Shown piece by piece: positions 1 to 64,000 of a stretch of DNA of 64,000 nucleotides. Origin of the DNA: Ectothiorhodosinus mongolicus (lineage in GTDB: Bacteria; Pseudomonadota; Gammaproteobacteria; Ectothiorhodospirales; Ectothiorhodospiraceae). The position numbers were made by a program, and so were the translations under genes. The notes beneath the pieces are model-generated. The model had not been told where the DNA came from. It was given only the letters and a program-made list of their open reading frames with translations, and made no database searches. The stretch is from assembly GCF_022406875.1 (NCBI RefSeq), contig NZ_CP023018.1:531575-595574 (forward strand). Reading direction: 5' to 3'. Position 1 is the stretch's first letter. Every line of letters begins with the position of its first letter.

Positions 1-1377
1 AAGGTACTCAATATTGCCGGCTTCCACTTCCTTCAAATAGGCTTGGAAGTTTTTCTTCGCCTGATCCCAGGAGATACCCATCTTCTCGACGAGATCTTCA
101 CAAGGTGAGGCATGCCATTGCAGCTGCACGATCTTTAATGGATCTGCGCCACAAGCCAAAGCGGCAAACTGAATTTCCGCCATGATAGGAACCTGATAGT
201 TCTGCTCATGGGCTTTACCGATCCACTGATTCTTGTCCATGGTCGTGACACAACCGGTGTCGTTGGCCAGCATCACATCTGCATTGGCTTCTTCACGCAC
301 CACTCGAATTTTCCGATTCATGGTGAAGGAACGCGTGAATTCACGCTCAGAGATAATGTGGCGGAATCCAAAGCCACAGCAGTCATACCAGGTGGAATAG
401 TCAATCACCTGTGCACCCAAAGCTTGGGCCATAGAGGTGATGATCGCGGTGCGGTTACCACCCAAAACTTCCGGATCATAAACCGCATCCTCGTGGATCA
501 TTTTGTAGTAATGACAAGCCACGTGAGCGGTCGCACGAATGTGTGACACGTCGATCTTCTGCAGATCGCTGGCAATGCGATTACGCATCACATGCACCCA
601 CTCGGAGTAGTGAATCACCTCTTCTGGGATCACTAACTTGCCATCAACCAAGCGGCCCAGCTTGCCGAGAATCTTAGTGACTTTTTCACGCAGCTCCGCC
701 GACTCAATCAGATATTTGCGGATCTCTTTGTAGTTACCAAAAGAGGTGCCGCAATGCACTAACGGGTAGAAATGACCCAGTTCGTGGCCATGCTGCTTAC
801 CAGAGACATAGGCTTGGTGGAAGTTTCGTAGGAACACCGCCGCCAAGGACTCGACGTTGCCAATGCCCGAACCATGATAGTTCCAAGCCGTGCAAGAGGT
901 CTGATCAGTCTCATCCAGATAATCCTTACCCGGCACGAAACCCAGTTCATTCATCACCCATAACAAAGAAGTAGGGTAGCCGGGAATATTGCCGCACTGA
1001 CCGCAGGACTTGTGGTGCCAAAGCTGTTTAGTGGGAATCTTTTTGTCCCAGCCAAACAGAGTTTTAACGCCAATAGGTTCGTGCTGATCACCCACACGGT
1101 GGATGATGATCTCGCCTTCTTTTTCCAGTTCGTACATGTGCTCACGCACATCGTCCATACGATCACCCAGATCGATGGTGCGACGATCGACGTGTTTGCG
1201 CACCCAATCTGTGGCCTGAACCGCTTCCTCGCGGGACAGATCGGTGGACTGAAAAAAGGATCCGTGGCCGGCGATGCCTTGACCATCGGTATTGTGGAAT
1301 CCGGGCTTCATGGCACCAGGGCCAGCGCCCTCTGCCGTTGCATTGTGACCGCCAGGGGTATGTTCATTCGATGACAT
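1..1377 (-). CDS. hdrB: HdrB-like subunit of sulfur-oxidising heterodisulfide reductase-like (sHdr) complex, partial
   Basis: This reading frame is open for 459 codons and runs off the left edge, so the C-terminus is missing. The start at 1377 is preceded by a good site (GAGAGGA). Two CCG-type cysteine regions are visible: C125/C128, C162 and C209, then C288, C333-C334 and C376. The HdrB family coordinates unusual Fe-S clusters with these motifs. In the sHdr complex it works in the cytoplasm on protein-bound sulfane sulfur. About 120 residues precede the first motif, which is long for an HdrB. Both motifs are incomplete: CC is SC in the first, and the final CxxC is CGTS or CVTT. It lies directly downstream of hdrC and tusA. 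Whether it is the B1 or B2 paralogue cannot be settled here. Confidence 0.85.
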   Translation of the reverse strand, partial: MSSNEHTPGGHNATAEGAGPGAMKPGFHNTDGQGIAGHGSFFQSTDLSREEAVQATDWVRKHVDRRTIDLGDRMDDVREHMYELEKEGEIIIHRVGDQHEPIGVKTLFGWDKKIPTKQLWHHKSCGQCGNIPGYPTSLLWVMNELGFVPGKDYLDETDQTSCTAWNYHGSGIGNVESLAAVFLRNFHQAYVSGKQHGHELGHFYPLVHCGTSFGNYKEIRKYLIESAELREKVTKILGKLGRLVDGKLVIPEEVIHYSEWVHVMRNRIASDLQKIDVSHIRATAHVACHYYKMIHEDAVYDPEVLGGNRTAIITSMAQALGAQVIDYSTWYDCCGFGFRHIISEREFTRSFTMNRKIRVVREEANADVMLANDTGCVTTMDKNQWIGKAHEQNYQVPIMAEIQFAALACGADPLKIVQLQWHASPCEDLVEKMGISWDQAKKNFQAYLKEVEAGNIEYL

Positions 1378-1425
1378 GTTCGGGTACTCCTCTCGTTAAA
1401 TTCAGGTCAAAAGAATAGTCGGGAA

Positions 1426-2109
1426 TCAGTCTTCTTCCTGCTCCTCAAGCCACTCTTCGTATTCCTCCCGTTTTTCGTCGATGAAATCCTCAATAACGTC
1501 AAAGAGGTTTTCATCCATGAGTTCCAATGATTTCAGAACCCCCGTCATCTCCCAGATCGTGTACATCTCTACGGATGTCTTTAAAGAAACTTCCCAGGCG
1601 GTGTCCGTGGTCTGCATGGTCTGCATCGGAATCGCCTTACGCAGCAACTTCAAATCGCCTTCCACTTTCTGAATATTCGGACCCCAGTCCGGGAAGTGGT
1701 CAGGCTGAATCATATCGGGTGAAAGCTGGTTACCGGTGGTGATCAATTTGAGCATCACGCGTCCAAACGGACGCAGCACATCCTTGGCCGACTGCATTTC
1801 ATGTTTGATCGCGACCTCGCGCATGATGGCGACAAGCCCGCCCGGAGAATTCTTGAAAGGACAGCGGGCGGCACAGGTCATGCACTGCGCACACGCCCAG
1901 ATCTTTTCCTGCATGGCGTCATAAATTTGTTCGACGTTTTCGGTCCACAACAGCTGCACGATCTCGCGGGGACTGTAGTCATAGAATTGAGCGGACGGGC
2001 ACGTGGCCGTACAGATCCCACAATTCAAACAGCCATTGAGCTCATGGTCGTAGCGAAAGTCACTACGAATATCGTCAAAAATTTCCTGCATTTCTGCGTA
2101 AGTTGCCAT
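1426..2109 (-). CDS. hdrC: HdrC-like iron-sulfur subunit of sHdr complex
   Basis: A 227-residue protein with two classical [4Fe-4S] motifs, C27-x2-C30-x2-C33-x3-C37 and C73-x2-C76-x2-C79-x3-C83, followed by a helical region and a very acidic C-terminal tail. This is the layout of HdrC, the electron-transfer partner of HdrB. There are no membrane segments, so it should act in the cytoplasm. A GAGG site sits six to seven bases before the ATG. It is 48 bases upstream of the hdrB-like gene in the same direction, and the pair is probably co-transcribed. With tusA nearby, the sulfur-oxidising sHdr type is far more likely than a methanogen-type heterodisulfide reductase. Confidence 0.88.
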   Translation of the reverse strand: MATYAEMQEIFDDIRSDFRYDHELNGCLNCGICTATCPSAQFYDYSPREIVQLLWTENVEQIYDAMQEKIWACAQCMTCAARCPFKNSPGGLVAIMREVAIKHEMQSAKDVLRPFGRVMLKLITTGNQLSPDMIQPDHFPDWGPNIQKVEGDLKLLRKAIPMQTMQTTDTAWEVSLKTSVEMYTIWEMTGVLKSLELMDENLFDVIEDFIDEKREEYEEWLEEQEED

Positions 2110-2245
2110 GAAACACCTCGTCAGAGTCCTCGTGAGGACAACTCGCTGGCCTTTCTCCCAGCGATTAAGTCAAGTATTACCGCTAACCGAGTGTAGACCA
2201 TAAAAATCGGACCCGCGATAAACCCTAAATTGTTGCAGGTTGCTC

Positions 2246-2430
2246 TTAAATGAACAGACAGATGTCTGATTCACCAGCAAACTCAAAGAAAGTCGCCGCA
2301 GCGTCGCACTCGAACCCATCGATGAGTTCATCGGTGGGCGTAGCGAAGAAATTGACCCACATCCGTCCATTCATCATCAGAAGGTTAAAAACACTTGGGT
2401 TTGGTGACCCAGGGGCAAGCCCCGAAGCTT
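2246..2430 (-). pseudogene. C-terminal remnant of a DsrE-family sulfurtransferase gene
   Basis: Reading the minus strand from the tusA stop gives an open frame that ends at 2246. Its last 43 residues (possible ATG at 2377) contain VNFFAT, DELIDGF and a DICLFI ending. From memory of the family, DsrE2-type proteins end with a VKFYAC-like strand, a DLIDGV-like turn and an NLFI tail, so this looks like the last quarter of such a protein. No ribosome-binding site precedes the ATGs, and the expected first 100 or so residues are absent. The Cys of the YAC motif is Thr here. The position between tusA and hdrC is where dsrE sits in several sHdr loci. It could instead be a short functional ORF. Confidence 0.5.
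2385..2429 (-). terminator. Tandem hairpins just after tusA
   Basis: Directly after the tusA stop the minus strand can form GGGG-CTTG-CCCC and then TGGGT-CACCAA-ACCCA, followed a few bases later by TTTTT. The stems are short, so this may be a leaky terminator or a processing site that would let tusA be expressed above hdrCB. Confidence 0.35.
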
Positions 2431-2660
2431 TAGCCTTTGCGGATGAGGAAGTAGAATTTCCCGCCTTCCTCGCGGTGCTCGAGCACTTCATTGCCCGTCT
2501 GCTTGGAGAAGGCTTCGAAGTCTTTTACCGCGCCTGGATCGGTCGCAATAATATGCAGCACTTGGCCACTGGACATGGTCGCTAAAGATTTCTTGGCACG
2601 CAGAATGGGTAGGGGACAGTTCAAACCCGATGCGTCCAACTCCTGATCAAATTCAGCCAT
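2430..2660 (-). CDS. tusA: TusA-family sulfur carrier protein
   Basis: A 76-residue protein with the TusA signature C15-P-L-P18 inside a GLNCPLPILRAKKSL stretch. The conserved cysteine carries sulfane sulfur as a persulfide. Size and fold markers match the family exactly. AAGGAG lies before the ATG. As the first gene before hdrC and hdrB it most likely delivers sulfur to the sHdr complex rather than to tRNA thiolation. A perfect FNR-type box lies 58 bases upstream of the start. Expression may be partly uncoupled from hdrCB by the hairpins after its stop. Confidence 0.93.
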   Translation of the reverse strand: MAEFDQELDASGLNCPLPILRAKKSLATMSSGQVLHIIATDPGAVKDFEAFSKQTGNEVLEHREEGGKFYFLIRKG

Positions 2661-3029
2661 CTCAACTCTCCTTTTCGCTCTTCTTGTCGCTAGGCCAAAC
2701 AGCCGGCCGCAGCATTTTTGATCATTATCAAAGCTTGCCAGATCATCGCATGAACCACTACAACCATCGCAAGCTTTTTTGCTTCAAGCTTTTTTATACC
2801 AGAACCAAGTTTGCTTATGCTGCACCTGATTCAACTCAATTTTGCGCCATCGCAAGTTTCTTGATGCTAGTATTATCACAAAGTGAATAACAATATAACC
2901 ATTTTCTTCTATACCGCCAAACCTGCCCTGAACCAAAATGAGGCCCAACAGTCTCAATTTAAGAAGCTGGCAGGCGGAGGGGCAGCGGCTAGAATAAGAT
3001 GCAATGCCAACAGTTGAGGAGATTAGGCC
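2661..3029. promoter_or_regulatory. Divergent intergenic region between tusA and the 3030 gene
   Basis: This 369-base stretch has no convincing gene. It is AT-rich compared with its flanks. It holds the FNR-type dyad at 2718-2731 and two direct copies of AAGCTTTTTT (2771-2780 and 2786-2795). Promoters for tusA (leftward) and the 3030 gene (rightward) must lie here, but I cannot place -35/-10 boxes with confidence. Confidence 0.6.
2718..2731. promoter_or_regulatory. Perfect FNR/Anr-type binding site
   Basis: The sequence TTGAT-CATT-ATCAA matches the FNR family consensus TTGAT-N4-ATCAA at every defined position. Its centre is about 64 bases upstream of the tusA ATG. If it acts at -41.5, transcription would start near 2683 on the minus strand. 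The leftward -10 region there is poor, as is common at activator-dependent promoters. Confidence 0.55.
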
Positions 3030-3341
3030 GTGGACAAAGAGGCTTTTCAGGTCGACCAGCAATACGCCATCACTCTGCAGGATGCCGTCGGCAAACTGCG
3101 ACCCGCAAATATTTATGTGCATCATCTGTTCGACAACGACATGATCGTGCGCCGAACCGATGGAGCCGATACAGGGATGCTGTTCAAAATCGCTTACAGT
3201 CGGGTGACGAAAATTGTGCGCACCATCCCGGTTTTAGACGTCAAGCGTTTCATGCTTCCCAAGGCCATGCTCAGCCCCAAGCTGTGGGAAAGCCGCGACT
3301 CGATGTCGGCCTACTCTTCTTCACCCAATCTCGGCAAATAA
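3030..3341 (+). CDS. Uncharacterised 103-residue protein
   Basis: The gene starts with GTG preceded by GAGGAG. I do not recognise the family. The protein is soluble-looking, with no signal peptide, membrane segment or cysteine cluster, and has a basic central part (VRRTDGADTG, then SRVTKIVRTI). Its 3' end overlaps the likely start of the downstream BepA-like protease in another frame, which suggests translational coupling. It is divergent from tusA and shares that regulatory region. A role in sulfur metabolism is only inferred from position. Confidence 0.65.
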   Translation: MDKEAFQVDQQYAITLQDAVGKLRPANIYVHHLFDNDMIVRRTDGADTGMLFKIAYSRVTKIVRTIPVLDVKRFMLPKAMLSPKLWESRDSMSAYSSSPNLGK

Positions 3342-4765
3342 TTCACGCCCTAGTCATTTTTCTGCTTCTGCTGCTGGCAGCAACGCCCGCAGCTGCGCAG
3401 GTGCAGTTACCAGAGATCGGCGACCCTGCGTCGGCGCTGCTATCTCCTGCACAGGAACAACAACTGGGGCGCAATTTGCTGCGTGAAGTTCGGCGCAACC
3501 TGCCGATTAGCAGTGATCCGCAACTTCTGGCCTATATCGAAGCCATCGGTCAACGCTTGGTGTCCAGCAGCCAAGACGGCCATGATGAATTCACCTTTTT
3601 GGTCATCGACGACCCCCGCATCAACGCCTTTGCCATGCCGGGTGGCATCATTGGTATGAATACCGGGCTGATTATTGCGGCACGCAATGAAGCGGAAATG
3701 GCGGCAGTCCTTGCCCATGAAATCGCCCATGTCACCCAACGCCACATCGCCCGTGCTTATGCTGGCAGCACGCGCACTGACTTGGCGGCAGGGTTAGCCA
3801 TATTGGCTGGCATCATCGCCAGTGCGTATTCACCAGAGCTGGGCCAAGCAGCCATGATCTCTGGCATGGCGGGGGGCGTGCAGGCCCGCCTAAATTTCAC
3901 CCGCGCCAACGAACAGGAGGCCGATCGCATTGGCATCAGCTTGCTCGCCGAATCGGGATTTGATCCAGAGGCGATGCCCAGCTTTTTCGAGCGCATGATG
4001 CAATTGGCCGGTCCCACGGGGGATAGCGTCCCGGAGTATCTTCGCACCCACCCAGTCACTGCCAATCGTATCAGCGACAGTCGCGCTCGAGCGGCCCAAT
4101 TCGCGCATGGCGACTATCGTCAGGACGGCATGGAATTTCGCCTGATGCGCATGCGCGCTGAGGCGCTAGAGCAACCCGCTGAGATCATTCAACGCTACGC
4201 GCGCAATCAATTGCATTCAGAAGCAGCAGTGGCCGAATATGGCTACGCCATCGCCTTAATACAGCGAGGCCAAGCCGATGACGCGCTGAGCGTCTTGCAG
4301 GCACTCGACACACGATCATCAGAAAGTCTCAAACTCAAAGTGGACCTGGCAACTGCCGAGGCGCTACTGAGGGTCTCCCCGAGCCGAGCCGATGAGGCAA
4401 CGACGCTAATGCTGCGCCTCAATGATATCTATCCCGGACAGCTACCCGTCGTACAATTGTTGGCTGAAGCACAGATCCGTCAAGGTGAGTATAGCGGCGC
4501 GATACGCAACCTCGATCGGATCATGAATCGCCGCCCCATGGCGCCGGATTTGCTACGCTTGAAGGCTGAAGCGGCCGCTAAAGGTGACCTGCCTGCACTC
4601 AGTCACGAGACCATGGCGGAATATTATTTCCACCATGCACGATTTCATGACTCAGTGAGACAGCTCGATCGCGCTTTAAGCATGCCTGGCTTGAGCAGCC
4701 TACAAGCCGAGCGCATCCGCAGCAAAAGGGAGATTGCCGCGAGCTTTGCGGAGAGCAACCCATAG
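3284..4765 (+). CDS. bepA: BepA/YfgC-like M48 metalloprotease with TPR repeats
   Basis: The protein has a hydrophobic signal peptide ending ATPAAAQ, the zinc motif HEIAH at about residue 145, and the third ligand in NEQEADRIG at about residue 212. A helical TPR-like region fills the C-terminal half. This order and about 493 residues fit BepA, a periplasmic chaperone-protease for outer-membrane assembly. The start is uncertain: no ATG exists near the signal peptide, so I chose the GTG at 3284, which overlaps the upstream gene by 58 bases. An ATT or ATA start closer to the hydrophobic core is possible. The open frame continues upstream to 2999, but that part is antiparallel to no known domain and is out of frame with the 3030 gene. 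Confidence 0.85.
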   Translation: MGKPRLDVGLLFFTQSRQIIHALVIFLLLLLAATPAAAQVQLPEIGDPASALLSPAQEQQLGRNLLREVRRNLPISSDPQLLAYIEAIGQRLVSSSQDGHDEFTFLVIDDPRINAFAMPGGIIGMNTGLIIAARNEAEMAAVLAHEIAHVTQRHIARAYAGSTRTDLAAGLAILAGIIASAYSPELGQAAMISGMAGGVQARLNFTRANEQEADRIGISLLAESGFDPEAMPSFFERMMQLAGPTGDSVPEYLRTHPVTANRISDSRARAAQFAHGDYRQDGMEFRLMRMRAEALEQPAEIIQRYARNQLHSEAAVAEYGYAIALIQRGQADDALSVLQALDTRSSESLKLKVDLATAEALLRVSPSRADEATTLMLRLNDIYPGQLPVVQLLAEAQIRQGEYSGAIRNLDRIMNRRPMAPDLLRLKAEAAAKGDLPALSHETMAEYYFHHARFHDSVRQLDRALSMPGLSSLQAERIRSKREIAASFAESNP

Positions 4766-4812
4766 CTTAGAACATCACTATATTCAGCTTTGCTTATATA
4801 ACCAAAAAATAC

Positions 4813-4840
4813 TTGTAAAAAAGATTTAGTTAGGTAGTCT
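4813..4840 (+). promoter_or_regulatory. Candidate promoter of soxYZ
   Basis: TTGTAA (4813-4818) and TAGTCT (4835-4840) are separated by 16 bases in an AT-rich 140-base gap before soxY. Both boxes deviate from consensus. Confidence 0.3.
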
Positions 4841-4905
4841 ACGATTTTGACGGATCCCAAAAATGGGCATCCCGCCCTAAAGACGATTGAACCGGAGGAG
4901 AACGC

Positions 4906-5370
4906 ATGAATTGCAAGCGTCGAGTGTTTTTGAAAGGCACGTTGGCGGCAGGCACCGTGGGTGTCGCTGTCGGTGCCGGCTTGTTGACCCCGAGCACAGT
5001 GCTCGCATCTGCACGTGATGCCTTCCAGGCAGAGTCGGTATCGGATGCTCTGCGTGTCGCCATGGGCAGCGCCAATCACAGCAGTGGCAATCTAGTGGTT
5101 CGCGCCCCTGAACTGGCTGAAAACGGAGCCGTTGTGCCGATTAGCGTCGAGTCTGATCTGGCCGGCGTCAGCGACGTGGCTATTCTGGCTGCCGCTGCCA
5201 ATCATCCACTGACCTCCAGCTACAAGCTAAGCCCAGGCACCAAGGCCAATATCAGCACCCGCATCAAAATGGGTCAAACTTCTGAAATCGTAGCCGTGGC
5301 CAAGGTTGATGGGCAACTGTATAGCGCCTCTCAGGAAGTTCGCGTGACCGTTGGCGGTTGCGGCGGTTAA
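4906..5370 (+). CDS. soxY: Sulfur-carrying protein SoxY
   Basis: A 154-residue protein that begins with a Tat-type signal (KRRVFLKG, then a hydrophobic stretch ending near VLASA) and ends with GGCGG, where C152 binds the substrate sulfur covalently. SoxY works with SoxZ in the periplasm as the carrier for thiosulfate oxidation. GGAGGAG precedes the ATG. soxZ follows after 24 bases. No soxXA or soxCD genes are in this window, so they must lie elsewhere or be absent. Confidence 0.95.
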   Translation: MNCKRRVFLKGTLAAGTVGVAVGAGLLTPSTVLASARDAFQAESVSDALRVAMGSANHSSGNLVVRAPELAENGAVVPISVESDLAGVSDVAILAAAANHPLTSSYKLSPGTKANISTRIKMGQTSEIVAVAKVDGQLYSASQEVRVTVGGCGG

Positions 5371-5394
5371 TGACAGCATTCGAGGAGAATTAAT

Positions 5395-5703
5395 ATGTCG
5401 AGCATTCGTGTACGTGCCCAGCTGAGAGACGGTGTAACCAACGTCCGCGCCCTGATCAGCCATCCGATGGAAACCGGTCAGCGCCGAGACAACAGCGGCA
5501 ATGTCGTCGAAGCCCATTACATCACCGAGGTGGTGGCCGAAATGGGTAGTCGCCACATCATGACCGCTAACTGGGGTCCCGCTATTTCCCGCAATCCCTA
5601 CCTGTCCTTCGAGTTTGAAGGCGCCAATACCGGCGAGACCCTGAAGCTTTCATGGGTGGACAACAAAGGGGAACAAGACAGCACTGAAGTTCGGATCGGT
5701 TAA
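5395..5703 (+). CDS. soxZ: Sulfur oxidation protein SoxZ
   Basis: A 102-residue protein without its own signal peptide, as expected for SoxZ, which is carried to the periplasm bound to Tat-exported SoxY. Typical SoxZ stretches are visible: RVRAQLRDGVTNVRALISHP near the start and LSWVDNKGE near the end. The site CGAGGAG precedes the ATG. It is co-transcribed with soxY, and a strong terminator follows 80 bases downstream. Confidence 0.95.
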   Translation: MSSIRVRAQLRDGVTNVRALISHPMETGQRRDNSGNVVEAHYITEVVAEMGSRHIMTANWGPAISRNPYLSFEFEGANTGETLKLSWVDNKGEQDSTEVRIG

Positions 5704-5783
5704 TCTGAACCCCGGCTGTACCTGTAGTACTTTGCAAGTCGCGCCAAAGCTCCGCCAGAGAGCGGCCACCAGAGGATGAGGGG

Positions 5784-5810
5784 AAGCCCGGCTTGGCCGG
5801 GCTTTCTTTT
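5784..5810 (+). terminator. Rho-independent terminator after soxYZ
   Basis: A stem of nine base pairs, AAGCCCGGC/GCCGGGCTT with a TTG loop, is followed by TTCTTTT. It lies between soxZ and soxB and should lower or stop read-through into soxB. Confidence 0.85.
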
Positions 5811-5853
5811 AACCGCTATCCTGAGGCAATAACACCAAAACGGAGTTGTCAGC

Positions 5854-7629
5854 ATGAATCTGACCCGTCGTGAATTCCTGCAAGTCATGGCTGCCGCCGG
5901 CTTCGCGGGCATCGTTCTTCCCGGCTGTGGCAATGGCCAGCAAGCCGCTTCCACCCGTCCCTTGAATGATCTCTATGACTTCCCCCCTGCCGGCAATGTA
6001 TCGCTGCTGCACATCACTGATCATCACGGCCAGCTGCTACCCATTTATTTCCGCGAGCCGTCCATCAATCTCGGCGTTGCTGAAATGAACGGTCGCGTGC
6101 CGCACATTGTGGGCGCGCGCATGCTCGAACATTTTGGCGTCAGCCACCCCTCACCGGCCTCCCATGCCTACAGCTATTTAGACTTCACTGCGCTGTCGCA
6201 GGAATACGGCCCTGTAGGGGGTTATGCACAGCTGGCTACATTGGTCAAGCGCATGCGTGATCAGCGACCGGGGGCTTTACTGCTTGATGGTGGCGATAGC
6301 TGGGGTGGCGGTTCTGGCACTGGACTCTGGACCAACGCCCAAGACATGGTCGATGCGCAATTACGGTTGGGCGTCGATATTTGTACGGGCCATTGGGAAT
6401 TCACCTTTGGCGCGGATCGCGTCATGCAGGTGATTGAGAACGACTATGCCGGGCGCATCGATTTTCTCGGACAAAACGTGCGTGATCGTGACTGGGAAGA
6501 ACCTGTTTTCAAACCCTACACCATCCGTGAAATCAATGGCGTCAATGTCGCTGTTATTGGCCAAGCCTTCCCCTACACGCCGATTGCCAATCCCCAGTGG
6601 ATGTTTCCGGACTGGTCATTTGGCATCCGTCACGATGACATGCAGCGCACCGTCAACGAAGCCCGCGCCGAAGGCGCCGAGATTGTCGTGGTGCTCTCGC
6701 ACAATGGCATGGACGTCGATATCAAGTTGGCACAGATCACCCGCGGCATCGATGTGATTCTTGGCGGCCATACCCATGATGCTGTGCCGGCACCCATGGA
6801 GGTGCGCGACCCCGATGGCAATGTCTGCTTGGTGGCCAATGGCGGCTCTAATGGCAAATTCCTGGGGGTCATGGACCTCGATTTCCGCAATGGGCGCATT
6901 CAGGGGTATCAGTATCGCCTGCTACCGATCTTTGCCAACCTCATTGATGCAGACCCGGAGATGGCCAGCTATATCGACAACATGCGCAACCAAACAGTCA
7001 CCTATGACGGCCAGACCTTCAACATGGCTGAGCGCTTGTCCGAAGAGCTCGCGGTCACTGAGGACTTGCTCTATCGACGCGGCAACTTCAACGGCACTTT
7101 CGACCAGCTGATCTGTGATGCTCTGATGGAACAAATCGATGCCGAGATTGCTTTCTCGCCAGGGTTCCGCTGGGGGACTTCAGTACTGCCCGGCTCGCCC
7201 ATCACCTTTGAGCATGTCATGGATCAAACCGGATTGACCTATCCCGCCGTCACCCGTAATGGTATGACCGGCGAGATGATTAAGTTCATTCTCGAGGATA
7301 TTGGCGATAATTTGTTCAATGCCGACCCCTTCTACCAGCAGGGCGGGGACATGGTGCGCATCGGCGGTCTAACCTACAGCATGGATCCCACCCAGACCAT
7401 CGGCAACCGCATCTCCGATTTAGCCCTGAATGGTGAGCCCTTGCAGGCCGATAAGGAATATATAGTGGCTGGTTGGGCTAGCATTGCTGAGGAGCCGCCT
7501 GGAGATACCGGACGCAAGATTTGGGATGTCGTCAGTGATTACTTACAAGACCACCAAACCATCTCAATTCGCGAAGTGAATACACCTCGCTTACGGGGTG
7601 TCGACGGTAACGCCGGATTGAGCCTCTAA
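5854..7629 (+). CDS. soxB: Thiosulfohydrolase SoxB
   Basis: A 591-residue dimanganese hydrolase of the 5'-nucleotidase superfamily that releases sulfate from SoxYZ-bound sulfonate. Motifs include HITDHHGQ near residue 55, LLDGGDSWGG near 144, TGHWEFTFG near 178, LSHNGMD near 282 and GGHTHDAVP near 304. The N-terminus has a Tat motif (TRREFLQ), and the hydrophobic stretch ends in LPGC at residues 22-25, which resembles a lipobox. The gene follows soxYZ but is separated by a terminator, so it may use a promoter of its own in the short gap. Confidence 0.95.
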   Translation: MNLTRREFLQVMAAAGFAGIVLPGCGNGQQAASTRPLNDLYDFPPAGNVSLLHITDHHGQLLPIYFREPSINLGVAEMNGRVPHIVGARMLEHFGVSHPSPASHAYSYLDFTALSQEYGPVGGYAQLATLVKRMRDQRPGALLLDGGDSWGGGSGTGLWTNAQDMVDAQLRLGVDICTGHWEFTFGADRVMQVIENDYAGRIDFLGQNVRDRDWEEPVFKPYTIREINGVNVAVIGQAFPYTPIANPQWMFPDWSFGIRHDDMQRTVNEARAEGAEIVVVLSHNGMDVDIKLAQITRGIDVILGGHTHDAVPAPMEVRDPDGNVCLVANGGSNGKFLGVMDLDFRNGRIQGYQYRLLPIFANLIDADPEMASYIDNMRNQTVTYDGQTFNMAERLSEELAVTEDLLYRRGNFNGTFDQLICDALMEQIDAEIAFSPGFRWGTSVLPGSPITFEHVMDQTGLTYPAVTRNGMTGEMIKFILEDIGDNLFNADPFYQQGGDMVRIGGLTYSMDPTQTIGNRISDLALNGEPLQADKEYIVAGWASIAEEPPGDTGRKIWDVVSDYLQDHQTISIREVNTPRLRGVDGNAGLSL

Positions 7630-7661
7630 CTCGAGCCTAACGTCGGACGAGGATCAGTCCA

Positions 7662-7700
7662 CACGCTGCACAGCCAATGTCGGTTGTGCAGCGTTTTTTT
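7662..7700. terminator. Terminator between soxB and the convergent exchanger gene
   Basis: A long stem (CGCTGCACA-G-CC against GG-T-TGTGCAGCG, loop AATGTC) is followed on the plus strand by seven T residues. It ends soxB. The T-run overlaps the stop of the convergent gene. Confidence 0.85.
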
Positions 7701-8631
7701 AGGCGAAAAGAAACACCAGATAAGCCACGTAGATCGCGAGCAGACCCAAGCCTAGGCCGCGCCCAATCGCGCCGCGCCAGAAGAAGATGGCCAGCACCAA
7801 TACCGAGAAACCCAACATTACGCTTAAATCGACTGGCCCGATATCAGCGATACTTAATGGAATAAAACTGGCTGTGATACCCAGGACCGCGAAAATATTG
7901 AAGATATTCGAGCCAATAATATTACCCAAGATCATATCCACCTGACGTTTCCAAGCACCCACCACGGTAGCGGCCAACTCGGGCAAGCTGGTCCCCACCG
8001 AGACCAAGGTCAGACCAATCACTGCCTCACTCAGCCCCCAAGATCGCCCAATATCCACCGCCCCATGCAAAAAGGCCTCGGAGCCCAGATAAAGCCCCAC
8101 TGTGCCCAATGCCACATACAGCCAGGCGCGCCCGATACCGGTGCCTGAGAATGCCAATACTTCACTAGCAGCCGGCGACGACTGCCGCTGTTCTGCCGCC
8201 AGGCGCCATTGCCAAAGCACGAAACCCACCAGCAGAAACAACAAAAAAACACCTTCCAGCCGACTCAGGCTGCCGTTCCACAGCAGCACAAACAGCAAAC
8301 CCACGGCCGCGACCATCAAGGGCATCTCACGCCGCACCACCCTGTGATCACCGGGTACGCGAGTGATGATGGCTGCCATCGCAAGAACCAGGCCGATATT
8401 GGCGATGTTGGATCCCACGACATTGCCCACTGCAATCTCAGGTTTACCTTGCCAAGCCGCCAACAGCGAGACGAAAAGCTCCGGGCTGCTGGTAGCAAAG
8501 GCCACAATGGTCAAGCCAATCAATAAAGGTGAAATCCCAGTACGCAAAGCCAAAGCGGCACTGCCCGCCACCAAGCGATCAGCAGCCACCGCCAGAAGGG
8601 CGGCGCCGGCTAATAACCAAACCCAAGCCAT
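7699..8631 (-). CDS. Calcium/sodium antiporter of the CaCA family (YrbG-like)
   Basis: A 310-residue, very hydrophobic inner-membrane protein with about ten membrane segments in two halves. Each half carries the CaCA alpha-repeat motif: GNVVGSNIANIG in the first and GNIIGSNIFNIF in the second. These repeats form the ion-binding site in cation/calcium exchangers. I chose the ATG at 8631 (MAWVWLL) because the family begins with a membrane segment there. The open frame extends further to 8826, but that part is not membrane-like. The exact ions are not evident. Confidence 0.88.
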   Translation of the reverse strand: MAWVWLLAGAALLAVAADRLVAGSAALALRTGISPLLIGLTIVAFATSSPELFVSLLAAWQGKPEIAVGNVVGSNIANIGLVLAMAAIITRVPGDHRVVRREMPLMVAAVGLLFVLLWNGSLSRLEGVFLLFLLVGFVLWQWRLAAEQRQSSPAASEVLAFSGTGIGRAWLYVALGTVGLYLGSEAFLHGAVDIGRSWGLSEAVIGLTLVSVGTSLPELAATVVGAWKRQVDMILGNIIGSNIFNIFAVLGITASFIPLSIADIGPVDLSVMLGFSVLVLAIFFWRGAIGRGLGLGLLAIYVAYLVFLFA

Positions 8632-8879
8632 CAAGAGGCCTTGCTCAAATAGCGGCCGAGCCGTGATTTCATCAAAATAGGCATGAGTGGCAACGTTCCT
8701 TTCATAAAGGCAAAGTTTACTGCAGCCATGGGTCGTATGTGCGCATTTCCACTCAAACACGAGTATGGCGCGAGAAGAGGCTGATGCGTTATAAAGAGAC
8801 GCGCATGCACTAATCCCGGCCGGCACGGATATTGCTGCAGGACAGCAATCCTTTAAGTAATTCGCAGGAAAGAGTTCCC

Positions 8880-10181
8880 ATGGCTTTACCGATCAAAGAA
8901 CACCCGCTTCGCCGCGCCGTCTCTAACGAGCTGCACGTGCGCAGCTTTGAGCCGGTGAAAGCACCAGCGCGCGTCTCGCATTTGGCTTTCCTGTGTGGCG
9001 AACGGGGTTCCGGCATCAATGTGGATCACCTCAAGGCCTTGCTGGACTATTTTGGTGCACCTGTACCAGAAAGCGTAGGCCAATACCTGATGGCCGATTT
9101 AGGGGGCATTCGTCTCAATTGGGAGAGACACACCGAGTTTGTCACATATACCTTCACCCAGTTGGGCGATTTTGATGACCCCTTCGAGCAGGCCGTGATT
9201 GATGAATTGCCCAAGCAATGGCTGGAACAATGCCCCGGGGAACTGGTTTCCGCCATCACTTTGGCGATGGAACCAGCGTCATACCCCGAGCGCAGTGTGG
9301 ATGACTTGACCGAGTTATTCGGTGGTAACACGGTGATTGGCTCCGAAGTCGTTGGTGGTAAGGCCCGAGCGTTCTCCGACTTGCGCATCCACTTTGATGG
9401 TTACTCTCGGATTCTCGTGCGCAATGAAAACCTCACTGAAGCACAGGCCGGGCGCCTCATCAAGCGTCTTTTAGAAATCAATGCCTACCGCGCGATGGCC
9501 TTACTGGGCTTGCCACTAGCGCGGCAAGCGGGGCGATCCTTAAGTGACGCGGACAAGCAACTGGCCGATCTGGCTGCCAGACTGCTGGGCCACATGGGGC
9601 AAGACGCCGCAGACTCGCAAAGCCGCTTGTTGGGAGATCTCACTCAGTTGGCATCACAAATCGAAACACTATCGGCACAAACCACTTTTCGCTTCGAAGC
9701 GTCGCGCGCCTACTATCGCGTGGTCCTGCAGCGCCTCGATCAGCTGCGTCAGCAGCGCATTGAGGGCCTACAAACCTTCACCGAATTCCTAGATGTTCGC
9801 CTGGCACCTGCCATTGCCACCTGTGAATCTGTAGCCGACCGACAGCGCAGTTTGGGTGAACGCGCCGCCCGCCTCACCGGCCTGCTGCGTGCTCGTGTTG
9901 AAGTCAGTCTGCAGGCCCAAAACCGCAATTTACTAGAGTCCATGGATCGCCGAGCGAGATTACAGGCGCGCCTCCAAGAGACGGTCGAAGGTCTCTCCAT
10001 CATTGCCATCAGTTACTATGGCGTGGGCTTGGTGGGCTATGTTTTGAAAGCCCTTGCAGAGCAAGGACTGCCTTTGAATCCAACGCTAGGCATGGGCATT
10101 TTAGCGCCCTTGGTGGTTGTGGGTGCTTGGCTGTTCCTCAAACGGGTCAAACGTCATATCCTCAAACAGGAAAAAGTCTAA
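8880..10181 (+). CDS. DUF3422 family membrane-anchored protein
   Basis: A 433-residue protein recognised as DUF3422 from its N-terminal stretch (HPLRRAVSNELHVRSFEP and the following SHLAFLCGERG). The middle is helical and rich in Q, L and R, with coiled-coil character. Two hydrophobic segments at the C-terminus (about 390-430) should anchor it in the inner membrane, leaving a basic tail. The function of the family is unknown. AGGAAAG before the ATG at 8880 supports this start over the in-frame ATG at 8832. nadC follows after three bases, so the two are in one transcript. Confidence 0.85.
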   Translation: MALPIKEHPLRRAVSNELHVRSFEPVKAPARVSHLAFLCGERGSGINVDHLKALLDYFGAPVPESVGQYLMADLGGIRLNWERHTEFVTYTFTQLGDFDDPFEQAVIDELPKQWLEQCPGELVSAITLAMEPASYPERSVDDLTELFGGNTVIGSEVVGGKARAFSDLRIHFDGYSRILVRNENLTEAQAGRLIKRLLEINAYRAMALLGLPLARQAGRSLSDADKQLADLAARLLGHMGQDAADSQSRLLGDLTQLASQIETLSAQTTFRFEASRAYYRVVLQRLDQLRQQRIEGLQTFTEFLDVRLAPAIATCESVADRQRSLGERAARLTGLLRARVEVSLQAQNRNLLESMDRRARLQARLQETVEGLSIIAISYYGVGLVGYVLKALAEQGLPLNPTLGMGILAPLVVVGAWLFLKRVKRHILKQEKV

Positions 10182-10184
10182 ACC

Positions 10185-11030
10185 GTGACCAGCCTGCCCG
10201 ACCCAGAACATATTGCCGCCCAAGTGCGGGCGGCGTTGGCCGAGGACATCGGTACTGGTGATATCACCGCGGCGCTGATTGATGACCGAACACAATGCCA
10301 AGCCCAAGTCATCAGCCGCGAATCCGCCATCATCTGCGGCCAGGCCTGGTTTGACCTAGCATTTCAACAATTAGACCCGAATATTCACATTCATTGGGCC
10401 GTTGCCGAGGGCGCACGAGTAACGCCGGATCAGTCCCTGTGCCAACTCACGGGCTCCGCCCGCGCCGTCTTAACTGCCGAACGCACTGGGCTGAATTTCC
10501 TGCAAACCCTATCGGCCACCGCGACCGTAACGCGCCGCTATGTGGATGTGATTAGCGGCACCCAGGCCACGATCTTAGACACCCGTAAAACCCTGCCGGG
10601 CATGCGCCTAGCGCAGAAATACGCCGTGCGTGTTGGCGGCGGACAAAACCATCGCCTCGGTCTGTATGATGCCTTTTTAATCAAGGAGAACCACATCATG
10701 GCAGCCGGCGGCATTGCTGGAGCGATCGCCAAGGCTCGGCAACTGTCTCCGGGGAAACCCATTGAGGTGGAAACAGAAAATTTCTCCGAAGTTCAACAAG
10801 CGCTTGAGGCTGGCGCTGACGTCATCATGCTCGATGATTTCAGCCTGGAACAAATGCGCGAAGCAGTGGCATGGGTAGCGGGTCGCTGCCGACTGGAGGC
10901 CTCCGGTGGCGCCACTTTAGAAACGGTGCGTGCGTTAGCGCTGACCGGGGTGGACTACATCTCTGTGGGCGCGCTCACCAAGCATATTCAGGCCATTGAT
11001 CTGTCTCTGCGCCTAGAAAAGCCGGTTTGA
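10185..11030 (+). CDS. nadC: Nicotinate-nucleotide pyrophosphorylase (quinolinate phosphoribosyltransferase)
   Basis: A 281-residue enzyme converting quinolinate and PRPP to nicotinate mononucleotide in de novo NAD synthesis. Landmarks are [10 protein letters not shown] at the N-terminus, [22 protein letters not shown], the [20 protein letters not shown] active-site region and the ASGG and YISVGALT strands. The length is typical. It starts with GTG three bases after the DUF3422 stop. It is convergent with ilvA, with only five bases between the stops. Confidence 0.96.
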
Positions 11031-11035
11031 CTGGA

Positions 11036-12556
11036 TCAGGCCGGCCCTAAAAACAACTGATAAACCGGGTTGTCGGTCTCTTCCCAGTGGGCATAACCCA
11101 ATTCTTTAAGAAATTGTTTTAGTCGCGGTTTCTCGCCTTTGGGGACTTGCATTCCCACCAAGACGCGGCCATAGGCGGCGCCATGATTGCGGTAATGGAA
11201 TAAACTGATATTCCAATTCTGACCCATATGTGTCAAAAATCGAATCAAAGCACCGGGACGCTCGGGAAATTCAAAGCGAAAGACGATTTCCTCACCCACT
11301 TCACTGGCGTGACCGCCAACCATATGGCGCAGATGCACTTTGGCCATTTCATTATCCGATAAGTCGACGATGGGGTAACCCTTGGCCTGTAAATCATCCA
11401 GCAGTGAATCCGCTTCTTCACGCCCACCGGAAAGCTGAACACCGACAAATACATGGGCATCGCGACTATCGGCATAGCGGTAATTAAACTCGGTAATACC
11501 CCGCTTACCAATCGCATCACAAAACTTTCGAAAGCTTCCTGGCCGCTCAGGAATCGTCGCAGCAAACAGCGCTTCACGATGCTCGCCCAATTCAGCGCGC
11601 TCAGTAACATGACGCAGCCGATCAAAATTGATATTCGCGCCGCTGAGCACGGCAGCATAACGCCCGCCCTGAATATCATGCTGCTCCAGATACTTTTTCA
11701 GACCTGCCACGCCTAAAGCACCCGCTGGCTCGGCCATCACCCGAGTATCGTCAAAAATATCTTTGATAGCCGCGCAGATTTCGTCGGTCGAGACCAACAA
11801 CATCTCATCCACATATTGACGCGCCAAACGATAAGTCTCTTTGCCCGCCTGACGCACAGCAGCGCCATCAGCAAAAATTCCCACCTGAGCCAGTTTCACC
11901 CGACGATTTTTCTCCAAGGCTTGCTGCATAGAGGGCGCATCATCAGGCTCAACGCCAATCACCTTAATCTCCGGGCGCAAAGCCTTAATGTAGGTCGCCA
12001 TGCCAGCCAGCAAACCACCACCCCCACAACAAATAAAGACCGCATCCAAGGGGTCTGGGTGTTGGCGCAGCAATTCCATGGCCACTGTGCCTTGGCCGGC
12101 AATGACATCCGGATCATCAAAGGGATGGATAAATGTATAGCCATGCTTTTGCATGAGCTGCTCGCTGTGCTCACAGGCGTCATCATAAGAGTCACCATGC
12201 AAAATGGCCTTAGCCCCCAAGGCACGTACGGCTTCGACTTTAATGCGCGGCGTCGTTTGCGGCATGACAATGACCGCCCGAATGCCAAGCTGCGCCGCAG
12301 CTAAGGCCACACCCTGAGCGTGATTGCCTGCCGAAGCAGCGATCACACCACGCTCGCGTTGCGCCGCCGACAGATTGACAATCTTGTTATAAGCGCCACG
12401 CAGCTTAAAAGAAAAGACCGGCTGCAAATCTTCACGCTTCAGTAGGATCTGCGCACCCAAACGCCGCGACAAGTTCGGCATGGCATCCAGTGGCGTTTCG
12501 CGCGCGACGTCATACACGCGCGCCGTCAGCGTTTTCTGTAAGTAGGGGTAAGACAT
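11036..12556 (-). CDS. ilvA: Biosynthetic threonine ammonia-lyase
   Basis: A 506-residue PLP enzyme that deaminates threonine to 2-oxobutanoate, the first step of isoleucine synthesis. The PLP lysine is in FSFKLRGAYNK. The glycine-rich phosphate loop CCGGGGLLAG is at about residue 190. The C-terminal third has two ACT-like regulatory domains (starting ATIPERPGSF and FEFPERPGAL), which mark the isoleucine-inhibited biosynthetic form. Its ATG overlaps the rpiA stop by one base (TGATG), so translation is coupled to rpiA. Confidence 0.96.
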   Translation of the reverse strand: MSYPYLQKTLTARVYDVARETPLDAMPNLSRRLGAQILLKREDLQPVFSFKLRGAYNKIVNLSAAQRERGVIAASAGNHAQGVALAAAQLGIRAVIVMPQTTPRIKVEAVRALGAKAILHGDSYDDACEHSEQLMQKHGYTFIHPFDDPDVIAGQGTVAMELLRQHPDPLDAVFICCGGGGLLAGMATYIKALRPEIKVIGVEPDDAPSMQQALEKNRRVKLAQVGIFADGAAVRQAGKETYRLARQYVDEMLLVSTDEICAAIKDIFDDTRVMAEPAGALGVAGLKKYLEQHDIQGGRYAAVLSGANINFDRLRHVTERAELGEHREALFAATIPERPGSFRKFCDAIGKRGITEFNYRYADSRDAHVFVGVQLSGGREEADSLLDDLQAKGYPIVDLSDNEMAKVHLRHMVGGHASEVGEEIVFRFEFPERPGALIRFLTHMGQNWNISLFHYRNHGAAYGRVLVGMQVPKGEKPRLKQFLKELGYAHWEETDNPVYQLFLGPA

Positions 12557-13215
12557 CAGCTCAGCACACGCACCCCTTTCGGGCCTCCCAGAATCAGCAC
12601 ATCGGCGGGACGCTGGGCAAAGATACCCACGGTCACGACTCCGGCGATTTGATTGATTTGCTTTTCCATTTCTACCGGATTGAGAATCTCGAGATTAAAA
12701 ACATCGAGAATGAGGTTGCCATTATCGGTGGTGAACCCAGGGCGCAGCTCAGGCTGCCCACCCAATTTCAGCATTTGGCGCCCAACATGACTGCGTGCCA
12801 TGGGAATAACTTCAACAGGCAAAGGAAATGCCCCCAATTGACCCACCAACTTGGTTTCATCTGCGATACAGACGAATTGCTCACTGGCAGCGGCGACAAT
12901 TTTTTCGCGGGTCAAAGCCCCGCCACCCCCTTTGATGAGATGCAGATGTTCGGTAGCCTCATCAGCTCCATCCACATAAAGCGGTAAGGGGCCCACCGCA
13001 TTCAAATCCAATACCGGAATGCCATGGCCGCGCAGACGCTCAGCACTGACCTCGGAAGAGGCCACCGCCCCCTCGATACGGCCTTTCATAGCGGCCAACA
13101 AATCGATGAAATGATTGGCCGTTGAGCCGGTACCAATGCCCACCACCATATCGTCTTTAACGTATTCTAAGGCTGCCTCGGCAGCGGCTTTTTTATAAGT
13201 ATCTGAGTCGCTCAT
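12556..13215 (-). CDS. rpiA: Ribose-5-phosphate isomerase A
   Basis: A 219-residue enzyme interconverting ribose 5-phosphate and ribulose 5-phosphate. Conserved RpiA motifs are [18 protein letters not shown] and [11 protein letters not shown], which carry the substrate-binding and catalytic residues. The length is normal. It has AGGG-type purines before the ATG and is followed without a gap by ilvA. The pairing of rpiA with ilvA is common in gammaproteobacteria. Confidence 0.96.
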
Positions 13216-13278
13216 TTTCCCCTCCCTTCTATCAAGCCCCTAGTGTAACGAAAAACCCCCGGGATTAATTGACCCGGC

Positions 13279-14154
13279 CTAGGCCAAATGGGGACCCCCC
13301 AAATCAATCCAGCCCAGCATAATCGCCAGTGCGAGCAACCAAACATAAAACGCAAAGACTTTCAGCTGAGCTCGATAAAGGAAATACACCACCAGCTTGA
13401 GCGAAACAATCCCAACCATCGCCGCCACCACAAAGCCAACGGTCAAGGCCATCATGCTGACGTCATTGGCGACATCGAGGCGATAGACTTTGATGGCCTG
13501 TACCAAGGTGGCAGCCAAAATCGTCGGAATGGCCAGAAAGAAACTGTATTCCGCTGCCCAGCGACGTTTTAGGCCGGTAAACAGCGAGAACATAATGGTC
13601 ATGGCACTGCGAGACAAGCCCGGCATCAGCGCAAAGCCCTGCGCCAAACCAATCACCCCGGCCACCTTCCAGTTGATTTTCTTTAGCCCGCGTTTGCGCG
13701 GCGACAAACGGTCTGTCCACCAGAGCAAAATACCGGTGAGGGTGAGGGTGATGGCGATAATCCAAGGAGCACCAAAAATCTGCTCAAAACTGGTTTTAAA
13801 AGCGATACCCAGTAAGCCGGTACACAATACTGAGAACAGGCCCAGTAGAAACAAACGAAAATACAGCGGCAAGCCCCCGCGGCCACCACGCCCCGCCCAG
13901 CTTAAAGCGCCCTCTGTGGCGTTACGGGTAAATCGCCACAGACTCGACCAAAAGACCACAATAATCGAGATCAGGGTGCCCACATGGACCACTAGGGCAA
14001 ATAAAATCATCTCCGCACTATCCGGCGCCGGCAAACTATAGCCCTTGGCGATCAGCCAATGTTCTGCAAGCACCATGTGCGCTGTAGAACTGACCGGCAA
14101 GAACATAAAAATGCCCTGAATCACACCCAGCAGGGCCGCAATCCACAAAGCCAT
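13279..14154 (-). CDS. uppP: Undecaprenyl-diphosphatase family protein (UppP/BacA-like) with altered catalytic motif
   Basis: A 291-residue polytopic membrane protein. The family motif FLPVSSTAHM is at residues 18-27 and the second motif PGLSRSAMTI is near 180, followed by AAEYSFFLAIP. UppP recycles the lipid carrier for cell-wall synthesis. In the usual motif (E/Q)-x3-E, the second glutamate (E21 in E. coli BacA) is replaced by Met here: the sequence reads Q13-G-I-F-M17. The protein may therefore be a non-canonical paralogue with another substrate or no phosphatase activity. Its ATG directly follows the stop of the large dehydrogenase gene. Confidence 0.85.
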   Translation of the reverse strand: MALWIAALLGVIQGIFMFLPVSSTAHMVLAEHWLIAKGYSLPAPDSAEMILFALVVHVGTLISIIVVFWSSLWRFTRNATEGALSWAGRGGRGGLPLYFRLFLLGLFSVLCTGLLGIAFKTSFEQIFGAPWIIAITLTLTGILLWWTDRLSPRKRGLKKINWKVAGVIGLAQGFALMPGLSRSAMTIMFSLFTGLKRRWAAEYSFFLAIPTILAATLVQAIKVYRLDVANDVSMMALTVGFVVAAMVGIVSLKLVVYFLYRAQLKVFAFYVWLLALAIMLGWIDLGGPHLA

Positions 14155-17100
14155 TTACAACAAGACCTTTTCGATACCGCCGGCACGTGCCTGGTCGATG
14201 AACTGAGTTTGCCAATTTTGGCCCAGTAGATGATTGGCCATTTCCACAACGATGTAATCGGTATCAGCCCCTGTTTCTGCGCGGTAACGCGATAGCCCTT
14301 GCTGACAGGCTGGGCAGGAGGTGAGAATTTTCACCTGACCGGGAGCAGCCACTGGCGAGCCGATCAGCTCCTGGATGCCTTTTTGAATTTCTTCCTGCTT
14401 ACGAAAACGTACTTGTGTAGCGATGTCGGGGCGATTCACCGCGAATAAACCGGCCTCGCCACAGCAGCGATCGGACTTCACCACCTTCTGCCCCATCAAT
14501 TCTGAGGTGACGCTCACTGGCTGATAGGTTTTCATCGGGCTGTGACAGGGATCGTGGTAGAGATACTGCACGCCCGTGGGTTGGTTGAGACGCACGCCTT
14601 TTTCCAGCAAATATTCATGAATATCCAACAACCGACAGCCCGGGAAAATCCGATCAAACTCATACTTCAAGAGCTGATCCATGCACGTGCCGCAGGAGAC
14701 AATCACGGTCTTAATGTCCAGGTAATTCAAGGTGTTGGCTACACGATGGAATAACACGCGATTCTCTGTGGTGATGGCCCGACCCTTGTCGCGATCGCCA
14801 CTGGATTCCTGAGGATAGCCACAGCACAGATAACCGGGCGGCAGCACAGCCTGCGCACCGGTGCCATACAGCATGGCCAACGTGGCTAGGCCCACCTGAC
14901 TGAATAAGCGCTCAGAGCCACATCCAGGGAAATAAAACACGGCCTCGCCATTTTCTTCGAGTTTGGCGGGATCGCGAATAATGGCGATATGACTAGACTC
15001 CTCCAGTCCCAACATGGCGCGCGTGGTTTTACTTGGCAAGCCTGCCGGCAAGGGTTTCTTCACAAAATGCAGCACCTGCGCAGCCACTGGGGTTTTACCC
15101 GTGGTCGCCGCCGGTCTTGCTTTGGAGGTGTTGAGTTTCAGGCGCTTGAATAATTCAAAGCCAAAGCGTTGCGCCGCAAAGCCCCATTCGGCCAGCCCTT
15201 TGCGCATCAATTTAATGGTCTGCGGATCACGGATATTCAAAAACGCCATAGACACGGTGGCGGCGATACTGGTTTTGCGCTGGCCGCGGTCTTTGAGGAT
15301 CGTGCGCATGCGCGCCGTTACATCACCAAAATCGATATCCACAGGACAAGGGTTAAAACAGCGATGGCATACCGTGCAGTGATCGGCAATGTCATTCATC
15401 TCATCGAAATGCCGCAAAGACAAACCCCGCCGGGTCTGCTCTTCATACAAGAACGCCTCAATAATCAGGCCGGTGGCGAGGATTTTATTGCGCGGTGAAT
15501 ACAGCAAATTGGCGCGCGGCACATGCGTGGTACACACCGGTTTACACTTACCACAACGCAGGCAGTCCTTAATGTCATCATTGAGCGCGCCCAGCTCACT
15601 TTGCTCCAGAATCAACGCCTCTTCCTGCACCAAGCGCAGCGACGGCGTATAGGCCATGGCCAACCCCGAACCCACCTGTAACTTGCCGCGATTAAAGCAG
15701 TCTTGGGGATCAGCAGTTTGCTTGTACTGCGCGAAGGCCTCGACTTCCTCGGGCTGTAAGTACTGCATCTTGGTCAAGCCGATGCCGTGCTCCCCAGAAA
15801 TCACGCCATCCAGACGCCGCGCTAAAGCCATGACTTCATCGACGATACGCTCGGCCTCGAGCATCATGCCGTAATCATTGGAATTCACCGGGATATTGGT
15901 ATGCACATTGCCGTCCCCGGCATGCATGTGCAGCGCCACGAACAAACGACTGGTCAGCACCCGATCATGAATCGTCTCGATGTGCTGACGAATCGGCTCC
16001 AGATCACGGCCGGCAAAGCACTCGAACAGCGGCGTCTCTAGCTCATGCCGATAGGAGATCACCAAATCTCGGCGCAAAATCAGATGCACTAGCTGATCGC
16101 CATCGCGGCGCGCAGCCTGAGCAGACTCATCCAGAAGATACGCGACATCAGCAGCTGGCGTATGCAGCTGATCCAAAATTTGTTGCCAACGCTGACGCAC
16201 CCGAGTGGCGATGGCGACCGCCTGCTGCTGGCGCTCAGCAAACCAGCTTTGCCCTTCTTCGTTATTCAGGTTCAACTCAGACATCAGTGCCGCTGGCATA
16301 TCACTCAGCCAAGCATGAATCTCATCCGCCATGCGCAGCTTGTTGCTGATGGACTGGCGAATATTGATGATCTCAATGCCTTCGCTGTAGTCCGCCAGTC
16401 GATCCAGTGGAATCACGACATCCTCGTTAATTTTAAACGCATTGGTATGCGCCGCAATCGCCGCGGTGCGCGAGCGATCCGCCCAGAACCTTTGACGTGC
16501 CTCGGGACTAACCGCCACAAAACCATCGCCATGGCGGGCATTGGCCAGACGCACCATGAGCGATGCCGCCTCACCGACGGCTTCCTCATCATCCGATGCT
16601 AAATCGGCCAGCAACACCATTTTTGGGTTTTCCCGGCGCGCGCCTTTGGGGGTGTAGCGCACCGCCCGAATATAACGCTCATCGAGATGTTCAAGACCCG
16701 CCAGGGCGACTTTTTCATTAGCGTCCAAAGCATTCTTGATCTCGACAATGGCGGGCACCGCCTCATGCAAGTCATTACCGAAAAACTCTAGACAAACCGT
16801 GCGCTTATGCTCAGGCAGGCGGTGCACCACAAACACCGCCGAGGTAATCAGGCCATCACAGCCTTCTTTTTGCACCCCGGGAAGATTACTCAGGCGCTTG
16901 TCGGTGACATCCTTACCCAAGCCCGCTTTGCGCGTACTGGCGCCCGGGAAACTGATGGTTTCCGGCTCGCCAATGAGACTCACCCCATCGGCACGATAGC
17001 GACTGATGCGAAAGCGCACCGTCTCCTGATCATGAATACGACCGAGATTATGGTCCAGGCGCTCTACCTCCAACCACTCACCTTGGGGCGTCACCATACG

Positions 17101-18003
17101 CCAAGAAGCCAGATTATCGAGGGTCGTACCCCAGAGGACGGCTTTTTTACCACCAGCATTCATGGCGATATTACCGCCAATGGTGCAGGCATCTTGAGAG
17201 GTCGGATCAACGGCAAATACATGGCCACCGCGAGTCGCTGCCTCGGCAACGCGCTTGGTCACCACACCCGCTTCGGCACGGATTGTTGGTACCTTAGCCG
17301 TCACACCCGGTAAGTCACGCCACTCCAGTTCGCTCACTGCTTCCAATTTTTCGGTATTGATTACCGCCGCATTATCGGTAAGTGGCACCACCGACCCGGT
17401 ATAACCGGTGCCACCGCCACGCGGAATCAAGGTCAAGCCCAATTCGATGCACGCCGCCACCACGCCAGCCATTTCCGCCTCGGTATCGGGCGTTATCACC
17501 ACAAAAGGCAATTCCACGCGCCAGTCTGTGGCATCAGTGACATGGGAGACGCGGGCTAGACCATCAAAACCGATATTGTCGCTACGGGTAATTCGGGCTA
17601 AGCGCTTGCGCACTTTTTGCCGTAAGGCTTTTTGCGCCGGAAACCAATCGGCAAAGTGTTGAACCGCCGCTTGGGCGCGATCTGCCAAATGGATGGCTTG
17701 TTCGTTGCCGCCGGCGCGCTGGCGAATTTGGTCTATGCGGTGTTGCATAGCCCCCACCAAGGCCTTGAGACGCCGTTCGTTGGCCAATAAATCATCTTGG
17801 ATATAGGGGTTGCGGGTGACCACCCACATATCCCCCAAAACCTCGAACAACATGCGTGCAGAGACGCCGGTACGACGCTGCTCGCGCAGGGTATTCAATA
17901 CCGTCCACATCTCTTCACCCAGAAACCGTATAACGATTTCACGATCTGAGTAAGAGGTATAGTTGTAGGGGATTTCGCGGATACGTTGGGCTGCAGCACT
18001 CAT
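14155..18003 (-). CDS. Very large FAD-linked oxidase / Fe-S oxidoreductase fusion (DUF3683 family)
   Basis: About 1,282 residues. The N-terminal DUF3683 segment ([19 protein letters not shown]) is followed by a PCMH-type FAD domain ([15 protein letters not shown] near residue 200) and a FAD-oxidase C domain ([15 protein letters not shown]). Next come two [4Fe-4S] motifs ([22 protein letters not shown]) and two CCG-type domains (PGCGSERLF...CCGYPQ; HDPCHS...RCCGEAG). This joins D-lactate/glycolate dehydrogenase-like and GlpC/LldE-like modules on one chain. The substrate is probably a 2-hydroxy acid but is not known. I chose the ATG at 18003; an in-frame ATG at 18027 adds eight residues. uppP follows immediately, and a sigma-54 activator lies just upstream. 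Confidence 0.88.
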
Positions 18004-18061
18004 CGGCTTATTGTAGCACTGCAGCATCCGCTGCCCAGCCCTTTCGGCTTAACTCTTGAGT

Positions 18062-19369
18062 TCAGTACTCAGGTATTTTTTGCAGATGACGGTACAGCGT
18101 GCGCTCGCTGATGCCCAGTTGTCTGGCAGCCTCAGACCGATGTCCATCACAAGCCTGTAAAACAGCCAAGATCCGCTCGGTGCTGAGCCGGTTACGGCTT
18201 CGCGGTATTCGCCCAGCAGATATATCAATATCACCGCGCCGCACCGCTTGAAAAGCAATATGCTCGGGTCGTAGCGGCCCATTATCAGCGAGAATCGCCG
18301 CGCGACTGATGATGTTCTTCAGTTCACGAACATTACCAGGGAACTGATAGCCCAAGAGCATCTCACAAACCTCAGGCCCCAACGGCAATGCCGCATCACC
18401 GGCTTCACTGTGCTGCAAGAAGTGCTCAGCCAAAGCCAAGATATCATCAGGTCGTTCCCGCAAGGGGGGGATCTGAATGGGAAAGGCAGACAGCCGATAA
18501 AACAAGTCCTCACGAAACTGTCCTTGTTGCACCATAGCCGCCAAATCCCGATGTGTGGCCGCAATGACGCGAGCGTCCACTGCAATATAGTCTGTGCCGC
18601 CCAGACGACGAATGCGGGAGGTTTCCAGGGCCCGCAGCAACTTACTTTGCATCGCCAGAGGCATTTCACCGACCTCATCAATGAACAAAGTGCCGCCCTC
18701 GGCTGCTTCAAACAGGCCAATCTTGCGCCGATCAGCTCCAGTAAACGCGCCCTTCTCATAACCAAATAGCTCAGCCTCGATGAGATTTTCACCAAGGGTT
18801 GAGCAATCCACCACCACCAGCGGGCCCGATACTCTGCGTGAATGACGATGCAGATGATCAGCGGCGCGCTCCTTACCGACGCCGCTCTCGCCCAATAACA
18901 AGACCGTTGCCTGAGTGGGCGCCACGCGCTCAATCATCGTCATCAGGTTTTGCATCGCCTCTGAGCGACCCACTAACTGGCTCTCAGCTGCGGGCATGCT
19001 GTTGCCGGCCTCCAGCAACACCCCTAAGTAGCCTGCCTGGTTTTGTATCACGCGCAAATGCAGCGATAGCGGACCGCCCAGCCTGTCATTCTGAATATTC
19101 TCTATCAATCGGCTGCCATGGATCAGAGCGCGATGTAAGGAACAGGATTCGGGACCATCGCAAGCTCCCGCTAGGCCCGTAAAAAAATGCTTGCAAGGCA
19201 TGCCTGCCAGGTCTTCAAGTGCATGCCCCAATAAATCGGCGGCAAGCTGATTAGCCGCCAATAAACGATGCTCCGCATCAAAGAGGGCAAATGGCCGAGG
19301 GACTAGGGCGACAAGCGAATCAAGATCCGGAGTGGAAGACATAGACCGCATGAATTCTAGGGATGCCAT
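18062..19369 (-). CDS. Sigma-54-dependent transcriptional activator with PAS domain
   Basis: A 435-residue regulator. The N-terminus (about 20-110) looks like a PAS sensor ([21 protein letters not shown]). The AAA+ domain has Walker A GESGVGKE, the sigma-54 contact loop GAFTGA and Walker [14 protein letters not shown]. The C-terminus is a Fis-type helix-turn-helix ([19 protein letters not shown]). It has no receiver domain, so it is probably not driven by a histidine kinase. The start may be 19369 or the ATG at 19342. It lies upstream of the large dehydrogenase in the same direction, a plausible target, though no -24/-12 site is obvious in the short gap. Confidence 0.92.
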
Positions 19370-19418
19370 CTTGCAACAATATCACAGCGTTGGATGCCGA
19401 AAATACTGGCAACGCCTT

Positions 19419-19450
19419 AAAAAACAAAAGCCTCCAAAGGAGGCTTTTGT
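19419..19450 (-). terminator. Terminator after tRNA-Gln
   Basis: On the minus strand a 12-base-pair stem (ACAAAAGCCTCC against GGAGGCTTTTGT, three-base loop) is followed by six T residues. It lies seven bases past the tRNA end and would close the rplM-rpsI-tRNA transcript. Confidence 0.9.
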
Positions 19451-19456
19451 GCAGAA

Positions 19457-19530
19457 TGGCTGGGGGACTAGGATTCGAACCTAGGTTGACGGAGTCAGAG
19501 TCCGTAGTCCTACCACTAGACGATCCCCCA
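19457..19530 (-). tRNA. tRNA-Gln (CTG anticodon)
   Basis: The minus strand folds as a complete tRNA. The acceptor arms are TGGGGGA and TCCCCCA, the D-arm contains TAGTGGTAGGA, and the anticodon stem ACGGA/TCCGT encloses loop CTCTGAC with CTG at positions 34-36. The T-loop is GGTTCGAATCC. The 3' CCA is encoded. The weak first pair and overall sequence resemble bacterial glutamine tRNAs. It lies 15 bases after rpsI and is probably processed from that transcript. Confidence 0.95.
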
Positions 19531-19545
19531 ATGGGCGGGCGAGTC

Positions 19546-19938
19546 TTAGCGCTTGCTGTACTGTGTTGCACGGCGTGCTTTACGCAGGCCGACTTTCTTA
19601 CGTTCCACTTCACGTGCATCACGAGTCAAGTAACCATGCTGGCGCATGGTGCCGCGCAGCGCCTCGTCATACTCAACCAATGCGCGAGCAATGCCCAGTC
19701 GAATAGCACCGGCTTGACCATTAGCTCCGCCACCAGTGACAGAGGCAAACACATCAAAACGCCCCACATTGTCACTAGCTTCCAGCGGCTGGCGCACGAC
19801 CATGCGCGAGGTTTCGCGGCCGAAGAACTGGTCCAAAGGACGCTCATTCACCGTGATATCGCCTTTACCGGGACGCAAAAAAACGCGGGCTGTGGCCTGT
19901 TTACGACGACCGGTTCCGTAGTTCTGGGTAGCTGCCAT
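19546..19938 (-). CDS. rpsI: 30S ribosomal protein S9
   Basis: 130 residues with typical S9 features: the [14 protein letters not shown] start, [19 protein letters not shown] in the middle and a basic C-terminal tail ending QYSKR that reaches into the ribosomal P site. It is the second gene of the conserved rplM-rpsI operon, 19 bases after rplM. Confidence 0.98.
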
Positions 19939-19957
19939 GAATACTTACTCGCTTAAA

Positions 19958-20386
19958 TCAGATTTCCAGAGCCTGAGGCTGCTGGGCTGTGTGTCGGTGT
20001 TCGCTGCCGGCGTAGACCTTGAGCTTTTTGAACATAGCGCGGCCCAAAGGATTCTTGGGCAGCATACCTTTCACCGCGGTTTCAATGAGGCGCTCCGGAT
20101 GAGAGGCGCGAATCTGTCCGGCAGTCGCTGACTTCATATTGCCGATATAACCGGTGTGATGATAATAGACCTTGTCCGTCTCTTTATTGCCGCTGAGGCG
20201 AACTTTCTCTGCGTTGATCACAACGATGTAATCGCCGGTGTCGACATGCGGGGTATATTCCGGTTTGTGCTTGCCACGCAGGCGGCGAGCCAATTCCGTG
20301 GACAAACGTCCCAGAGACTTGCCGGTGGCGTCGACCACGAACCAATCGCGGTTGACTTCAGCGGGCTTGGCGCTAAAGGTCTTCAT
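19958..20386 (-). CDS. rplM: 50S ribosomal protein L13
   Basis: 142 residues with the L13 hallmarks: the [19 protein letters not shown] start, [14 protein letters not shown], the HHTGY motif and the [10 protein letters not shown] stretch. It is the first gene of the rplM-rpsI operon. A good promoter lies 47-75 bases upstream. Confidence 0.98.
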
Positions 20387-20432
20387 CTAGCCAACTCCAA
20401 AGGTTATGCAGGCTGCTTTCAAAGAGCGCGAC

Positions 20433-20461
20433 AGGGTAGCGGTAAACGCAGGTTTTTTCAA
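20433..20461 (-). promoter_or_regulatory. Candidate sigma-70 promoter of rplM-rpsI
   Basis: On the minus strand TTGAAA (20461-20456) and TACCCT (20438-20433) are separated by 17 bases, which places the transcription start near 20426 and leaves a leader of about 40 bases. Confidence 0.5.
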
Positions 20462-20484
20462 GTAGTGTTTGTGTTTTCGCCTGA

Positions 20485-21126
20485 CTAGACCCAATAAGCC
20501 GTGCGGGTCATCGTCTTGGACACCATAGGCATCACCAAACGCCGCACTGGCCAGGGCAAATCCACCCCGCCCAAGGACATGGCCATTTCTCCATGATGGG
20601 CTTCATCAATCTTCATTTGCTCCAACACTGCGCGACTGGGCTGATCTTCGGGAACCATGCGCTCTAAATGCTCATCTAGATGGCGCACGACCTGTTGTTC
20701 AGTTTCGTTCACAAAACCCAGACTCCATTTATCTCCCGCCCAGCCCGCTAGCGCACCAATGGCAAACGAACCGGTATACCAAACGGGGTTCAGCCAGCTG
20801 GTATGGCTGCCCAGCGCTTCCAGGCGATCCTGGCACCACACCAGATGATCATTTTCCTCACGCGCAGAGTGCTCCATACTGCGTCGCACTTCATCACTGC
20901 GCGCGGTAATCGCCTGCCCTTGATAAAGTCCTTGAGCAGCAACTTCTCCGGCATGATTGATACGCATCAAGGCAGCCGATAAGCGCCGAGCGTTGTCATC
21001 TAATTCGGGCTCAGCTAAGCCAGCAGCAGGATGCGGTCTTTCGGTCGCGCGCGGGCGCCCAAAAAGAGTACACAGTGCCTCATCACAGGCGGTCAGGAGT
21101 CGGTCAGTCGTTGAATAGCGTCGCAT
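20485..21126 (-). CDS. coq7: 2-polyprenyl-3-methyl-6-methoxy-1,4-benzoquinone monooxygenase (Coq7)
   Basis: About 213 residues. The di-iron carboxylate motifs of Coq7 are visible: RINHAGEVAAQ, EENDHL (ExxH) and KIDEAHHGE (ExxH). Coq7 performs the penultimate ring hydroxylation in ubiquinone synthesis, replacing UbiF found in E. coli. The ATG at 21126 (MRRYSTTD) fits the family. The open frame extends to a TTG at 21162 overlapping the upstream gene. It follows the GlcF-like gene in the same direction. Confidence 0.94.
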   Translation of the reverse strand: MRRYSTTDRLLTACDEALCTLFGRPRATERPHPAAGLAEPELDDNARRLSAALMRINHAGEVAAQGLYQGQAITARSDEVRRSMEHSAREENDHLVWCQDRLEALGSHTSWLNPVWYTGSFAIGALAGWAGDKWSLGFVNETEQQVVRHLDEHLERMVPEDQPSRAVLEQMKIDEAHHGEMAMSLGGVDLPWPVRRLVMPMVSKTMTRTAYWV

Positions 21127-21158
21127 GGACTGAACATACCCGAGCGCAGCACCTGGGT

Positions 21159-22322
21159 TCAAGCCTCAGGTAACCGAGAACCAATAAAACTGGCGATGTG
21201 CACCACGGGCAACTCCTGACGGCGCTTGGCCAATCCCTGTTGAAAATGCAGCGCACAGCCAATATTGGCGGTTACCAAGATATCAACCTTGGCGTCTTCA
21301 AGCGCATCTAGCTTGGGCGATAGCAATGCCTCGGCTTGCTGCTTGTGGGTCAACATATGCGTGCCCGCTGCCCCACAACAACGATCATTCTCTGCCAAGG
21401 GCACGATGCCGACCCCGGGCAGCTGTGCCAATAAGGCCAAAGTTGCGGCATGCGATTTAAGAACATTGCGCTGAGTACAGGGCGTATGCACAGCAACCCG
21501 CACAGGATCCGCCCGCCATGCCAAGGCGCTCAGCTTCTGTTTGAGTAAAAGTGTCGGCAAATCCACCACACGATCGGCCCAAGGACTGGTTACTCGAGAA
21601 TATTCCGTCAGCGTCGCGCCACAACCGCTATTGAGCGCCAACACAGCCCCCTCAAACCCCTGCAATGAGGCCTGAACTTCGGCTTGTTGTTGCACTGCTT
21701 GAGCCGCGCGACCGGCATGCTGATGCAAAGCCCCGCAGCACAGATCATGCTTGGGAATAGACAACTTTAAGCCCAGAGCCTCCAAGATGCGCTTGGTCGC
21801 TTGCAAGGCTTCACCGTCAAACACACTGGCGGTGCATCCCGTGAATAAAAAAACATCGGCATCCGACTCAGCTTGGGCTTTCGGAGGGGCAATACCCATG
21901 AGCCTGAGCGGAGCCAAACTGGGCCAGTGTGACAAGGGACGCTGCAAACCCAAAGCGCGCACTCCTTGACCACCCAATGCCACGCCAGCTTTGAGCATGG
22001 GCCGCTGCAACAGCTGCTCTGCTAAACGAGGCGCACCTTGGGGCGGAATCAGCTCCGCCCGAGTGATATCCATCAAGTGACCAAAGGGCACTTTGGATGG
22101 GCAAACTGCCTCGCAGGCGCGGCACTGCAAACAAGATTCCAAGTGGCTGCGGGCCGTTGCGCTCTCATGCATGATGCCTTGCATTAGCCCTTGCATCAGA
22201 TTGATCCGCCCGCGCGGCGAATCCGCCTCATTCTGGGAAAGCCCATAAGTGGGGCAATGCGGCAAGCATAAGCCGCATTTTACGCATAAGTCGGTAGCTT
22301 GGAGTTGCTCTGAAAATTTCAT
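21159..22322 (-). CDS. GlcF-like (Fe-S)-binding oxidoreductase subunit
   Basis: 387 residues. Two [4Fe-4S] motifs lie at the N-terminus (CVKCGLCLPHCP and CLQCRACEAVCP). Two CCG-type domains follow, with CCGALHQHAG and CCGAAGTHML. This is the arrangement of GlcF, the iron-sulfur subunit of glycolate oxidase, and of similar 2-hydroxy-acid dehydrogenase subunits. No glcD or glcE lies next to it, so its flavoprotein partner is elsewhere or unknown. The ATG is only 45 bases from the divergent DUF481 gene. Confidence 0.85.
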   Translation of the reverse strand: MKFSEQLQATDLCVKCGLCLPHCPTYGLSQNEADSPRGRINLMQGLMQGIMHESATARSHLESCLQCRACEAVCPSKVPFGHLMDITRAELIPPQGAPRLAEQLLQRPMLKAGVALGGQGVRALGLQRPLSHWPSLAPLRLMGIAPPKAQAESDADVFLFTGCTASVFDGEALQATKRILEALGLKLSIPKHDLCCGALHQHAGRAAQAVQQQAEVQASLQGFEGAVLALNSGCGATLTEYSRVTSPWADRVVDLPTLLLKQKLSALAWRADPVRVAVHTPCTQRNVLKSHAATLALLAQLPGVGIVPLAENDRCCGAAGTHMLTHKQQAEALLSPKLDALEDAKVDILVTANIGCALHFQQGLAKRRQELPVVHIASFIGSRLPEA

Positions 22323-22367
22323 CTGTTAGGGTAAATTTGAATTCCATCAAACAAAGGACAAGTGTGC

Positions 22368-23096
22368 ATGTCTCGGTCGCAACAGTGCAAAGTGTATTTA
22401 ATGGGGCTTTTGCTGCTCATACCTATGAGCGTAATGGCCGAATGGGAGGATGCCATGGGCTGGCGCGGCAGTGTGGAGTTTGGCGCCGCTCTCTCCACAG
22501 GCAACACCGATTCCAGCAACCTTAATGCTAAGGGGCGCGTGCAGTTTCAAAATGAGCAATGGCGCAATCGTGCGAGCCTGGATGTGGTGCAAAGCTCTGA
22601 AGACAAGAGCACAACCCAGGAACGTTACTTACTACAACTGCAAGCCGACCGACGCTTAAGCGCCAATGATTACCTCTTCTCTGCCTTTCGTAATGACAAA
22701 GATCGCTTCAGCGGTTATGACTATCAACGTTCGTTGTCTGCCGGTTATGGCCGTCGCCTCATCAACACTGACCGCACCTCTCTAGAAGTAGAGGCAGGCC
22801 CTGGTGTGCGCCAGAATAAAAAACCCAACGAAAGCAGCCAAAATGAGGCGGTGGTCCGCGGCGCCGCACAATTCCGCCATCAAATCAGTGATTCGGCAAG
22901 ATTTGGCGAGGAGTTGGTCATCATCAGCGGGTCAGACAATACTGAAATCGACTCCACCACCAGCCTGCGCTTGGCCATTACCGATGTTCTCGCAGCGCGT
23001 TTTGCCGTGAATATCAAGTACAATTCAAGGGTTTCGGAGGGCCGCAGTAAAACCGATACTGTGACCACCATGAACTTAGTGTACGACTTCTGGTAA
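22368..23096 (+). CDS. DUF481 outer-membrane beta-barrel protein
   Basis: 242 residues with a cleavable signal peptide (hydrophobic VYLMGLLLLIPMSVMA). The mature part alternates polar and hydrophobic residues and ends in an aromatic (YDFW), as outer-membrane barrels do. The motif GAALSTGNTDSSNLNAKG is typical of DUF481 (YdiY-like) proteins of unknown function. AAAGGA nine bases before the ATG at 22368 supports this start; the GTG at 22362 is too close to it. Confidence 0.88.
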   Translation: MSRSQQCKVYLMGLLLLIPMSVMAEWEDAMGWRGSVEFGAALSTGNTDSSNLNAKGRVQFQNEQWRNRASLDVVQSSEDKSTTQERYLLQLQADRRLSANDYLFSAFRNDKDRFSGYDYQRSLSAGYGRRLINTDRTSLEVEAGPGVRQNKKPNESSQNEAVVRGAAQFRHQISDSARFGEELVIISGSDNTEIDSTTSLRLAITDVLAARFAVNIKYNSRVSEGRSKTDTVTTMNLVYDFW

Positions 23097-23118
23097 TCAC
23101 CAATTGGGTGACAACGCA

Positions 23119-23424
23119 ATGAGTTACTACGAACGGCATTTGTTTTTTTGCACCAACTGTCGCGAGGACGGCAATTGCTGCGAAGCTTTTGGTGCCAGCG
23201 AGATGCGCACCTATGCCAAGAAGCGCGCCAAAGAGCTGGGCATTCATGGCAAGGGTCAGATCAGGGTGAACAATGCCGGCTGCTTAGATCGTTGTAACGA
23301 GGGCCCGGTTGCCGTCGTCTACCCCGAGGGCACTTGGTACACCTATGTGGATGCAGCCGATGTCGATGAAATCATCCAAGAACACCTACTCAATGGGCGG
23401 GTGGTGGAGCGCTTACAAATCTGA
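23119..23424 (+). CDS. Thioredoxin-like [2Fe-2S] ferredoxin
   Basis: A 101-residue protein starting MSYYERHLFFCTNCRED. Its cysteines are arranged as CTNC...CC near the start and CLDRC in the middle, followed by GPVAVVYPEGTWY. This matches the thioredoxin-like ferredoxins of the NuoE/Aquifex Fd type, which bind one [2Fe-2S] cluster. The partner is not evident. I chose the ATG at 23119 by homology; the ATG at 23104 adds five residues. Confidence 0.85.
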   Translation: MSYYERHLFFCTNCREDGNCCEAFGASEMRTYAKKRAKELGIHGKGQIRVNNAGCLDRCNEGPVAVVYPEGTWYTYVDAADVDEIIQEHLLNGRVVERLQI

Positions 23425-23467
23425 CTTGCGCGAACGCAAGGGCCGTGAGATTTTTCTGACATGACCC

Positions 23468-23495
23468 TTGACATGTGCAGTGCAGCATATAGAAT
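23468..23495 (+). promoter_or_regulatory. Sigma-70 promoter for a short transcript before purH
   Basis: A perfect -35 box TTGACA (23468-23473) is followed after 16 bases by TAGAAT (23490-23495). The predicted start is near 23502. No gene follows before a strong terminator. Confidence 0.55.
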
Positions 23496-23501
23496 TGGAA
23501 T

Positions 23502-23594
23502 CATATCAAGCGCAGGATCTCCTCCGGTGCTTGGTATACTCCTCCATCCTCCTTTGGTGGTTTTTGGCGCGGCTTCTTAGCCGCGCTTTTTTTT
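23502..23594 (+). ncRNA. Candidate small RNA with three anti-Shine-Dalgarno CCUCC motifs
   Basis: A sigma-70-like promoter and a strong terminator enclose about 93 bases with no ORF. The transcript would carry CCUCC at 23521-23525, 23541-23545 and 23548-23552, two of them as CUCCUCC, and end in a GC-rich hairpin with eight U residues. Anti-Shine-Dalgarno C-rich motifs are known in several families of trans-acting small RNAs. It could instead be a leader that attenuates purH, but purH appears to have its own -10 box downstream. Not matched to any known RNA family here. Confidence 0.45.
23567..23594 (+). terminator. Strong rho-independent terminator upstream of purH
   Basis: An eight-base-pair stem GCGCGGCT/AGCCGCGC with a TCTT loop is followed by eight T residues. 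Confidence 0.92.
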
Positions 23595-23605
23595 GGCCAA
23601 AACCC

Positions 23606-23611
23606 TATAAT
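23606..23611 (+). promoter_or_regulatory. Consensus -10 box of the purH promoter
   Basis: TATAAT lies directly after the terminator, giving a transcription start near 23618 and a leader of about 29 bases to the purH ATG. The matching -35 region is weak and falls in the T-run of the terminator. Confidence 0.5.
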
Positions 23612-23646
23612 CTGAAGCTTTTTCGCCCGAAAGCGCAGACAAACTC

Positions 23647-25227
23647 ATGAGCAAAATCGCCCTCGCCCCTATTCGCCGCGCGCTGATCAGCGTCTCCGAC
23701 AAAACTGGTTTAGAGGATTTCGCCAAAGCCTTAGCTGCTCAGGGAGTCGCCATACTCTCCACCGGCGGCACCGCTAAACTTTTGGCGGATCTGGGATTAC
23801 CCGTCACTGAAGTCTCCAGCCACACCGGCTTTCCCGAAATGATGGCGGGCCGTGTCAAAACCCTCCATCCTAAAATCCACGGCGGTATTCTGGGGCGACG
23901 CGGCATGGATGATGCGGTGATGCAGGAACACGACATCCCGCCCATCGATCTGGTTGTGGTGAATCTCTATCCCTTTGATGCCACCGTGGCGCGCCCAGAC
24001 TGCACGCTGGATCTGGCTATCGAGAACATTGATATTGGCGGCCCCGCCATGGTGCGCGCCGCAGCCAAGAATCATGCCTCGGTCGGTATCGTGGTCGATC
24101 CGACAGACTACCCACGCGTGCTCCAGGCGATGCAAGAAAATAATGGCGCCTTGGCCGACGCCCTGCGTTTTGAGCTGGCTGCCAAAGCCTTTGCCCACAC
24201 CGGCCGCTATGATGGAGCCATCGCCAACTATCTCACGCGCATCAGTACTGATGGCCAAACTGAGGCGTTCCCAAACACGCTCAGCCTGCAATACCAAAAA
24301 CAGCAAGAAATGCGTTACGGCGAAAACCCACATCAGTCCGCAGCTTTCTATGTCGAGGCTCAGGGAACGGAACCCGGTATCAGCACCGCCCAACAACACC
24401 AAGGCAAGGAATTATCTTTCAACAACATCGCCGATACCGACGCCGCCCTAGAGTGTGTCAAACAGTTCTCCCAGCCCGCCTGCGTCATCGTCAAGCACGC
24501 CAACCCCTGCGGGGTAGCGGTGGCTGAAAGTCTGCTGAAAGCCTATGACAAGGCCTTTCAGACAGATCCCACCTCAGCATTTGGCGGCATCATCGCCTTC
24601 AACGGGCCATTAGATCAGGCCGCAGCGCAAGCCATCATCGAGCGCCAGTTCGTTGAAGTCATCATCGCCCCAGAAATCACCGCCGCTGCCCTACAAGTAC
24701 TCGCTAGCAAACCCAATGTGCGCGCCCTCTCCTGTGGCACATGGCCGACCCAGCCCAAGGCCGCCTGGGATTTCAAGCGCGTTAATGGCGGGCTACTGGT
24801 GCAAGATCGAGATCTGGGACAAATCAACGACAGCGATTTACGCGTGGTCAGCCAACGTCAGCCCAGCGCCAAGGAGCGCGAAGATTTGCTATTTGCCTGG
24901 CGCGTCGCCAAATTCGTCAAATCCAACGCTATTGTTTATGCCCGCGACGGCCAAACCATTGGCGTGGGCGCCGGGCAGATGAGCCGGGTGTATTCGGCAC
25001 GCATCGCCAGCATCAAAGCCGCGGATGAAAACCTCACTGTCGCCAGTTCAGTGATGGCCTCTGATGCTTTCTTCCCGTTTCGTGATGGCATCGATGCCGC
25101 CCACGCAGCAGGTATTGAGGCGGTAATCCAGCCGGGCGGCTCGATGCGCGATGAAGAGGTTATTGCCGCAGCCGATGAACATGGCATGGCCATGGTATTC
25201 ACCGGCATGCGCCATTTCAGACATTAA
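23647..25227 (+). CDS. purH: Bifunctional AICAR transformylase / IMP cyclohydrolase
   Basis: 526 residues, the normal length. The N-terminal cyclohydrolase domain shows [21 protein letters not shown] and [13 protein letters not shown]. The C-terminal transformylase domain carries [19 protein letters not shown] and the [22 protein letters not shown] region. It performs the last two steps of IMP synthesis. purD follows after ten bases, forming the usual purHD pair. A terminator lies just upstream of its promoter. Confidence 0.97.
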
Positions 25228-25237
25228 GGAGCAGTCC

Positions 25238-26536
25238 ATGAAAGTCCTGATCATTGGCTCCGGAGGCCGCGAACATGCTCTGGCTTGGAAAGTCGCGCAA
25301 TCCGAGCGCGTGACTGAAGTCTTAGTCGCCCCGGGCAACGCCGGCACAGCCCGTGAACCCAAATGCCGCAATCTGGCGATTGATGTCATGGACATCCAAG
25401 GCCTGCTGCAGGCAGCGCAAGATGAATCTGTGGCCCTCACGATTGTGGGCCCGGAAGCCCCGCTGGTCGCCGGTGTGGTCGATGTTTTTCGCGAGGCCGG
25501 TCAGGCCATTTTTGGCCCCAGCGCTAAAGCCGCGCAATTAGAGGGCTCGAAAGCCTTCTCCAAAGATTTTCTGGCGCGTCATAACATCCCCACAGCAGCT
25601 TATGGCAGCTTCACCGATTTGCCTGAGGCCCTCGATTTTATCCGTGCTCAGGGCGCACCGATCGTCGTCAAAGCCGATGGCTTAGCAGCCGGCAAGGGCG
25701 TAATTTTGGCCCAGACTCAAGAAGAAGCCGAGGCCGCGGCGCGCGATATGCTGGCGGGCAATGCCTTTGGCGACGCGGGTCATCGTGTGGTCATCGAGGC
25801 CTTTTTAAGCGGCGAAGAAGCAAGCTTCATTTGTATGGTGGATGGCGAGAATGTCCTGCCCATGGCCAGTTCCCAGGATCACAAAGCGCGCGATGATGGC
25901 GACCAAGGCCCCAATACCGGTGGCATGGGTGCCTACTCACCCGCTCCGGTGGTCGATGCGGATATGCACGAACGCATTATGCAGGAAGTCATTCTCCCCA
26001 CGGTGCACGGCATGGCGGCGGAGGGTAACCCTTACACCGGATTCCTCTATGCCGGGGTGATGATTGATCAGAATGGGACACCCAATGTACTGGAATTCAA
26101 CTGCCGTTTTGGTGATCCAGAAACTCAGCCCATTATGATGCGCTTGCGTTCTGACTTGGTAGATCTGGTACAAGCCGCTCTGGCAGGAGACCTCGATAAA
26201 ACCTCTGCAGACTGGGATCCACGGCCGGCCTTGGGCGTGGTTTTGGCCGCGGGCGGTTATCCCGAAGCCTATCGTCAGGGCGACATCATTCAGGGTCTGG
26301 ATAAGCCTGAGATACCCGACACCAAGGTGTTTCATGCCGGCACAGCATTGCAAGGCGATCAGGTAAGCACGCAGGGTGGACGCGTACTCTGCGTCGTGGG
26401 CCTTGGCGATACTGTTAGCGCGGCACATCGCACAGCCTACGAACGCTTGGCGCACATTCACTGGGATGACGTGTATTATCGTAAGGACATCGGCTATCGG
26501 GCGATCGCACGCGAACCATCCAGCGGGCGCCCTTAA
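25238..26536 (+). CDS. purD: Phosphoribosylamine-glycine ligase
   Basis: 432 residues. Typical ATP-grasp motifs are GSGGREHALAWK at the start, the KADGLAAGKGVI nucleotide-binding loop, NTGGMGAYSPAP and LEFNCRFGDPETQP. PurD ligates glycine to phosphoribosylamine in purine synthesis. Although the frame is open from 25151, the start at 25238 has GGAG at the right spacing and matches the family. It follows purH after ten bases and precedes glgP by 18. Confidence 0.97.
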   Translation: MKVLIIGSGGREHALAWKVAQSERVTEVLVAPGNAGTAREPKCRNLAIDVMDIQGLLQAAQDESVALTIVGPEAPLVAGVVDVFREAGQAIFGPSAKAAQLEGSKAFSKDFLARHNIPTAAYGSFTDLPEALDFIRAQGAPIVVKADGLAAGKGVILAQTQEEAEAAARDMLAGNAFGDAGHRVVIEAFLSGEEASFICMVDGENVLPMASSQDHKARDDGDQGPNTGGMGAYSPAPVVDADMHERIMQEVILPTVHGMAAEGNPYTGFLYAGVMIDQNGTPNVLEFNCRFGDPETQPIMMRLRSDLVDLVQAALAGDLDKTSADWDPRPALGVVLAAGGYPEAYRQGDIIQGLDKPEIPDTKVFHAGTALQGDQVSTQGGRVLCVVGLGDTVSAAHRTAYERLAHIHWDDVYYRKDIGYRAIAREPSSGRP

Positions 26537-26554
26537 CCTTGGGGGAAACCATCG

Positions 26555-29032
26555 ATGCTGGAAACCGTCGACACCGCGATTGCTTCTGAAGAAGACATGC
26601 TCTCCTGTGATCGGGAGACTCTTCGGGCCGCTATTGAAGACGCCCTGATACACACCATCGGTAAAGATCCACAGATCGCCACACGTCGAGATTGGATGCA
26701 TGCAGTAGCCCACGTGGTCCGAGCGCGCATGGTCGAGCGGCGTATGTACACCCGCCGCGCCTTCATGAAAAAACAAGCCAAGCGCGTCTACTACCTCTCC
26801 ATGGAATATCTCATTGGGCGCATGCTGCTCAATAGTCTGCTTAACCTTGAGTTTTATGAGAACTGCCGCGATGCCCTAGCGGACCTAGGCCAGGACCTTC
26901 ATGAGCTGATTGATGTCGAGATGGACGCCGCTCTTGGCAACGGCGGATTGGGCCGCCTGGCCGCGTGTATTCTCGATGCCATGGCGACCCTGGCGCTGCC
27001 CGGCGGCGGCTATGGTATCCGCTATGAATTCGGCATGTTCAATCAGCAAATCGAACACGGCGAACAAGTCGAACACCCAGACAACTGGCTGCGTTACGGT
27101 AACCCATGGGAATTACCCCGACCGGAAAAGGTCTACATGGTGCACTTTTACGGCCATGTCGTGGAGCACCAAGAGCGGGGCCAAACCCACTACCACTGGG
27201 AAGATGGCGAAGAAGTCGTGGCCATGGCCTATGACCTATTAACCCCCGGCTTTGGCAAAAAGAACGTCAACAGCCTACGCCTGTGGGCTGCCAAAGCCTC
27301 GCGGGACTTCAACCTCAAATATTTTAATGAAGGCGATTACATTGGCGCGGTGCAAGACAAGATTGGCTCTGAGACCATCTCCATGGTGCTCTACCCCAAT
27401 GACGCCACAGCCATAGGCCGCGAACTGCGCCTCAAACAAGAATACTTCTTTGTCTCCGCCTCGGTGCAAGACATCATCGCCCGGCATCTGGATCTGGGTT
27501 ACGCGGTAGATCAATTGGGTGACAAAGTCGCAATTCAGCTCAATGACACCCATCCGGCGCTGACGGTGGCGGAATTAATGCGTCTTCTGATGGATGAACA
27601 TCATATGGATTGGCACAAGGCTTGGACGATCACCCAGGCCGTTTGCGCTTACACCAACCACACTCTCATGCCAGAGGCTTTAGAAACCTGGCCCATAGCG
27701 CTCATGGATCGGGTTCTGCCCCGCCACATGCAAATTATTTTCGATATCAATTTCCATTTCTTGAATGAAGTGCGTCGCCATTTCCCCGGCGATAATGCCA
27801 TCGCCCGACGCTTATCAATTATCGATGAAGAGGGCGAACGCCGCGTACGCATGGCCCATTTGGCGGTTGTTGGCTCTCATCGCGTCAACGGCGTGGCTGC
27901 TTTGCATACCGAGCTGCTTAAGCGCTACCTATTCCATGACTTCCATCGACTCTGGCCCGAGCGGTTCGTGAATATCACCAACGGCATTACGCCACGGCTT
28001 TGGCTGCATCAAGCCAATCCCGGTCTGTGTCAGCTGATTTCAGAACATTGCGGCCGCGACTGGATCGCGGACCTAGGACAGTTAAAACAACTCGAACCCC
28101 TAGCCGAGGACCCGGCATTTCGTGCCCGCTTCCGCGAAATCAAAAATGCCAATAAGCAGCGCTTAGCTAAGCTGATCCATCAACAACTGGGGCTCACCGT
28201 AAACCCTGAGGCCCTATTCGATGTGCAAATCAAGCGTATCCATGAATACAAACGACAGATGCTGAATATTTTGCACATCGTTGCCTACTATAACCGCATC
28301 CGCGATGGCCGCAGCGACGAACAAGCACAGCGCGTCAGTATTTTTGCAGGCAAAGCAGCACCCTCCTATATGCGCGCCAAGCAGATTATTCGTTTGATCA
28401 ATGATGTGGCTGAAGTCGTCAATCATGATCCAGTCGTGCGTAAGAAACAGCAGGTCGCTTTCCTGCCCAATTACGAGGTCAGCAGCGCTTCCGTTATTAT
28501 CCCGGCCGCCGATTTATCCGAGCAGATCTCGACCGCCGGCACCGAAGCCTCGGGCACTGGCAATATGAAGCTGGCTCTGAATGGCGCTATGACGTTAGGC
28601 ACCCTCGATGGCGCCAATATCGAGATTCGTGAAGCCGTGGGCGAGGATAACTTCTTTATCTTTGGCATGAACACTCAAGAAGTGGAAGACCTGCGCGCCA
28701 AGGGCTATCGACCGCGCGATTTCTATGAAGCCAATCATGAGTTACGCGAAGCGCTGGATATGATCCGCGACGGCTTTTTCTGCCCTGCCGACCCGGGGCG
28801 TTATCGAGATCTGGTGGAGGATCTTCTCGAGCATGACACCTTCATGGTGCTAGCGGATTTTGAATCCTACTTGGCTGTGCAGCAAGAAGTGGATGCGCTC
28901 TATCAACAGCCCGAAGAGTGGACCCGCAAGACCCTTTTGAATACCGCGCGCATGGGCTATTTCTCCATCGACCGAACGGTCGAGGAGTATGCCGAAAAGG
29001 TTTGGGGAATCGACCCCGAAGACTGGGGCTAA
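26555..29032 (+). CDS. glgP: Glycogen/maltodextrin phosphorylase
   Basis: 825 residues. The N-terminal half has YYLSMEYLIGRML and ALGNGGLGRLAACILDAMATL. The C-terminal half has RIHEYKRQMLN and the PLP site TEASGTGNMKLALNGA. The enzyme releases glucose 1-phosphate from glycogen, a storage polymer many autotrophic sulfur oxidisers use. A GGGGGA site precedes the ATG. It is downstream of purHD and may be read from the same transcript. Its TAA lies in the loop of a hairpin shared with the convergent rho gene. Confidence 0.96.
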   Translation: MLETVDTAIASEEDMLSCDRETLRAAIEDALIHTIGKDPQIATRRDWMHAVAHVVRARMVERRMYTRRAFMKKQAKRVYYLSMEYLIGRMLLNSLLNLEFYENCRDALADLGQDLHELIDVEMDAALGNGGLGRLAACILDAMATLALPGGGYGIRYEFGMFNQQIEHGEQVEHPDNWLRYGNPWELPRPEKVYMVHFYGHVVEHQERGQTHYHWEDGEEVVAMAYDLLTPGFGKKNVNSLRLWAAKASRDFNLKYFNEGDYIGAVQDKIGSETISMVLYPNDATAIGRELRLKQEYFFVSASVQDIIARHLDLGYAVDQLGDKVAIQLNDTHPALTVAELMRLLMDEHHMDWHKAWTITQAVCAYTNHTLMPEALETWPIALMDRVLPRHMQIIFDINFHFLNEVRRHFPGDNAIARRLSIIDEEGERRVRMAHLAVVGSHRVNGVAALHTELLKRYLFHDFHRLWPERFVNITNGITPRLWLHQANPGLCQLISEHCGRDWIADLGQLKQLEPLAEDPAFRARFREIKNANKQRLAKLIHQQLGLTVNPEALFDVQIKRIHEYKRQMLNILHIVAYYNRIRDGRSDEQAQRVSIFAGKAAPSYMRAKQIIRLINDVAEVVNHDPVVRKKQQVAFLPNYEVSSASVIIPAADLSEQISTAGTEASGTGNMKLALNGAMTLGTLDGANIEIREAVGEDNFFIFGMNTQEVEDLRAKGYRPRDFYEANHELREALDMIRDGFFCPADPGRYRDLVEDLLEHDTFMVLADFESYLAVQQEVDALYQQPEEWTRKTLLNTARMGYFSIDRTVEEYAEKVWGIDPEDWG

Positions 29033-29040
29033 TCAGCCCC
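29025..29040. other. Small palindrome containing both stop codons at the glgP/rho junction
   Basis: GGGGCT-AATC-AGCCCC forms a six-base-pair stem on either strand. The glgP TAA and the rho TGA fall in and beside the loop. There is no T-run on either side, so it is not a typical intrinsic terminator. Confidence 0.5.
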
Positions 29041-30292
29041 GCTTCATCAGATCGAAAAACTCGTTGTTGGTCTTGGTTGACTGCAGGCGACCGAGCAAGA
29101 AGTCCATGGCTTCCAGTTCGTCCATGGGGTGTAGGAACTTGCGCAGGATCCATAGCTTTTGCAACTCTTCCGGATCGGTGAGCAGCTCCTCGCGCCGGGT
29201 ACCCGAGCGATTGACATTGATGGCCGGGTAAATCCGCTTCTCAGCGATACGCCGATCAAGATGGATTTCCATGTTACCCGTGCCTTTGAATTCCTCGTAA
29301 ATCACCTCGTCCATCTTCGAGCCAGTATCCACCAAGGCGGTGGCCAAAATGGTCAGACTGCCACCCTCTTCTATGTTGCGCGCCGCGCCAAAGAAACGTT
29401 TGGGTCGATGCAAAGCGTTGGCGTCCACGCCACCGGTGAGCACTTTGCCCGATGACGGCACCACCGTGTTGTAGGCGCGCGCTAAACGGGTAATGGAGTC
29501 CAGCAAAATAACCACATCTTTTTTGTGCTCCACCAACCGCTTGGCCTTTTCTATGACCATTTCCGCAACCTGCACATGGCGAGTCGCTGGCTCATCAAAG
29601 GTGGATGAGACCACCTCACCCTGCACCATACGCGACATCTCTGTGACTTCCTCAGGACGCTCATCGATCAGCAGCACGATCAAATAAATTTCCGGGAAAT
29701 TGGCGGTGATACTCTGCGCAATATTTTGCAACATCAGAGTTTTACCAGCCTTTGGCGGGGAGACGATCAGACCACGCTGACCCTTACCAAATGGCGCGAC
29801 GATATCAATAATACGCGCCGTGATGTCCTCGGTCGATCCGTTGCCGCGCTCCACGCGCATCCGCTGATTCGGATGCAGCGGCGTGAGATTTTCAAAAAGA
29901 ACTTTATGTTTGGCCGACTCTGGAGCTTCGAAATTGATGCTGTCGACCTTGAGTAGCGCGAAGTAACGCTCACCCTCTTTGGGCGGGCGAATCTTGCCAG
30001 AAACGGTATCGCCAGTGCGCAGACTAAAGCGCCGTATCTGGCTGGGTGAGACATAGATATCGTCAGGCCCTGCCTGATAAGAGCTATCGGCACCGCGCAG
30101 AAAACCAAAGCCGTCCTGCATGATCTCCAAAACGCCATCGCCGAAAATATCTTCACCACCCTCGGCTCGCGCTTTGAGAATCGCAAAGATAATATCTTGC
30201 TTGCGCGCCCGGGCCATGCCCTCGAGATTCAGGTTCTGTGAGAGATCCACCAGCTCGGAGGCGGATTTACGTTTCAGTTCAGTCAGATTCAT
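29033..30292 (-). CDS. rho: Transcription termination factor Rho
   Basis: 419 residues. The N-terminal RNA-binding domain includes the DGFGFLRG cold-shock-like motif. The ATPase domain has P-loop [20 protein letters not shown] and the Q and R loops ([20 protein letters not shown]). The length matches E. coli Rho. It lies downstream of trxA with a 229-base gap that should contain its promoter, and the same gene order is found in E. coli. Confidence 0.98.
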
Positions 30293-30424
30293 GGGTTTTC
30301 TGGGTAATGGATCGGGGGAAGATCGCGAGTGGTTGCCGGACTACCGGTGTCAGGGATGATCTGAGGGGGTATCAGGCGAAATTCAGTAGATGACAGCCAG
30401 TAGCGTTAAGACCCACAGCCACTG

Positions 30425-30433
30425 TGCTATAGT
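30425..30433 (+). promoter_or_regulatory. Extended -10 promoter element between rho and trxA, plus strand
   Basis: TG-C-TATAGT is a good extended -10 element. A weak -35 (TTAAGA) lies 16 bases upstream. The start would be near 30440, and the hairpin at 30483-30513 would end a transcript of about 74 bases that contains no gene. Confidence 0.35.
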
Positions 30434-30482
30434 AATTCGCGGAAAATACCAGTTTCGATCCGAACTGTCTAGTCTTTGTGTC

Positions 30483-30513
30483 AAGCCCCACGGCAAACCC
30501 GAGGGGCTTTTAA
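30483..30513. terminator. Hairpin terminator after trxA
   Basis: AAGCCCC-A-CGG-CAAAC-CCG-A-GGGGCTT forms a long stem with one mismatch. Four T residues follow on the plus strand. On the minus strand it lies just past the trxA stop but lacks a T-run, so plus-strand termination is better supported. Confidence 0.55.
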
Positions 30514-30521
30514 AGCATCAA

Positions 30522-30845
30522 TCAGATGTTTTGATCGATAAAAGCAGCGAGCTGTGACTTTGACAGAGCGCCTACCTTGGTGGCTTCCACGTTACCGCCC
30601 TTGAACAACATCAGGGTGGGAATCCCGCGGATCCCATATTTGGGTGGTGTGGCTGGATTTTCATCGATATTGAGCTTGGCGACCTTTAATTTACCGGCAT
30701 ATTCTGCGGCAATCTCATCCAAAATCGGAGCAATCATTTTGCAAGGTCCACACCATTCGGCCCAGTAATCAACCAATACAGGCTGATCGGATTGAAGAAC
30801 ATCACTGTCGAAATTGGCATCCGTGACATGGTTAATTTGACTCAC
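30522..30845 (-). CDS. trxA: Thioredoxin
   Basis: 107 residues with the redox motif WCGPCK in [14 protein letters not shown] and the cis-proline region [12 protein letters not shown]. It is a general cytoplasmic protein disulfide reductase. The frame is open to an ATG at 30887, but the GTG at 30845 has GGAGG nine bases before it and gives the normal N-terminus (SQINHVTD). It is divergent from rhlB and upstream of rho, an arrangement also found in E. coli. Confidence 0.96.
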
Positions 30846-30953
30846 TGCGCAAGACCTCCGGTTAGAATACAGCCAAGTAAACCGCATTCTCAGCCCATTC
30901 CACTCAGTATTTCAAGTGCGCGTGGGCAACCGTCAACCAAAGAATCCTAATCC

Positions 30954-32216
30954 ATGTCTGAACAGCATCTCAGCAATACCGAATTCAACGCCCTAGAACT
31001 TCCCGATAGTTTACGACAAGGCCTAGCGGACGCCGGCTTCACCCAATGCACGCCGATTCAAGCTCTAGCCCTACCCCATGCTTTGCAGGGGCAGGATGTC
31101 GCCGGTCAGGCACAAACCGGGACGGGAAAGACCGCGGCGTTCCTGATCACTGTGTTCACGCATTTGCTCACCAAACCAGAACCTGAGCAACGCAACATCA
31201 ACGATGTGAGAGCGTTGATCTTAGCCCCGACCCGTGAGTTAGCCATTCAAATACACAAGGATGCTGTGTCGCTGGGCGCCCATACCGGACTCAAGCTCGG
31301 TCTGGCTTATGGCGGCACCGATTACGACAAACAGCGCCAACAACTCGCCGAAGGCGTGGATATTTTGATTGGTACGCCGGGGCGCATCATTGATTACTTC
31401 AAACAGAAAGTCTTTTCGCTGAAAAAGACCCAAGTCTTGGTGCTGGATGAGGCTGACCGCATGTTCGATCTCGGCTTCATCAAAGACATTCGATTTCTGC
31501 TGCGGCGCATGAGCCCACCGGCAGAACGCCAATCCATGCTGTTCTCCGCGACGCTGTCTTTTCGCGTGATGGAGCTGGCCTATGAACATATGAATAACCC
31601 CATCAAACTGCAGACGCAGGATGAACAAATCACCGCTAAGCGCGTCCGTCAGTCGGTGTATTACCCCGCCAACGATCAGAAGATCCCTTTGCTGATCGGC
31701 TTGATGCGGCAGTGGCAACCCGAGCGTTCAATAGTGTTCGTTAACACCAAGCATGTTGCCGAAAGGCTGACCGACTGGCTGCAGGCCAATGGCATCACGA
31801 CAGCCCTGCTCTCAGGTGATGTGCCACAGCGCAAGCGCGAAAAATTGCTTGCTCAGTTCGAGCAGGGCGACTACCGCGTGCTGGTGGCCACTGATGTGGC
31901 TGCGCGAGGTCTGCATATCCCAGATGTCTCGCATGTATTCAATTTTGATCTACCGCAGTCCGGCGAGGACTACACCCACCGCATCGGTCGCACCGGTCGC
32001 GCCGGTCGCGAGGGCGACGCCATCAGCTTCGCCTGCGAAGACTACGCCTTCTATTTGCCTGAGATCGAAGAGTACATCGGCGTGAAAATTCCCGCCGCAA
32101 TGACAGAAGATAGCCTACTGGCCAGTGAACTGAGCAAACCGCCGCGCCGCGAACGTGCTCCGCGCGCCGGCACTCCGAGACCCCAAAGGGGTACGACCCC
32201 ACGCCGCCACCGTTAA
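30954..32216 (+). CDS. rhlB: ATP-dependent RNA helicase RhlB
   Basis: 420 residues of a DEAD-box helicase with, in order, the Q motif ([14 protein letters not shown]), [23 protein letters not shown] in [13 protein letters not shown] and [10 protein letters not shown]. The C-terminal tail is basic and R/P-rich. The position divergent from trxA-rho and the close similarity to E. coli RhlB, a degradosome component, support the name. A long perfect palindrome begins at its stop codon. Confidence 0.95.
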
Positions 32217-32269
32217 AAAATGGGGACGGATTTATTTTTCGAAGAAAAATAAATCCGTCCCCATTTTTT
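32215..32269. repeat. Perfect 26-base inverted repeat acting as bidirectional terminator
   Basis: Two arms of 26 bases (AAAAAATGGGGACGGATTTA... and its exact complement) flank a three-base GAA loop. The arms begin and end in six A and six T residues, so either strand gives a hairpin plus U-run. It overlaps the rhlB stop on one side and supplies the TAA stop of soeC on the other. The GGGGACGGATTTATTTTT core resembles repeats seen in many gammaproteobacterial genomes (recall, not a search). Confidence 0.95.
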
Positions 32270-33209
32270 ACGTGTGTTGGCGGCCGTGGTAGAGCATGAC
32301 GGCGTGGCGCGCTTCCGCAAAGAACAGCCAGCGCTCCAAGCCCACACCCGCTAGCGCCGATGGCACCGCCAGCACCAACCAAAACACGGAAGCCCCCAGC
32401 AAGATCCAAGATAGCAGAAGAATGGGCAGCACAAAGCCCAGGCCATACACGCCTAAGCGCACTTGGCCAATGACCTGAGCACCGGGGTCATAACCAAACT
32501 CACGGGTCAGAAAAGTGCCCGCAGTATGGCCAGGATCCATCATGCGCACCGTGCCCCGGGTAAAGCCCGTCGCGGTATTAATCGTCGGACCGCTGGGTTC
32601 GCGAATCCACACGTAGTAGATCCATTTGAGCAGGGCCGCCAGCACCAACAGACTGAGCGCCATAGCCACCAGTGGCTCACTACGTCCCTGAAATACAGCA
32701 TGTACGGCTACCAACAAAACAGCCCCCAGAGCCAGCCCCAACATCAAATAATTCGCCGGAGTTAAGGCAGTATTCCACTGACGAATGGTTTTCAAACTGG
32801 CATAAATCATCCCCGTACAAAATACCGTCAGGCCGGCCAAAGCCACACTAATCAGACCCATAGCCATGGTAAAACCGCCAGGCTCCAACGCTCCACCGCG
32901 CAAAATCGATAAGCCATACAAAAGCGCAAATGGATAAAATCCAATCGCCAACACCGCCTCACGTGATAACCACGAGGTACGCACACGCATCACCGCACGC
33001 CAAGCGTTTTTGGGATTGGCCAAGTGCTGGGTAGAAGACACGAGGCCGGTAGTGATCAACGCCAGCGCCAAGCCCAGCTGAACCACCAATTCAGAGGTGC
33101 CCGGGTCGGGATAACCACCAAAAACATGCAGTAAGGCCACCAGCATAAACAACCCGTAGCCAGCACCGGACATCACGGTAAATAAAATGACAGATAAAGC
33201 AGGATGCAT
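32268..33209 (-). CDS. soeC: Membrane anchor subunit of sulfite dehydrogenase (SoeC, DmsC-like)
   Basis: 313 residues with about eight membrane segments. The sequence resembles the DmsC/NrfD-type quinone-interacting anchors (GLVSSTQHLANPKNAWRA and SWLSREAVL). With SoeA and SoeB it forms a cytoplasm-facing complex that oxidises sulfite and passes electrons to quinone. AAGGA precedes the ATG. The stop codon lies inside the long palindrome that terminates rhlB from the other side. Confidence 0.88.
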   Translation of the reverse strand: MHPALSVILFTVMSGAGYGLFMLVALLHVFGGYPDPGTSELVVQLGLALALITTGLVSSTQHLANPKNAWRAVMRVRTSWLSREAVLAIGFYPFALLYGLSILRGGALEPGGFTMAMGLISVALAGLTVFCTGMIYASLKTIRQWNTALTPANYLMLGLALGAVLLVAVHAVFQGRSEPLVAMALSLLVLAALLKWIYYVWIREPSGPTINTATGFTRGTVRMMDPGHTAGTFLTREFGYDPGAQVIGQVRLGVYGLGFVLPILLLSWILLGASVFWLVLAVPSALAGVGLERWLFFAEARHAVMLYHGRQHT

Positions 33210-33236
33210 GAGCGGTTTTCCTTGTGCCGATATCGC

Positions 33237-33932
33237 TTAACGGGCAATGGCCTGATTCACCCAGTCTTTGACGTTGTCGATCAAACTCTTACTGCGCACG
33301 TCATCGGTGGGTATGGGGCGCGAAACGCGCGGTGGCAAATATGCATTGGTCGGCTTATAACCCAACTCAGGCATCAGCTTTTGACCCGCACGCTCACGCG
33401 TCAGACGACTAACCTCAGAATCCGGATCATCAAAATCACCAAAAAAGCGCGCATGCGCAGGGCAAGTAATCACACAAGCGGGCTGACGATCTTCCGGCGC
33501 CAAGTTTTCATCATAAATGCGGTCGACGCACAGCGTGCATTTTTTCATTACGCCATCGGTCGGATCCAACTCGCGCGCTCCATAGGGACACGCCCAAGCG
33601 CACAGATTACACCCCATGCACTTATCTTGATCGACCAGCACAATGCCGTCTTCTTTGCGCTTATACGATGCGCCAGTCGGACACACCGTGACACAGTCGG
33701 CATCCTCACAATGCATACAAGACATCGGCATATTGACGGTCTTATTGTGTGGATAGTCCCCGACTTCAAAATTTCGGATGCGGTTAAACCAGACGCCGCT
33801 GGGTTCTGCGCCATAGGGAGCTAGGTCCGTTAGCGGACCGGTGGTTCCCGAGGTGTTCCACTGTTTACAAGCCACCGCACAGGCATGACAGCCCACGCAG
33901 GTATCCAAATCAATCACAAGTCCAAGTCGCAT
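33237..33932 (-). CDS. soeB: Iron-sulfur subunit of sulfite dehydrogenase (SoeB)
   Basis: 231 residues with four ferredoxin-type cysteine groups: CVGCHACAVAC, CMHCEDADCVTVCP, CMGCNLCAWACP and CTLCVDRI with a later CVITCP. This is the DmsB/NrfC arrangement for four [4Fe-4S] clusters that relay electrons from SoeA to SoeC. There is no signal peptide, consistent with a cytoplasmic side. AAGGAG precedes the ATG. The gene lies between soeA (18 bases) and soeC (27 bases) in one operon. Confidence 0.92.
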   Translation of the reverse strand: MRLGLVIDLDTCVGCHACAVACKQWNTSGTTGPLTDLAPYGAEPSGVWFNRIRNFEVGDYPHNKTVNMPMSCMHCEDADCVTVCPTGASYKRKEDGIVLVDQDKCMGCNLCAWACPYGARELDPTDGVMKKCTLCVDRIYDENLAPEDRQPACVITCPAHARFFGDFDDPDSEVSRLTRERAGQKLMPELGYKPTNAYLPPRVSRPIPTDDVRSKSLIDNVKDWVNQAIAR

Positions 33933-33950
33933 GCGGGCGCTCCTTTGCGA

Positions 33951-36851
33951 TTAGCGCTGATGCTTGCCGCGAGCCAGAATATCGTCCAAAGGACGCTCTA
34001 GGTTCACAGCTTGATGGGTTTGATAACGCAATACGTCGGGCGATTCCGGCATACCCGGCAACGCTTTCAAAGTGTCAAATTGTGGCCAAGATCCCTCTTC
34101 ATGGGCCGGGGCCGGAGTGATCTTCACCCGCAGGTCATACCAAGCCGCCTGACCAGTCACAGGATCCGAGTTGGTAATCGCATCCACAGCATCGCCTTTT
34201 TTCGGGAGTAGCTCAGAGATCAGATGATTGAGTAAAAAGCCCTTGCGCGCCTCATCGGCATCGGCCTTCAAGCCCCAGGCACCGGACTGTTTACCAATCG
34301 CGTTCCAAGTCCAAACGGTATCGGTCTGCGTGCCCTCAATCAGCTTGACTTGCACCCGAATCTTACCGTTATGCGACTCAACATAGACCCAGCTGTCATC
34401 CTTAATCCCCATGGATTCGGCCTTGGCACGGTTCATATAAAGCCGGTTGCCCGCACAAATCTGCCGCAACCACGCATTCTGCGAGTCCCAGGAGTGGTAC
34501 ATAAACATCGGTCGCTGCGTCACCGCAAAGAACGGATATTCGGCCTCACTTACCCGCGTCTGTTCAATCGGCTCATACCAAATCGGCAAGGGGTCAAAAA
34601 ACTCGGCTAAGCGGGCCTTATGCTCCTCCCGCATAGGCATAGGACCGTCATAAAGACCCTGACCCGCCAGCTTAAAGCGCTGCTGTGACTCGGCATAAAG
34701 CTCAATGACAATCGGGTCAGTCGAACCGTTCCAACCGGCATGCTTAGCGAGCTCAAGATAGCTTTGGTTACAAAAACGATAATACTTTTGATCATCTTCG
34801 AGATGATGCACAAAAAAGCACTGGTTCTCGGCATAAGCTTCCCACTGCTTCGGGTTGGGCTCACCGCGCAGACTCTTCTCGCCGTCCTTGCCACGCCATC
34901 CCGAGAGAAAGCCAATACCCGGCTCTTTCTCAAAATAGGTGATGAAATCTTTGTAAGAGTCATATTTGGGCTGACCATCTTCACCCGTGAATGCCGGAAA
35001 TTTCAGGCGTCCGGCCAAATCCACCAACACCTCTTGCCAGGCGCGCACATCACGATCCAAATCCAAAATGGGCTGGCGAATCGAATCCGCCGCAGCATGA
35101 GGCTCGGAGATAGGCCGATCCAGCATGGAGATTGTGTCGTATCGCTCCAAATACGTGGTATCGGGTAATACCAAATCCGCAAACTGCACCGTCTCGGAGT
35201 GGAACGCATCGGAGACCACCAAAAACGGGATCTTATACTCGCCGCTGGCATCTTTTTCGCGCAGCATATCCATCACCTGACTGGTGTTCATGGTCGAGTT
35301 CCAAGCCATATTAGCCATGAACAAAATCAAGGTATCAATGGGATAGGGATCACCCTTGACGGCATTGGTAATCACCATATGCATCAGGCCATGGTTGGCC
35401 ACCGGCGCATCCCAAGAATAGGCCTTATCGATACGCAGCGGATTGCCCTCAGCATCGATCACCAGATCCTCGGGCGCGGTTGGAAAGCCCAGCGGCGGAC
35501 TTTTCAGCGGCGTATTCGGCGCCATCTCCTTGGCCGGCTTGATACCTGGCGGGACATGTTTGGGATAAGGCGGCTTGGCCAAGTGACCGCCGGGCACATC
35601 AATACTGCCCAAAAGAATCTGCAAGAAATGAATCGCACGACAGGTCTGAAAGCCATTGGAATGCGCAGAAATCCCGCGCATTGCGTGCATCGACACGGGG
35701 CGACCAATGAACTTATCGTGTTTACGGCCATAGGCATCAGTCCATTCACAGGCTATCTCGATGCTCTCTTTAAATGCCACATGCGCCATCTCCAAAGCCA
35801 TGCGTTCGATCTGCTCGGCTGAGACGCCGCAGCGCTCGGCTACATTCTCCGGCGCATACTCAGCATCCAGATAACGCTCGGCCAGAAGCGTCATCACGGT
35901 TTTCACGGGTCGGCCATCAGGCGCCGTAAAATCACCGAACATGGCGGGCTTAATGCCGGTCTGTGAGGCATCTACCGCGGCATTTTTATCCTGATCCCAG
36001 CAAAGCGGCTTGCCATCGGCATCGCGCAGTACCAAGCCATGCCCTTTCTGCCCCGGCGTATGCACAATCAGCCAAGGCGCATTGGTATAGCGAATCAGGT
36101 ATTCCCAGTCGAACTGCGAATGTCTGAGCAGCACATGCACCATCGACAAAGCCAACAGGCCATCAGTACCCGGACGAATCGGCACCCACTCATCAGCAAT
36201 CGCCTGATAACCGGTACGCACAGGGTTAATCGAGACGAATTTGCCGCCCCGACGCTTGAGTTGTTCCAGACCGATCTTGATCGGATTAGAGGCATGATCT
36301 TCGGCCACGCCCCACAGCATGAAATACTTGGTGCGCTCCCAATCTGGATCACCAAACTCCCAGAAGGCATGACCCATGGTGTACAGCCCACCGGCGGCCA
36401 TATTCACCGAACAAAAACCGCCATGCGCCGCCCAGTTGATGGTGCCAAACTGCGTTGCCCACAATCCGGTCAGAGCCTGCATCTGATCGCGACCCGTGAA
36501 AAACGCCAGCTTTTTGGGATCGGTGGCACGAATATGCGCCAGACGCTCGGTCAGCATCTCCAAGGCCTGGTCCCAGGAAATTGGCTCGAACTCACCAGCC
36601 CCACGCTCAGTACCGGGTTTGCGCAGCAGCGGCTGACGCAGCCGCGCTGGCGACTGCTGCTTCATAATGCCCGCATTGCCCTTGGCGCACAGCACGCCTT
36701 TATTCACCGGATGGTTGCGGTTCCCTTGGATATATCGGACCTTGTTGTCCTCCACGGTAACTTTGATACCGCAGCGACAAGCGCACATATAGCAGGTCGT
36801 GTACTTCGTCTGCTGCGCCCCGTGGTCCTCGAATACCGGCAATGCCTTCAT
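33951..36851 (-). CDS. soeA: Molybdopterin catalytic subunit of sulfite dehydrogenase (SoeA)
   Basis: 966 residues of the DMSO-reductase family. The N-terminal [4Fe-4S] site is C20-x2-C23-x3-C27 with C55 in GVLCAKGN. The region GGFCSVNMAAGG probably provides the molybdenum ligand. There is no Tat signal, which separates it from periplasmic PsrA/PhsA and fits SoeA. In sulfur oxidisers the enzyme oxidises sulfite to sulfate in the cytoplasm. GGTGAGG precedes the ATG. The group of GAAAC/GTTTC half-sites lies just upstream. A different cytoplasmic molybdoenzyme cannot be excluded, but the whole sulfur context supports Soe. Confidence 0.9.
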   Translation of the reverse strand: MKALPVFEDHGAQQTKYTTCYMCACRCGIKVTVEDNKVRYIQGNRNHPVNKGVLCAKGNAGIMKQQSPARLRQPLLRKPGTERGAGEFEPISWDQALEMLTERLAHIRATDPKKLAFFTGRDQMQALTGLWATQFGTINWAAHGGFCSVNMAAGGLYTMGHAFWEFGDPDWERTKYFMLWGVAEDHASNPIKIGLEQLKRRGGKFVSINPVRTGYQAIADEWVPIRPGTDGLLALSMVHVLLRHSQFDWEYLIRYTNAPWLIVHTPGQKGHGLVLRDADGKPLCWDQDKNAAVDASQTGIKPAMFGDFTAPDGRPVKTVMTLLAERYLDAEYAPENVAERCGVSAEQIERMALEMAHVAFKESIEIACEWTDAYGRKHDKFIGRPVSMHAMRGISAHSNGFQTCRAIHFLQILLGSIDVPGGHLAKPPYPKHVPPGIKPAKEMAPNTPLKSPPLGFPTAPEDLVIDAEGNPLRIDKAYSWDAPVANHGLMHMVITNAVKGDPYPIDTLILFMANMAWNSTMNTSQVMDMLREKDASGEYKIPFLVVSDAFHSETVQFADLVLPDTTYLERYDTISMLDRPISEPHAAADSIRQPILDLDRDVRAWQEVLVDLAGRLKFPAFTGEDGQPKYDSYKDFITYFEKEPGIGFLSGWRGKDGEKSLRGEPNPKQWEAYAENQCFFVHHLEDDQKYYRFCNQSYLELAKHAGWNGSTDPIVIELYAESQQRFKLAGQGLYDGPMPMREEHKARLAEFFDPLPIWYEPIEQTRVSEAEYPFFAVTQRPMFMYHSWDSQNAWLRQICAGNRLYMNRAKAESMGIKDDSWVYVESHNGKIRVQVKLIEGTQTDTVWTWNAIGKQSGAWGLKADADEARKGFLLNHLISELLPKKGDAVDAITNSDPVTGQAAWYDLRVKITPAPAHEEGSWPQFDTLKALPGMPESPDVLRYQTHQAVNLERPLDDILARGKHQR

Positions 36852-36874
36852 GCCTCACCATCCATTTTTTTATG

Positions 36875-36916
36875 GAAACAAGTGTTTCTTTTAGCAGAAA
36901 CCAGCACAAAGTGTGC
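36875..36916. promoter_or_regulatory. Clustered dyads upstream of soeA
   Basis: Three alternating half-sites GGAAAC, GTTTCT and AGAAAC lie at 36874-36901, forming GAAAC-N4-GTTTC and GTTTCT-N6-AGAAAC. A second dyad GCACA-AAG-TGTGC follows at 36904-36916. They are 24-65 bases before the soeA ATG in the 117-base gap after aspS, where an operator would be expected. Confidence 0.35.
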
Positions 36917-36968
36917 CGTCAGACGCGACTGAACTCAAAGTGAAGCTTTTTATTTCGGTATAAATACC

Positions 36969-38732
36969 CTAAGAACGCTTACGGATATTCAGTTCCTTTA
37001 ACTGTGCCTCGCTGACCTGCGCCGGTGCCTGGGTCAAAGGGCACGCCGCGGTCTGCGTCTTGGGGAAGGCCATCACATCACGAATTGACTGGGCACCGGT
37101 CATCAACATCACCAACCGATCCAAACCAAAGGCAATGCCGCCATGCGGCGGGCAACCCAACTTCAAAGCATCCAAGAGAAAACCAAATTTCTCACGGGCT
37201 TCTTCCTGACCAATCCCCAAAAGCTCAAAGACGCGCTCCTGCAAGGCAGTTTGATGAATACGAATTGAGCCGCCACCCACTTCCGTACCATTGAGCACCA
37301 GGTCATAGGCCCGCGAGACCAAAGCGCCGGGATCTCCATCCAGCGTCTGCCCGTCCTGCAAACGCGGCGCGGTAAAGGGATGATGCAAAGCCACCCAGCG
37401 CTGATCCTTGTCATCAAACTCAAACATCGGGAAGTCGATCACCCATAAAGGCCGCCAACCGCGATCCACCAGACCCCGATCATGGCCCAACTTGACGCGT
37501 AACGCGCCCAGCGACTCATTGACGATCTTGGCCTTGTCGGCGCCAAAGAAAATTAAATCCCCATCTTCAGCCCCCGTGCGGTCCAAAATATCGACCACCA
37601 CGGTATCGGGTAAAAATTTGAGAATGGGCGACTGCAAGCCCTCGCGCCCAGCATTCAAATCATTGACCTTGATATACGCCAAACCCCGGGCACCATAGCG
37701 ACTCACGTAAGCCGTATAGTCATCGATATCTTTGCGCGACAACTCACCTCCCTTAGGCAGGCGTAAAGCAGCCACGCGACCCTGAGGATCCTGGGCCGGA
37801 CCAGAGAACACTTTAAATTCCACCGGGGCCATCACATCGGTGAGATCCACCAATTCCAGAGGAATACGCAAATCCGGCTTATCCGAGCCAAAGCGATGCA
37901 TGGCCTCGGCATAAGTCATACGCTCAAAAGGCGAATGCAGCGGCTCTTCTAAAACCTGAGCAAACAGCTCACGCACCATGGCCTCCATCAACCCCATGAT
38001 GCCCTCCTCATCCATGAATGAGGTCTCGATATCCAGCTGGGTAAATTCCGGCTGACGATCAGCGCGCAGGTCTTCATCGCGGAAACAACGCACGATTTGA
38101 TAATAGCGATCCAGCCCGGACATCATCAGCAGCTGTTTGAATAGCTGCGGCGACTGTGGCAACGCAAAAAAACTGCCGGGATGGGTGCGACTGGGCACCA
38201 AATAGTCACGCGCGCCTTCCGGGGTCGCCTTGGTCAGCATCGGCGTTTCGATATCCAAAAAACCTTGGTCTTCCAGGAAGCGGCGCATCACCCCTGTGAT
38301 CTGCGCGCGCATTTTAAGGCGTGTTTGCATCATGGGCCGGCGTAAATCGACATAGCGATAACGCAGGCGAGTTTCCTCACCCACATCATCCTCATCTAGC
38401 TGAAACGGTGGGGTCTCGGAGGCATTTAACACCGTCAGCTCCAGACCCAATACTTCAATAGCACCAGTGCGTAAATCAGGATTCACGGTGCCTTCGGGTC
38501 GGGCTCGAACGCGACCGCGCACCTGTAATACGTATTCGCTGCGAATACGCTCAGCGATGGCGAAGATCTCCGGCGCATCCGGATCAAACACCACTTGCAC
38601 CAATCCCTCGCGGTCACGCAGATCCACGAAAATCACGCCCCCGTGATCGCGTCGGCGATTAACCCAGCCACACAAAGTGACTTCCTGACCGAGCAGCTGG
38701 CTATCGACCGTGCCGCAATAATGTGTACGCAT
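36969..38732 (-). CDS. aspS: Aspartyl-tRNA synthetase
   Basis: 587 residues, the bacterial AspRS length. It shows the OB-fold anticodon domain ([21 protein letters not shown]), class II motif 2 ([22 protein letters not shown] is represented by [14 protein letters not shown]), a GAD-type insertion and motif 3 ([14 protein letters not shown]). It charges tRNA-Asp; whether it also charges tRNA-Asn cannot be told. DUF502 and FmdB-type genes lie upstream in the same direction, a conserved proteobacterial grouping. Confidence 0.97.
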
Positions 38733-38804
38733 GGGGGACCTTAATATTCAAAAAACAGAGTGAAAGCCGCGTATGGTAAGGGCTTAACGGGTTGAGTCTC
38801 AAGT

Positions 38805-39455
38805 CTACACAGTCGGCGGCTTAAGCGGCGCGGCTGGGTCCGTATAGCGGGGCACGACTACACCTAAGGACATAACAAACTTCAGCCCCTCCTCCACCGT
38901 CATGTCCATTTCAATCACATCCTCCCGAGGCACCAGAATAATAAAGCCACTGGTGGGGTTGGGCGTTGTGGGAACAAAAACACTCACTACTTCATGATGC
39001 GTCTTGGACTGCACCTCGCCCAAGCGTGAACCGGTTTGAAAGCCAATAGTCCAGATCCCCTTGCGCGGATACTCGACCAGCAGCACTTTGCGAAACGCAT
39101 CACCCGTGTCCCCAAAAATGGTTTCGACCACCTGTTTAATGGCCGAATAAATGGTATTGACCAGAGGAATCCGCGACAAAATCGCCTCCCACAAATCCAC
39201 CAGCTTGCGGCCCAACAAATTGGCCACCACCAGACCCGTGATAAACACGATGATCACCGCAAGCACCACCCCAGTGCCGGGGATACTAAAACCCAGCAGG
39301 CTTTCAGGGCGCCAGCCGGCAGGCAGCAATAACACCGTTTTATCCAGTAAATCCACAATGAACTTGATGATCGCCACGGTGGCGACCAAAGGCACCCACA
39401 CCAACAGGCCGGCGATGAGATAGCGCCGCAGGCTTTGCAAGCGGGTTGGCGACAT
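38805..39455 (-). CDS. DUF502 family membrane protein
   Basis: About 216 residues with two N-terminal membrane segments (ALLVW-like AGLLVWVPLVATVAII and GVVLAVIIVFITGLVVANLLG). A conserved soluble part follows: SRIPLVNTIYSAIKQVVE and VVSVFVPTTPNPTSGF, which identify DUF502. The function is unknown. I chose the ATG at 39455; a GTG at 39464 is possible. It lies between the FmdB gene and aspS, as in many proteobacteria. Confidence 0.9.
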   Translation of the reverse strand: MSPTRLQSLRRYLIAGLLVWVPLVATVAIIKFIVDLLDKTVLLLPAGWRPESLLGFSIPGTGVVLAVIIVFITGLVVANLLGRKLVDLWEAILSRIPLVNTIYSAIKQVVETIFGDTGDAFRKVLLVEYPRKGIWTIGFQTGSRLGEVQSKTHHEVVSVFVPTTPNPTSGFIILVPREDVIEMDMTVEEGLKFVMSLGVVVPRYTDPAAPLKPPTV

Positions 39456-39467
39456 CAGTGTCACACC

Positions 39468-39815
39468 CTATGAGCTGCTGGCCGCACTGGACGAACTAGC
39501 GGTGCTGCTGGCTGCCGGCTTAGAGGCTGATTCGCTGGAGGCTTTCTTAGCCGGGTCTGCGGTTTTTCCACCCTCAGCTTTCTTGGCGCCTTCGGCCGAC
39601 CCTTTGTCCGCCTCTTTGAGGTTACGCTTATTATCCTTTTTAAAATCAGTTTCATACCAACCACCACCGCTCAAACGAAACGCCGCGGCCGAGACTAGCT
39701 TACGCAGCGCTGATGCGCCGCAGGCCGGGCATTCGGTCAGCGCCGCATCCGACATTTTTTGTATCGCCTCGTGGCGGTGACCGCACTCAGTACACTCATA
39801 TTCGTAAATCGGCAC
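39468..39815 (-). CDS. FmdB-family zinc-ribbon protein
   Basis: 115 residues. The N-terminal MPIYEYECTECGHRHE with CPAC about 20 residues later forms the FmdB zinc ribbon. A linker with GGGWYETDFKK follows. The C-terminal 45 residues are a low-complexity tail of S, A and K. The family is often called a putative regulatory protein, but its real role is unknown. The stop lies 12 bases before the start of the DUF502 gene. Confidence 0.92.
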   Translation of the reverse strand: MPIYEYECTECGHRHEAIQKMSDAALTECPACGASALRKLVSAAAFRLSGGGWYETDFKKDNKRNLKEADKGSAEGAKKAEGGKTADPAKKASSESASKPAASSTASSSSAASSS

Positions 39816-39950
39816 GGCAAAGCCCTCTTGGGATCGTTAATTAGACGAACTATGGGGACTTGCTGGGATTTTTTCCAGTGCTTGAGACTCAAGCCGAAGC
39901 GGACTAGTCTTCAGGAACGCCGTATTTATTTTTAACCAAAGGAAATCGCC

Positions 39951-40328
39951 ATGGCTGAAAAAGTCGTTTTTATGTTGGTGAATACCCAACTCGACCCCCC
40001 CACTTCCTTGGGCACACCATTTTTTCAAGCCACGGTCGCAGCCGCCATGGATCTAGAAGTGGAAATGTATTTCGCCGCCGAGACGGTCAAATTGCTGAAA
40101 AAGGGTGTGGCTGAAAAGCTTTACCCCGGCGCGGCTCAGGAAAAATCCATTTATGCATTCATGCAAGATGCGCACGAGCTCGGCGTTAAATTTTACGCCT
40201 GCTTTGGCGCTACTGATGAGCATAACGTCACGCCGGAGACCGCCATTCCGGAACTCGATGGAATGCGCGGTGGTGGTGCATTTATTGGCGATATCGTCGA
40301 AGAGGGCGTGATCGCTCTGACCTACTAG
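39951..40328 (+). CDS. DsrE-family protein
   Basis: 125 residues with DsrE/DsrF-like features: a hydrophobic first strand (KVVFMLVNTQL), EMYFAAETVKLLKKG, and GVKFYACFGA with the conserved cysteine. Family members bind sulfur or pass persulfides; others have no known role. AAAGGAA precedes the ATG. It is monocistronic here, and folK ends just beyond it on the other strand. In this sulfur-oxidiser context it may supply the DsrE function that the broken gene beside tusA no longer provides. That is an inference only. Confidence 0.8.
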   Translation: MAEKVVFMLVNTQLDPPTSLGTPFFQATVAAAMDLEVEMYFAAETVKLLKKGVAEKLYPGAAQEKSIYAFMQDAHELGVKFYACFGATDEHNVTPETAIPELDGMRGGGAFIGDIVEEGVIALTY

Positions 40329-40336
40329 ATGCGTGG

Positions 40337-40840
40337 TTACGCGAGTGCGTCGTCCCAACAAAACTCTATCGCTTTAAGCCATTGACCATCGAGATCAAAG
40401 ACCTCCCAGAGGCAACGCATGGTCGTCCCTAACTGCGGATGCACCAAATCCGGCGCGAGATCTGCCAGCGGTCGCAAAACAAAGGCATTGTGCACAATCT
40501 CATCTCGAGGCAAAGCATAACCGGGCCCCTCAACCACCTGATCACCCAGCAACAGCAAATCCAAATCCAAAGTCCGATCCGAAAACCGCGCCACACCGCG
40601 AACGCGGCCATGCTCGTCCTCGATGCGCTTAAGCGCTTCAACGATGATCTCTGCTGGCTCAGCGGTATCAAAAGCCGCTACCGCATTAAAAAAAGGATCC
40701 CCATCAAAACCCACAGCGCCAGTCTCATACACTGGTGAGAACATCACCGCACCAAAGGCCTCCTGCAGCGCTCGGGCAGCGCCGCGGAAGTGGTGTTCGC
40801 GATCAACATTCGAGCCCATACTGATAAAGGCTCTAAGCAC
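40337..40840 (-). CDS. folK: 6-hydroxymethyl-7,8-dihydropterin pyrophosphokinase
   Basis: 167 residues with the HPPK motifs FISMGSNVDREHHF, PFFNAVAAFDT and RTLDLDLLLLGD. It activates the pterin for folate synthesis. A GTG at 40840 overlaps the folB stop by eight bases and gives the expected N-terminus (LRAFISMGSN). The frame is open further to 40882, but that overlaps folB too deeply. Coupled expression with folB is clear from the overlap. Confidence 0.94.
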   Translation of the reverse strand: MLRAFISMGSNVDREHHFRGAARALQEAFGAVMFSPVYETGAVGFDGDPFFNAVAAFDTAEPAEIIVEALKRIEDEHGRVRGVARFSDRTLDLDLLLLGDQVVEGPGYALPRDEIVHNAFVLRPLADLAPDLVHPQLGTTMRCLWEVFDLDGQWLKAIEFCWDDALA

Positions 40841-41189
40841 GCTCACCCCGCTCAATGCAAATCCCCACTTCACTCGAGCCACGCACCGCCCCCGGCTTAC
40901 CTAGGGTCAACCGCAGCCAGGGCACGGGGAATTCCTCCAGCACCATCTGCGCAATATCCTCGGCCATCGCCTCCACCAACTCGCGCTGATTGTTTTCCAC
41001 CAGTTTGATGACGCGCTTGGCTACTGACTTATAGTCAAGGACATCTTCGATGCGATCACTCTTTGCTCCTGGGCGAATATCTGTCCCCATCTCCAGATCG
41101 ATGCGCACTTCTTGGCGAATCGCCTGTTCCCAATCAAAAATGCCAACGGTGGTCATGACCCGCAGGTCTCGTATGTAGACGATATCCAT
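40833..41189 (-). CDS. folB: Dihydroneopterin aldolase
   Basis: 118 residues with a normal FolB start (MDIVYIRDLRVMTTVGIFDWE), the catalytic-region ENNQRELVEAMAEDIA and the ending KPGAVRGSSEVGICIER. It cleaves dihydroneopterin to the substrate of FolK. The ATG at 41189 is chosen by homology although the frame is open to 41246. It is divergent from rpmB. Confidence 0.94.
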   Translation of the reverse strand: MDIVYIRDLRVMTTVGIFDWEQAIRQEVRIDLEMGTDIRPGAKSDRIEDVLDYKSVAKRVIKLVENNQRELVEAMAEDIAQMVLEEFPVPWLRLTLGKPGAVRGSSEVGICIERGERA

Positions 41190-41230
41190 GCGCGCACTAT
41201 AACCATGCGACGGTCTGAGTGGGAAGTGAC

Positions 41231-41259
41231 TTGCTCGCCACCACACCTTCCGCTATGAT
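41231..41259 (+). promoter_or_regulatory. Candidate sigma-70 promoter of rpmB-rpmG
   Basis: TTGCTC (41231-41236) and TATGAT (41254-41259) are separated by 17 bases. The start would be near 41266, about 40 bases before the rpmB ATG. Confidence 0.55.
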
Positions 41260-41306
41260 GGCGCGCTTTCCTTGAATCAGCCTGGTTTTTAGCCGGAGAA
41301 CACCTC

Positions 41307-41543
41307 ATGGCCCGAGTCTGCCAAATCACGGGTAAACGCCCGATGACCGGGAACAACGTATCCCACGCGCACAACAAGACGCGTCGTCGTTTCCTGCCCA
41401 ACCTGCACGAACACCGCTTCTGGGTCGAAAGCGAGAACCGCTTTGTGCGCCTGCGCGTTAGTCAAAAAGGCATGCGCATTATCGACAAGAAAGGCATTGA
41501 CACCGTGCTCGGTGAAATCCGTGCCCGCGGCGAAAAGGTTTAA
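41307..41543 (+). CDS. rpmB: 50S ribosomal protein L28
   Basis: 78 residues with the L28 start [20 protein letters not shown] and the basic [17 protein letters not shown] stretch. It is the zinc-free type, with a single cysteine. CGGAGA precedes the ATG. rpmG follows 11 bases later, the normal rpmBG operon. Confidence 0.98.
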
Positions 41544-41554
41544 GGAGCTTCATC

Positions 41555-41722
41555 ATGGCAAAAGGTCCTCGTGAAAAAATCCGCCTCGTTTCCAGCGCTG
41601 GAACCGGGCACTTCTATACCACCAGCAAGAACAAGCGCAACATGCCGGAGAAAATGGAGATCAAAAAGTTTGATCCCGTGATCCGTCAGCATGTGATGTA
41701 CAAAGAAGCCAAAATCAAATAA
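41555..41722 (+). CDS. rpmG: 50S ribosomal protein L33
   Basis: 55 residues: [20 protein letters not shown], then a lysine-rich middle and the ending YKEAKIK. It has no cysteines and so is the zinc-independent form. AAGGAG lies before the ATG. A long perfect palindrome starts eight bases after its stop. Confidence 0.98.
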
Positions 41723-41730
41723 CAAAGGAT

Positions 41731-41787
41731 GGGGTCTGACCCCCACAGAGGGGCGAGCCCCTCTGTGGGGGTCAGACCCCTTTTTTT
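41731..41787. repeat. Perfect 24-base inverted repeat with T-run after rpmG
   Basis: Two 24-base arms (GGGGTCTGACCCCCACAGAG... and its exact complement) enclose a GA centre, and seven T residues follow. The outer unit GGGGTCTGACCCC is itself nearly palindromic. It should act as a strong terminator for rpmBG. One arm contains the TGA that stops the convergent small gene. Its sequence differs from the palindrome after rhlB. Confidence 0.95.
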
Positions 41788-41969
41788 ATGGCCTCTTCTG
41801 CCCAAACCTGCATCAACTTGCCCCAACGATGCGCAGTGGCTGGGTCCAAATCCAAATGACTAAAATGCTCATCCTCGCGAATCAAAACACGCAGTAGAGG
41901 GATCCCCGAGTCGTGGATGATTTGCCGCATTTCGATGGTCTCGCCCAGCGGTGCCTTGATCTGTTCCAT
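41772..41969 (-). CDS. Small uncharacterised protein
   Basis: 65 residues starting MEQIKAPLGETIEMRQ, with RVLIREDEHFSHLDLDPATA in the middle and ending KKGV. I do not know a function. The LDLDPATA-type stretch recalls a family of small uncharacterised proteins (possibly DUF6967, from memory). AGAG lies before the ATG at 41969. The stop codon and last residues come from the palindrome that terminates rpmG. Confidence 0.65.
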   Translation of the reverse strand: MEQIKAPLGETIEMRQIIHDSGIPLLRVLIREDEHFSHLDLDPATAHRWGKLMQVWAEEAIKKGV

Positions 41970-42054
41970 GAATTGATACTCTTTCACGCAAAAGTCTGTA
42001 AAAAGCTGCGCCCACATGATACGCCTAAAGCATCGCTTCCAGTAACATAGGCGC

Positions 42055-43056
42055 ATGCTTAACCCATCCGTGGACAGTCCCATTCAGATCCATCTGCAGC
42101 CTGCCGATCAAGCGCCCGCTGTGGATGAATTCACCCTGGCACAGTTCACCTTCGGTGAGGAAATGTACACCCAGCCCGAAGCCCCTTCGCTGCTGCGCTT
42201 AGGCCTAAAACCCTTGGCACCCGTTCACACCCAAATCGAAACTTGGCGCTGTGCTCAGCCCGTACAACGTGGCTTTGAACAAGACGTCGGTTATGCCCAC
42301 AGCTCAGAAATTCTGTTTGGCTGGACCCACCTCGACGAGGCATGCTTTGACGATGACATGGAAAAGGCCGCCGAGTACGCTTATGAACGCATCATGCAGC
42401 TGCATCGTGACAAAGGTTTCGCTCACCTGCTAAGAATCTGGAACTACTTCCCGCGCCTGCATGAGGAACGCGATGGACTGGATCGCTACCAACTCTTTTG
42501 TCTTGGACGTCATCGGGCTTTAGAGCGGGTCGCGCTCACCGAGGGCGCATTACCCGCTGCCACTGCCATCGGCACGCATACCCCTGGATTGATGATTTAT
42601 TTTCTCGCCGGACGCGAACCCGGCAGACAAATCGAAAACCCCAGACAAGTCAGCGCTTTTCATTATCCGCGCCGCTATGGCCCCAAAAGCCCCTCTTTTT
42701 CACGCGCCACGCTGAAGCACTGGGGTGAAAAAGCTCAGCTCTACATTTCCGGCACCGCCAGCATTGTTGGTCATAAGAGCCTACATATGGACGTTCGCGC
42801 GCAACTCGATGAAATTCTGGCCAACCTCAGCAGCTTGATCAAGGCGAGTGAACCAGACCTAGCCCATTTACAGCAAGACCCCGCGCGCCTGTCTTTGCTT
42901 AAGGTCTATGTGCGTCATGCAAAAGACCTCGAGCTCGTGCAACAACATCTGCAAAGCAGGCTGTCGCAATCACTGCCGGTGTTGTACTTAGAAGGCGATG
43001 TCTGCCGTGAGGATTTGCTGGTAGAGATCGAAGGCCTCTATGCCGGAACTACCTGA
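42055..43056 (+). CDS. Chorismatase of the XanB2/FkbO type
   Basis: 333 residues. The C-terminal half holds the chorismatase motif LYISGTASIVGHKSLH. The middle holds RIWNYFPRL and the stretch ERDGLDRYQLFCLGR. Proteins of this type hydrolyse chorismate. XanB2 from Xanthomonas yields 3- and 4-hydroxybenzoate, and the latter starts ubiquinone synthesis. No ubiC is seen in the window, so this could be the source for coenzyme Q, used by Coq7 and SoeABC. It overlaps mutM by 17 bases. Confidence 0.85.
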   Translation: MLNPSVDSPIQIHLQPADQAPAVDEFTLAQFTFGEEMYTQPEAPSLLRLGLKPLAPVHTQIETWRCAQPVQRGFEQDVGYAHSSEILFGWTHLDEACFDDDMEKAAEYAYERIMQLHRDKGFAHLLRIWNYFPRLHEERDGLDRYQLFCLGRHRALERVALTEGALPAATAIGTHTPGLMIYFLAGREPGRQIENPRQVSAFHYPRRYGPKSPSFSRATLKHWGEKAQLYISGTASIVGHKSLHMDVRAQLDEILANLSSLIKASEPDLAHLQQDPARLSLLKVYVRHAKDLELVQQHLQSRLSQSLPVLYLEGDVCREDLLVEIEGLYAGTT

Positions 43057-43858
43057 GGTCGAGACCACCCGCCGCGGCATTGAGCCGCATCTGTTGGGGC
43101 GGCGCATGACCCATATTCGCGTCTACGACTCGAGGCTGCGCTGGCCCGTGCCAGCGGATTTACCCGATCAATTCCGTGACGCCTGCATCCACGCGGTCAA
43201 ACGCCGTGGCAAATACCTGTTGATCGATTGCGCCAAGCACGGCCATTTGCTGATGCATCTGGGTATGTCCGGCAGCCTGCGTATTCAGCCCACCACCGCG
43301 CCCAAACGCAAGCATGACCACGCCGAACTGCAGCTAGATTCAGGGCAATGTCTGCGGCTGCATGACCCACGCCGTTTCGGTGCCCTGCTTTGGTTTAACC
43401 CTGAACAAGGTGATCATCCGCTGCTGCTCAACCTCGGCCCCGAGCCTTTAGAGGAGCATTTCAATGCCGACTACTTGTTCAAAACCGCGCGCCGCCGCCA
43501 GGTCAGTATCAAAGCCCTGATCATGAACAGTCAGGTTGTGGTCGGTGTGGGCAATATCTACGCCTCTGAGGCCTTATTTATGGCCGGCATCCGCCCTCGG
43601 CGTGCTGCTGGGCGCATCACCCGCGCTGAAGCCCAAAAGCTCGTGGATTCGATTCGCAGCGTCCTACAAGAGGCCATCACCCAAGGGGGTACGACCCTAA
43701 GGGATTTCCTTAGGGAAGATGGCTCACATGGCTACTTCTCGCAAAGGCTCAAAGCCTATGGGCGCGCCAATTTGCCTTGCACTAAGTGTGGCGCCGAGAT
43801 TCGTCAGATCACTCAGGGCAGACGCTCAAGCTACTACTGCCCGCAATGCCAGCGCTAA
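43040..43858 (+). CDS. mutM: Formamidopyrimidine-DNA glycosylase
   Basis: 272 residues. It begins with the catalytic PELPEVET (P2, E3), carries the conserved lysine in RRGKYLLID, the H2TH region (GVGNIYASEALFMAGI) and a C-terminal zinc finger (CTKCGAEI and CPQC). It removes oxidised purines such as 8-oxoguanine. The start overlaps the chorismatase end, so the two are translationally linked. Confidence 0.97.
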   Translation: MPELPEVETTRRGIEPHLLGRRMTHIRVYDSRLRWPVPADLPDQFRDACIHAVKRRGKYLLIDCAKHGHLLMHLGMSGSLRIQPTTAPKRKHDHAELQLDSGQCLRLHDPRRFGALLWFNPEQGDHPLLLNLGPEPLEEHFNADYLFKTARRRQVSIKALIMNSQVVVGVGNIYASEALFMAGIRPRRAAGRITRAEAQKLVDSIRSVLQEAITQGGTTLRDFLREDGSHGYFSQRLKAYGRANLPCTKCGAEIRQITQGRRSSYYCPQCQR

Positions 43859-43861
43859 ACC

Positions 43862-44654
<793 letters not shown>

Positions 44655-44695
44655 TCAGTCCGTAAGCACTAAGTATAGCCAGCAAAAGCCCGGCG

Positions 44696-46000
44696 TCATC
44701 GGTCTGCTGCCTCCGCAATGCCACGACCACGATCCTCGTCAAGAAAAAGCACGCTGATAAAGGCCAGAGCGAACAACACCGCGCAGAACAAGATCGCGGC
44801 ATGCAAACCCATCGCCCATTGCAGTAAACCCAAACCCAAAATCCCGAAAATCGCCGCCAACTTGCCCGCCAAACCCCAAAAGCCAAACAACTCACCCACA
44901 CGCTTAGTCGGCGCCAAAACGCCCACTAAAGCGCGCCCTGCCGATTGCGCTGATCCCAAACACAAGCCCGCCACACAACCCACCACCAGAAACACATGTT
45001 GGGCTTCATAAGGCAGCCAGCGGCCCAGCCATGGCGTGGCAAAAATCAGGGTCACAGCGACCACCCAGAGCGCCAAGGTCGCTAGATAGACGCGCCGCGC
45101 GCCCAGCCTGTCCTGCAAAAAACCAAAACCCAAAGCACCCAAGGCCGCGGTAATTTGCACCAAAACAAACATGGTCACGCGCACCGACTCATCCCAGCCA
45201 ATCACCTGTGCCCCATAAATAAAAGTGAAGGAGATGACGATGTAGATGCCAGCCATGGCAAAGAAGACCGAGATCATGAGAATACTTAAATCGCGAAAAG
45301 CCGCTAGGTCTCTCAGAGTCTGGCGCACCCGCCGATATCCCATCACCCAGTAGCGCCGCGGATCTCCAGCCAAACGTCGCTGGCGACCACGATCCCTCAG
45401 CCATATAAACGTGGGCAACGCCGAAACCAAGAAGAAGAGGCCCGCGAATGGCCCCACCCAACGAATCCGCTCGAAGTTCTCCAAGCTCACTTCGCCCAGC
45501 AATAACAAGGCAAACACCGTAGCCACCAAGCCCCCAACATAGCCCAAAGCCCAACCAAAGCCCGAGATCCAGCCTAAGGCGTCTCTAGGCCCCAAATCCG
45601 TCAGGAAACTGGCAATAAATGACTCACCAATGGCGTAGGCAAAATTAGAGACCACAATCAGGGCCATGCCCAGCCAGATATAGCCGGGGGCGACAAAATA
45701 CAGCAGTGTGGTGGACACCACAGTCAACACATAACTGGCGAGCAAAAACCGTTTACGCGCTTGCGTAAAATCCATCACCGCCCCAGCCACCGGCGCGGTA
45801 ATCACCACCGCCAGATAACTCAGCGCCAGAGCGACACTCCACAGGAGATTGCCCAAGCGATAATTATCAGAGGCATCACCGACTATCACGCGAGTGAATA
45901 AGTCGCCAAAAATCACGGTGATAATCAACAGCGTATAAGCCTGATTGGCGAAATCAAACATCGCCCAACCGAAGATTTCTCTAAAACGCGCTCGCTGCAT
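44696..46000 (-). CDS. MFS transporter of the UMF1 (Atg22-like) family
   Basis: 434 residues with about twelve membrane segments. The opening FGWAMFDFANQAYTLLIITV and the loop SNFAYAIGESFIASFLTDLG identify the UMF1 family of the major facilitator superfamily. The transported substrate is unknown; amino acids are suspected for eukaryotic Atg22. The TM segments are evenly spread, with a basic cytoplasmic loop in the centre. It appears to stand alone. Confidence 0.88.
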   Translation of the reverse strand: MQRARFREIFGWAMFDFANQAYTLLIITVIFGDLFTRVIVGDASDNYRLGNLLWSVALALSYLAVVITAPVAGAVMDFTQARKRFLLASYVLTVVSTTLLYFVAPGYIWLGMALIVVSNFAYAIGESFIASFLTDLGPRDALGWISGFGWALGYVGGLVATVFALLLLGEVSLENFERIRWVGPFAGLFFLVSALPTFIWLRDRGRQRRLAGDPRRYWVMGYRRVRQTLRDLAAFRDLSILMISVFFAMAGIYIVISFTFIYGAQVIGWDESVRVTMFVLVQITAALGALGFGFLQDRLGARRVYLATLALWVVAVTLIFATPWLGRWLPYEAQHVFLVVGCVAGLCLGSAQSAGRALVGVLAPTKRVGELFGFWGLAGKLAAIFGILGLGLLQWAMGLHAAILFCAVLFALAFISVLFLDEDRGRGIAEAADR

Positions 46001-46096
46001 GCCGCTAGCCTAAGCCCACTCCGTGCGCAGCACAATTGACCGATGCGAAACAACACAACACAATAGAGACACCCCATACTTGAGGATGTCACTGCT

Positions 46097-46486
46097 ATGC
46101 CACGTTTTCTTTTGACCACCCGTTCTTTCCTAGTCGCTTTAGTATTTTTTGCTGTGGCCGCGGCGCCGGCCAGTGCCAGTATGCTGGGCACTGAACAGCT
46201 GCTCATGGCAGAACAAGTCGCTCAGGACCGCGCTGCGCTGATTGCCGAATTTAGTCGCGACGAAGTCGCTGAGCGTCTGACCGCACAGGGTATTGATCCC
46301 TCTTGGGCTGCCGAGCGTGTGGCGCGCATGACCGATGCTGAAATCCAGGAATTGCAGGCGCGCATGGATGAGCTTCCTGCTGGCGCCAGCGCTCTGGGTG
46401 CTGTTGCCGCGGTGTTCCTGATCATGGTGCTGCTCGATGCTTTTGGTGTTACCGACATCTTCTCCTTCGTCCAGCCGGTCCGCTAA
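46097..46486 (+). CDS. PA2779 family protein
   Basis: 129 residues. A signal peptide (FLVALVFFAVAAAPASA) is followed by a helical region with AEQVAQDRAALIAEF and RVARMTDAEIQELQARMDELPAG, then a single C-terminal membrane segment. This is the PA2779 family, always found with a PA2778-type gene, which follows here. The function is unknown. A strong terminator lies 25 bases after its stop. Confidence 0.85.
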   Translation: MPRFLLTTRSFLVALVFFAVAAAPASASMLGTEQLLMAEQVAQDRAALIAEFSRDEVAERLTAQGIDPSWAAERVARMTDAEIQELQARMDELPAGASALGAVAAVFLIMVLLDAFGVTDIFSFVQPVR

Positions 46487-46493
46487 GCATCTA

Positions 46494-47504
46494 GTGCGTG
46501 TTTTGACTCATGCCAGCCCACGCTGTGGGCTGGCTTTTTTATCTCTGCTGGGCCTACTACTGCTCAGCGGCTGCGCTGGCACGCCACAAACCCGGGCGCT
46601 CACTCAGTCACCGCCGCCACAGCTAGCCGATCGAATCGAGCTGACACAAACGCCTTTCTTTCCCCAAGAACAATATCAATGTGGACCCGCAGCGCTGGCC
46701 ACCGTGCTCAATCACCAAGGATATAGAGTCAGCGATACGGCTCTAGTCGATGAAATTTATGTGCCAGCGCGCCAAGGTTCGCTACAAACAGAAATCCTCG
46801 CTGCGGTACGCAGTCGCGACTTAATGGCTTATGTGCTGGAGCCTCAACTGGAATCCCTATTAAAAGAAGTCGCCAGCGGCCGACCGGTGCTGGTGATGCA
46901 AAACCTCGGCGTGAGCCTTTTCCCCGTTTGGCACTACGCTGTGGTGATCGGTTACGACCTGCCCGAGCAACGCATCATCCTGCGCTCGGGTCTCAATGAA
47001 CGCCACATCAATAGTTTTAAGACCTTCGAGCGCACATGGCGACGCGCCAACCGTTGGGCCATCATCATCACTGACCCCAATGAAATTAATGCCAGTGCCC
47101 AAGTTTTGCCTTGGCTGCGCACCGCCTCGGGTCTAGAGCAAACGGGGCGCCTTAAAGCCGCGACATCAGCTTACCAAAGCGCCATGCATCGCTGGCCCGA
47201 ACAACCGATTGCTTGGATTGGTCTAGCCAACACACAAGTAGCGGCGGGAGACACTCAGGCTGCTGAAGCGGCGTTGCGCGATCTGGTGGCACAACATCCC
47301 CACAATGCGCCTGGGTGGAACAATCTGGCCAATGTGTTGTTACTGCATGGCTGCGCGATGCCAGCCCTCAACGCCGCTCAATGTGCCATCAGGCTGCAGC
47401 CCGAACACCCGAGCTTTCAGGAAACACTGCGTGCGGTCAGTCGACAACCGGAAATGTCCGAACCTGAGCACTGCTCAGCCACGCCACCCTGCCCCCTGAG
47501 ATAA
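46494..47504 (+). CDS. PA2778-type lipoprotein: C39-like peptidase domain with TPR repeats
   Basis: About 336 residues. The lipobox LLLLSGC precedes the mature protein. A papain-like C39 region follows with the candidate catalytic cysteine in QYQCGPAALATVL and histidine in VWHYAVVIGYD. TPR repeats fill the C-terminal third (RLKAATSAYQSAMHRWP and onwards). Target proteins are unknown. The start is uncertain: I chose the GTG at 46494, seven bases after the PA2779 gene. A perfect terminator hairpin lies within the signal-peptide codons, so the gene may be attenuated. Confidence 0.82.
   Translation: MRVLTHASPRCGLAFLSLLGLLLLSGCAGTPQTRALTQSPPPQLADRIELTQTPFFPQEQYQCGPAALATVLNHQGYRVSDTALVDEIYVPARQGSLQTEILAAVRSRDLMAYVLEPQLESLLKEVASGRPVLVMQNLGVSLFPVWHYAVVIGYDLPEQRIILRSGLNERHINSFKTFERTWRRANRWAIIITDPNEINASAQVLPWLRTASGLEQTGRLKAATSAYQSAMHRWPEQPIAWIGLANTQVAAGDTQAAEAALRDLVAQHPHNAPGWNNLANVLLLHGCAMPALNAAQCAIRLQPEHPSFQETLRAVSRQPEMSEPEHCSATPPCPLR
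46512..46540 (+). terminator. Intrinsic terminator inside the start of the PA2778-type gene
   Basis: A ten-base-pair perfect stem GCCAGCCCAC/GTGGGCTGGC with a GCT loop is followed by six T residues. It is 26 bases past the PA2779 stop and is also part of the next reading frame (SPRCGLAF). Confidence 0.85.
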
Positions 47505-47506
47505 GC

Positions 47507-48862
47507 CTAGACCTGCAGCTGCAAAATAGCCGTTGCCACGCCGAAATAAACGAGAATACCGCCGACATCGGCGATGGAGGTAACTAACGGCGCACTGGCC
47601 GTAGCGGGGTCCATTTTCAGACGGGTCAAAATCAGCGGCAGCAACAAACCCACCATACTGCCAACAATCACCACCAGCACCATAGCAATAGCCACAGCCA
47701 AGCCCACATCGGGGCCGCCCAACCAAGCCGCCGCCCCCCAAATCGCCAGTCCTAATGTGAACCCCAAAGCCACGGATACCAGCAGCTCCTTGGCCCACAA
47801 CGACCACCAATCGCGCAATTGCACATCGCCGGTGGCTAGCGAACGCACCATCAGAGTCGATGCCTGAGTACCAGCATTACCGCCACTAGCAATCACCAAC
47901 GGCAGGAAAAATACCAAGGCCACAACCATCTCAATCGCCGTCTCAAAAAGAGCGATGGCGGCGCCACTCACGAGGTTCACCAAAATCAAAATCAGCAGCC
48001 AGCCCACTCGCTTGCGATACAGCAACTGCATGCCCGCATCTTTGAGGTTGAGCATCAGCGGACCCACACCCACACTGCCCATGCGCAGAAAGTCCTCAGT
48101 GGTCTCTTCCTCGGTGACGTCCATGACATCATCCACCGTGATGATGCCAACGAGAATCTCGCGCTCATCCACCACCGGCAAGACTTCAAGGTCATAACGA
48201 CGGATCAATTGCACCGCTTCTTCTTGATCAGCCCGGGTTTGCACGTGAATCACATCCGTGCGCATCAAACTGCCCACCTGCCGTTTGGCCGCTCCCAACA
48301 ACAAATCCTTGAGTTTCACCACACCCAGCAGCCGACCGTCCTCATCCGTCACAAAAGCCACGTTAACGGTCTCACTTTCCTCGTATTTTTCGCGCACATG
48401 ATCCAAAGCCTGAGCCAATGTCCATTCGCTGCGCAAAGCGATAAACTCCGGCGTCATGCGCCGACCCGCGCTGTCCACGGGATAGGCCAGTAGGCTCTTG
48501 ATGACCCAGCGATCCTTATCGGGCAACAAGCTCATCAAATCGCGCGCCAGCTCCTCTGGCAAGCGATGAATCACCGCCGCCGCATCGTCAAATGAGAGCT
48601 CAGCCAATAGCGCTGCCCGCTCGTCATCATTGAGATCCAGCATGATGCCTTGCTGCTGATCCTCACTGAAATAAGAGAACACATCGGCTGCCCGCTCCTG
48701 CGGCAAAGTGCGAAATAGAACCACCCAATGACGACGATCCAGCTCAGCAACCAGTTCCGCTAGATCCTGATCCTGCAATACATCCAGATGCGCATGCAGG
48801 ATCTGCCAATCACCGGCTTCGAGGTGCTTACTCAGTTGTTCTACACTCAGGGACTCGCTCAT
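47507..48862 (-). CDS. mgtE: Magnesium transporter MgtE, second copy of a tandem pair
   Basis: 451 residues. The N-terminal MgtE superhelical domain is followed by two CBS domains (AFVTDEDGRLLGVVKLKDLL and PVVDEREILVGIITVDDVMDV). Five membrane segments include the pore motif SGGNAGTQASTL. MgtE is a Mg2+-gated channel with a cytosolic magnesium sensor. Its ATG is one base after the stop of a similar mgtE gene, so the two are co-translated and may assemble together. Confidence 0.95.
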   Translation of the reverse strand: MSESLSVEQLSKHLEAGDWQILHAHLDVLQDQDLAELVAELDRRHWVVLFRTLPQERAADVFSYFSEDQQQGIMLDLNDDERAALLAELSFDDAAAVIHRLPEELARDLMSLLPDKDRWVIKSLLAYPVDSAGRRMTPEFIALRSEWTLAQALDHVREKYEESETVNVAFVTDEDGRLLGVVKLKDLLLGAAKRQVGSLMRTDVIHVQTRADQEEAVQLIRRYDLEVLPVVDEREILVGIITVDDVMDVTEEETTEDFLRMGSVGVGPLMLNLKDAGMQLLYRKRVGWLLILILVNLVSGAAIALFETAIEMVVALVFFLPLVIASGGNAGTQASTLMVRSLATGDVQLRDWWSLWAKELLVSVALGFTLGLAIWGAAAWLGGPDVGLAVAIAMVLVVIVGSMVGLLLPLILTRLKMDPATASAPLVTSIADVGGILVYFGVATAILQLQV

Positions 48863-48863
48863 C

Positions 48864-50216
48864 TCACACGATCCCCAAAATCATGGCAGCTAGGCTGAAA
48901 TAAATACTGATACCGGCGACGTCGGCAATCGAGGTCACTAAAGGCGCACTGGCTGTAGCCGGATCCATCTTGAAACGCGATAAAACAAAGGGCAGCAGCA
49001 TACCGAGCATACTGCCCACAACCACCACCAGCAGCATGGCCAGAGCAATCAGCACCGCAACGTCCATGCCCCCGCGCCAAAATCCCAATGCAGAAACAGC
49101 CACCGCCATGGTCACCCCCAAGGCCGTGGCCACCAACAGCTCTTTACCCCACAGCTTCAACCAGTCGCTGGGCTCGACATCACCGGTGGCCAAAGAACGC
49201 ACCATCAAGGTGGATGACTGCGTCCCGGCATTACCTCCGCCCGCAATAATCAAGGGCAGGAAAAACACCAACACCACCAGCGCCTCAATGGCGTCGCCAT
49301 GACCCGCAATCACGACACCACCGATCATATTGATGGCAATTAAAATGAGCAGCCAGCCCACCCGCTTACGGTATAAAAGCGCCGGCGAGGCATCGCGTAA
49401 ACTGAGGTTCAAAACGCCCAAACTGCCCATGCGCTGGAAATCCTCGGTGGTTTCTTCCTCCTCCACGTCCAACACATCGTCAACGGTCACAATCCCCAGA
49501 AGTTCTTGGTCCTCATCCACGACCGGCAATGCCGTCAGGTCATAGTGGCGGATCATATGCAGCGCCTCTTCCTGAGGCTCATGCGCATCGATAGCGATCA
49601 CTGAGGTCGTCATCAAATCGGAGACCAGCTGCTCCGACTCACGGCGCAGAAAATATTTCAGTGGCAAGACACCCTGCAACACGCCGTCCTCATTGGTGAC
49701 ATACACCAGATTCACGGTCTCGCCGCGCTCGGCTTGAAGACGCAAGTGATCCAAGGCTTGGGCCATGGTCCACTCGGGGCGCACACTCACCACAGCCGTG
49801 GTCATCAGGCGGCCACAACTATCCTCCGGATAGCCTAATAAAGTCAGTGCGCGACGAATCGAGCGGAACGGCAGCATGCGCAACAAACGGCGCACTTCCG
49901 GCTGCGGCAATTCCTCAAGTAGAGCGGTCAGGTCGTCGGGCAACATCTCCGAGAGCAGATAACGCCCCTCACCAACCGAGATTTGCTCCAGCAACTGCAT
50001 CTGCTGACCATGCTCGAGGTAGGAAAACACATCCACACGTCGGCCCAACGGCAGCAGCCGAAATACATCGCGACGTTCGGCGACATCCAATTCCGCTAAA
50101 ACCGCGGCAATATCCTGAATGCGCATCTCATCCAAGCGCGCCCGCACACCGCTGAGGTCAGCGGCGGCCAAACACTCAAGTACGTGTTCTAGATCGTGGA
50201 GATGCGAGGAGTCCAT
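48864..50216 (-). CDS. mgtE: Magnesium transporter MgtE, first copy of a tandem pair
   Basis: 450 residues with the same domain order as its neighbour: N domain, two CBS domains (YVTNEDGVLQGVLPLKYFL and PVVDEDQELLGIVTVDDVLDV) and five membrane segments with AGGGNAGTQSSTL. Alignment by eye shows clear paralogy, with the strongest conservation in the channel. The membrane part and the acidic linker EEEETTEDF are shared. It is the upstream gene of the pair. Confidence 0.95.
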   Translation of the reverse strand: MDSSHLHDLEHVLECLAAADLSGVRARLDEMRIQDIAAVLAELDVAERRDVFRLLPLGRRVDVFSYLEHGQQMQLLEQISVGEGRYLLSEMLPDDLTALLEELPQPEVRRLLRMLPFRSIRRALTLLGYPEDSCGRLMTTAVVSVRPEWTMAQALDHLRLQAERGETVNLVYVTNEDGVLQGVLPLKYFLRRESEQLVSDLMTTSVIAIDAHEPQEEALHMIRHYDLTALPVVDEDQELLGIVTVDDVLDVEEEETTEDFQRMGSLGVLNLSLRDASPALLYRKRVGWLLILIAINMIGGVVIAGHGDAIEALVVLVFFLPLIIAGGGNAGTQSSTLMVRSLATGDVEPSDWLKLWGKELLVATALGVTMAVAVSALGFWRGGMDVAVLIALAMLLVVVVGSMLGMLLPFVLSRFKMDPATASAPLVTSIADVAGISIYFSLAAMILGIV

Positions 50217-50273
50217 GGGCCGATATTTTTACATATCCAGATGACGAATAGCGGACAGCCGGGGGGCTTTGTC

Positions 50274-51227
50274 TCACTCTTTTGCATCTAAGCAGGGCAG
50301 CAGTTGCGCGAAATCATCCGGCAGTGGCGCCTCACATACTAAGGCTTCGCCCGTCTCAGGGTGCACCAGACCTAAGCGAGCGGCATGCAAGGCCTGTCGT
50401 CGCAACTGCTGCAACTGCGTAATCGCCGCCTCCGACAAGCCGGCAGGCAAGCGTAGCCGCCCACCATAGGTCGGATCACCCACAATGGGATAACGAATAT
50501 GCGCCATATGCACGCGGATTTGGTGGGTACGCCCTGTCTCCAGTTTGACCCGCAACAAAGTGAAACCCGAATAGCGCTGCTCGACACGATAATGGGTAAT
50601 GGCTTCCCGACCATTGGCGACAACTGCCATCCGCTTGCGATCTACAGGGTGACGACCAATCGGCTCATCCACCGTACCACCGGAGATCATCTCGCCCTGC
50701 ACCAGGGCCAGATATTCACGGCTGACGCTACGCGCCTGCAGCTGGCGCACCAAATCGGTGTGGGCGCGCAGAGTTCGCGCCACCACCAAAAGACCCGAAG
50801 TCTCCTTATCCAAGCGATGCACTATCCCGGCCCGCGGCAAACTCGCTAACTCCGGCGCGTAGTGCAACAAGGCGTTCACTAACGTGCCTTGCGGATGTCC
50901 TACGGCAGGATGCACCACCAACCCCGCTGGCTTGTGAATCACCAAGAGATGTTCATCTTCGTAGATCAAGTCAAGCGGCAAAGGCTGAGCCACATCCTCG
51001 CTGACGGCCACATCCTGAGCGGCATCAATCAACACCTGCTCACCCCCCAGCACCTTATCGCGAACCCTTGGGGTACGCCCATCCAGCAACACTTCACCCG
51101 CTTGTATCCACTGTTGCAGGCGACTGCGCGAATAGTCTGAAAATAGCTGGGCTAACACGCTATCCAGTCGCTGTCCCGAGAAGTCTTCGGGGATCAAGGT
51201 CTGCAGCTGGATACGTGTCTTGCTCAT
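50274..51227 (-). CDS. rluD: Ribosomal large subunit pseudouridine synthase D
   Basis: 317 residues. An S4-like RNA-binding domain (RLDSVLAQLFSDYSRSRLQQ) precedes the synthase domain with the catalytic motif HRLDKETSGLLVVART. RluD modifies helix 69 of 23S rRNA. It is divergent from bamD, and the two starts are separated by about 50 bases, the same arrangement as in E. coli and many relatives. Confidence 0.96.
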   Translation of the reverse strand: MSKTRIQLQTLIPEDFSGQRLDSVLAQLFSDYSRSRLQQWIQAGEVLLDGRTPRVRDKVLGGEQVLIDAAQDVAVSEDVAQPLPLDLIYEDEHLLVIHKPAGLVVHPAVGHPQGTLVNALLHYAPELASLPRAGIVHRLDKETSGLLVVARTLRAHTDLVRQLQARSVSREYLALVQGEMISGGTVDEPIGRHPVDRKRMAVVANGREAITHYRVEQRYSGFTLLRVKLETGRTHQIRVHMAHIRYPIVGDPTYGGRLRLPAGLSEAAITQLQQLRRQALHAARLGLVHPETGEALVCEAPLPDDFAQLLPCLDAKE

Positions 51228-51276
51228 GGGGCTCGGTTATACTGAGGGGATGTCATTATCCACTGCCTGGAATACC

Positions 51277-52065
51277 ATGTCAGCTATGCGACTCGTCATT
51301 ATCGCCTTACTTAGCCTCACGCTCATCTCGGGCTGCAGCTCTTGGCGCTCAGACCCCACCCGAGATTGGTCCGCCAGCCAGCTTTATGAAGAGGCCAAAT
51401 CCGCTTTGAATCGGGGCAGTTATGATCGCGCCGTGGAGCTTTATGAAACGCTGGAAGCGCGGTTTCCCTTCGGCCGCCACGCCCAACAAGCTCAGCTGGA
51501 AATCGCCTATGCCTATTACAAGGCGCAAGAACCTGAAATGGCGATTGCCGCCATTGACCGTTTCCTGCAGATTAACCCACGCCACCCGCATGTGGACTAT
51601 GCCTATTATCTGCGCGGCCTCACCAACTTTGAGCGCGATCTGAGTTTTATTAATCGTTGGATCCCACAGGATCAGTCCCGCCGCGATGCTGCGCCGCTGC
51701 GCGATGCTTTCGAGGATTTTGGCAATCTTGTGCGCAACTTCCCCGACAGCCGCTATAGCCAGGACGCGCGTGATCGCATGATGCATCTGCGCAACATGCT
51801 GGCCGATCATGAACTCTACATCGCTGACTTTTATATGCGGCGCGGCGCTTGGTTGGCTGCCGCCAAGCGAGCCAGCTATGTCATCGAGCATTATGATCAA
51901 AGTGATGCCGTCCCTCAGGCACTGGTGATTATGGTTCGCGCCTACCGGGAACTGGATATGAATGATCTGGCGGATGATGCTTTACGGGTTTTACAGCTAA
52001 ACTTCCCTGAAGAGGCGCAGCGTCAACGACTCAGTCATCTTCCGCAGCCGCACCGCTCTAGCTAG
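51277..52065 (+). CDS. bamD: Outer-membrane assembly lipoprotein BamD
   Basis: 262 residues. The lipoprotein signal ends LTLISGCSS. TPR-like repeats follow: RGSYDRAVELYETLEARFPF, then NPRHPHVDYAYYLRGL, the family signature region. BamD is the essential partner of BamA in outer-membrane protein insertion. The open frame extends to 51220; the ATG at 51277 gives the best signal peptide, and ATGs at 51250 and 51286 are alternatives. The BepA-like protease at 3284 works in the same pathway. Confidence 0.95.
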   Translation: MSAMRLVIIALLSLTLISGCSSWRSDPTRDWSASQLYEEAKSALNRGSYDRAVELYETLEARFPFGRHAQQAQLEIAYAYYKAQEPEMAIAAIDRFLQINPRHPHVDYAYYLRGLTNFERDLSFINRWIPQDQSRRDAAPLRDAFEDFGNLVRNFPDSRYSQDARDRMMHLRNMLADHELYIADFYMRRGAWLAAAKRASYVIEHYDQSDAVPQALVIMVRAYRELDMNDLADDALRVLQLNFPEEAQRQRLSHLPQPHRSS

Positions 52066-52078
52066 GGGGCCAAGGCTC

Positions 52079-52938
<860 letters not shown>

Positions 52939-52975
52939 CTAGAGTCTCTGTCCTCAATAGTGAATATCAGCAAAC

Positions 52976-54610
52976 CTAGTGTAACAGCCTGCCATAACCC
53001 GATGTAATGGGATAGCGCCGATCCTTACCGAAGTTACGGCGGGTAACACGCACACCTGGAGGCGCTTGGCGGCGCTTGTACTCATTGCGCAGCACCAAAC
53101 TGATCACCCGCTCCACCGTTGCGGCATCAAATCCCTCAGCAACGATCTGCGCATAAGAGGCATCCTGCTCGACAAAGCGCTCCAAGATAACATCCAAAAT
53201 CTCATAAGGCGGCAGACTGTCTTGATCCATCTGATCAGGGGCCAACTCCGCTGATGGCGGGCGCTGCAGTACCCGTTCTGGGATCGCTGGGCTACGCATA
53301 TTGCGATAACGTGCCAAGCGATACACCCAAAGTTTCGAGACGTCCTTAAGCGGCGCAAACCCCCCCGCCATATCGCCATACAGCGTGGCATAACCCACAG
53401 CCATCTCGCTCTTATTACCCGTAGTCAAAAGCATGCGGCCGGTCTTATTGGAAAAAGCCATTAAAATCATGCCGCGGCAACGCGCCTGGATATTCTCCTC
53501 TGTGGCGTCTTTAGCCAGACCCGCAAAGGGACGCTCTAGGGCCTGCATGAATGACTCTACCATCGGCGCGATAGAAATCTCATCGAACTTAACCCCCAGC
53601 AGCTCAGCTTGGGCCTTGGCATCTTCACGGCTGATATCCGCCGTGTAGTGGTAAGGCATCATCAAAGCCTCGACCGCATCAGCCCCCAAGGCATCCACCG
53701 CGATACACAGCGTCAACGCCGAATCAATACCGCCAGAAAGTCCCAGCACCACGCCGTGAAAGCCATTTTTTTGAACATAATCGCGCACGCCGGTGACCAG
53801 CGCCTCATACAAACTGGCCTCGTCCGTCTGTTCGGGGGCCATCACCCCCTGATGCAGACGCAGCCCCTGGGCATCCACGGTCAATTCCAATGCATACAGG
53901 CCCGTTTGCCAAGGAGGTGCGCTCAAATGCAGCTCGCCTGAGGCATCCACTGCCAGCGAATGGCCATCAAACACCAACTCATCCTGACCACCGACCATAT
54001 TGAGATAGACAATCGGCAAGCCGGTTTCTGTCACCCTTTGTCGCAGCACACTCAGGCGCTCAGCCCCCTTTCCCAGATGATAGGGTGAGGCATTGATATT
54101 CAAAATCAGCTGCGCACCGGCATCACAGGCTTTTTGCGCCGGCTCGGGACCCCAAATATCCTCACAAATTGTGATGCCCATGGGCACGCCCGCCACCTCA
54201 ACCACCAAAGCTTGCTGACCTGCGCTGAAATAGCGTTTCTCGTCAAACACGCTGTAGTTAGGCAAGCGCTGCTTGAAATAAGGCCCCAAGCGTTCCCCAT
54301 CGCGTAACAATACGGCCGCATTAAACAACTGACCGTTCTCACGCCAAGGCAGCCCGAGAACAACATCGATGCCACGCACCTGCTGAGATAGCTGCTGTAA
54401 CGCCCGCTCACAGCGATCATGCAAGCTAGCGCGCAGCAGCAAGTCCTCCGGCGGATAGCCGGTGAGCATCAGCTCAGGAAACAAGATTAGATCGGCACCC
54501 ACCTCATCGCGGGCGCGCAGACAGGCCTGAGCCATAAGCTCAGCATTGCCCTCAACATCGCCAACGAAAGGATTGAGCTGGGCCAGCACCAGCTTGATCG
54601 ATCGAGTCAT
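52976..54610 (-). CDS. nadE: Glutamine-dependent NAD+ synthetase
   Basis: 544 residues in two parts. The N-terminal nitrilase-type glutaminase domain carries E in FPELMLTGYPPEDL, K in YFKQRLPNYSVFDEKRYF and C in GITICEDIWGPEP. The C-terminal synthetase has the P-loop GLSGGIDSALTL. It amidates nicotinate adenine dinucleotide. Its ATG overlaps the sucD stop by one base (TAATG). NadC of the same pathway is at 10185. Confidence 0.97.
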   Translation of the reverse strand: MTRSIKLVLAQLNPFVGDVEGNAELMAQACLRARDEVGADLILFPELMLTGYPPEDLLLRASLHDRCERALQQLSQQVRGIDVVLGLPWRENGQLFNAAVLLRDGERLGPYFKQRLPNYSVFDEKRYFSAGQQALVVEVAGVPMGITICEDIWGPEPAQKACDAGAQLILNINASPYHLGKGAERLSVLRQRVTETGLPIVYLNMVGGQDELVFDGHSLAVDASGELHLSAPPWQTGLYALELTVDAQGLRLHQGVMAPEQTDEASLYEALVTGVRDYVQKNGFHGVVLGLSGGIDSALTLCIAVDALGADAVEALMMPYHYTADISREDAKAQAELLGVKFDEISIAPMVESFMQALERPFAGLAKDATEENIQARCRGMILMAFSNKTGRMLLTTGNKSEMAVGYATLYGDMAGGFAPLKDVSKLWVYRLARYRNMRSPAIPERVLQRPPSAELAPDQMDQDSLPPYEILDVILERFVEQDASYAQIVAEGFDAATVERVISLVLRNEYKRRQAPPGVRVTRRNFGKDRRYPITSGYGRLLH

Positions 54611-55479
54611 TAGGCCATCAGTGCGCGCAGAGTTTCACCCATATCTGCCGGCGAGCGCACCACCGTGGCCCCAGCAGCCTCCAGCGCTGCAAACTTTTGA
54701 TCTGCCGTGCCTTTGCCACCAGAAATAATCGCCCCGGCGTGGCCCATACGCCGCCCGGGCGGTGCCGTCACGCCAGCGATATAAGCCACCACCGGCTTGG
54801 TCACATGCGCCTGAATAAACTCAGCCGCCTCTTCTTCGGCAGTGCCGCCAATCTCACCGACAAGAATAATCCCCTCGGTTTGCGGATCGTCCTGAAATAA
54901 ACGCAAACAATCGACGAAGTTCATGCCCTGGATGGGATCACCGCCGATCCCGACACAGGTGCTTTGCCCCAGGCCGGCATCGGTTGTCTGTTTGACGGCT
55001 TCATAAGTTAAAGTCCCAGAGCGCGAGACAACCCCCACCCGCCCGGGCTGATGAATATGGCCAGGCATAATGCCGATCTTGCAGGTGCCTGGGGTGATGA
55101 TGCCCGGACAATTGGGGCCAATGAGATACACCGAACGCCCTGCCAAAGCGGCTTTGACCTTAAGCATATCCATGACGGGAATGCCCTCGGTGATACAAGC
55201 AATCACCCCAATGCCCGCATCAGCTGCTTCCAAAATCGCATCGGCCGCAAAAGCGGCCGGCACATAAATCATCGTCGCATTAGCACCCGTGCCCTGTACC
55301 GCATCATGCACGGTATCAAATACCGGCAAATCCAAATGCTTCTGCCCACCTTTGCCGGGTGTCACGCCGCCCACCATCTGTGTGCCATAGGCAATGGCCT
55401 GTTCTGAATGGAAAGTCCCTTGCTTGCCGGTGAAGCCCTGACAAATCACCCGCGTATCTTCGTTAATCAAAATACTCAT
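54610..55479 (-). CDS. sucD: Succinyl-CoA ligase, alpha subunit
   Basis: 289 residues. The CoA-binding [15 protein letters not shown] lies at the N-terminus. The active-site histidine region [18 protein letters not shown] is near residue 245, and [11 protein letters not shown] is in the middle. It overlaps sucC by four bases, the usual operon, and converts succinyl-CoA to succinate with nucleotide formation in the TCA cycle. Confidence 0.97.
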
Positions 55480-56645
55480 GCGCCTACTCCTGCAGCTGCT
55501 ACCACTTGGCGCGCGCCCTCAGTCAGTGACTCAGCCGTGATGATATTAAAGTCGCTCTCCGCCAGTAGCTGCCGGCCACGCTCCACGTTAGTGCCCTCCA
55601 AGCGCACCACCACCGGCACCCCGACATCCACCTCGCGCACGGCGCTGATAATGCCCTCAGCAATCAAATCACAGCGCACAATGCCGCCAAAGATATTCAC
55701 AAACACGGCTTTGACACTGCCATCAGACAAGATGATCTTGAAGGCTTCGCTGACCCGAGCTGCGGTAGTGCCACCACCCACGTCCAAAAAGTTGGCCGGC
55801 TCGCCACCATGCAGCTTAATCAAGTCCATGGTTGCCATCGCCAATCCAGCGCCATTGACCATGCAGCCAATCGTGCCATCCAAGCGAATATAATTAAGCT
55901 CATGCTCACTGGCGCGGGCCTCGGCCGCATCTTCCTGACTAAGATCGCGCAGCGCTGCAAGTTCCGGCTGGCGATAAAGGGCGTTGCCATCCAAGTTCAC
56001 CTTGGCATCCAAGGCAATCAAATCCCCGGCCTTGGTCACCACCAAGGGATTGATTTCCACCAAACTGGCATCGCTTTCGACAAACAGGCGATACAGCTGC
56101 CCCAAAAGCTTCACGAAGGCGCCGATCTGCGCTCCTTGCAAACCCAAAGCAAAAGCCGCACGGCGTCCCTGATAGGGCATATAACCCACCACTGGCTCAA
56201 CAAAAAGGGTTAGCAGCTTTTCTGGCGTCTTAGCCGCCACCTCTTCAATATCCATGCCACCAGCAGCCGACACCATAATCGCCACGCGCCGAGTACCGCG
56301 ATCCACCACCAAACTGATGTACAACTCGCGATCGATATCGGTGAGCGACTCGATCAGTAGCGTTTGGATTGGCAGCCCCTGAGGACCGGTTTGATGGGTC
56401 ACCAACTGCTGCCCCAGCAAGCCATCAGCGGCCTCCTTCACAGCGGGGACACCCTTGACCAGCTTCACCCCTCCAGCTTTACCCCGCCCTCCGGCGTGTA
56501 CCTGCGCCTTGACTACCCAAGCCTCACCGCCCAAGCTCAAAGCGGCTTGCTCGGCTTCGGCGACACTGGCGGCTGGTTTACCTTCGGGAACCGGTATGCC
56601 AAAACGGCGAAATAAGTCTTTTGATTGATACTCGTGCAGGTTCAT
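55476..56645 (-). CDS. sucC: Succinyl-CoA ligase, beta subunit
   Basis: 389 residues. It begins with the conserved [20 protein letters not shown]. The ATP-grasp domain has [19 protein letters not shown], and the C-terminal ligase domain has [17 protein letters not shown] and [12 protein letters not shown]. It partners SucD. The sucCD-nadE-glnB transcript seems to start here, since a divergent gene lies upstream. Confidence 0.97.
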
Positions 56646-56692
56646 GGTTTTGTAGTACCTTTTTTATCATCACACACGATTGGGATTACGCC

Positions 56693-56935
56693 ATGCAAAT
56701 TCTATTTGTTATTGCTGCACTGGTACTTTTGTTCATGATCGTGCGGCTCCTATTGCGTACGCCCAAAACACCGCGCCCACAGCAGGCGCCGAAAGTCACA
56801 TCGCGACGCATGCTGCGCTGTGATCACTGTGGCCTACACGTCCCCGAGAATGAAGCGGTCCGTGAGGGAAACAAACACTTCTGCTGCCCTGACCATCGCG
56901 ATATGGCGCTCAGCAAGCAGTCTACACGAGATTGA
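56693..56935 (+). CDS. PP0621-like small zinc-ribbon membrane protein
   Basis: 80 residues. One membrane segment (MQILFVIAALVLLFMIVRLLL) is followed by a basic linker and a CDHCGLHVPENEAV...CCPDH motif that probably binds zinc. This matches the PP0621 family, often found near pilB-pilC and coaE in proteobacteria; its role is unknown. I chose the ATG at 56693 because the frame upstream (to 56621) overlaps sucC and is not membrane-like. Confidence 0.8.
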   Translation: MQILFVIAALVLLFMIVRLLLRTPKTPRPQQAPKVTSRRMLRCDHCGLHVPENEAVREGNKHFCCPDHRDMALSKQSTRD

Positions 56936-57027
56936 TTCTCCGCAATAACGCCCACTCATCCATCCCGTATAACCGCTCACGCAGTTGACCCTTGCTGAGG
57001 CGCCTGAGTCGCTGCAGGCTCTGGGGT

Positions 57028-58269
57028 ATGCACAGTCAGGATACTTTGCAGTGGTTACAAGATTCGCTGGATTCCGAAGCGCATGATCTAAGGCGCGAGG
57101 ATGTCCCCATCGTCAAGCTGCTCAATGAGCTCTTGCTCGAAGCCATTCAAGCCGGCGCCTCCGACGTGCATTTTGAACTTCATGATCAGCAACTGCGGGT
57201 GCGCTTTCGCATTGATGGTTTGTTATACACCCGGCGCCAAATGCCACAGCGCCTCGCTGCGCGCATCCATTCGCGACTCAAGGTCATGGGCCGCATGGAT
57301 ATTGCCGAGCGGCGTCTGCCTCAAGATGGTCGCGCTCGGCTGCGCTTTGGCCATTCAGATCCCATCGATTTGCGCATCAGTAGCTGCCCGACTGTGCATG
57401 GCGAGAAACTCGTGGTGCGTATTCTCGATAATCGCCAGACCGGTCTGGGTGTCGATGAGCTAGGTATGTCAGCCGCACAAGCCGAGGATTATCGCAAAGC
57501 CCTAACCCAGCACCAAGGCATGATTCTGGTGACCGGCCCCACCGGCGCGGGAAAAACTGTCACCTTGTATGCCGGCTTAAAACAGCTCAACTCGGGGGAG
57601 CGCAATATTGCCACGGCCGAAGATCCGGTTGAGATCACGCTACCGGGGATAAATCAGCTCAATGTGCATCCCGTCATCGGTTTGAACTTTGCCCGTGCCC
57701 TACGTGCTTTTTTACGCCAAGACCCCGATGTCATCATGGTCGGCGAAATTCGCGACACCGAGACCGCTGAAATGGCCATTAAGGCCGCGCAAACCGGTCA
57801 TTTGGTGCTTTCCACTTTACATACCAATAATGCACCACAAACCTTAGAGCGTTTGGCGCACATGGGTATCCCTGCCTACGGCATTGCCGCCTCAGTCAGT
57901 CTCATCATCGCCCAGCGGCTGCTGCGGCGTTTATGCCCCCACTGTCGCCAAGTGCAAACCCTGCCCATAGGGGCATTACGAGATCTGGGCTTTAGTGATT
58001 CTCAGTTGGCCGAGAACATCCAGCTATTTGCAGCTCAGGGCTGTGAGCACTGCGTGCACGGATATCGCGGTCGCATCGGTATTTATCAGCATCTGCCGGT
58101 GAGTGCAGCGATCCGCGATGTCATCTTAAGCGGCGGTAATAGCCATCAGATTGCGACCTGCGCTGCCCGTGAGGGCATGCGCTCGCTCTATGAAGAGGGC
58201 CTGCTGCGCGCCGCCCAAGGCCTCACCAGCCTGGCCGAAGTGCAGCGCCTACTGAATACCAGCCGCTAA
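57028..58269 (+). CDS. pilB: Type IV pilus assembly ATPase PilB (GspE family)
   Basis: 413 residues. Walker A is GPTGAGKT, the Asp-box region LRQDPDVIMVGEIRDTETAE carries Walker B, and the His box is STLHTNNAPQTLERL. A zinc-binding CPHC/CEHC pair is near residue 310. It powers pilus extension or type II secretion. Compared with full PilB (about 570 residues) the N-terminal GspE_N domain is missing, as in E. coli HofB. The ATG at 57028 is preferred over that at 56992. pilC follows after five bases. Confidence 0.9.
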   Translation: MHSQDTLQWLQDSLDSEAHDLRREDVPIVKLLNELLLEAIQAGASDVHFELHDQQLRVRFRIDGLLYTRRQMPQRLAARIHSRLKVMGRMDIAERRLPQDGRARLRFGHSDPIDLRISSCPTVHGEKLVVRILDNRQTGLGVDELGMSAAQAEDYRKALTQHQGMILVTGPTGAGKTVTLYAGLKQLNSGERNIATAEDPVEITLPGINQLNVHPVIGLNFARALRAFLRQDPDVIMVGEIRDTETAEMAIKAAQTGHLVLSTLHTNNAPQTLERLAHMGIPAYGIAASVSLIIAQRLLRRLCPHCRQVQTLPIGALRDLGFSDSQLAENIQLFAAQGCEHCVHGYRGRIGIYQHLPVSAAIRDVILSGGNSHQIATCAAREGMRSLYEEGLLRAAQGLTSLAEVQRLLNTSR

Positions 58270-58274
58270 GACTC

Positions 58275-59471
58275 ATGCATGTCTTTCATTGGCAGGGTAT
58301 CAATCGGCGTGGCCAGGCCTGCCGCGGCAAAGACTTCGCACCAGATATCGCTCAACTGCGGGCACACTTAGCTCAGCAGGGAGTCACCTTGCTCAAAGCC
58401 AAACCGCGGCGCTGGACGCTGAGCTATAAAAAGCCCGGCTGCAAGCATCAGCCTCTGCAACAAGTGCTGGATGACTGTGCCGACCTCTTGACGGCCGGCA
58501 TCCCCCTTACCGAAACATTGGCACTGATGGTACAAAATCCCGAACACAAAACCCTGCGCAACATGCTCATCACGCTCCGCGATCGCGTGATGGCGGGGCA
58601 AAGCCTGGCCCAAGCCATGGCTGCCGAGCCGCAGTGTTTCAAGCCACTGGCCGTGCATTGGGTACAAGCCGGTGAGCAATCAGGAACCCTATCCAAGGTC
58701 CTAAAACGCCTGGCGCGTCATCTTCAGCGCCGTGTTGAAGCCCGCGCGCGACTGCAAAAAGCCCTGCAATATCCGGTGCTGGTGGTTGCCTTAGGCATCA
58801 TCGTCAGCATCGTCATGCTGATCTTTGTCGTTCCTCAGTTTGAGCTCTTATTTCAAGACTTTGGGGCAGACCTGCCAACACTAACAGTCAAGCTTTTGGC
58901 GCTCTCAGAGGCGCTTCAGACACATGGGCCTCGCTTGGCGCTAGCCATCATCAGCCTAGTGATGCTCAGTGTTGGGATTTACCGCCGCTACGCCCGTCTG
59001 CGCTATCACCTGCATCGAGCCATGCTGCGCACGCCCTTAATCGGTCGCTTTCTGGCATACCAAGCCACTACCCAGTTTGCGCATACACTGACCAGCCTGC
59101 TCCAGGCTGGCATGCCCCTGACCGCGGCCTTAATGCTCATGACACCGGGCATGAACAACCTCGTGTTTCAAGAAACGCTGCGCCAAACCGCCGCTGATAT
59201 CACCCAAGGCCACTCTTTTGCCGCTTGCCTGCGCAACAGTCGCCATTTTCCGCAACATGCCATCAGCCTGATTAGCTTGGGAGAGCAGACCGGCACGCTA
59301 GGTATCATGCTAGAACGGCTAGCCACCCTGATTGATCAGCGCCAAGCCAGTCAAACCGAACGCCTGAGTCAACTCATTGAGCCGGTCTCCATGCTGCTGT
59401 TAGGTGCGCTGGTCGGGACCATGGTGGTCGCATTGTATTTACCCATTATCCAGTTGGGCACCGTACTGTAA
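58275..59471 (+). CDS. pilC: Type IV pilus inner-membrane platform protein PilC (GspF family)
   Basis: 398 residues with two T2SSF repeats, about 65-185 and 270-390, each followed by hydrophobic segments, three in total. Typical stretches are LTAGIPLTETLALM and LLQAGMPLTAALMLM. PilC is the membrane platform on which PilB acts. coaE follows after 17 bases. The pilD prepilin peptidase gene, often between pilC and coaE, is absent here. Confidence 0.93.
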   Translation: MHVFHWQGINRRGQACRGKDFAPDIAQLRAHLAQQGVTLLKAKPRRWTLSYKKPGCKHQPLQQVLDDCADLLTAGIPLTETLALMVQNPEHKTLRNMLITLRDRVMAGQSLAQAMAAEPQCFKPLAVHWVQAGEQSGTLSKVLKRLARHLQRRVEARARLQKALQYPVLVVALGIIVSIVMLIFVVPQFELLFQDFGADLPTLTVKLLALSEALQTHGPRLALAIISLVMLSVGIYRRYARLRYHLHRAMLRTPLIGRFLAYQATTQFAHTLTSLLQAGMPLTAALMLMTPGMNNLVFQETLRQTAADITQGHSFAACLRNSRHFPQHAISLISLGEQTGTLGIMLERLATLIDQRQASQTERLSQLIEPVSMLLLGALVGTMVVALYLPIIQLGTVL

Positions 59472-59488
59472 TCAGGCATCATAAGGGT

Positions 59489-60109
59489 ATGACGACATCT
59501 TCTTTGCCGTTCTGTGTGGGCCTAACCGGTGGCATTGGCTGTGGCAAATCCACCGTGGCGGATGCATTTGCGCATCACGGCATCGACATCATCGATGCCG
59601 ACCTCATGGCCCGAGAAGTGGTTAAACCTGGGACACCAGGCTTGGATGCCCTGATTGACCGCTTTGGAAAAGGTATCTTAAATCCCGAAGGCGCCCTAGA
59701 TCGTCAAGCCTTGCGGACCCAGATCTTTGCCGACCCCAAAGCCCGAGAGCAGCTCGAATCCATACTTCATCCGTTGATCTGGACCGCGATGCGTGCCGCC
59801 CATGCCGAAGTCAAAAGTCCCTATTGCATTATGGCCATTCCCTTGCTGATTGAGTCTGGCAACCTCAATCGCGTGAATCGCATCTTGGTCGTGGACTGTC
59901 CGCCCGAGCTACAAATCCAAAGGGCCATGCAACGTGACCATGCCTCACGCGAACACATTGAGGCGGTTCTAGCCGCACAAGCGAGCCGCAAGCAACGCTT
60001 GGCAGCGGCTGATGATGTGCTGGATAACAGCGGGTCTCACCAAGACTTGCAGACAAAAATCAGTCAACTGCATCAACAGTATCTGCAAAGCGCGGCCTTG
60101 CACGCATAA
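59489..60109 (+). CDS. coaE: Dephospho-CoA kinase
   Basis: 206 residues with the P-loop GLTGGIGCGKSTVADAF, the DADLMAREVVKPGTPG stretch and DVLDNSGSHQDL at the C-terminus. It phosphorylates dephospho-CoA, the last step of coenzyme A synthesis. It lies between pilC and zapD, a standard gammaproteobacterial grouping. The ATG has only AAGGGT close to it, so initiation may depend on coupling with pilC. Confidence 0.96.
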   Translation: MTTSSLPFCVGLTGGIGCGKSTVADAFAHHGIDIIDADLMAREVVKPGTPGLDALIDRFGKGILNPEGALDRQALRTQIFADPKAREQLESILHPLIWTAMRAAHAEVKSPYCIMAIPLLIESGNLNRVNRILVVDCPPELQIQRAMQRDHASREHIEAVLAAQASRKQRLAAADDVLDNSGSHQDLQTKISQLHQQYLQSAALHA

Positions 60110-60236
60110 ATTCTTCTTGCACCAGCGCATCTATCCTGTCTAAGCTTTTGTTTCGGGTGGACAATAAAATACCCAAAAAATAGGGAAGACACCGCGCCCA
60201 CAAGCCGGTAGCCTGCACAGTTCTGAGAAGCGCGGC

Positions 60237-61007
60237 ATGAGTTCCAGTGTGATTTACGAACAACCTCTAAACGAGCGAATCCGTATGTTTATGCGGCTGG
60301 ACGCGCTGTTGGCTCGCCTCGGGCAAACCCTAGCCCAAGACAACATCAACGACACTCACCATGCCATTATCACCTTAGTGGAATTGGTAGCGCTTACCGC
60401 GCGCATGGACATCAAGCAGGAATTGGCCAAGGAATTGGAGCGCCTAAATACCAATCTCGTCAGCTTACGTGAACGGCCCAATGCCGACGTCAACCGCATC
60501 AATACGTTAATCGCGCAACAACGTGCTTGGGTGGATTCCATCTTGGGCTTTGCCGGCTCCATGGACCAACATACCAAGGAAAATGACCTATTCAATAGCA
60601 TCCGCCAGCGCTTAGCAGTACCCGGCGGAACCTGTGCTTTTGATCTGCCGGTCTACCATCACTGGCTCACCCGCCCCAGCTCCGAGCGACGCCAGCTCAT
60701 CAAGCATTGGGCCAGCCCCTTTGACGTGCTTAAAGAACCCATCAGTTCGGTTCTACAGCTGATTCGTCGCAGCGGCCAAAGCGAAACACAAACCGCCCAC
60801 CAAGGATTTTATGACCAGTCTTTGGATGGTCAGCGCCCATGGCAGTTAGTGCGCATTGCCTTACCCCATGGTAGCCCCCTGTATCCAGAGGTCAGCGCTG
60901 GACGTCAGCGCTTTAATGTACGCTTTTTAATCGCTCGTGAGGATGGTCAGCGCGCCTGTCAGACTCAAGAGGATGTCTCGTTCACGCTAAGTTGTTGCGC
61001 CATTTAA
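60237..61007 (+). CDS. zapD: Cell division protein ZapD
   Basis: 256 residues. The start VIYEQPLNERIRMFMRLDAL is characteristic of ZapD (YacF), followed by a helical domain and the C-terminal beta part (QRFNVRFLIAREDGQRA). ZapD bundles FtsZ at the division site. The usual next gene, yacG, is absent; the downstream gene runs the other way. Confidence 0.95.
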   Translation: MSSSVIYEQPLNERIRMFMRLDALLARLGQTLAQDNINDTHHAIITLVELVALTARMDIKQELAKELERLNTNLVSLRERPNADVNRINTLIAQQRAWVDSILGFAGSMDQHTKENDLFNSIRQRLAVPGGTCAFDLPVYHHWLTRPSSERRQLIKHWASPFDVLKEPISSVLQLIRRSGQSETQTAHQGFYDQSLDGQRPWQLVRIALPHGSPLYPEVSAGRQRFNVRFLIAREDGQRACQTQEDVSFTLSCCAI

Positions 61008-61035
61008 ACAGCGCCACAATGGGTTTTGACCGCGT

Positions 61036-61515
61036 TTAGGGTCGGGTCATCAACAGCGGCACAGACACTTCATAGGCCTGACCGCCATAACTAAAGCGCA
61101 CTTGCGCCACCCAGTCCAGCCGCCCCGACATACACATGGCCAGAGCCGACGGCGCCACCCAGTGATTCCCCTGGTGCTGCAGAGCAAAGCGATTCATGCC
61201 CATATCCATACCCGGCATCACATAGGACACCTCGTCCCCTTGCAACGGCAAATTCGACTCTAAGATAAGATCAAAATCCCGCATCGGCAGAATCTGTTCG
61301 GGGCCACGAATACTAACCCAGCCACCGGGTAGATCAACTCGACAAGCCTCCACACCCAGCAAACACCCCTCAGCAGCCGTCAAGCTTTGCTGATCTTGAG
61401 GCGTTGGATCCAGTAGCGGCCGCAACCAGAAATGCGCAGCAGCAATGCCAATCAAGACCAGCAACGGCAGGATATACAATAGGGCTCTGGTTTTAGATAC
61501 GGGTTGATTCATCAA
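61036..61515 (-). CDS. Uncharacterised membrane-anchored protein with Met-rich motif
   Basis: 159 residues. A single N-terminal membrane segment (LLYILPLLVLIGIAAAHFWL) leaves the rest in the periplasm. The soluble part has C51 and C58 near its start, the Met-rich YVMPGMDMGMNRF and a beta-rich end. The pattern recalls FixH/YtkA-type and copper-linked domains, but I cannot assign a function. It overlaps the nudix-thiE fusion by four bases, so it belongs to the argJ operon. Confidence 0.8.
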   Translation of the reverse strand: MMNQPVSKTRALLYILPLLVLIGIAAAHFWLRPLLDPTPQDQQSLTAAEGCLLGVEACRVDLPGGWVSIRGPEQILPMRDFDLILESNLPLQGDEVSYVMPGMDMGMNRFALQHQGNHWVAPSALAMCMSGRLDWVAQVRFSYGGQAYEVSVPLLMTRP

Positions 61516-62465
61516 TGAGGATCATGCCAAAGCCCGGAGATACCGGCAATACCTTGAGCACCCGCCGCCTTGGCTTTCGCCAAGTCCTCAAGCCTCATGC
61601 CGCCCAGGGCATAAACCGGCTGACCGGCTTGGCGCACCCAATCAGCAAACACTGTCCAACCCAAGGGCTTTGCCTGGGGGTGACTGGCGGTCGCCGCCAC
61701 CGGCGAGAGCACCACAAAATCACAGTCCAATCGCTGCGCTAACGCCAAACCCTCAACATCGTGCACCGAGGCGGCCAAGAGACGCCCCTTGGGCACGGGG
61801 CGCGCCTGCCTCGCCTGCACCAAGCGGCGCAGCATCAACTCGGACAGGTGCACCCCATCAGCACCCACGGACATAGCTGCCGCCGGATCGGTATTCACCA
61901 AGAGTCGGGCACCCGCTGCATGACACACGGGCAGCAGTCGCTTGGCCAAGGACAGCAATTGCGCTTTCGGGAGGCGCGGCGCCCGCAGCTGCACCAGCGA
62001 ACCATGGCCTGCGGCCAGTGTTGCCTGCAACCCCGCCATCACGACCTGTGGCGAAGCATCAGCCGGAGTAATCACATAACGAGACGGCAATTGCAACGCC
62101 GCCACAATACTGCGGTTGGCGGCAGGAAAGTCCACATCACCCAAAGCCTCAGCACCTACCCAGGTCAGCGGCTGACCTTCCAAACCTTGTGGCTCACCGC
62201 GATAATCAGTCACCAAAGCCACATGCAAGACCACGCTCAACTCAGGATAATGATGGGTCAGGGTGATCAAAGGCTCCCACGCTAGGACTTCGACACCCAA
62301 TTCCTCACCGCACTCGCGCTTTAACGCCGCATCCACATCCTCGCCGGGCTCCAGTTTTCCGCCGGGAAACTCCCACAGCCCGCCTTGAAATTTATGGGCT
62401 GCCCGCTGCGCCAACAAAACCTCGCCATCGGCATTACGAATGACCGCTACGGCCACCTGCATCAT
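61512..62465 (-). CDS. Nudix hydrolase / thiamine-monophosphate synthase-like fusion
   Basis: 317 residues in two domains. The first 130 are MutT-like, with a complete Nudix box ([20 protein letters not shown] followed by ELGV). The rest resembles ThiE/TenI ([40 protein letters not shown]). Such fusions are common in gammaproteobacteria. MutT hydrolyses 8-oxo-dGTP; the ThiE-like part is of uncertain activity. It overlaps argJ by four bases. Confidence 0.92.
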
Positions 62466-63676
62466 GAACGGTATTCCGCGTTGATGCGCACATAGTCATA
62501 GGAAAAATCGCAGGTATAAATACTGGCCTTGGCCGTGCCGCGACCACCCAGTAAGACCCGTATCAGAATCTCATCCTGCGCCATCACCGCAGCCCCCTGA
62601 GCTTCGGTATACGCCGGCGCTCGCCCACCATCCGCAACGATTTGCACCTCGTCTAGCCAGATGGCTACTTGATCGACATCCAAATCCACCAATCCGGCCC
62701 GCCCCACGGCAGCCAGAATACGTCCCCAGTTAGGATCCGAGGCAAATAAAGCGGTTTTCACCAGCGGCGAATGGGCAATCGTATAGGCCACCTGCCGAGC
62801 CTCCGCCTCATCGCGCCCCCCCTCAACCTGAACCGTGACGAACTTATTGGCACCCTCGCCATCGCGCACAATGGCCTGAGCCAAAGCCAAACACACGCGC
62901 TGCATCGCGGCTTCAAAGCGCACGGCATCCTCGGGTGTCTGTAATGTCACGCCTGAGCGACCGGTGGCCATCAACACACAGGCATCATTGGTTGAGGTAT
63001 CGCCATCCACACTAATAGCGTTAAAGCTTTGCGCATTACACCGCTCGAGCATCGCTTTGAGACTCTGCGGTGCAATCTGCGCATCGGTGGCGATATAAGC
63101 CAGCATCGTCGCCATGTTCGGACAAATCATGCCCGAGCCTTTGGCAATGCCGGTGATACACACCTCGCCACCCGACAACACCACACGCTCACTAAAGCCC
63201 TTGCCCACGGTGTCGGTGGTCATGATGGCGCGCATCGCCGCCAGCCACTGATCCTCTGCTAAAGCCGCATGGGCTGCTGGCAATGCTGCAGCAATGCGGT
63301 CCACCGGCAGCAACTCACCAATCACACCCGTGGAGAAAGGCAATACCGATTGCGGCTCCACCCCGGCAACCGAGGCCAGGGCATGACAACTGGCGATGGC
63401 TGCGGCCAAGCCGGGCTCACCGGTACCCGCATTGGCATTGCCCGCATTGATCAACAAATAGCGTGGCGACGCCACCCGCAGATGCTGCTTAGCAACCTGC
63501 ACCGGTGCCGCACAAAAAGCGTTTTGGGTAAACACCGCCGCACAACTACTGCCCTCAGCCAGCTCAATCAGCAACAGGTCGGCGCGATCACGATAGCGAA
63601 TTCCCGCCGCCACCGCCGCCAGCCGCACCCCGGCCACAGACCACAATTGCGTCGGTTCAGTCAGCCCTACCGCCAT
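62462..63676 (-). CDS. argJ: Arginine biosynthesis bifunctional protein ArgJ
   Basis: 404 residues. The self-cleavage site is in [14 protein letters not shown], before the threonine of MATM. Other landmarks are [14 protein letters not shown] and [13 protein letters not shown]. ArgJ moves acetyl from N-acetylornithine to glutamate, and in bifunctional forms also uses acetyl-CoA. It lies 12 bases after secA, and the secA-argJ-mutT order is common. Confidence 0.97.
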
Positions 63677-63688
63677 GACCGTGCTATA

Positions 63689-64000
63689 TCACTCGCCCAA
63701 TTTGCCGTGGCATTGCTTGTATTTTTTGCCGGAGCCACACCAGCAGGGGTCATTTCTGCCCAATTTTGGACCTTCGCGGCGCACGGGCTGCTGCGCCTCT
63801 TGACCACCGGGACCCTGAGCGGCGCTGGGGGCGGGCGCTCCCAGCACGCTACCCGGTTCAGCATGCTTGAACTCCATTTTCGCGGGCGCAGGACTGGCCT
63901 GAGCTTCCATCGCCGCCAGATCTTCGGGCGAACGGACTTGCACCCGCATGAGCATGGTCACAACATCATGCTTAACCCGATCCAGCAAGGATTCAAACAG
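63689..64000 (-). CDS. secA: Protein translocase ATPase SecA, C-terminal part
   Basis: The frame is open to the right edge, so only the last 103 residues are present. The end carries the SecA zinc motif [19 protein letters not shown], which binds SecB and phospholipids. The preceding A/P/Q-rich linker is normal for the SecA tail. The ATPase domains lie outside the window. Confidence 0.97.

Follow-up and report, generated by a model that had tools for sequence, protein, structure and literature searches.

A Conserved Small RNA Gene with Putative Anti-Shine–Dalgarno Function in Ectothiorhodosinus mongolicus and Other Gammaproteobacteria

Computational analysis of a 64,000-nucleotide stretch of the Ectothiorhodosinus mongolicus genome (hereafter, the window) revealed a gene for a structured small RNA (sRNA), which is conserved across families and is independent of the purH gene located downstream of it. 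Taking the anatomy of this RNA together with the behavior of similar RNAs, we consider it probable (about 0.7) that the gene encodes an independent, trans-acting sRNA of ~93 nt with three hairpins, which would pair with the Shine–Dalgarno (SD) regions of mRNAs and block ribosome binding. As such, it would represent a widespread, apparently uncatalogued regulatory RNA of purple and colorless sulfur bacteria, groups for which no riboregulator of this kind was found described in the literature searched.

Organization of the sRNA Locus

The elements of the locus and its two neighboring genes, all on the forward strand, are as follows (positions are those of the window).

23119..23424, + strand: thioredoxin-like [2Fe-2S] ferredoxin gene, an upstream and recurrent neighbor of the sRNA
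23468..23495, + strand: promoter TTGACA-N16-TAGAAT (TTGACA at 23468-23473, TAGAAT at 23490-23495; 11 of 12 consensus matches)
23502..23594, + strand: predicted sRNA transcript, ~93 nt, underlying covariance model R1
23503..23537, + strand: hairpin 1, each of its five modelled pairs showing compensatory changes in the alignment
23519-23525, + strand: first CUCCUCC, within hairpin 1
23538..23545, + strand: anti-SD tract 1, ACUCCUCC, overlapping the 5′ arm of hairpin 2
23539..23562, + strand: near-invariant 24-nt core CUCCUCCAUCCUCCUUUGGUGGUU, identical in 25 of 25 aligned sequences
23541..23560, + strand: hairpin 2, from folding and the alignment
23547-23554, + strand: anti-SD tract 2, the loop of hairpin 2, UCCUCCUU, with the third CCUCC
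23566..23594, + strand: intrinsic terminator, with a stem at 23566-23587 (9 pairs) followed by a T run to 23594
23647..25227, + strand: purH, the downstream neighbor, not part of the sRNA element

The start of the transcript is predicted from the −10 box and its 3′ end from the terminator. As the first-pass annotation had proposed, a TTGACA/TAGAAT promoter and a strong terminator bracket about 93 nt devoid of a credible ORF; the single ORF spanning the sRNA starts at a TTG, has 60 codons, and continues across the terminator, and is not credible as a gene. The predicted RNA (23502-23594) has a folding energy of −40.8 kcal/mol (z −6.1), a value that 0 of 200 shuffles equalled. The three CCUCC copies noticed at the outset, two of them as CUCCUCC, are all present at the positions given above, and the alignments revealed that the second and third are kept, whereas the first, inside hairpin 1, is not conserved. 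The first-pass annotation had itself named conservation of the CCUCC motifs as a check, and two of the three copies pass it. Within tract 1, CUCCUCC (23539-23545) was invariant and the A preceding it was conserved in at least 90% of the 25-sequence alignment. Both conserved tracts are complements of SD sequences, the second of them lying in the largely unpaired loop of hairpin 2.

Conservation and Phylogenetic Distribution

Of 96 relatives searched at the DNA level with the sRNA region, 57 gave a match, with a few weak rows among these covering the start of purH only. The block CTCCTCCATCCTCCTTTGGTGGTT was identical in all 25 aligned sequences, with hairpin 1 being variable. The covariance search in relatives that had been put forward as a check on the candidate extended this distribution considerably: within the class, R1, the model built from the sRNA, reached E ≤ 0.01 in 135 of 369 genomes, and those with known names were mostly sulfur-oxidizing Gammaproteobacteria. 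In a phylum-wide sample of 398 genomes, 17 matched R1 at E ≤ 0.001, and the six matches outside the class all scored below 28 bits. By pattern scan of named genomes, the core was found, among the matches listed, in Thioalkalivibrio, Thiocapsa, Chromatium, Halochromatium, Thiohalocapsa, and Sedimenticola, as well as in Thiothrix, Beggiatoa, Thiomargarita, Leucothrix, Arenicella, and others, in addition to one Gallionellaceae and one Comamonadaceae MAG. The nearest named carriers among the matches listed were Ectothiorhodospira shaposhnikovii and E. haloalkaliphila. No match to the sRNA was obtained in the plasmids and phages searched.

The genome of the window conserves one strong copy in the R1 search, the remaining hits scoring at most 26.5 bits and all lacking the core, and some other carrier genomes harbor two to four copies, some of them in tandem. 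Tandem pairs or triplets were seen at L125:5745-6054 (a Thiotrichaceae MAG) and in genomes G222, G190, and G347, an arrangement comparable to the NmsR siblings described below.

Two further observations concern the window's own genome (G000). A weak R1 match of 20.7 bits at an intergenic site outside the window (L063:1441-1572; G000:C1:1886854-1886925) comprises ACTCCTCCTGCTTAGCGGGGCC..GGCCCCGC and a T run, with a sequence similar to a sigma-54 (−24/−12) promoter, TTGGCACAGGGATTGCA, ahead of it; this site possibly represents a second, sigma-54-dependent anti-SD RNA. In addition, G000 measures 1.995 Mb in one contig, compared with 2.6–3.8 Mb for nine genus mates, which suggests genome reduction.

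Structural Covariation

Across 92 distinct sequences, the share of cells that pair was 96.8%, compared with 82.4% for shuffles and no more than 53% for slid controls, and changes on both sides of a pair amounted to 252 cells against 57 in shuffles; since this alignment was fitted to R1, the counts lean towards the model, the contrast being nonetheless large. Compensatory changes were observed in every stem pair of the terminator in this same set. A MAFFT alignment made without the model already contained four compensatory pairs in hairpin 1, and the 60 nt upstream of the core, folded alone and without an alignment, exhibited a median z of −2.5.

Proposed Mechanism and Candidate Targets

We propose that the sRNA would be transcribed independently from its own promoter as an RNA of ~93 nt with three hairpins. 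Two of its pyrimidine stretches resemble the 3′ tail of the 16S rRNA, namely, ACUCCUCC, which leads up to and into the foot of hairpin 2, and UCCUCCUU, which lies in the loop of that hairpin. Both tracts would base-pair with the SD regions of a set of mRNAs, and this pairing would block ribosome binding, leading to repression of the target mRNAs in trans. The transcription start, the pairing with mRNAs, the repression, and the targets are all predicted features of this scheme.

In the window's own genome, the leaders with perfect complements of 8–9 nt include those of nuoA and of the genes for a lipoate ligase, a TRAP-type receptor, and the DUF4212 subunit of a solute symporter, as well as the leader of a gene for an exported protein with no Pfam match, which we take to be DsrE-like. 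Some candidates recurred within the genus: of ten genomes, at least six had the DUF4212 gene among them, six a TAXI-TRAP-like receptor, four glnA, and two sdhB. The candidate names were assigned by reading the sequences, except for DUF4212, LplA, sdhB (Fer2_3), and nuoA. By analogy with known anti-SD RNAs, whose regulons resemble these candidate classes, and, more weakly, from the candidates themselves, solute uptake and central or energy metabolism are probably favored among the targets.

The controls call for caution. GGAGGAGT at start codons was not enriched over GGAGGAG[ACG] (155 vs. 777), so that the base that would lengthen the pairing shows no enrichment before start codons. The leaders of DUF4212 genes from genomes of the class with and without the sRNA (39 vs. 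39) differed slightly in run length (p 0.025, uncorrected), with a p of 0.14, also uncorrected, for duplex energy. The preference of the core for ribosome-binding sites over coding sequence was no greater than shuffled cores give, and near-full complements of the core in the own genome comprised, beyond the locus itself, three-mismatch sites only, in numbers similar to a reversed-pattern control. Because these controls do not clearly separate the candidates from ordinary SD sequences, the targets remain candidates, and we infer the mechanism from anatomy and analogy. Pairing with the SD sequences of many mRNAs, which the first-pass annotation had suggested, is retained as the best candidate mechanism by comparison with NmsR, NfeR1, and the toxic RNAs discussed below.

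The Invariant Core

The rigidity of the core poses a direct question, namely, what binds it. All five pairs of hairpin 2 were unchanged in the 92 sequences, whereas hairpin 1 and the terminator covary, and the same invariance was seen in the 25-sequence alignment derived from the DNA search; a stem frozen in this manner is not fully explained by simple mRNA pairing. This invariance, along with an affinity for ribosome-binding sites no higher than that of shuffled cores, speaks for a core that chiefly binds a protein or the ribosome, as a sponge or a 30S decoy, mRNA pairing being secondary or absent. However, the invariance is partly a matter of ascertainment, because most of the 92 loci were found via a pattern lying inside the core, and hairpin 2 has an anti-SD tract as its 5′ arm, which could be kept for pairing. 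Moreover, RNAs of the same layout work through mRNA pairing. On balance, we regard a core devoted mainly to a protein or the ribosome as unlikely, although likelier than the other alternatives, and favor a trans-acting RNA that would pair with SD regions.

Gene Neighborhood and Promoter Conservation

The upstream ferredoxin gene, the product of which produced a weak match to Pfam PF01257 (22 bits against a cut-off of 24.8), adjoins the sRNA in many of the top covariance matches; of the 104 named copies listed, 23 have it no more than 1 kb upstream in the same orientation. It may be the older neighbor of the sRNA, although the sRNA also occurs without it. This linkage would be consistent with the sRNA being the processed 3′ end of the ferredoxin transcript, but most of the named copies listed have no such gene next to them, and a promoter of the TTGACA type is kept widely in the interval separating the two, which makes this origin highly improbable. 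TTGAC was found upstream of the sRNA in 71 of the 85 related copies listed, frequently in the arrangement TTGACA-N12-TATTAGANAAT.

Many related loci also share a TATTA box, located after TTGACA and ahead of the probable −10 box, which could be the site of a regulator; the promoter of the window's own sRNA has no such box.

Linkage to purH is much narrower. Downstream purH was observed in 2 of the 101 named copies listed, both from Ectothiorhodospira, and follows the sRNA only in the window's genus (Ectothiorhodospira-type); in four genomes (G012, G015, G019, and G021), the DNA search placed the sRNA and purH at separate locations. The separation of the two in other genera indicates that the sRNA is an independent gene and not a purH leader, as the first-pass annotation had anticipated. 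Its related suggestion that purH has a promoter of its own fared less well: the TATAAT is present, but no promoter with a −35 box was found for purH. An alternative in which the sRNA acts in cis as a purH leader or attenuator, with signal-controlled read-through of the terminator, would accommodate its position on the same strand directly 5′ of purH in the window and in the genus; the occurrence of the sRNA away from purH elsewhere, the absence of any Rfam riboswitch match at the locus, and the presence of its own conserved promoter and terminator leave this alternative with barely any probability.

Taken on their own, the pattern matches would be weak evidence for an RNA gene, since shuffles would contain 0.8 promoter-like and 1.2 terminator-like sites by expectation, compared with one and three, respectively, in the actual sequence. 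A chance pairing of promoter-like site and terminator without an RNA gene is nevertheless practically negligible, since it is contradicted by the compensatory changes and by the cross-family conservation of sequence, structure, and promoter, and it is this conservation that decides that the locus is real.

Relation to Known RNA Families

At the gathering cut-off, neither the window nor any of 16 related loci matched an Rfam sRNA family, and literature on sRNAs in Thioalkalivibrio or Allochromatium yielded nothing on the sRNA of the window. The sRNA is thus a new family insofar as no Rfam family covers it. Its kind is already known, that of trans-acting anti-SD RNAs, with the pairing function assigned by analogy; in line with this kind, prediction and conservation define it as an independent gene with its own promoter and terminator.

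The closest resemblance was to the Betaproteobacteria toxic small RNA (RF02278), for which the window scored 34.3 bits, short of the cut-off of 50, with 0 of the 16 related loci passing. The sub-threshold similarity spans the core and the terminator, and the two RNAs share a CUCC-rich tract and a short hairpin with a C-rich loop closed by ..GGUGG, followed by a terminator, whereas the RF02278 core differs (UGUCUCCUCCACC..) and hairpin 1 is absent from its model. In the class, RF02278 matches many places also matched by R1, with 2 of the 369 genomes reaching its cut-off, and R1 scores the two RNAs that pass at 26–27 bits. Common descent of the sRNA and the RF02278 RNAs is likely. According to PMC7011215 (after Kimelman 2012), the toxic RNAs inhibit the growth of E. 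coli when cloned.

NmsRA/NmsRB of Neisseria (RF02877; 27.3 bits in the window against a cut-off of 52) exhibit the same layout as the sRNA, with three stem-loops and anti-SD tracts in the linker between the first two and in the loop of stem-loop 2. Both of these tracts have been reported to pair with the SD region of TCA-cycle mRNAs, repressing them (PMC5362039). The NmsRs differ from the sRNA in their core sequences and in being tandem siblings, whereas a single strong copy is found in the window's genome. A further parallel is offered by the rhizobial Alpha-r14/cuckoo RNAs, of which NfeR1 of Sinorhizobium silences transporter mRNAs and ntrBC through redundant anti-SD motifs (PMC10746234). 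Like the sRNA, these RNAs carry anti-SD motifs, theirs being unpaired and silencing at translation start (PMC10746234). They present CCUCCUCCC in each of three hairpins, whereas the sRNA has CCUCC, conserved only around hairpin 2; its sequence and fold have no CCUCCUCCC in the unpaired regions of the three hairpins, and the Alpha-r14 family gave no match in a sub-threshold Rfam search of the window. Two RNAs of Burkholderia, ncS16 (RF02866; 29.2 bits against a cut-off of 48) and anti-hemB (RF02837; 26.6 bits against 49.5), aligned weakly over the CUCC-rich part and the terminator.

A bolder and unlikely proposal is that the sRNA, the RF02278 toxic RNAs, and NmsR constitute one old superfamily of 16S-tail mimics within the GTDB Gammaproteobacteria. 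The frozen 24-nt core would then have, besides single mRNAs, the ribosome or a dedicated protein as its partner, and would set translation on a broad scale in sulfur-oxidizing bacteria. More generally, the sRNA may join small families catalogued apart from one another, namely, the toxic Betaproteobacterial RNA, NmsR, ncS16, and anti-hemB, in one group of RNAs whose regulation relies on imitating the anti-SD tail of the ribosome.
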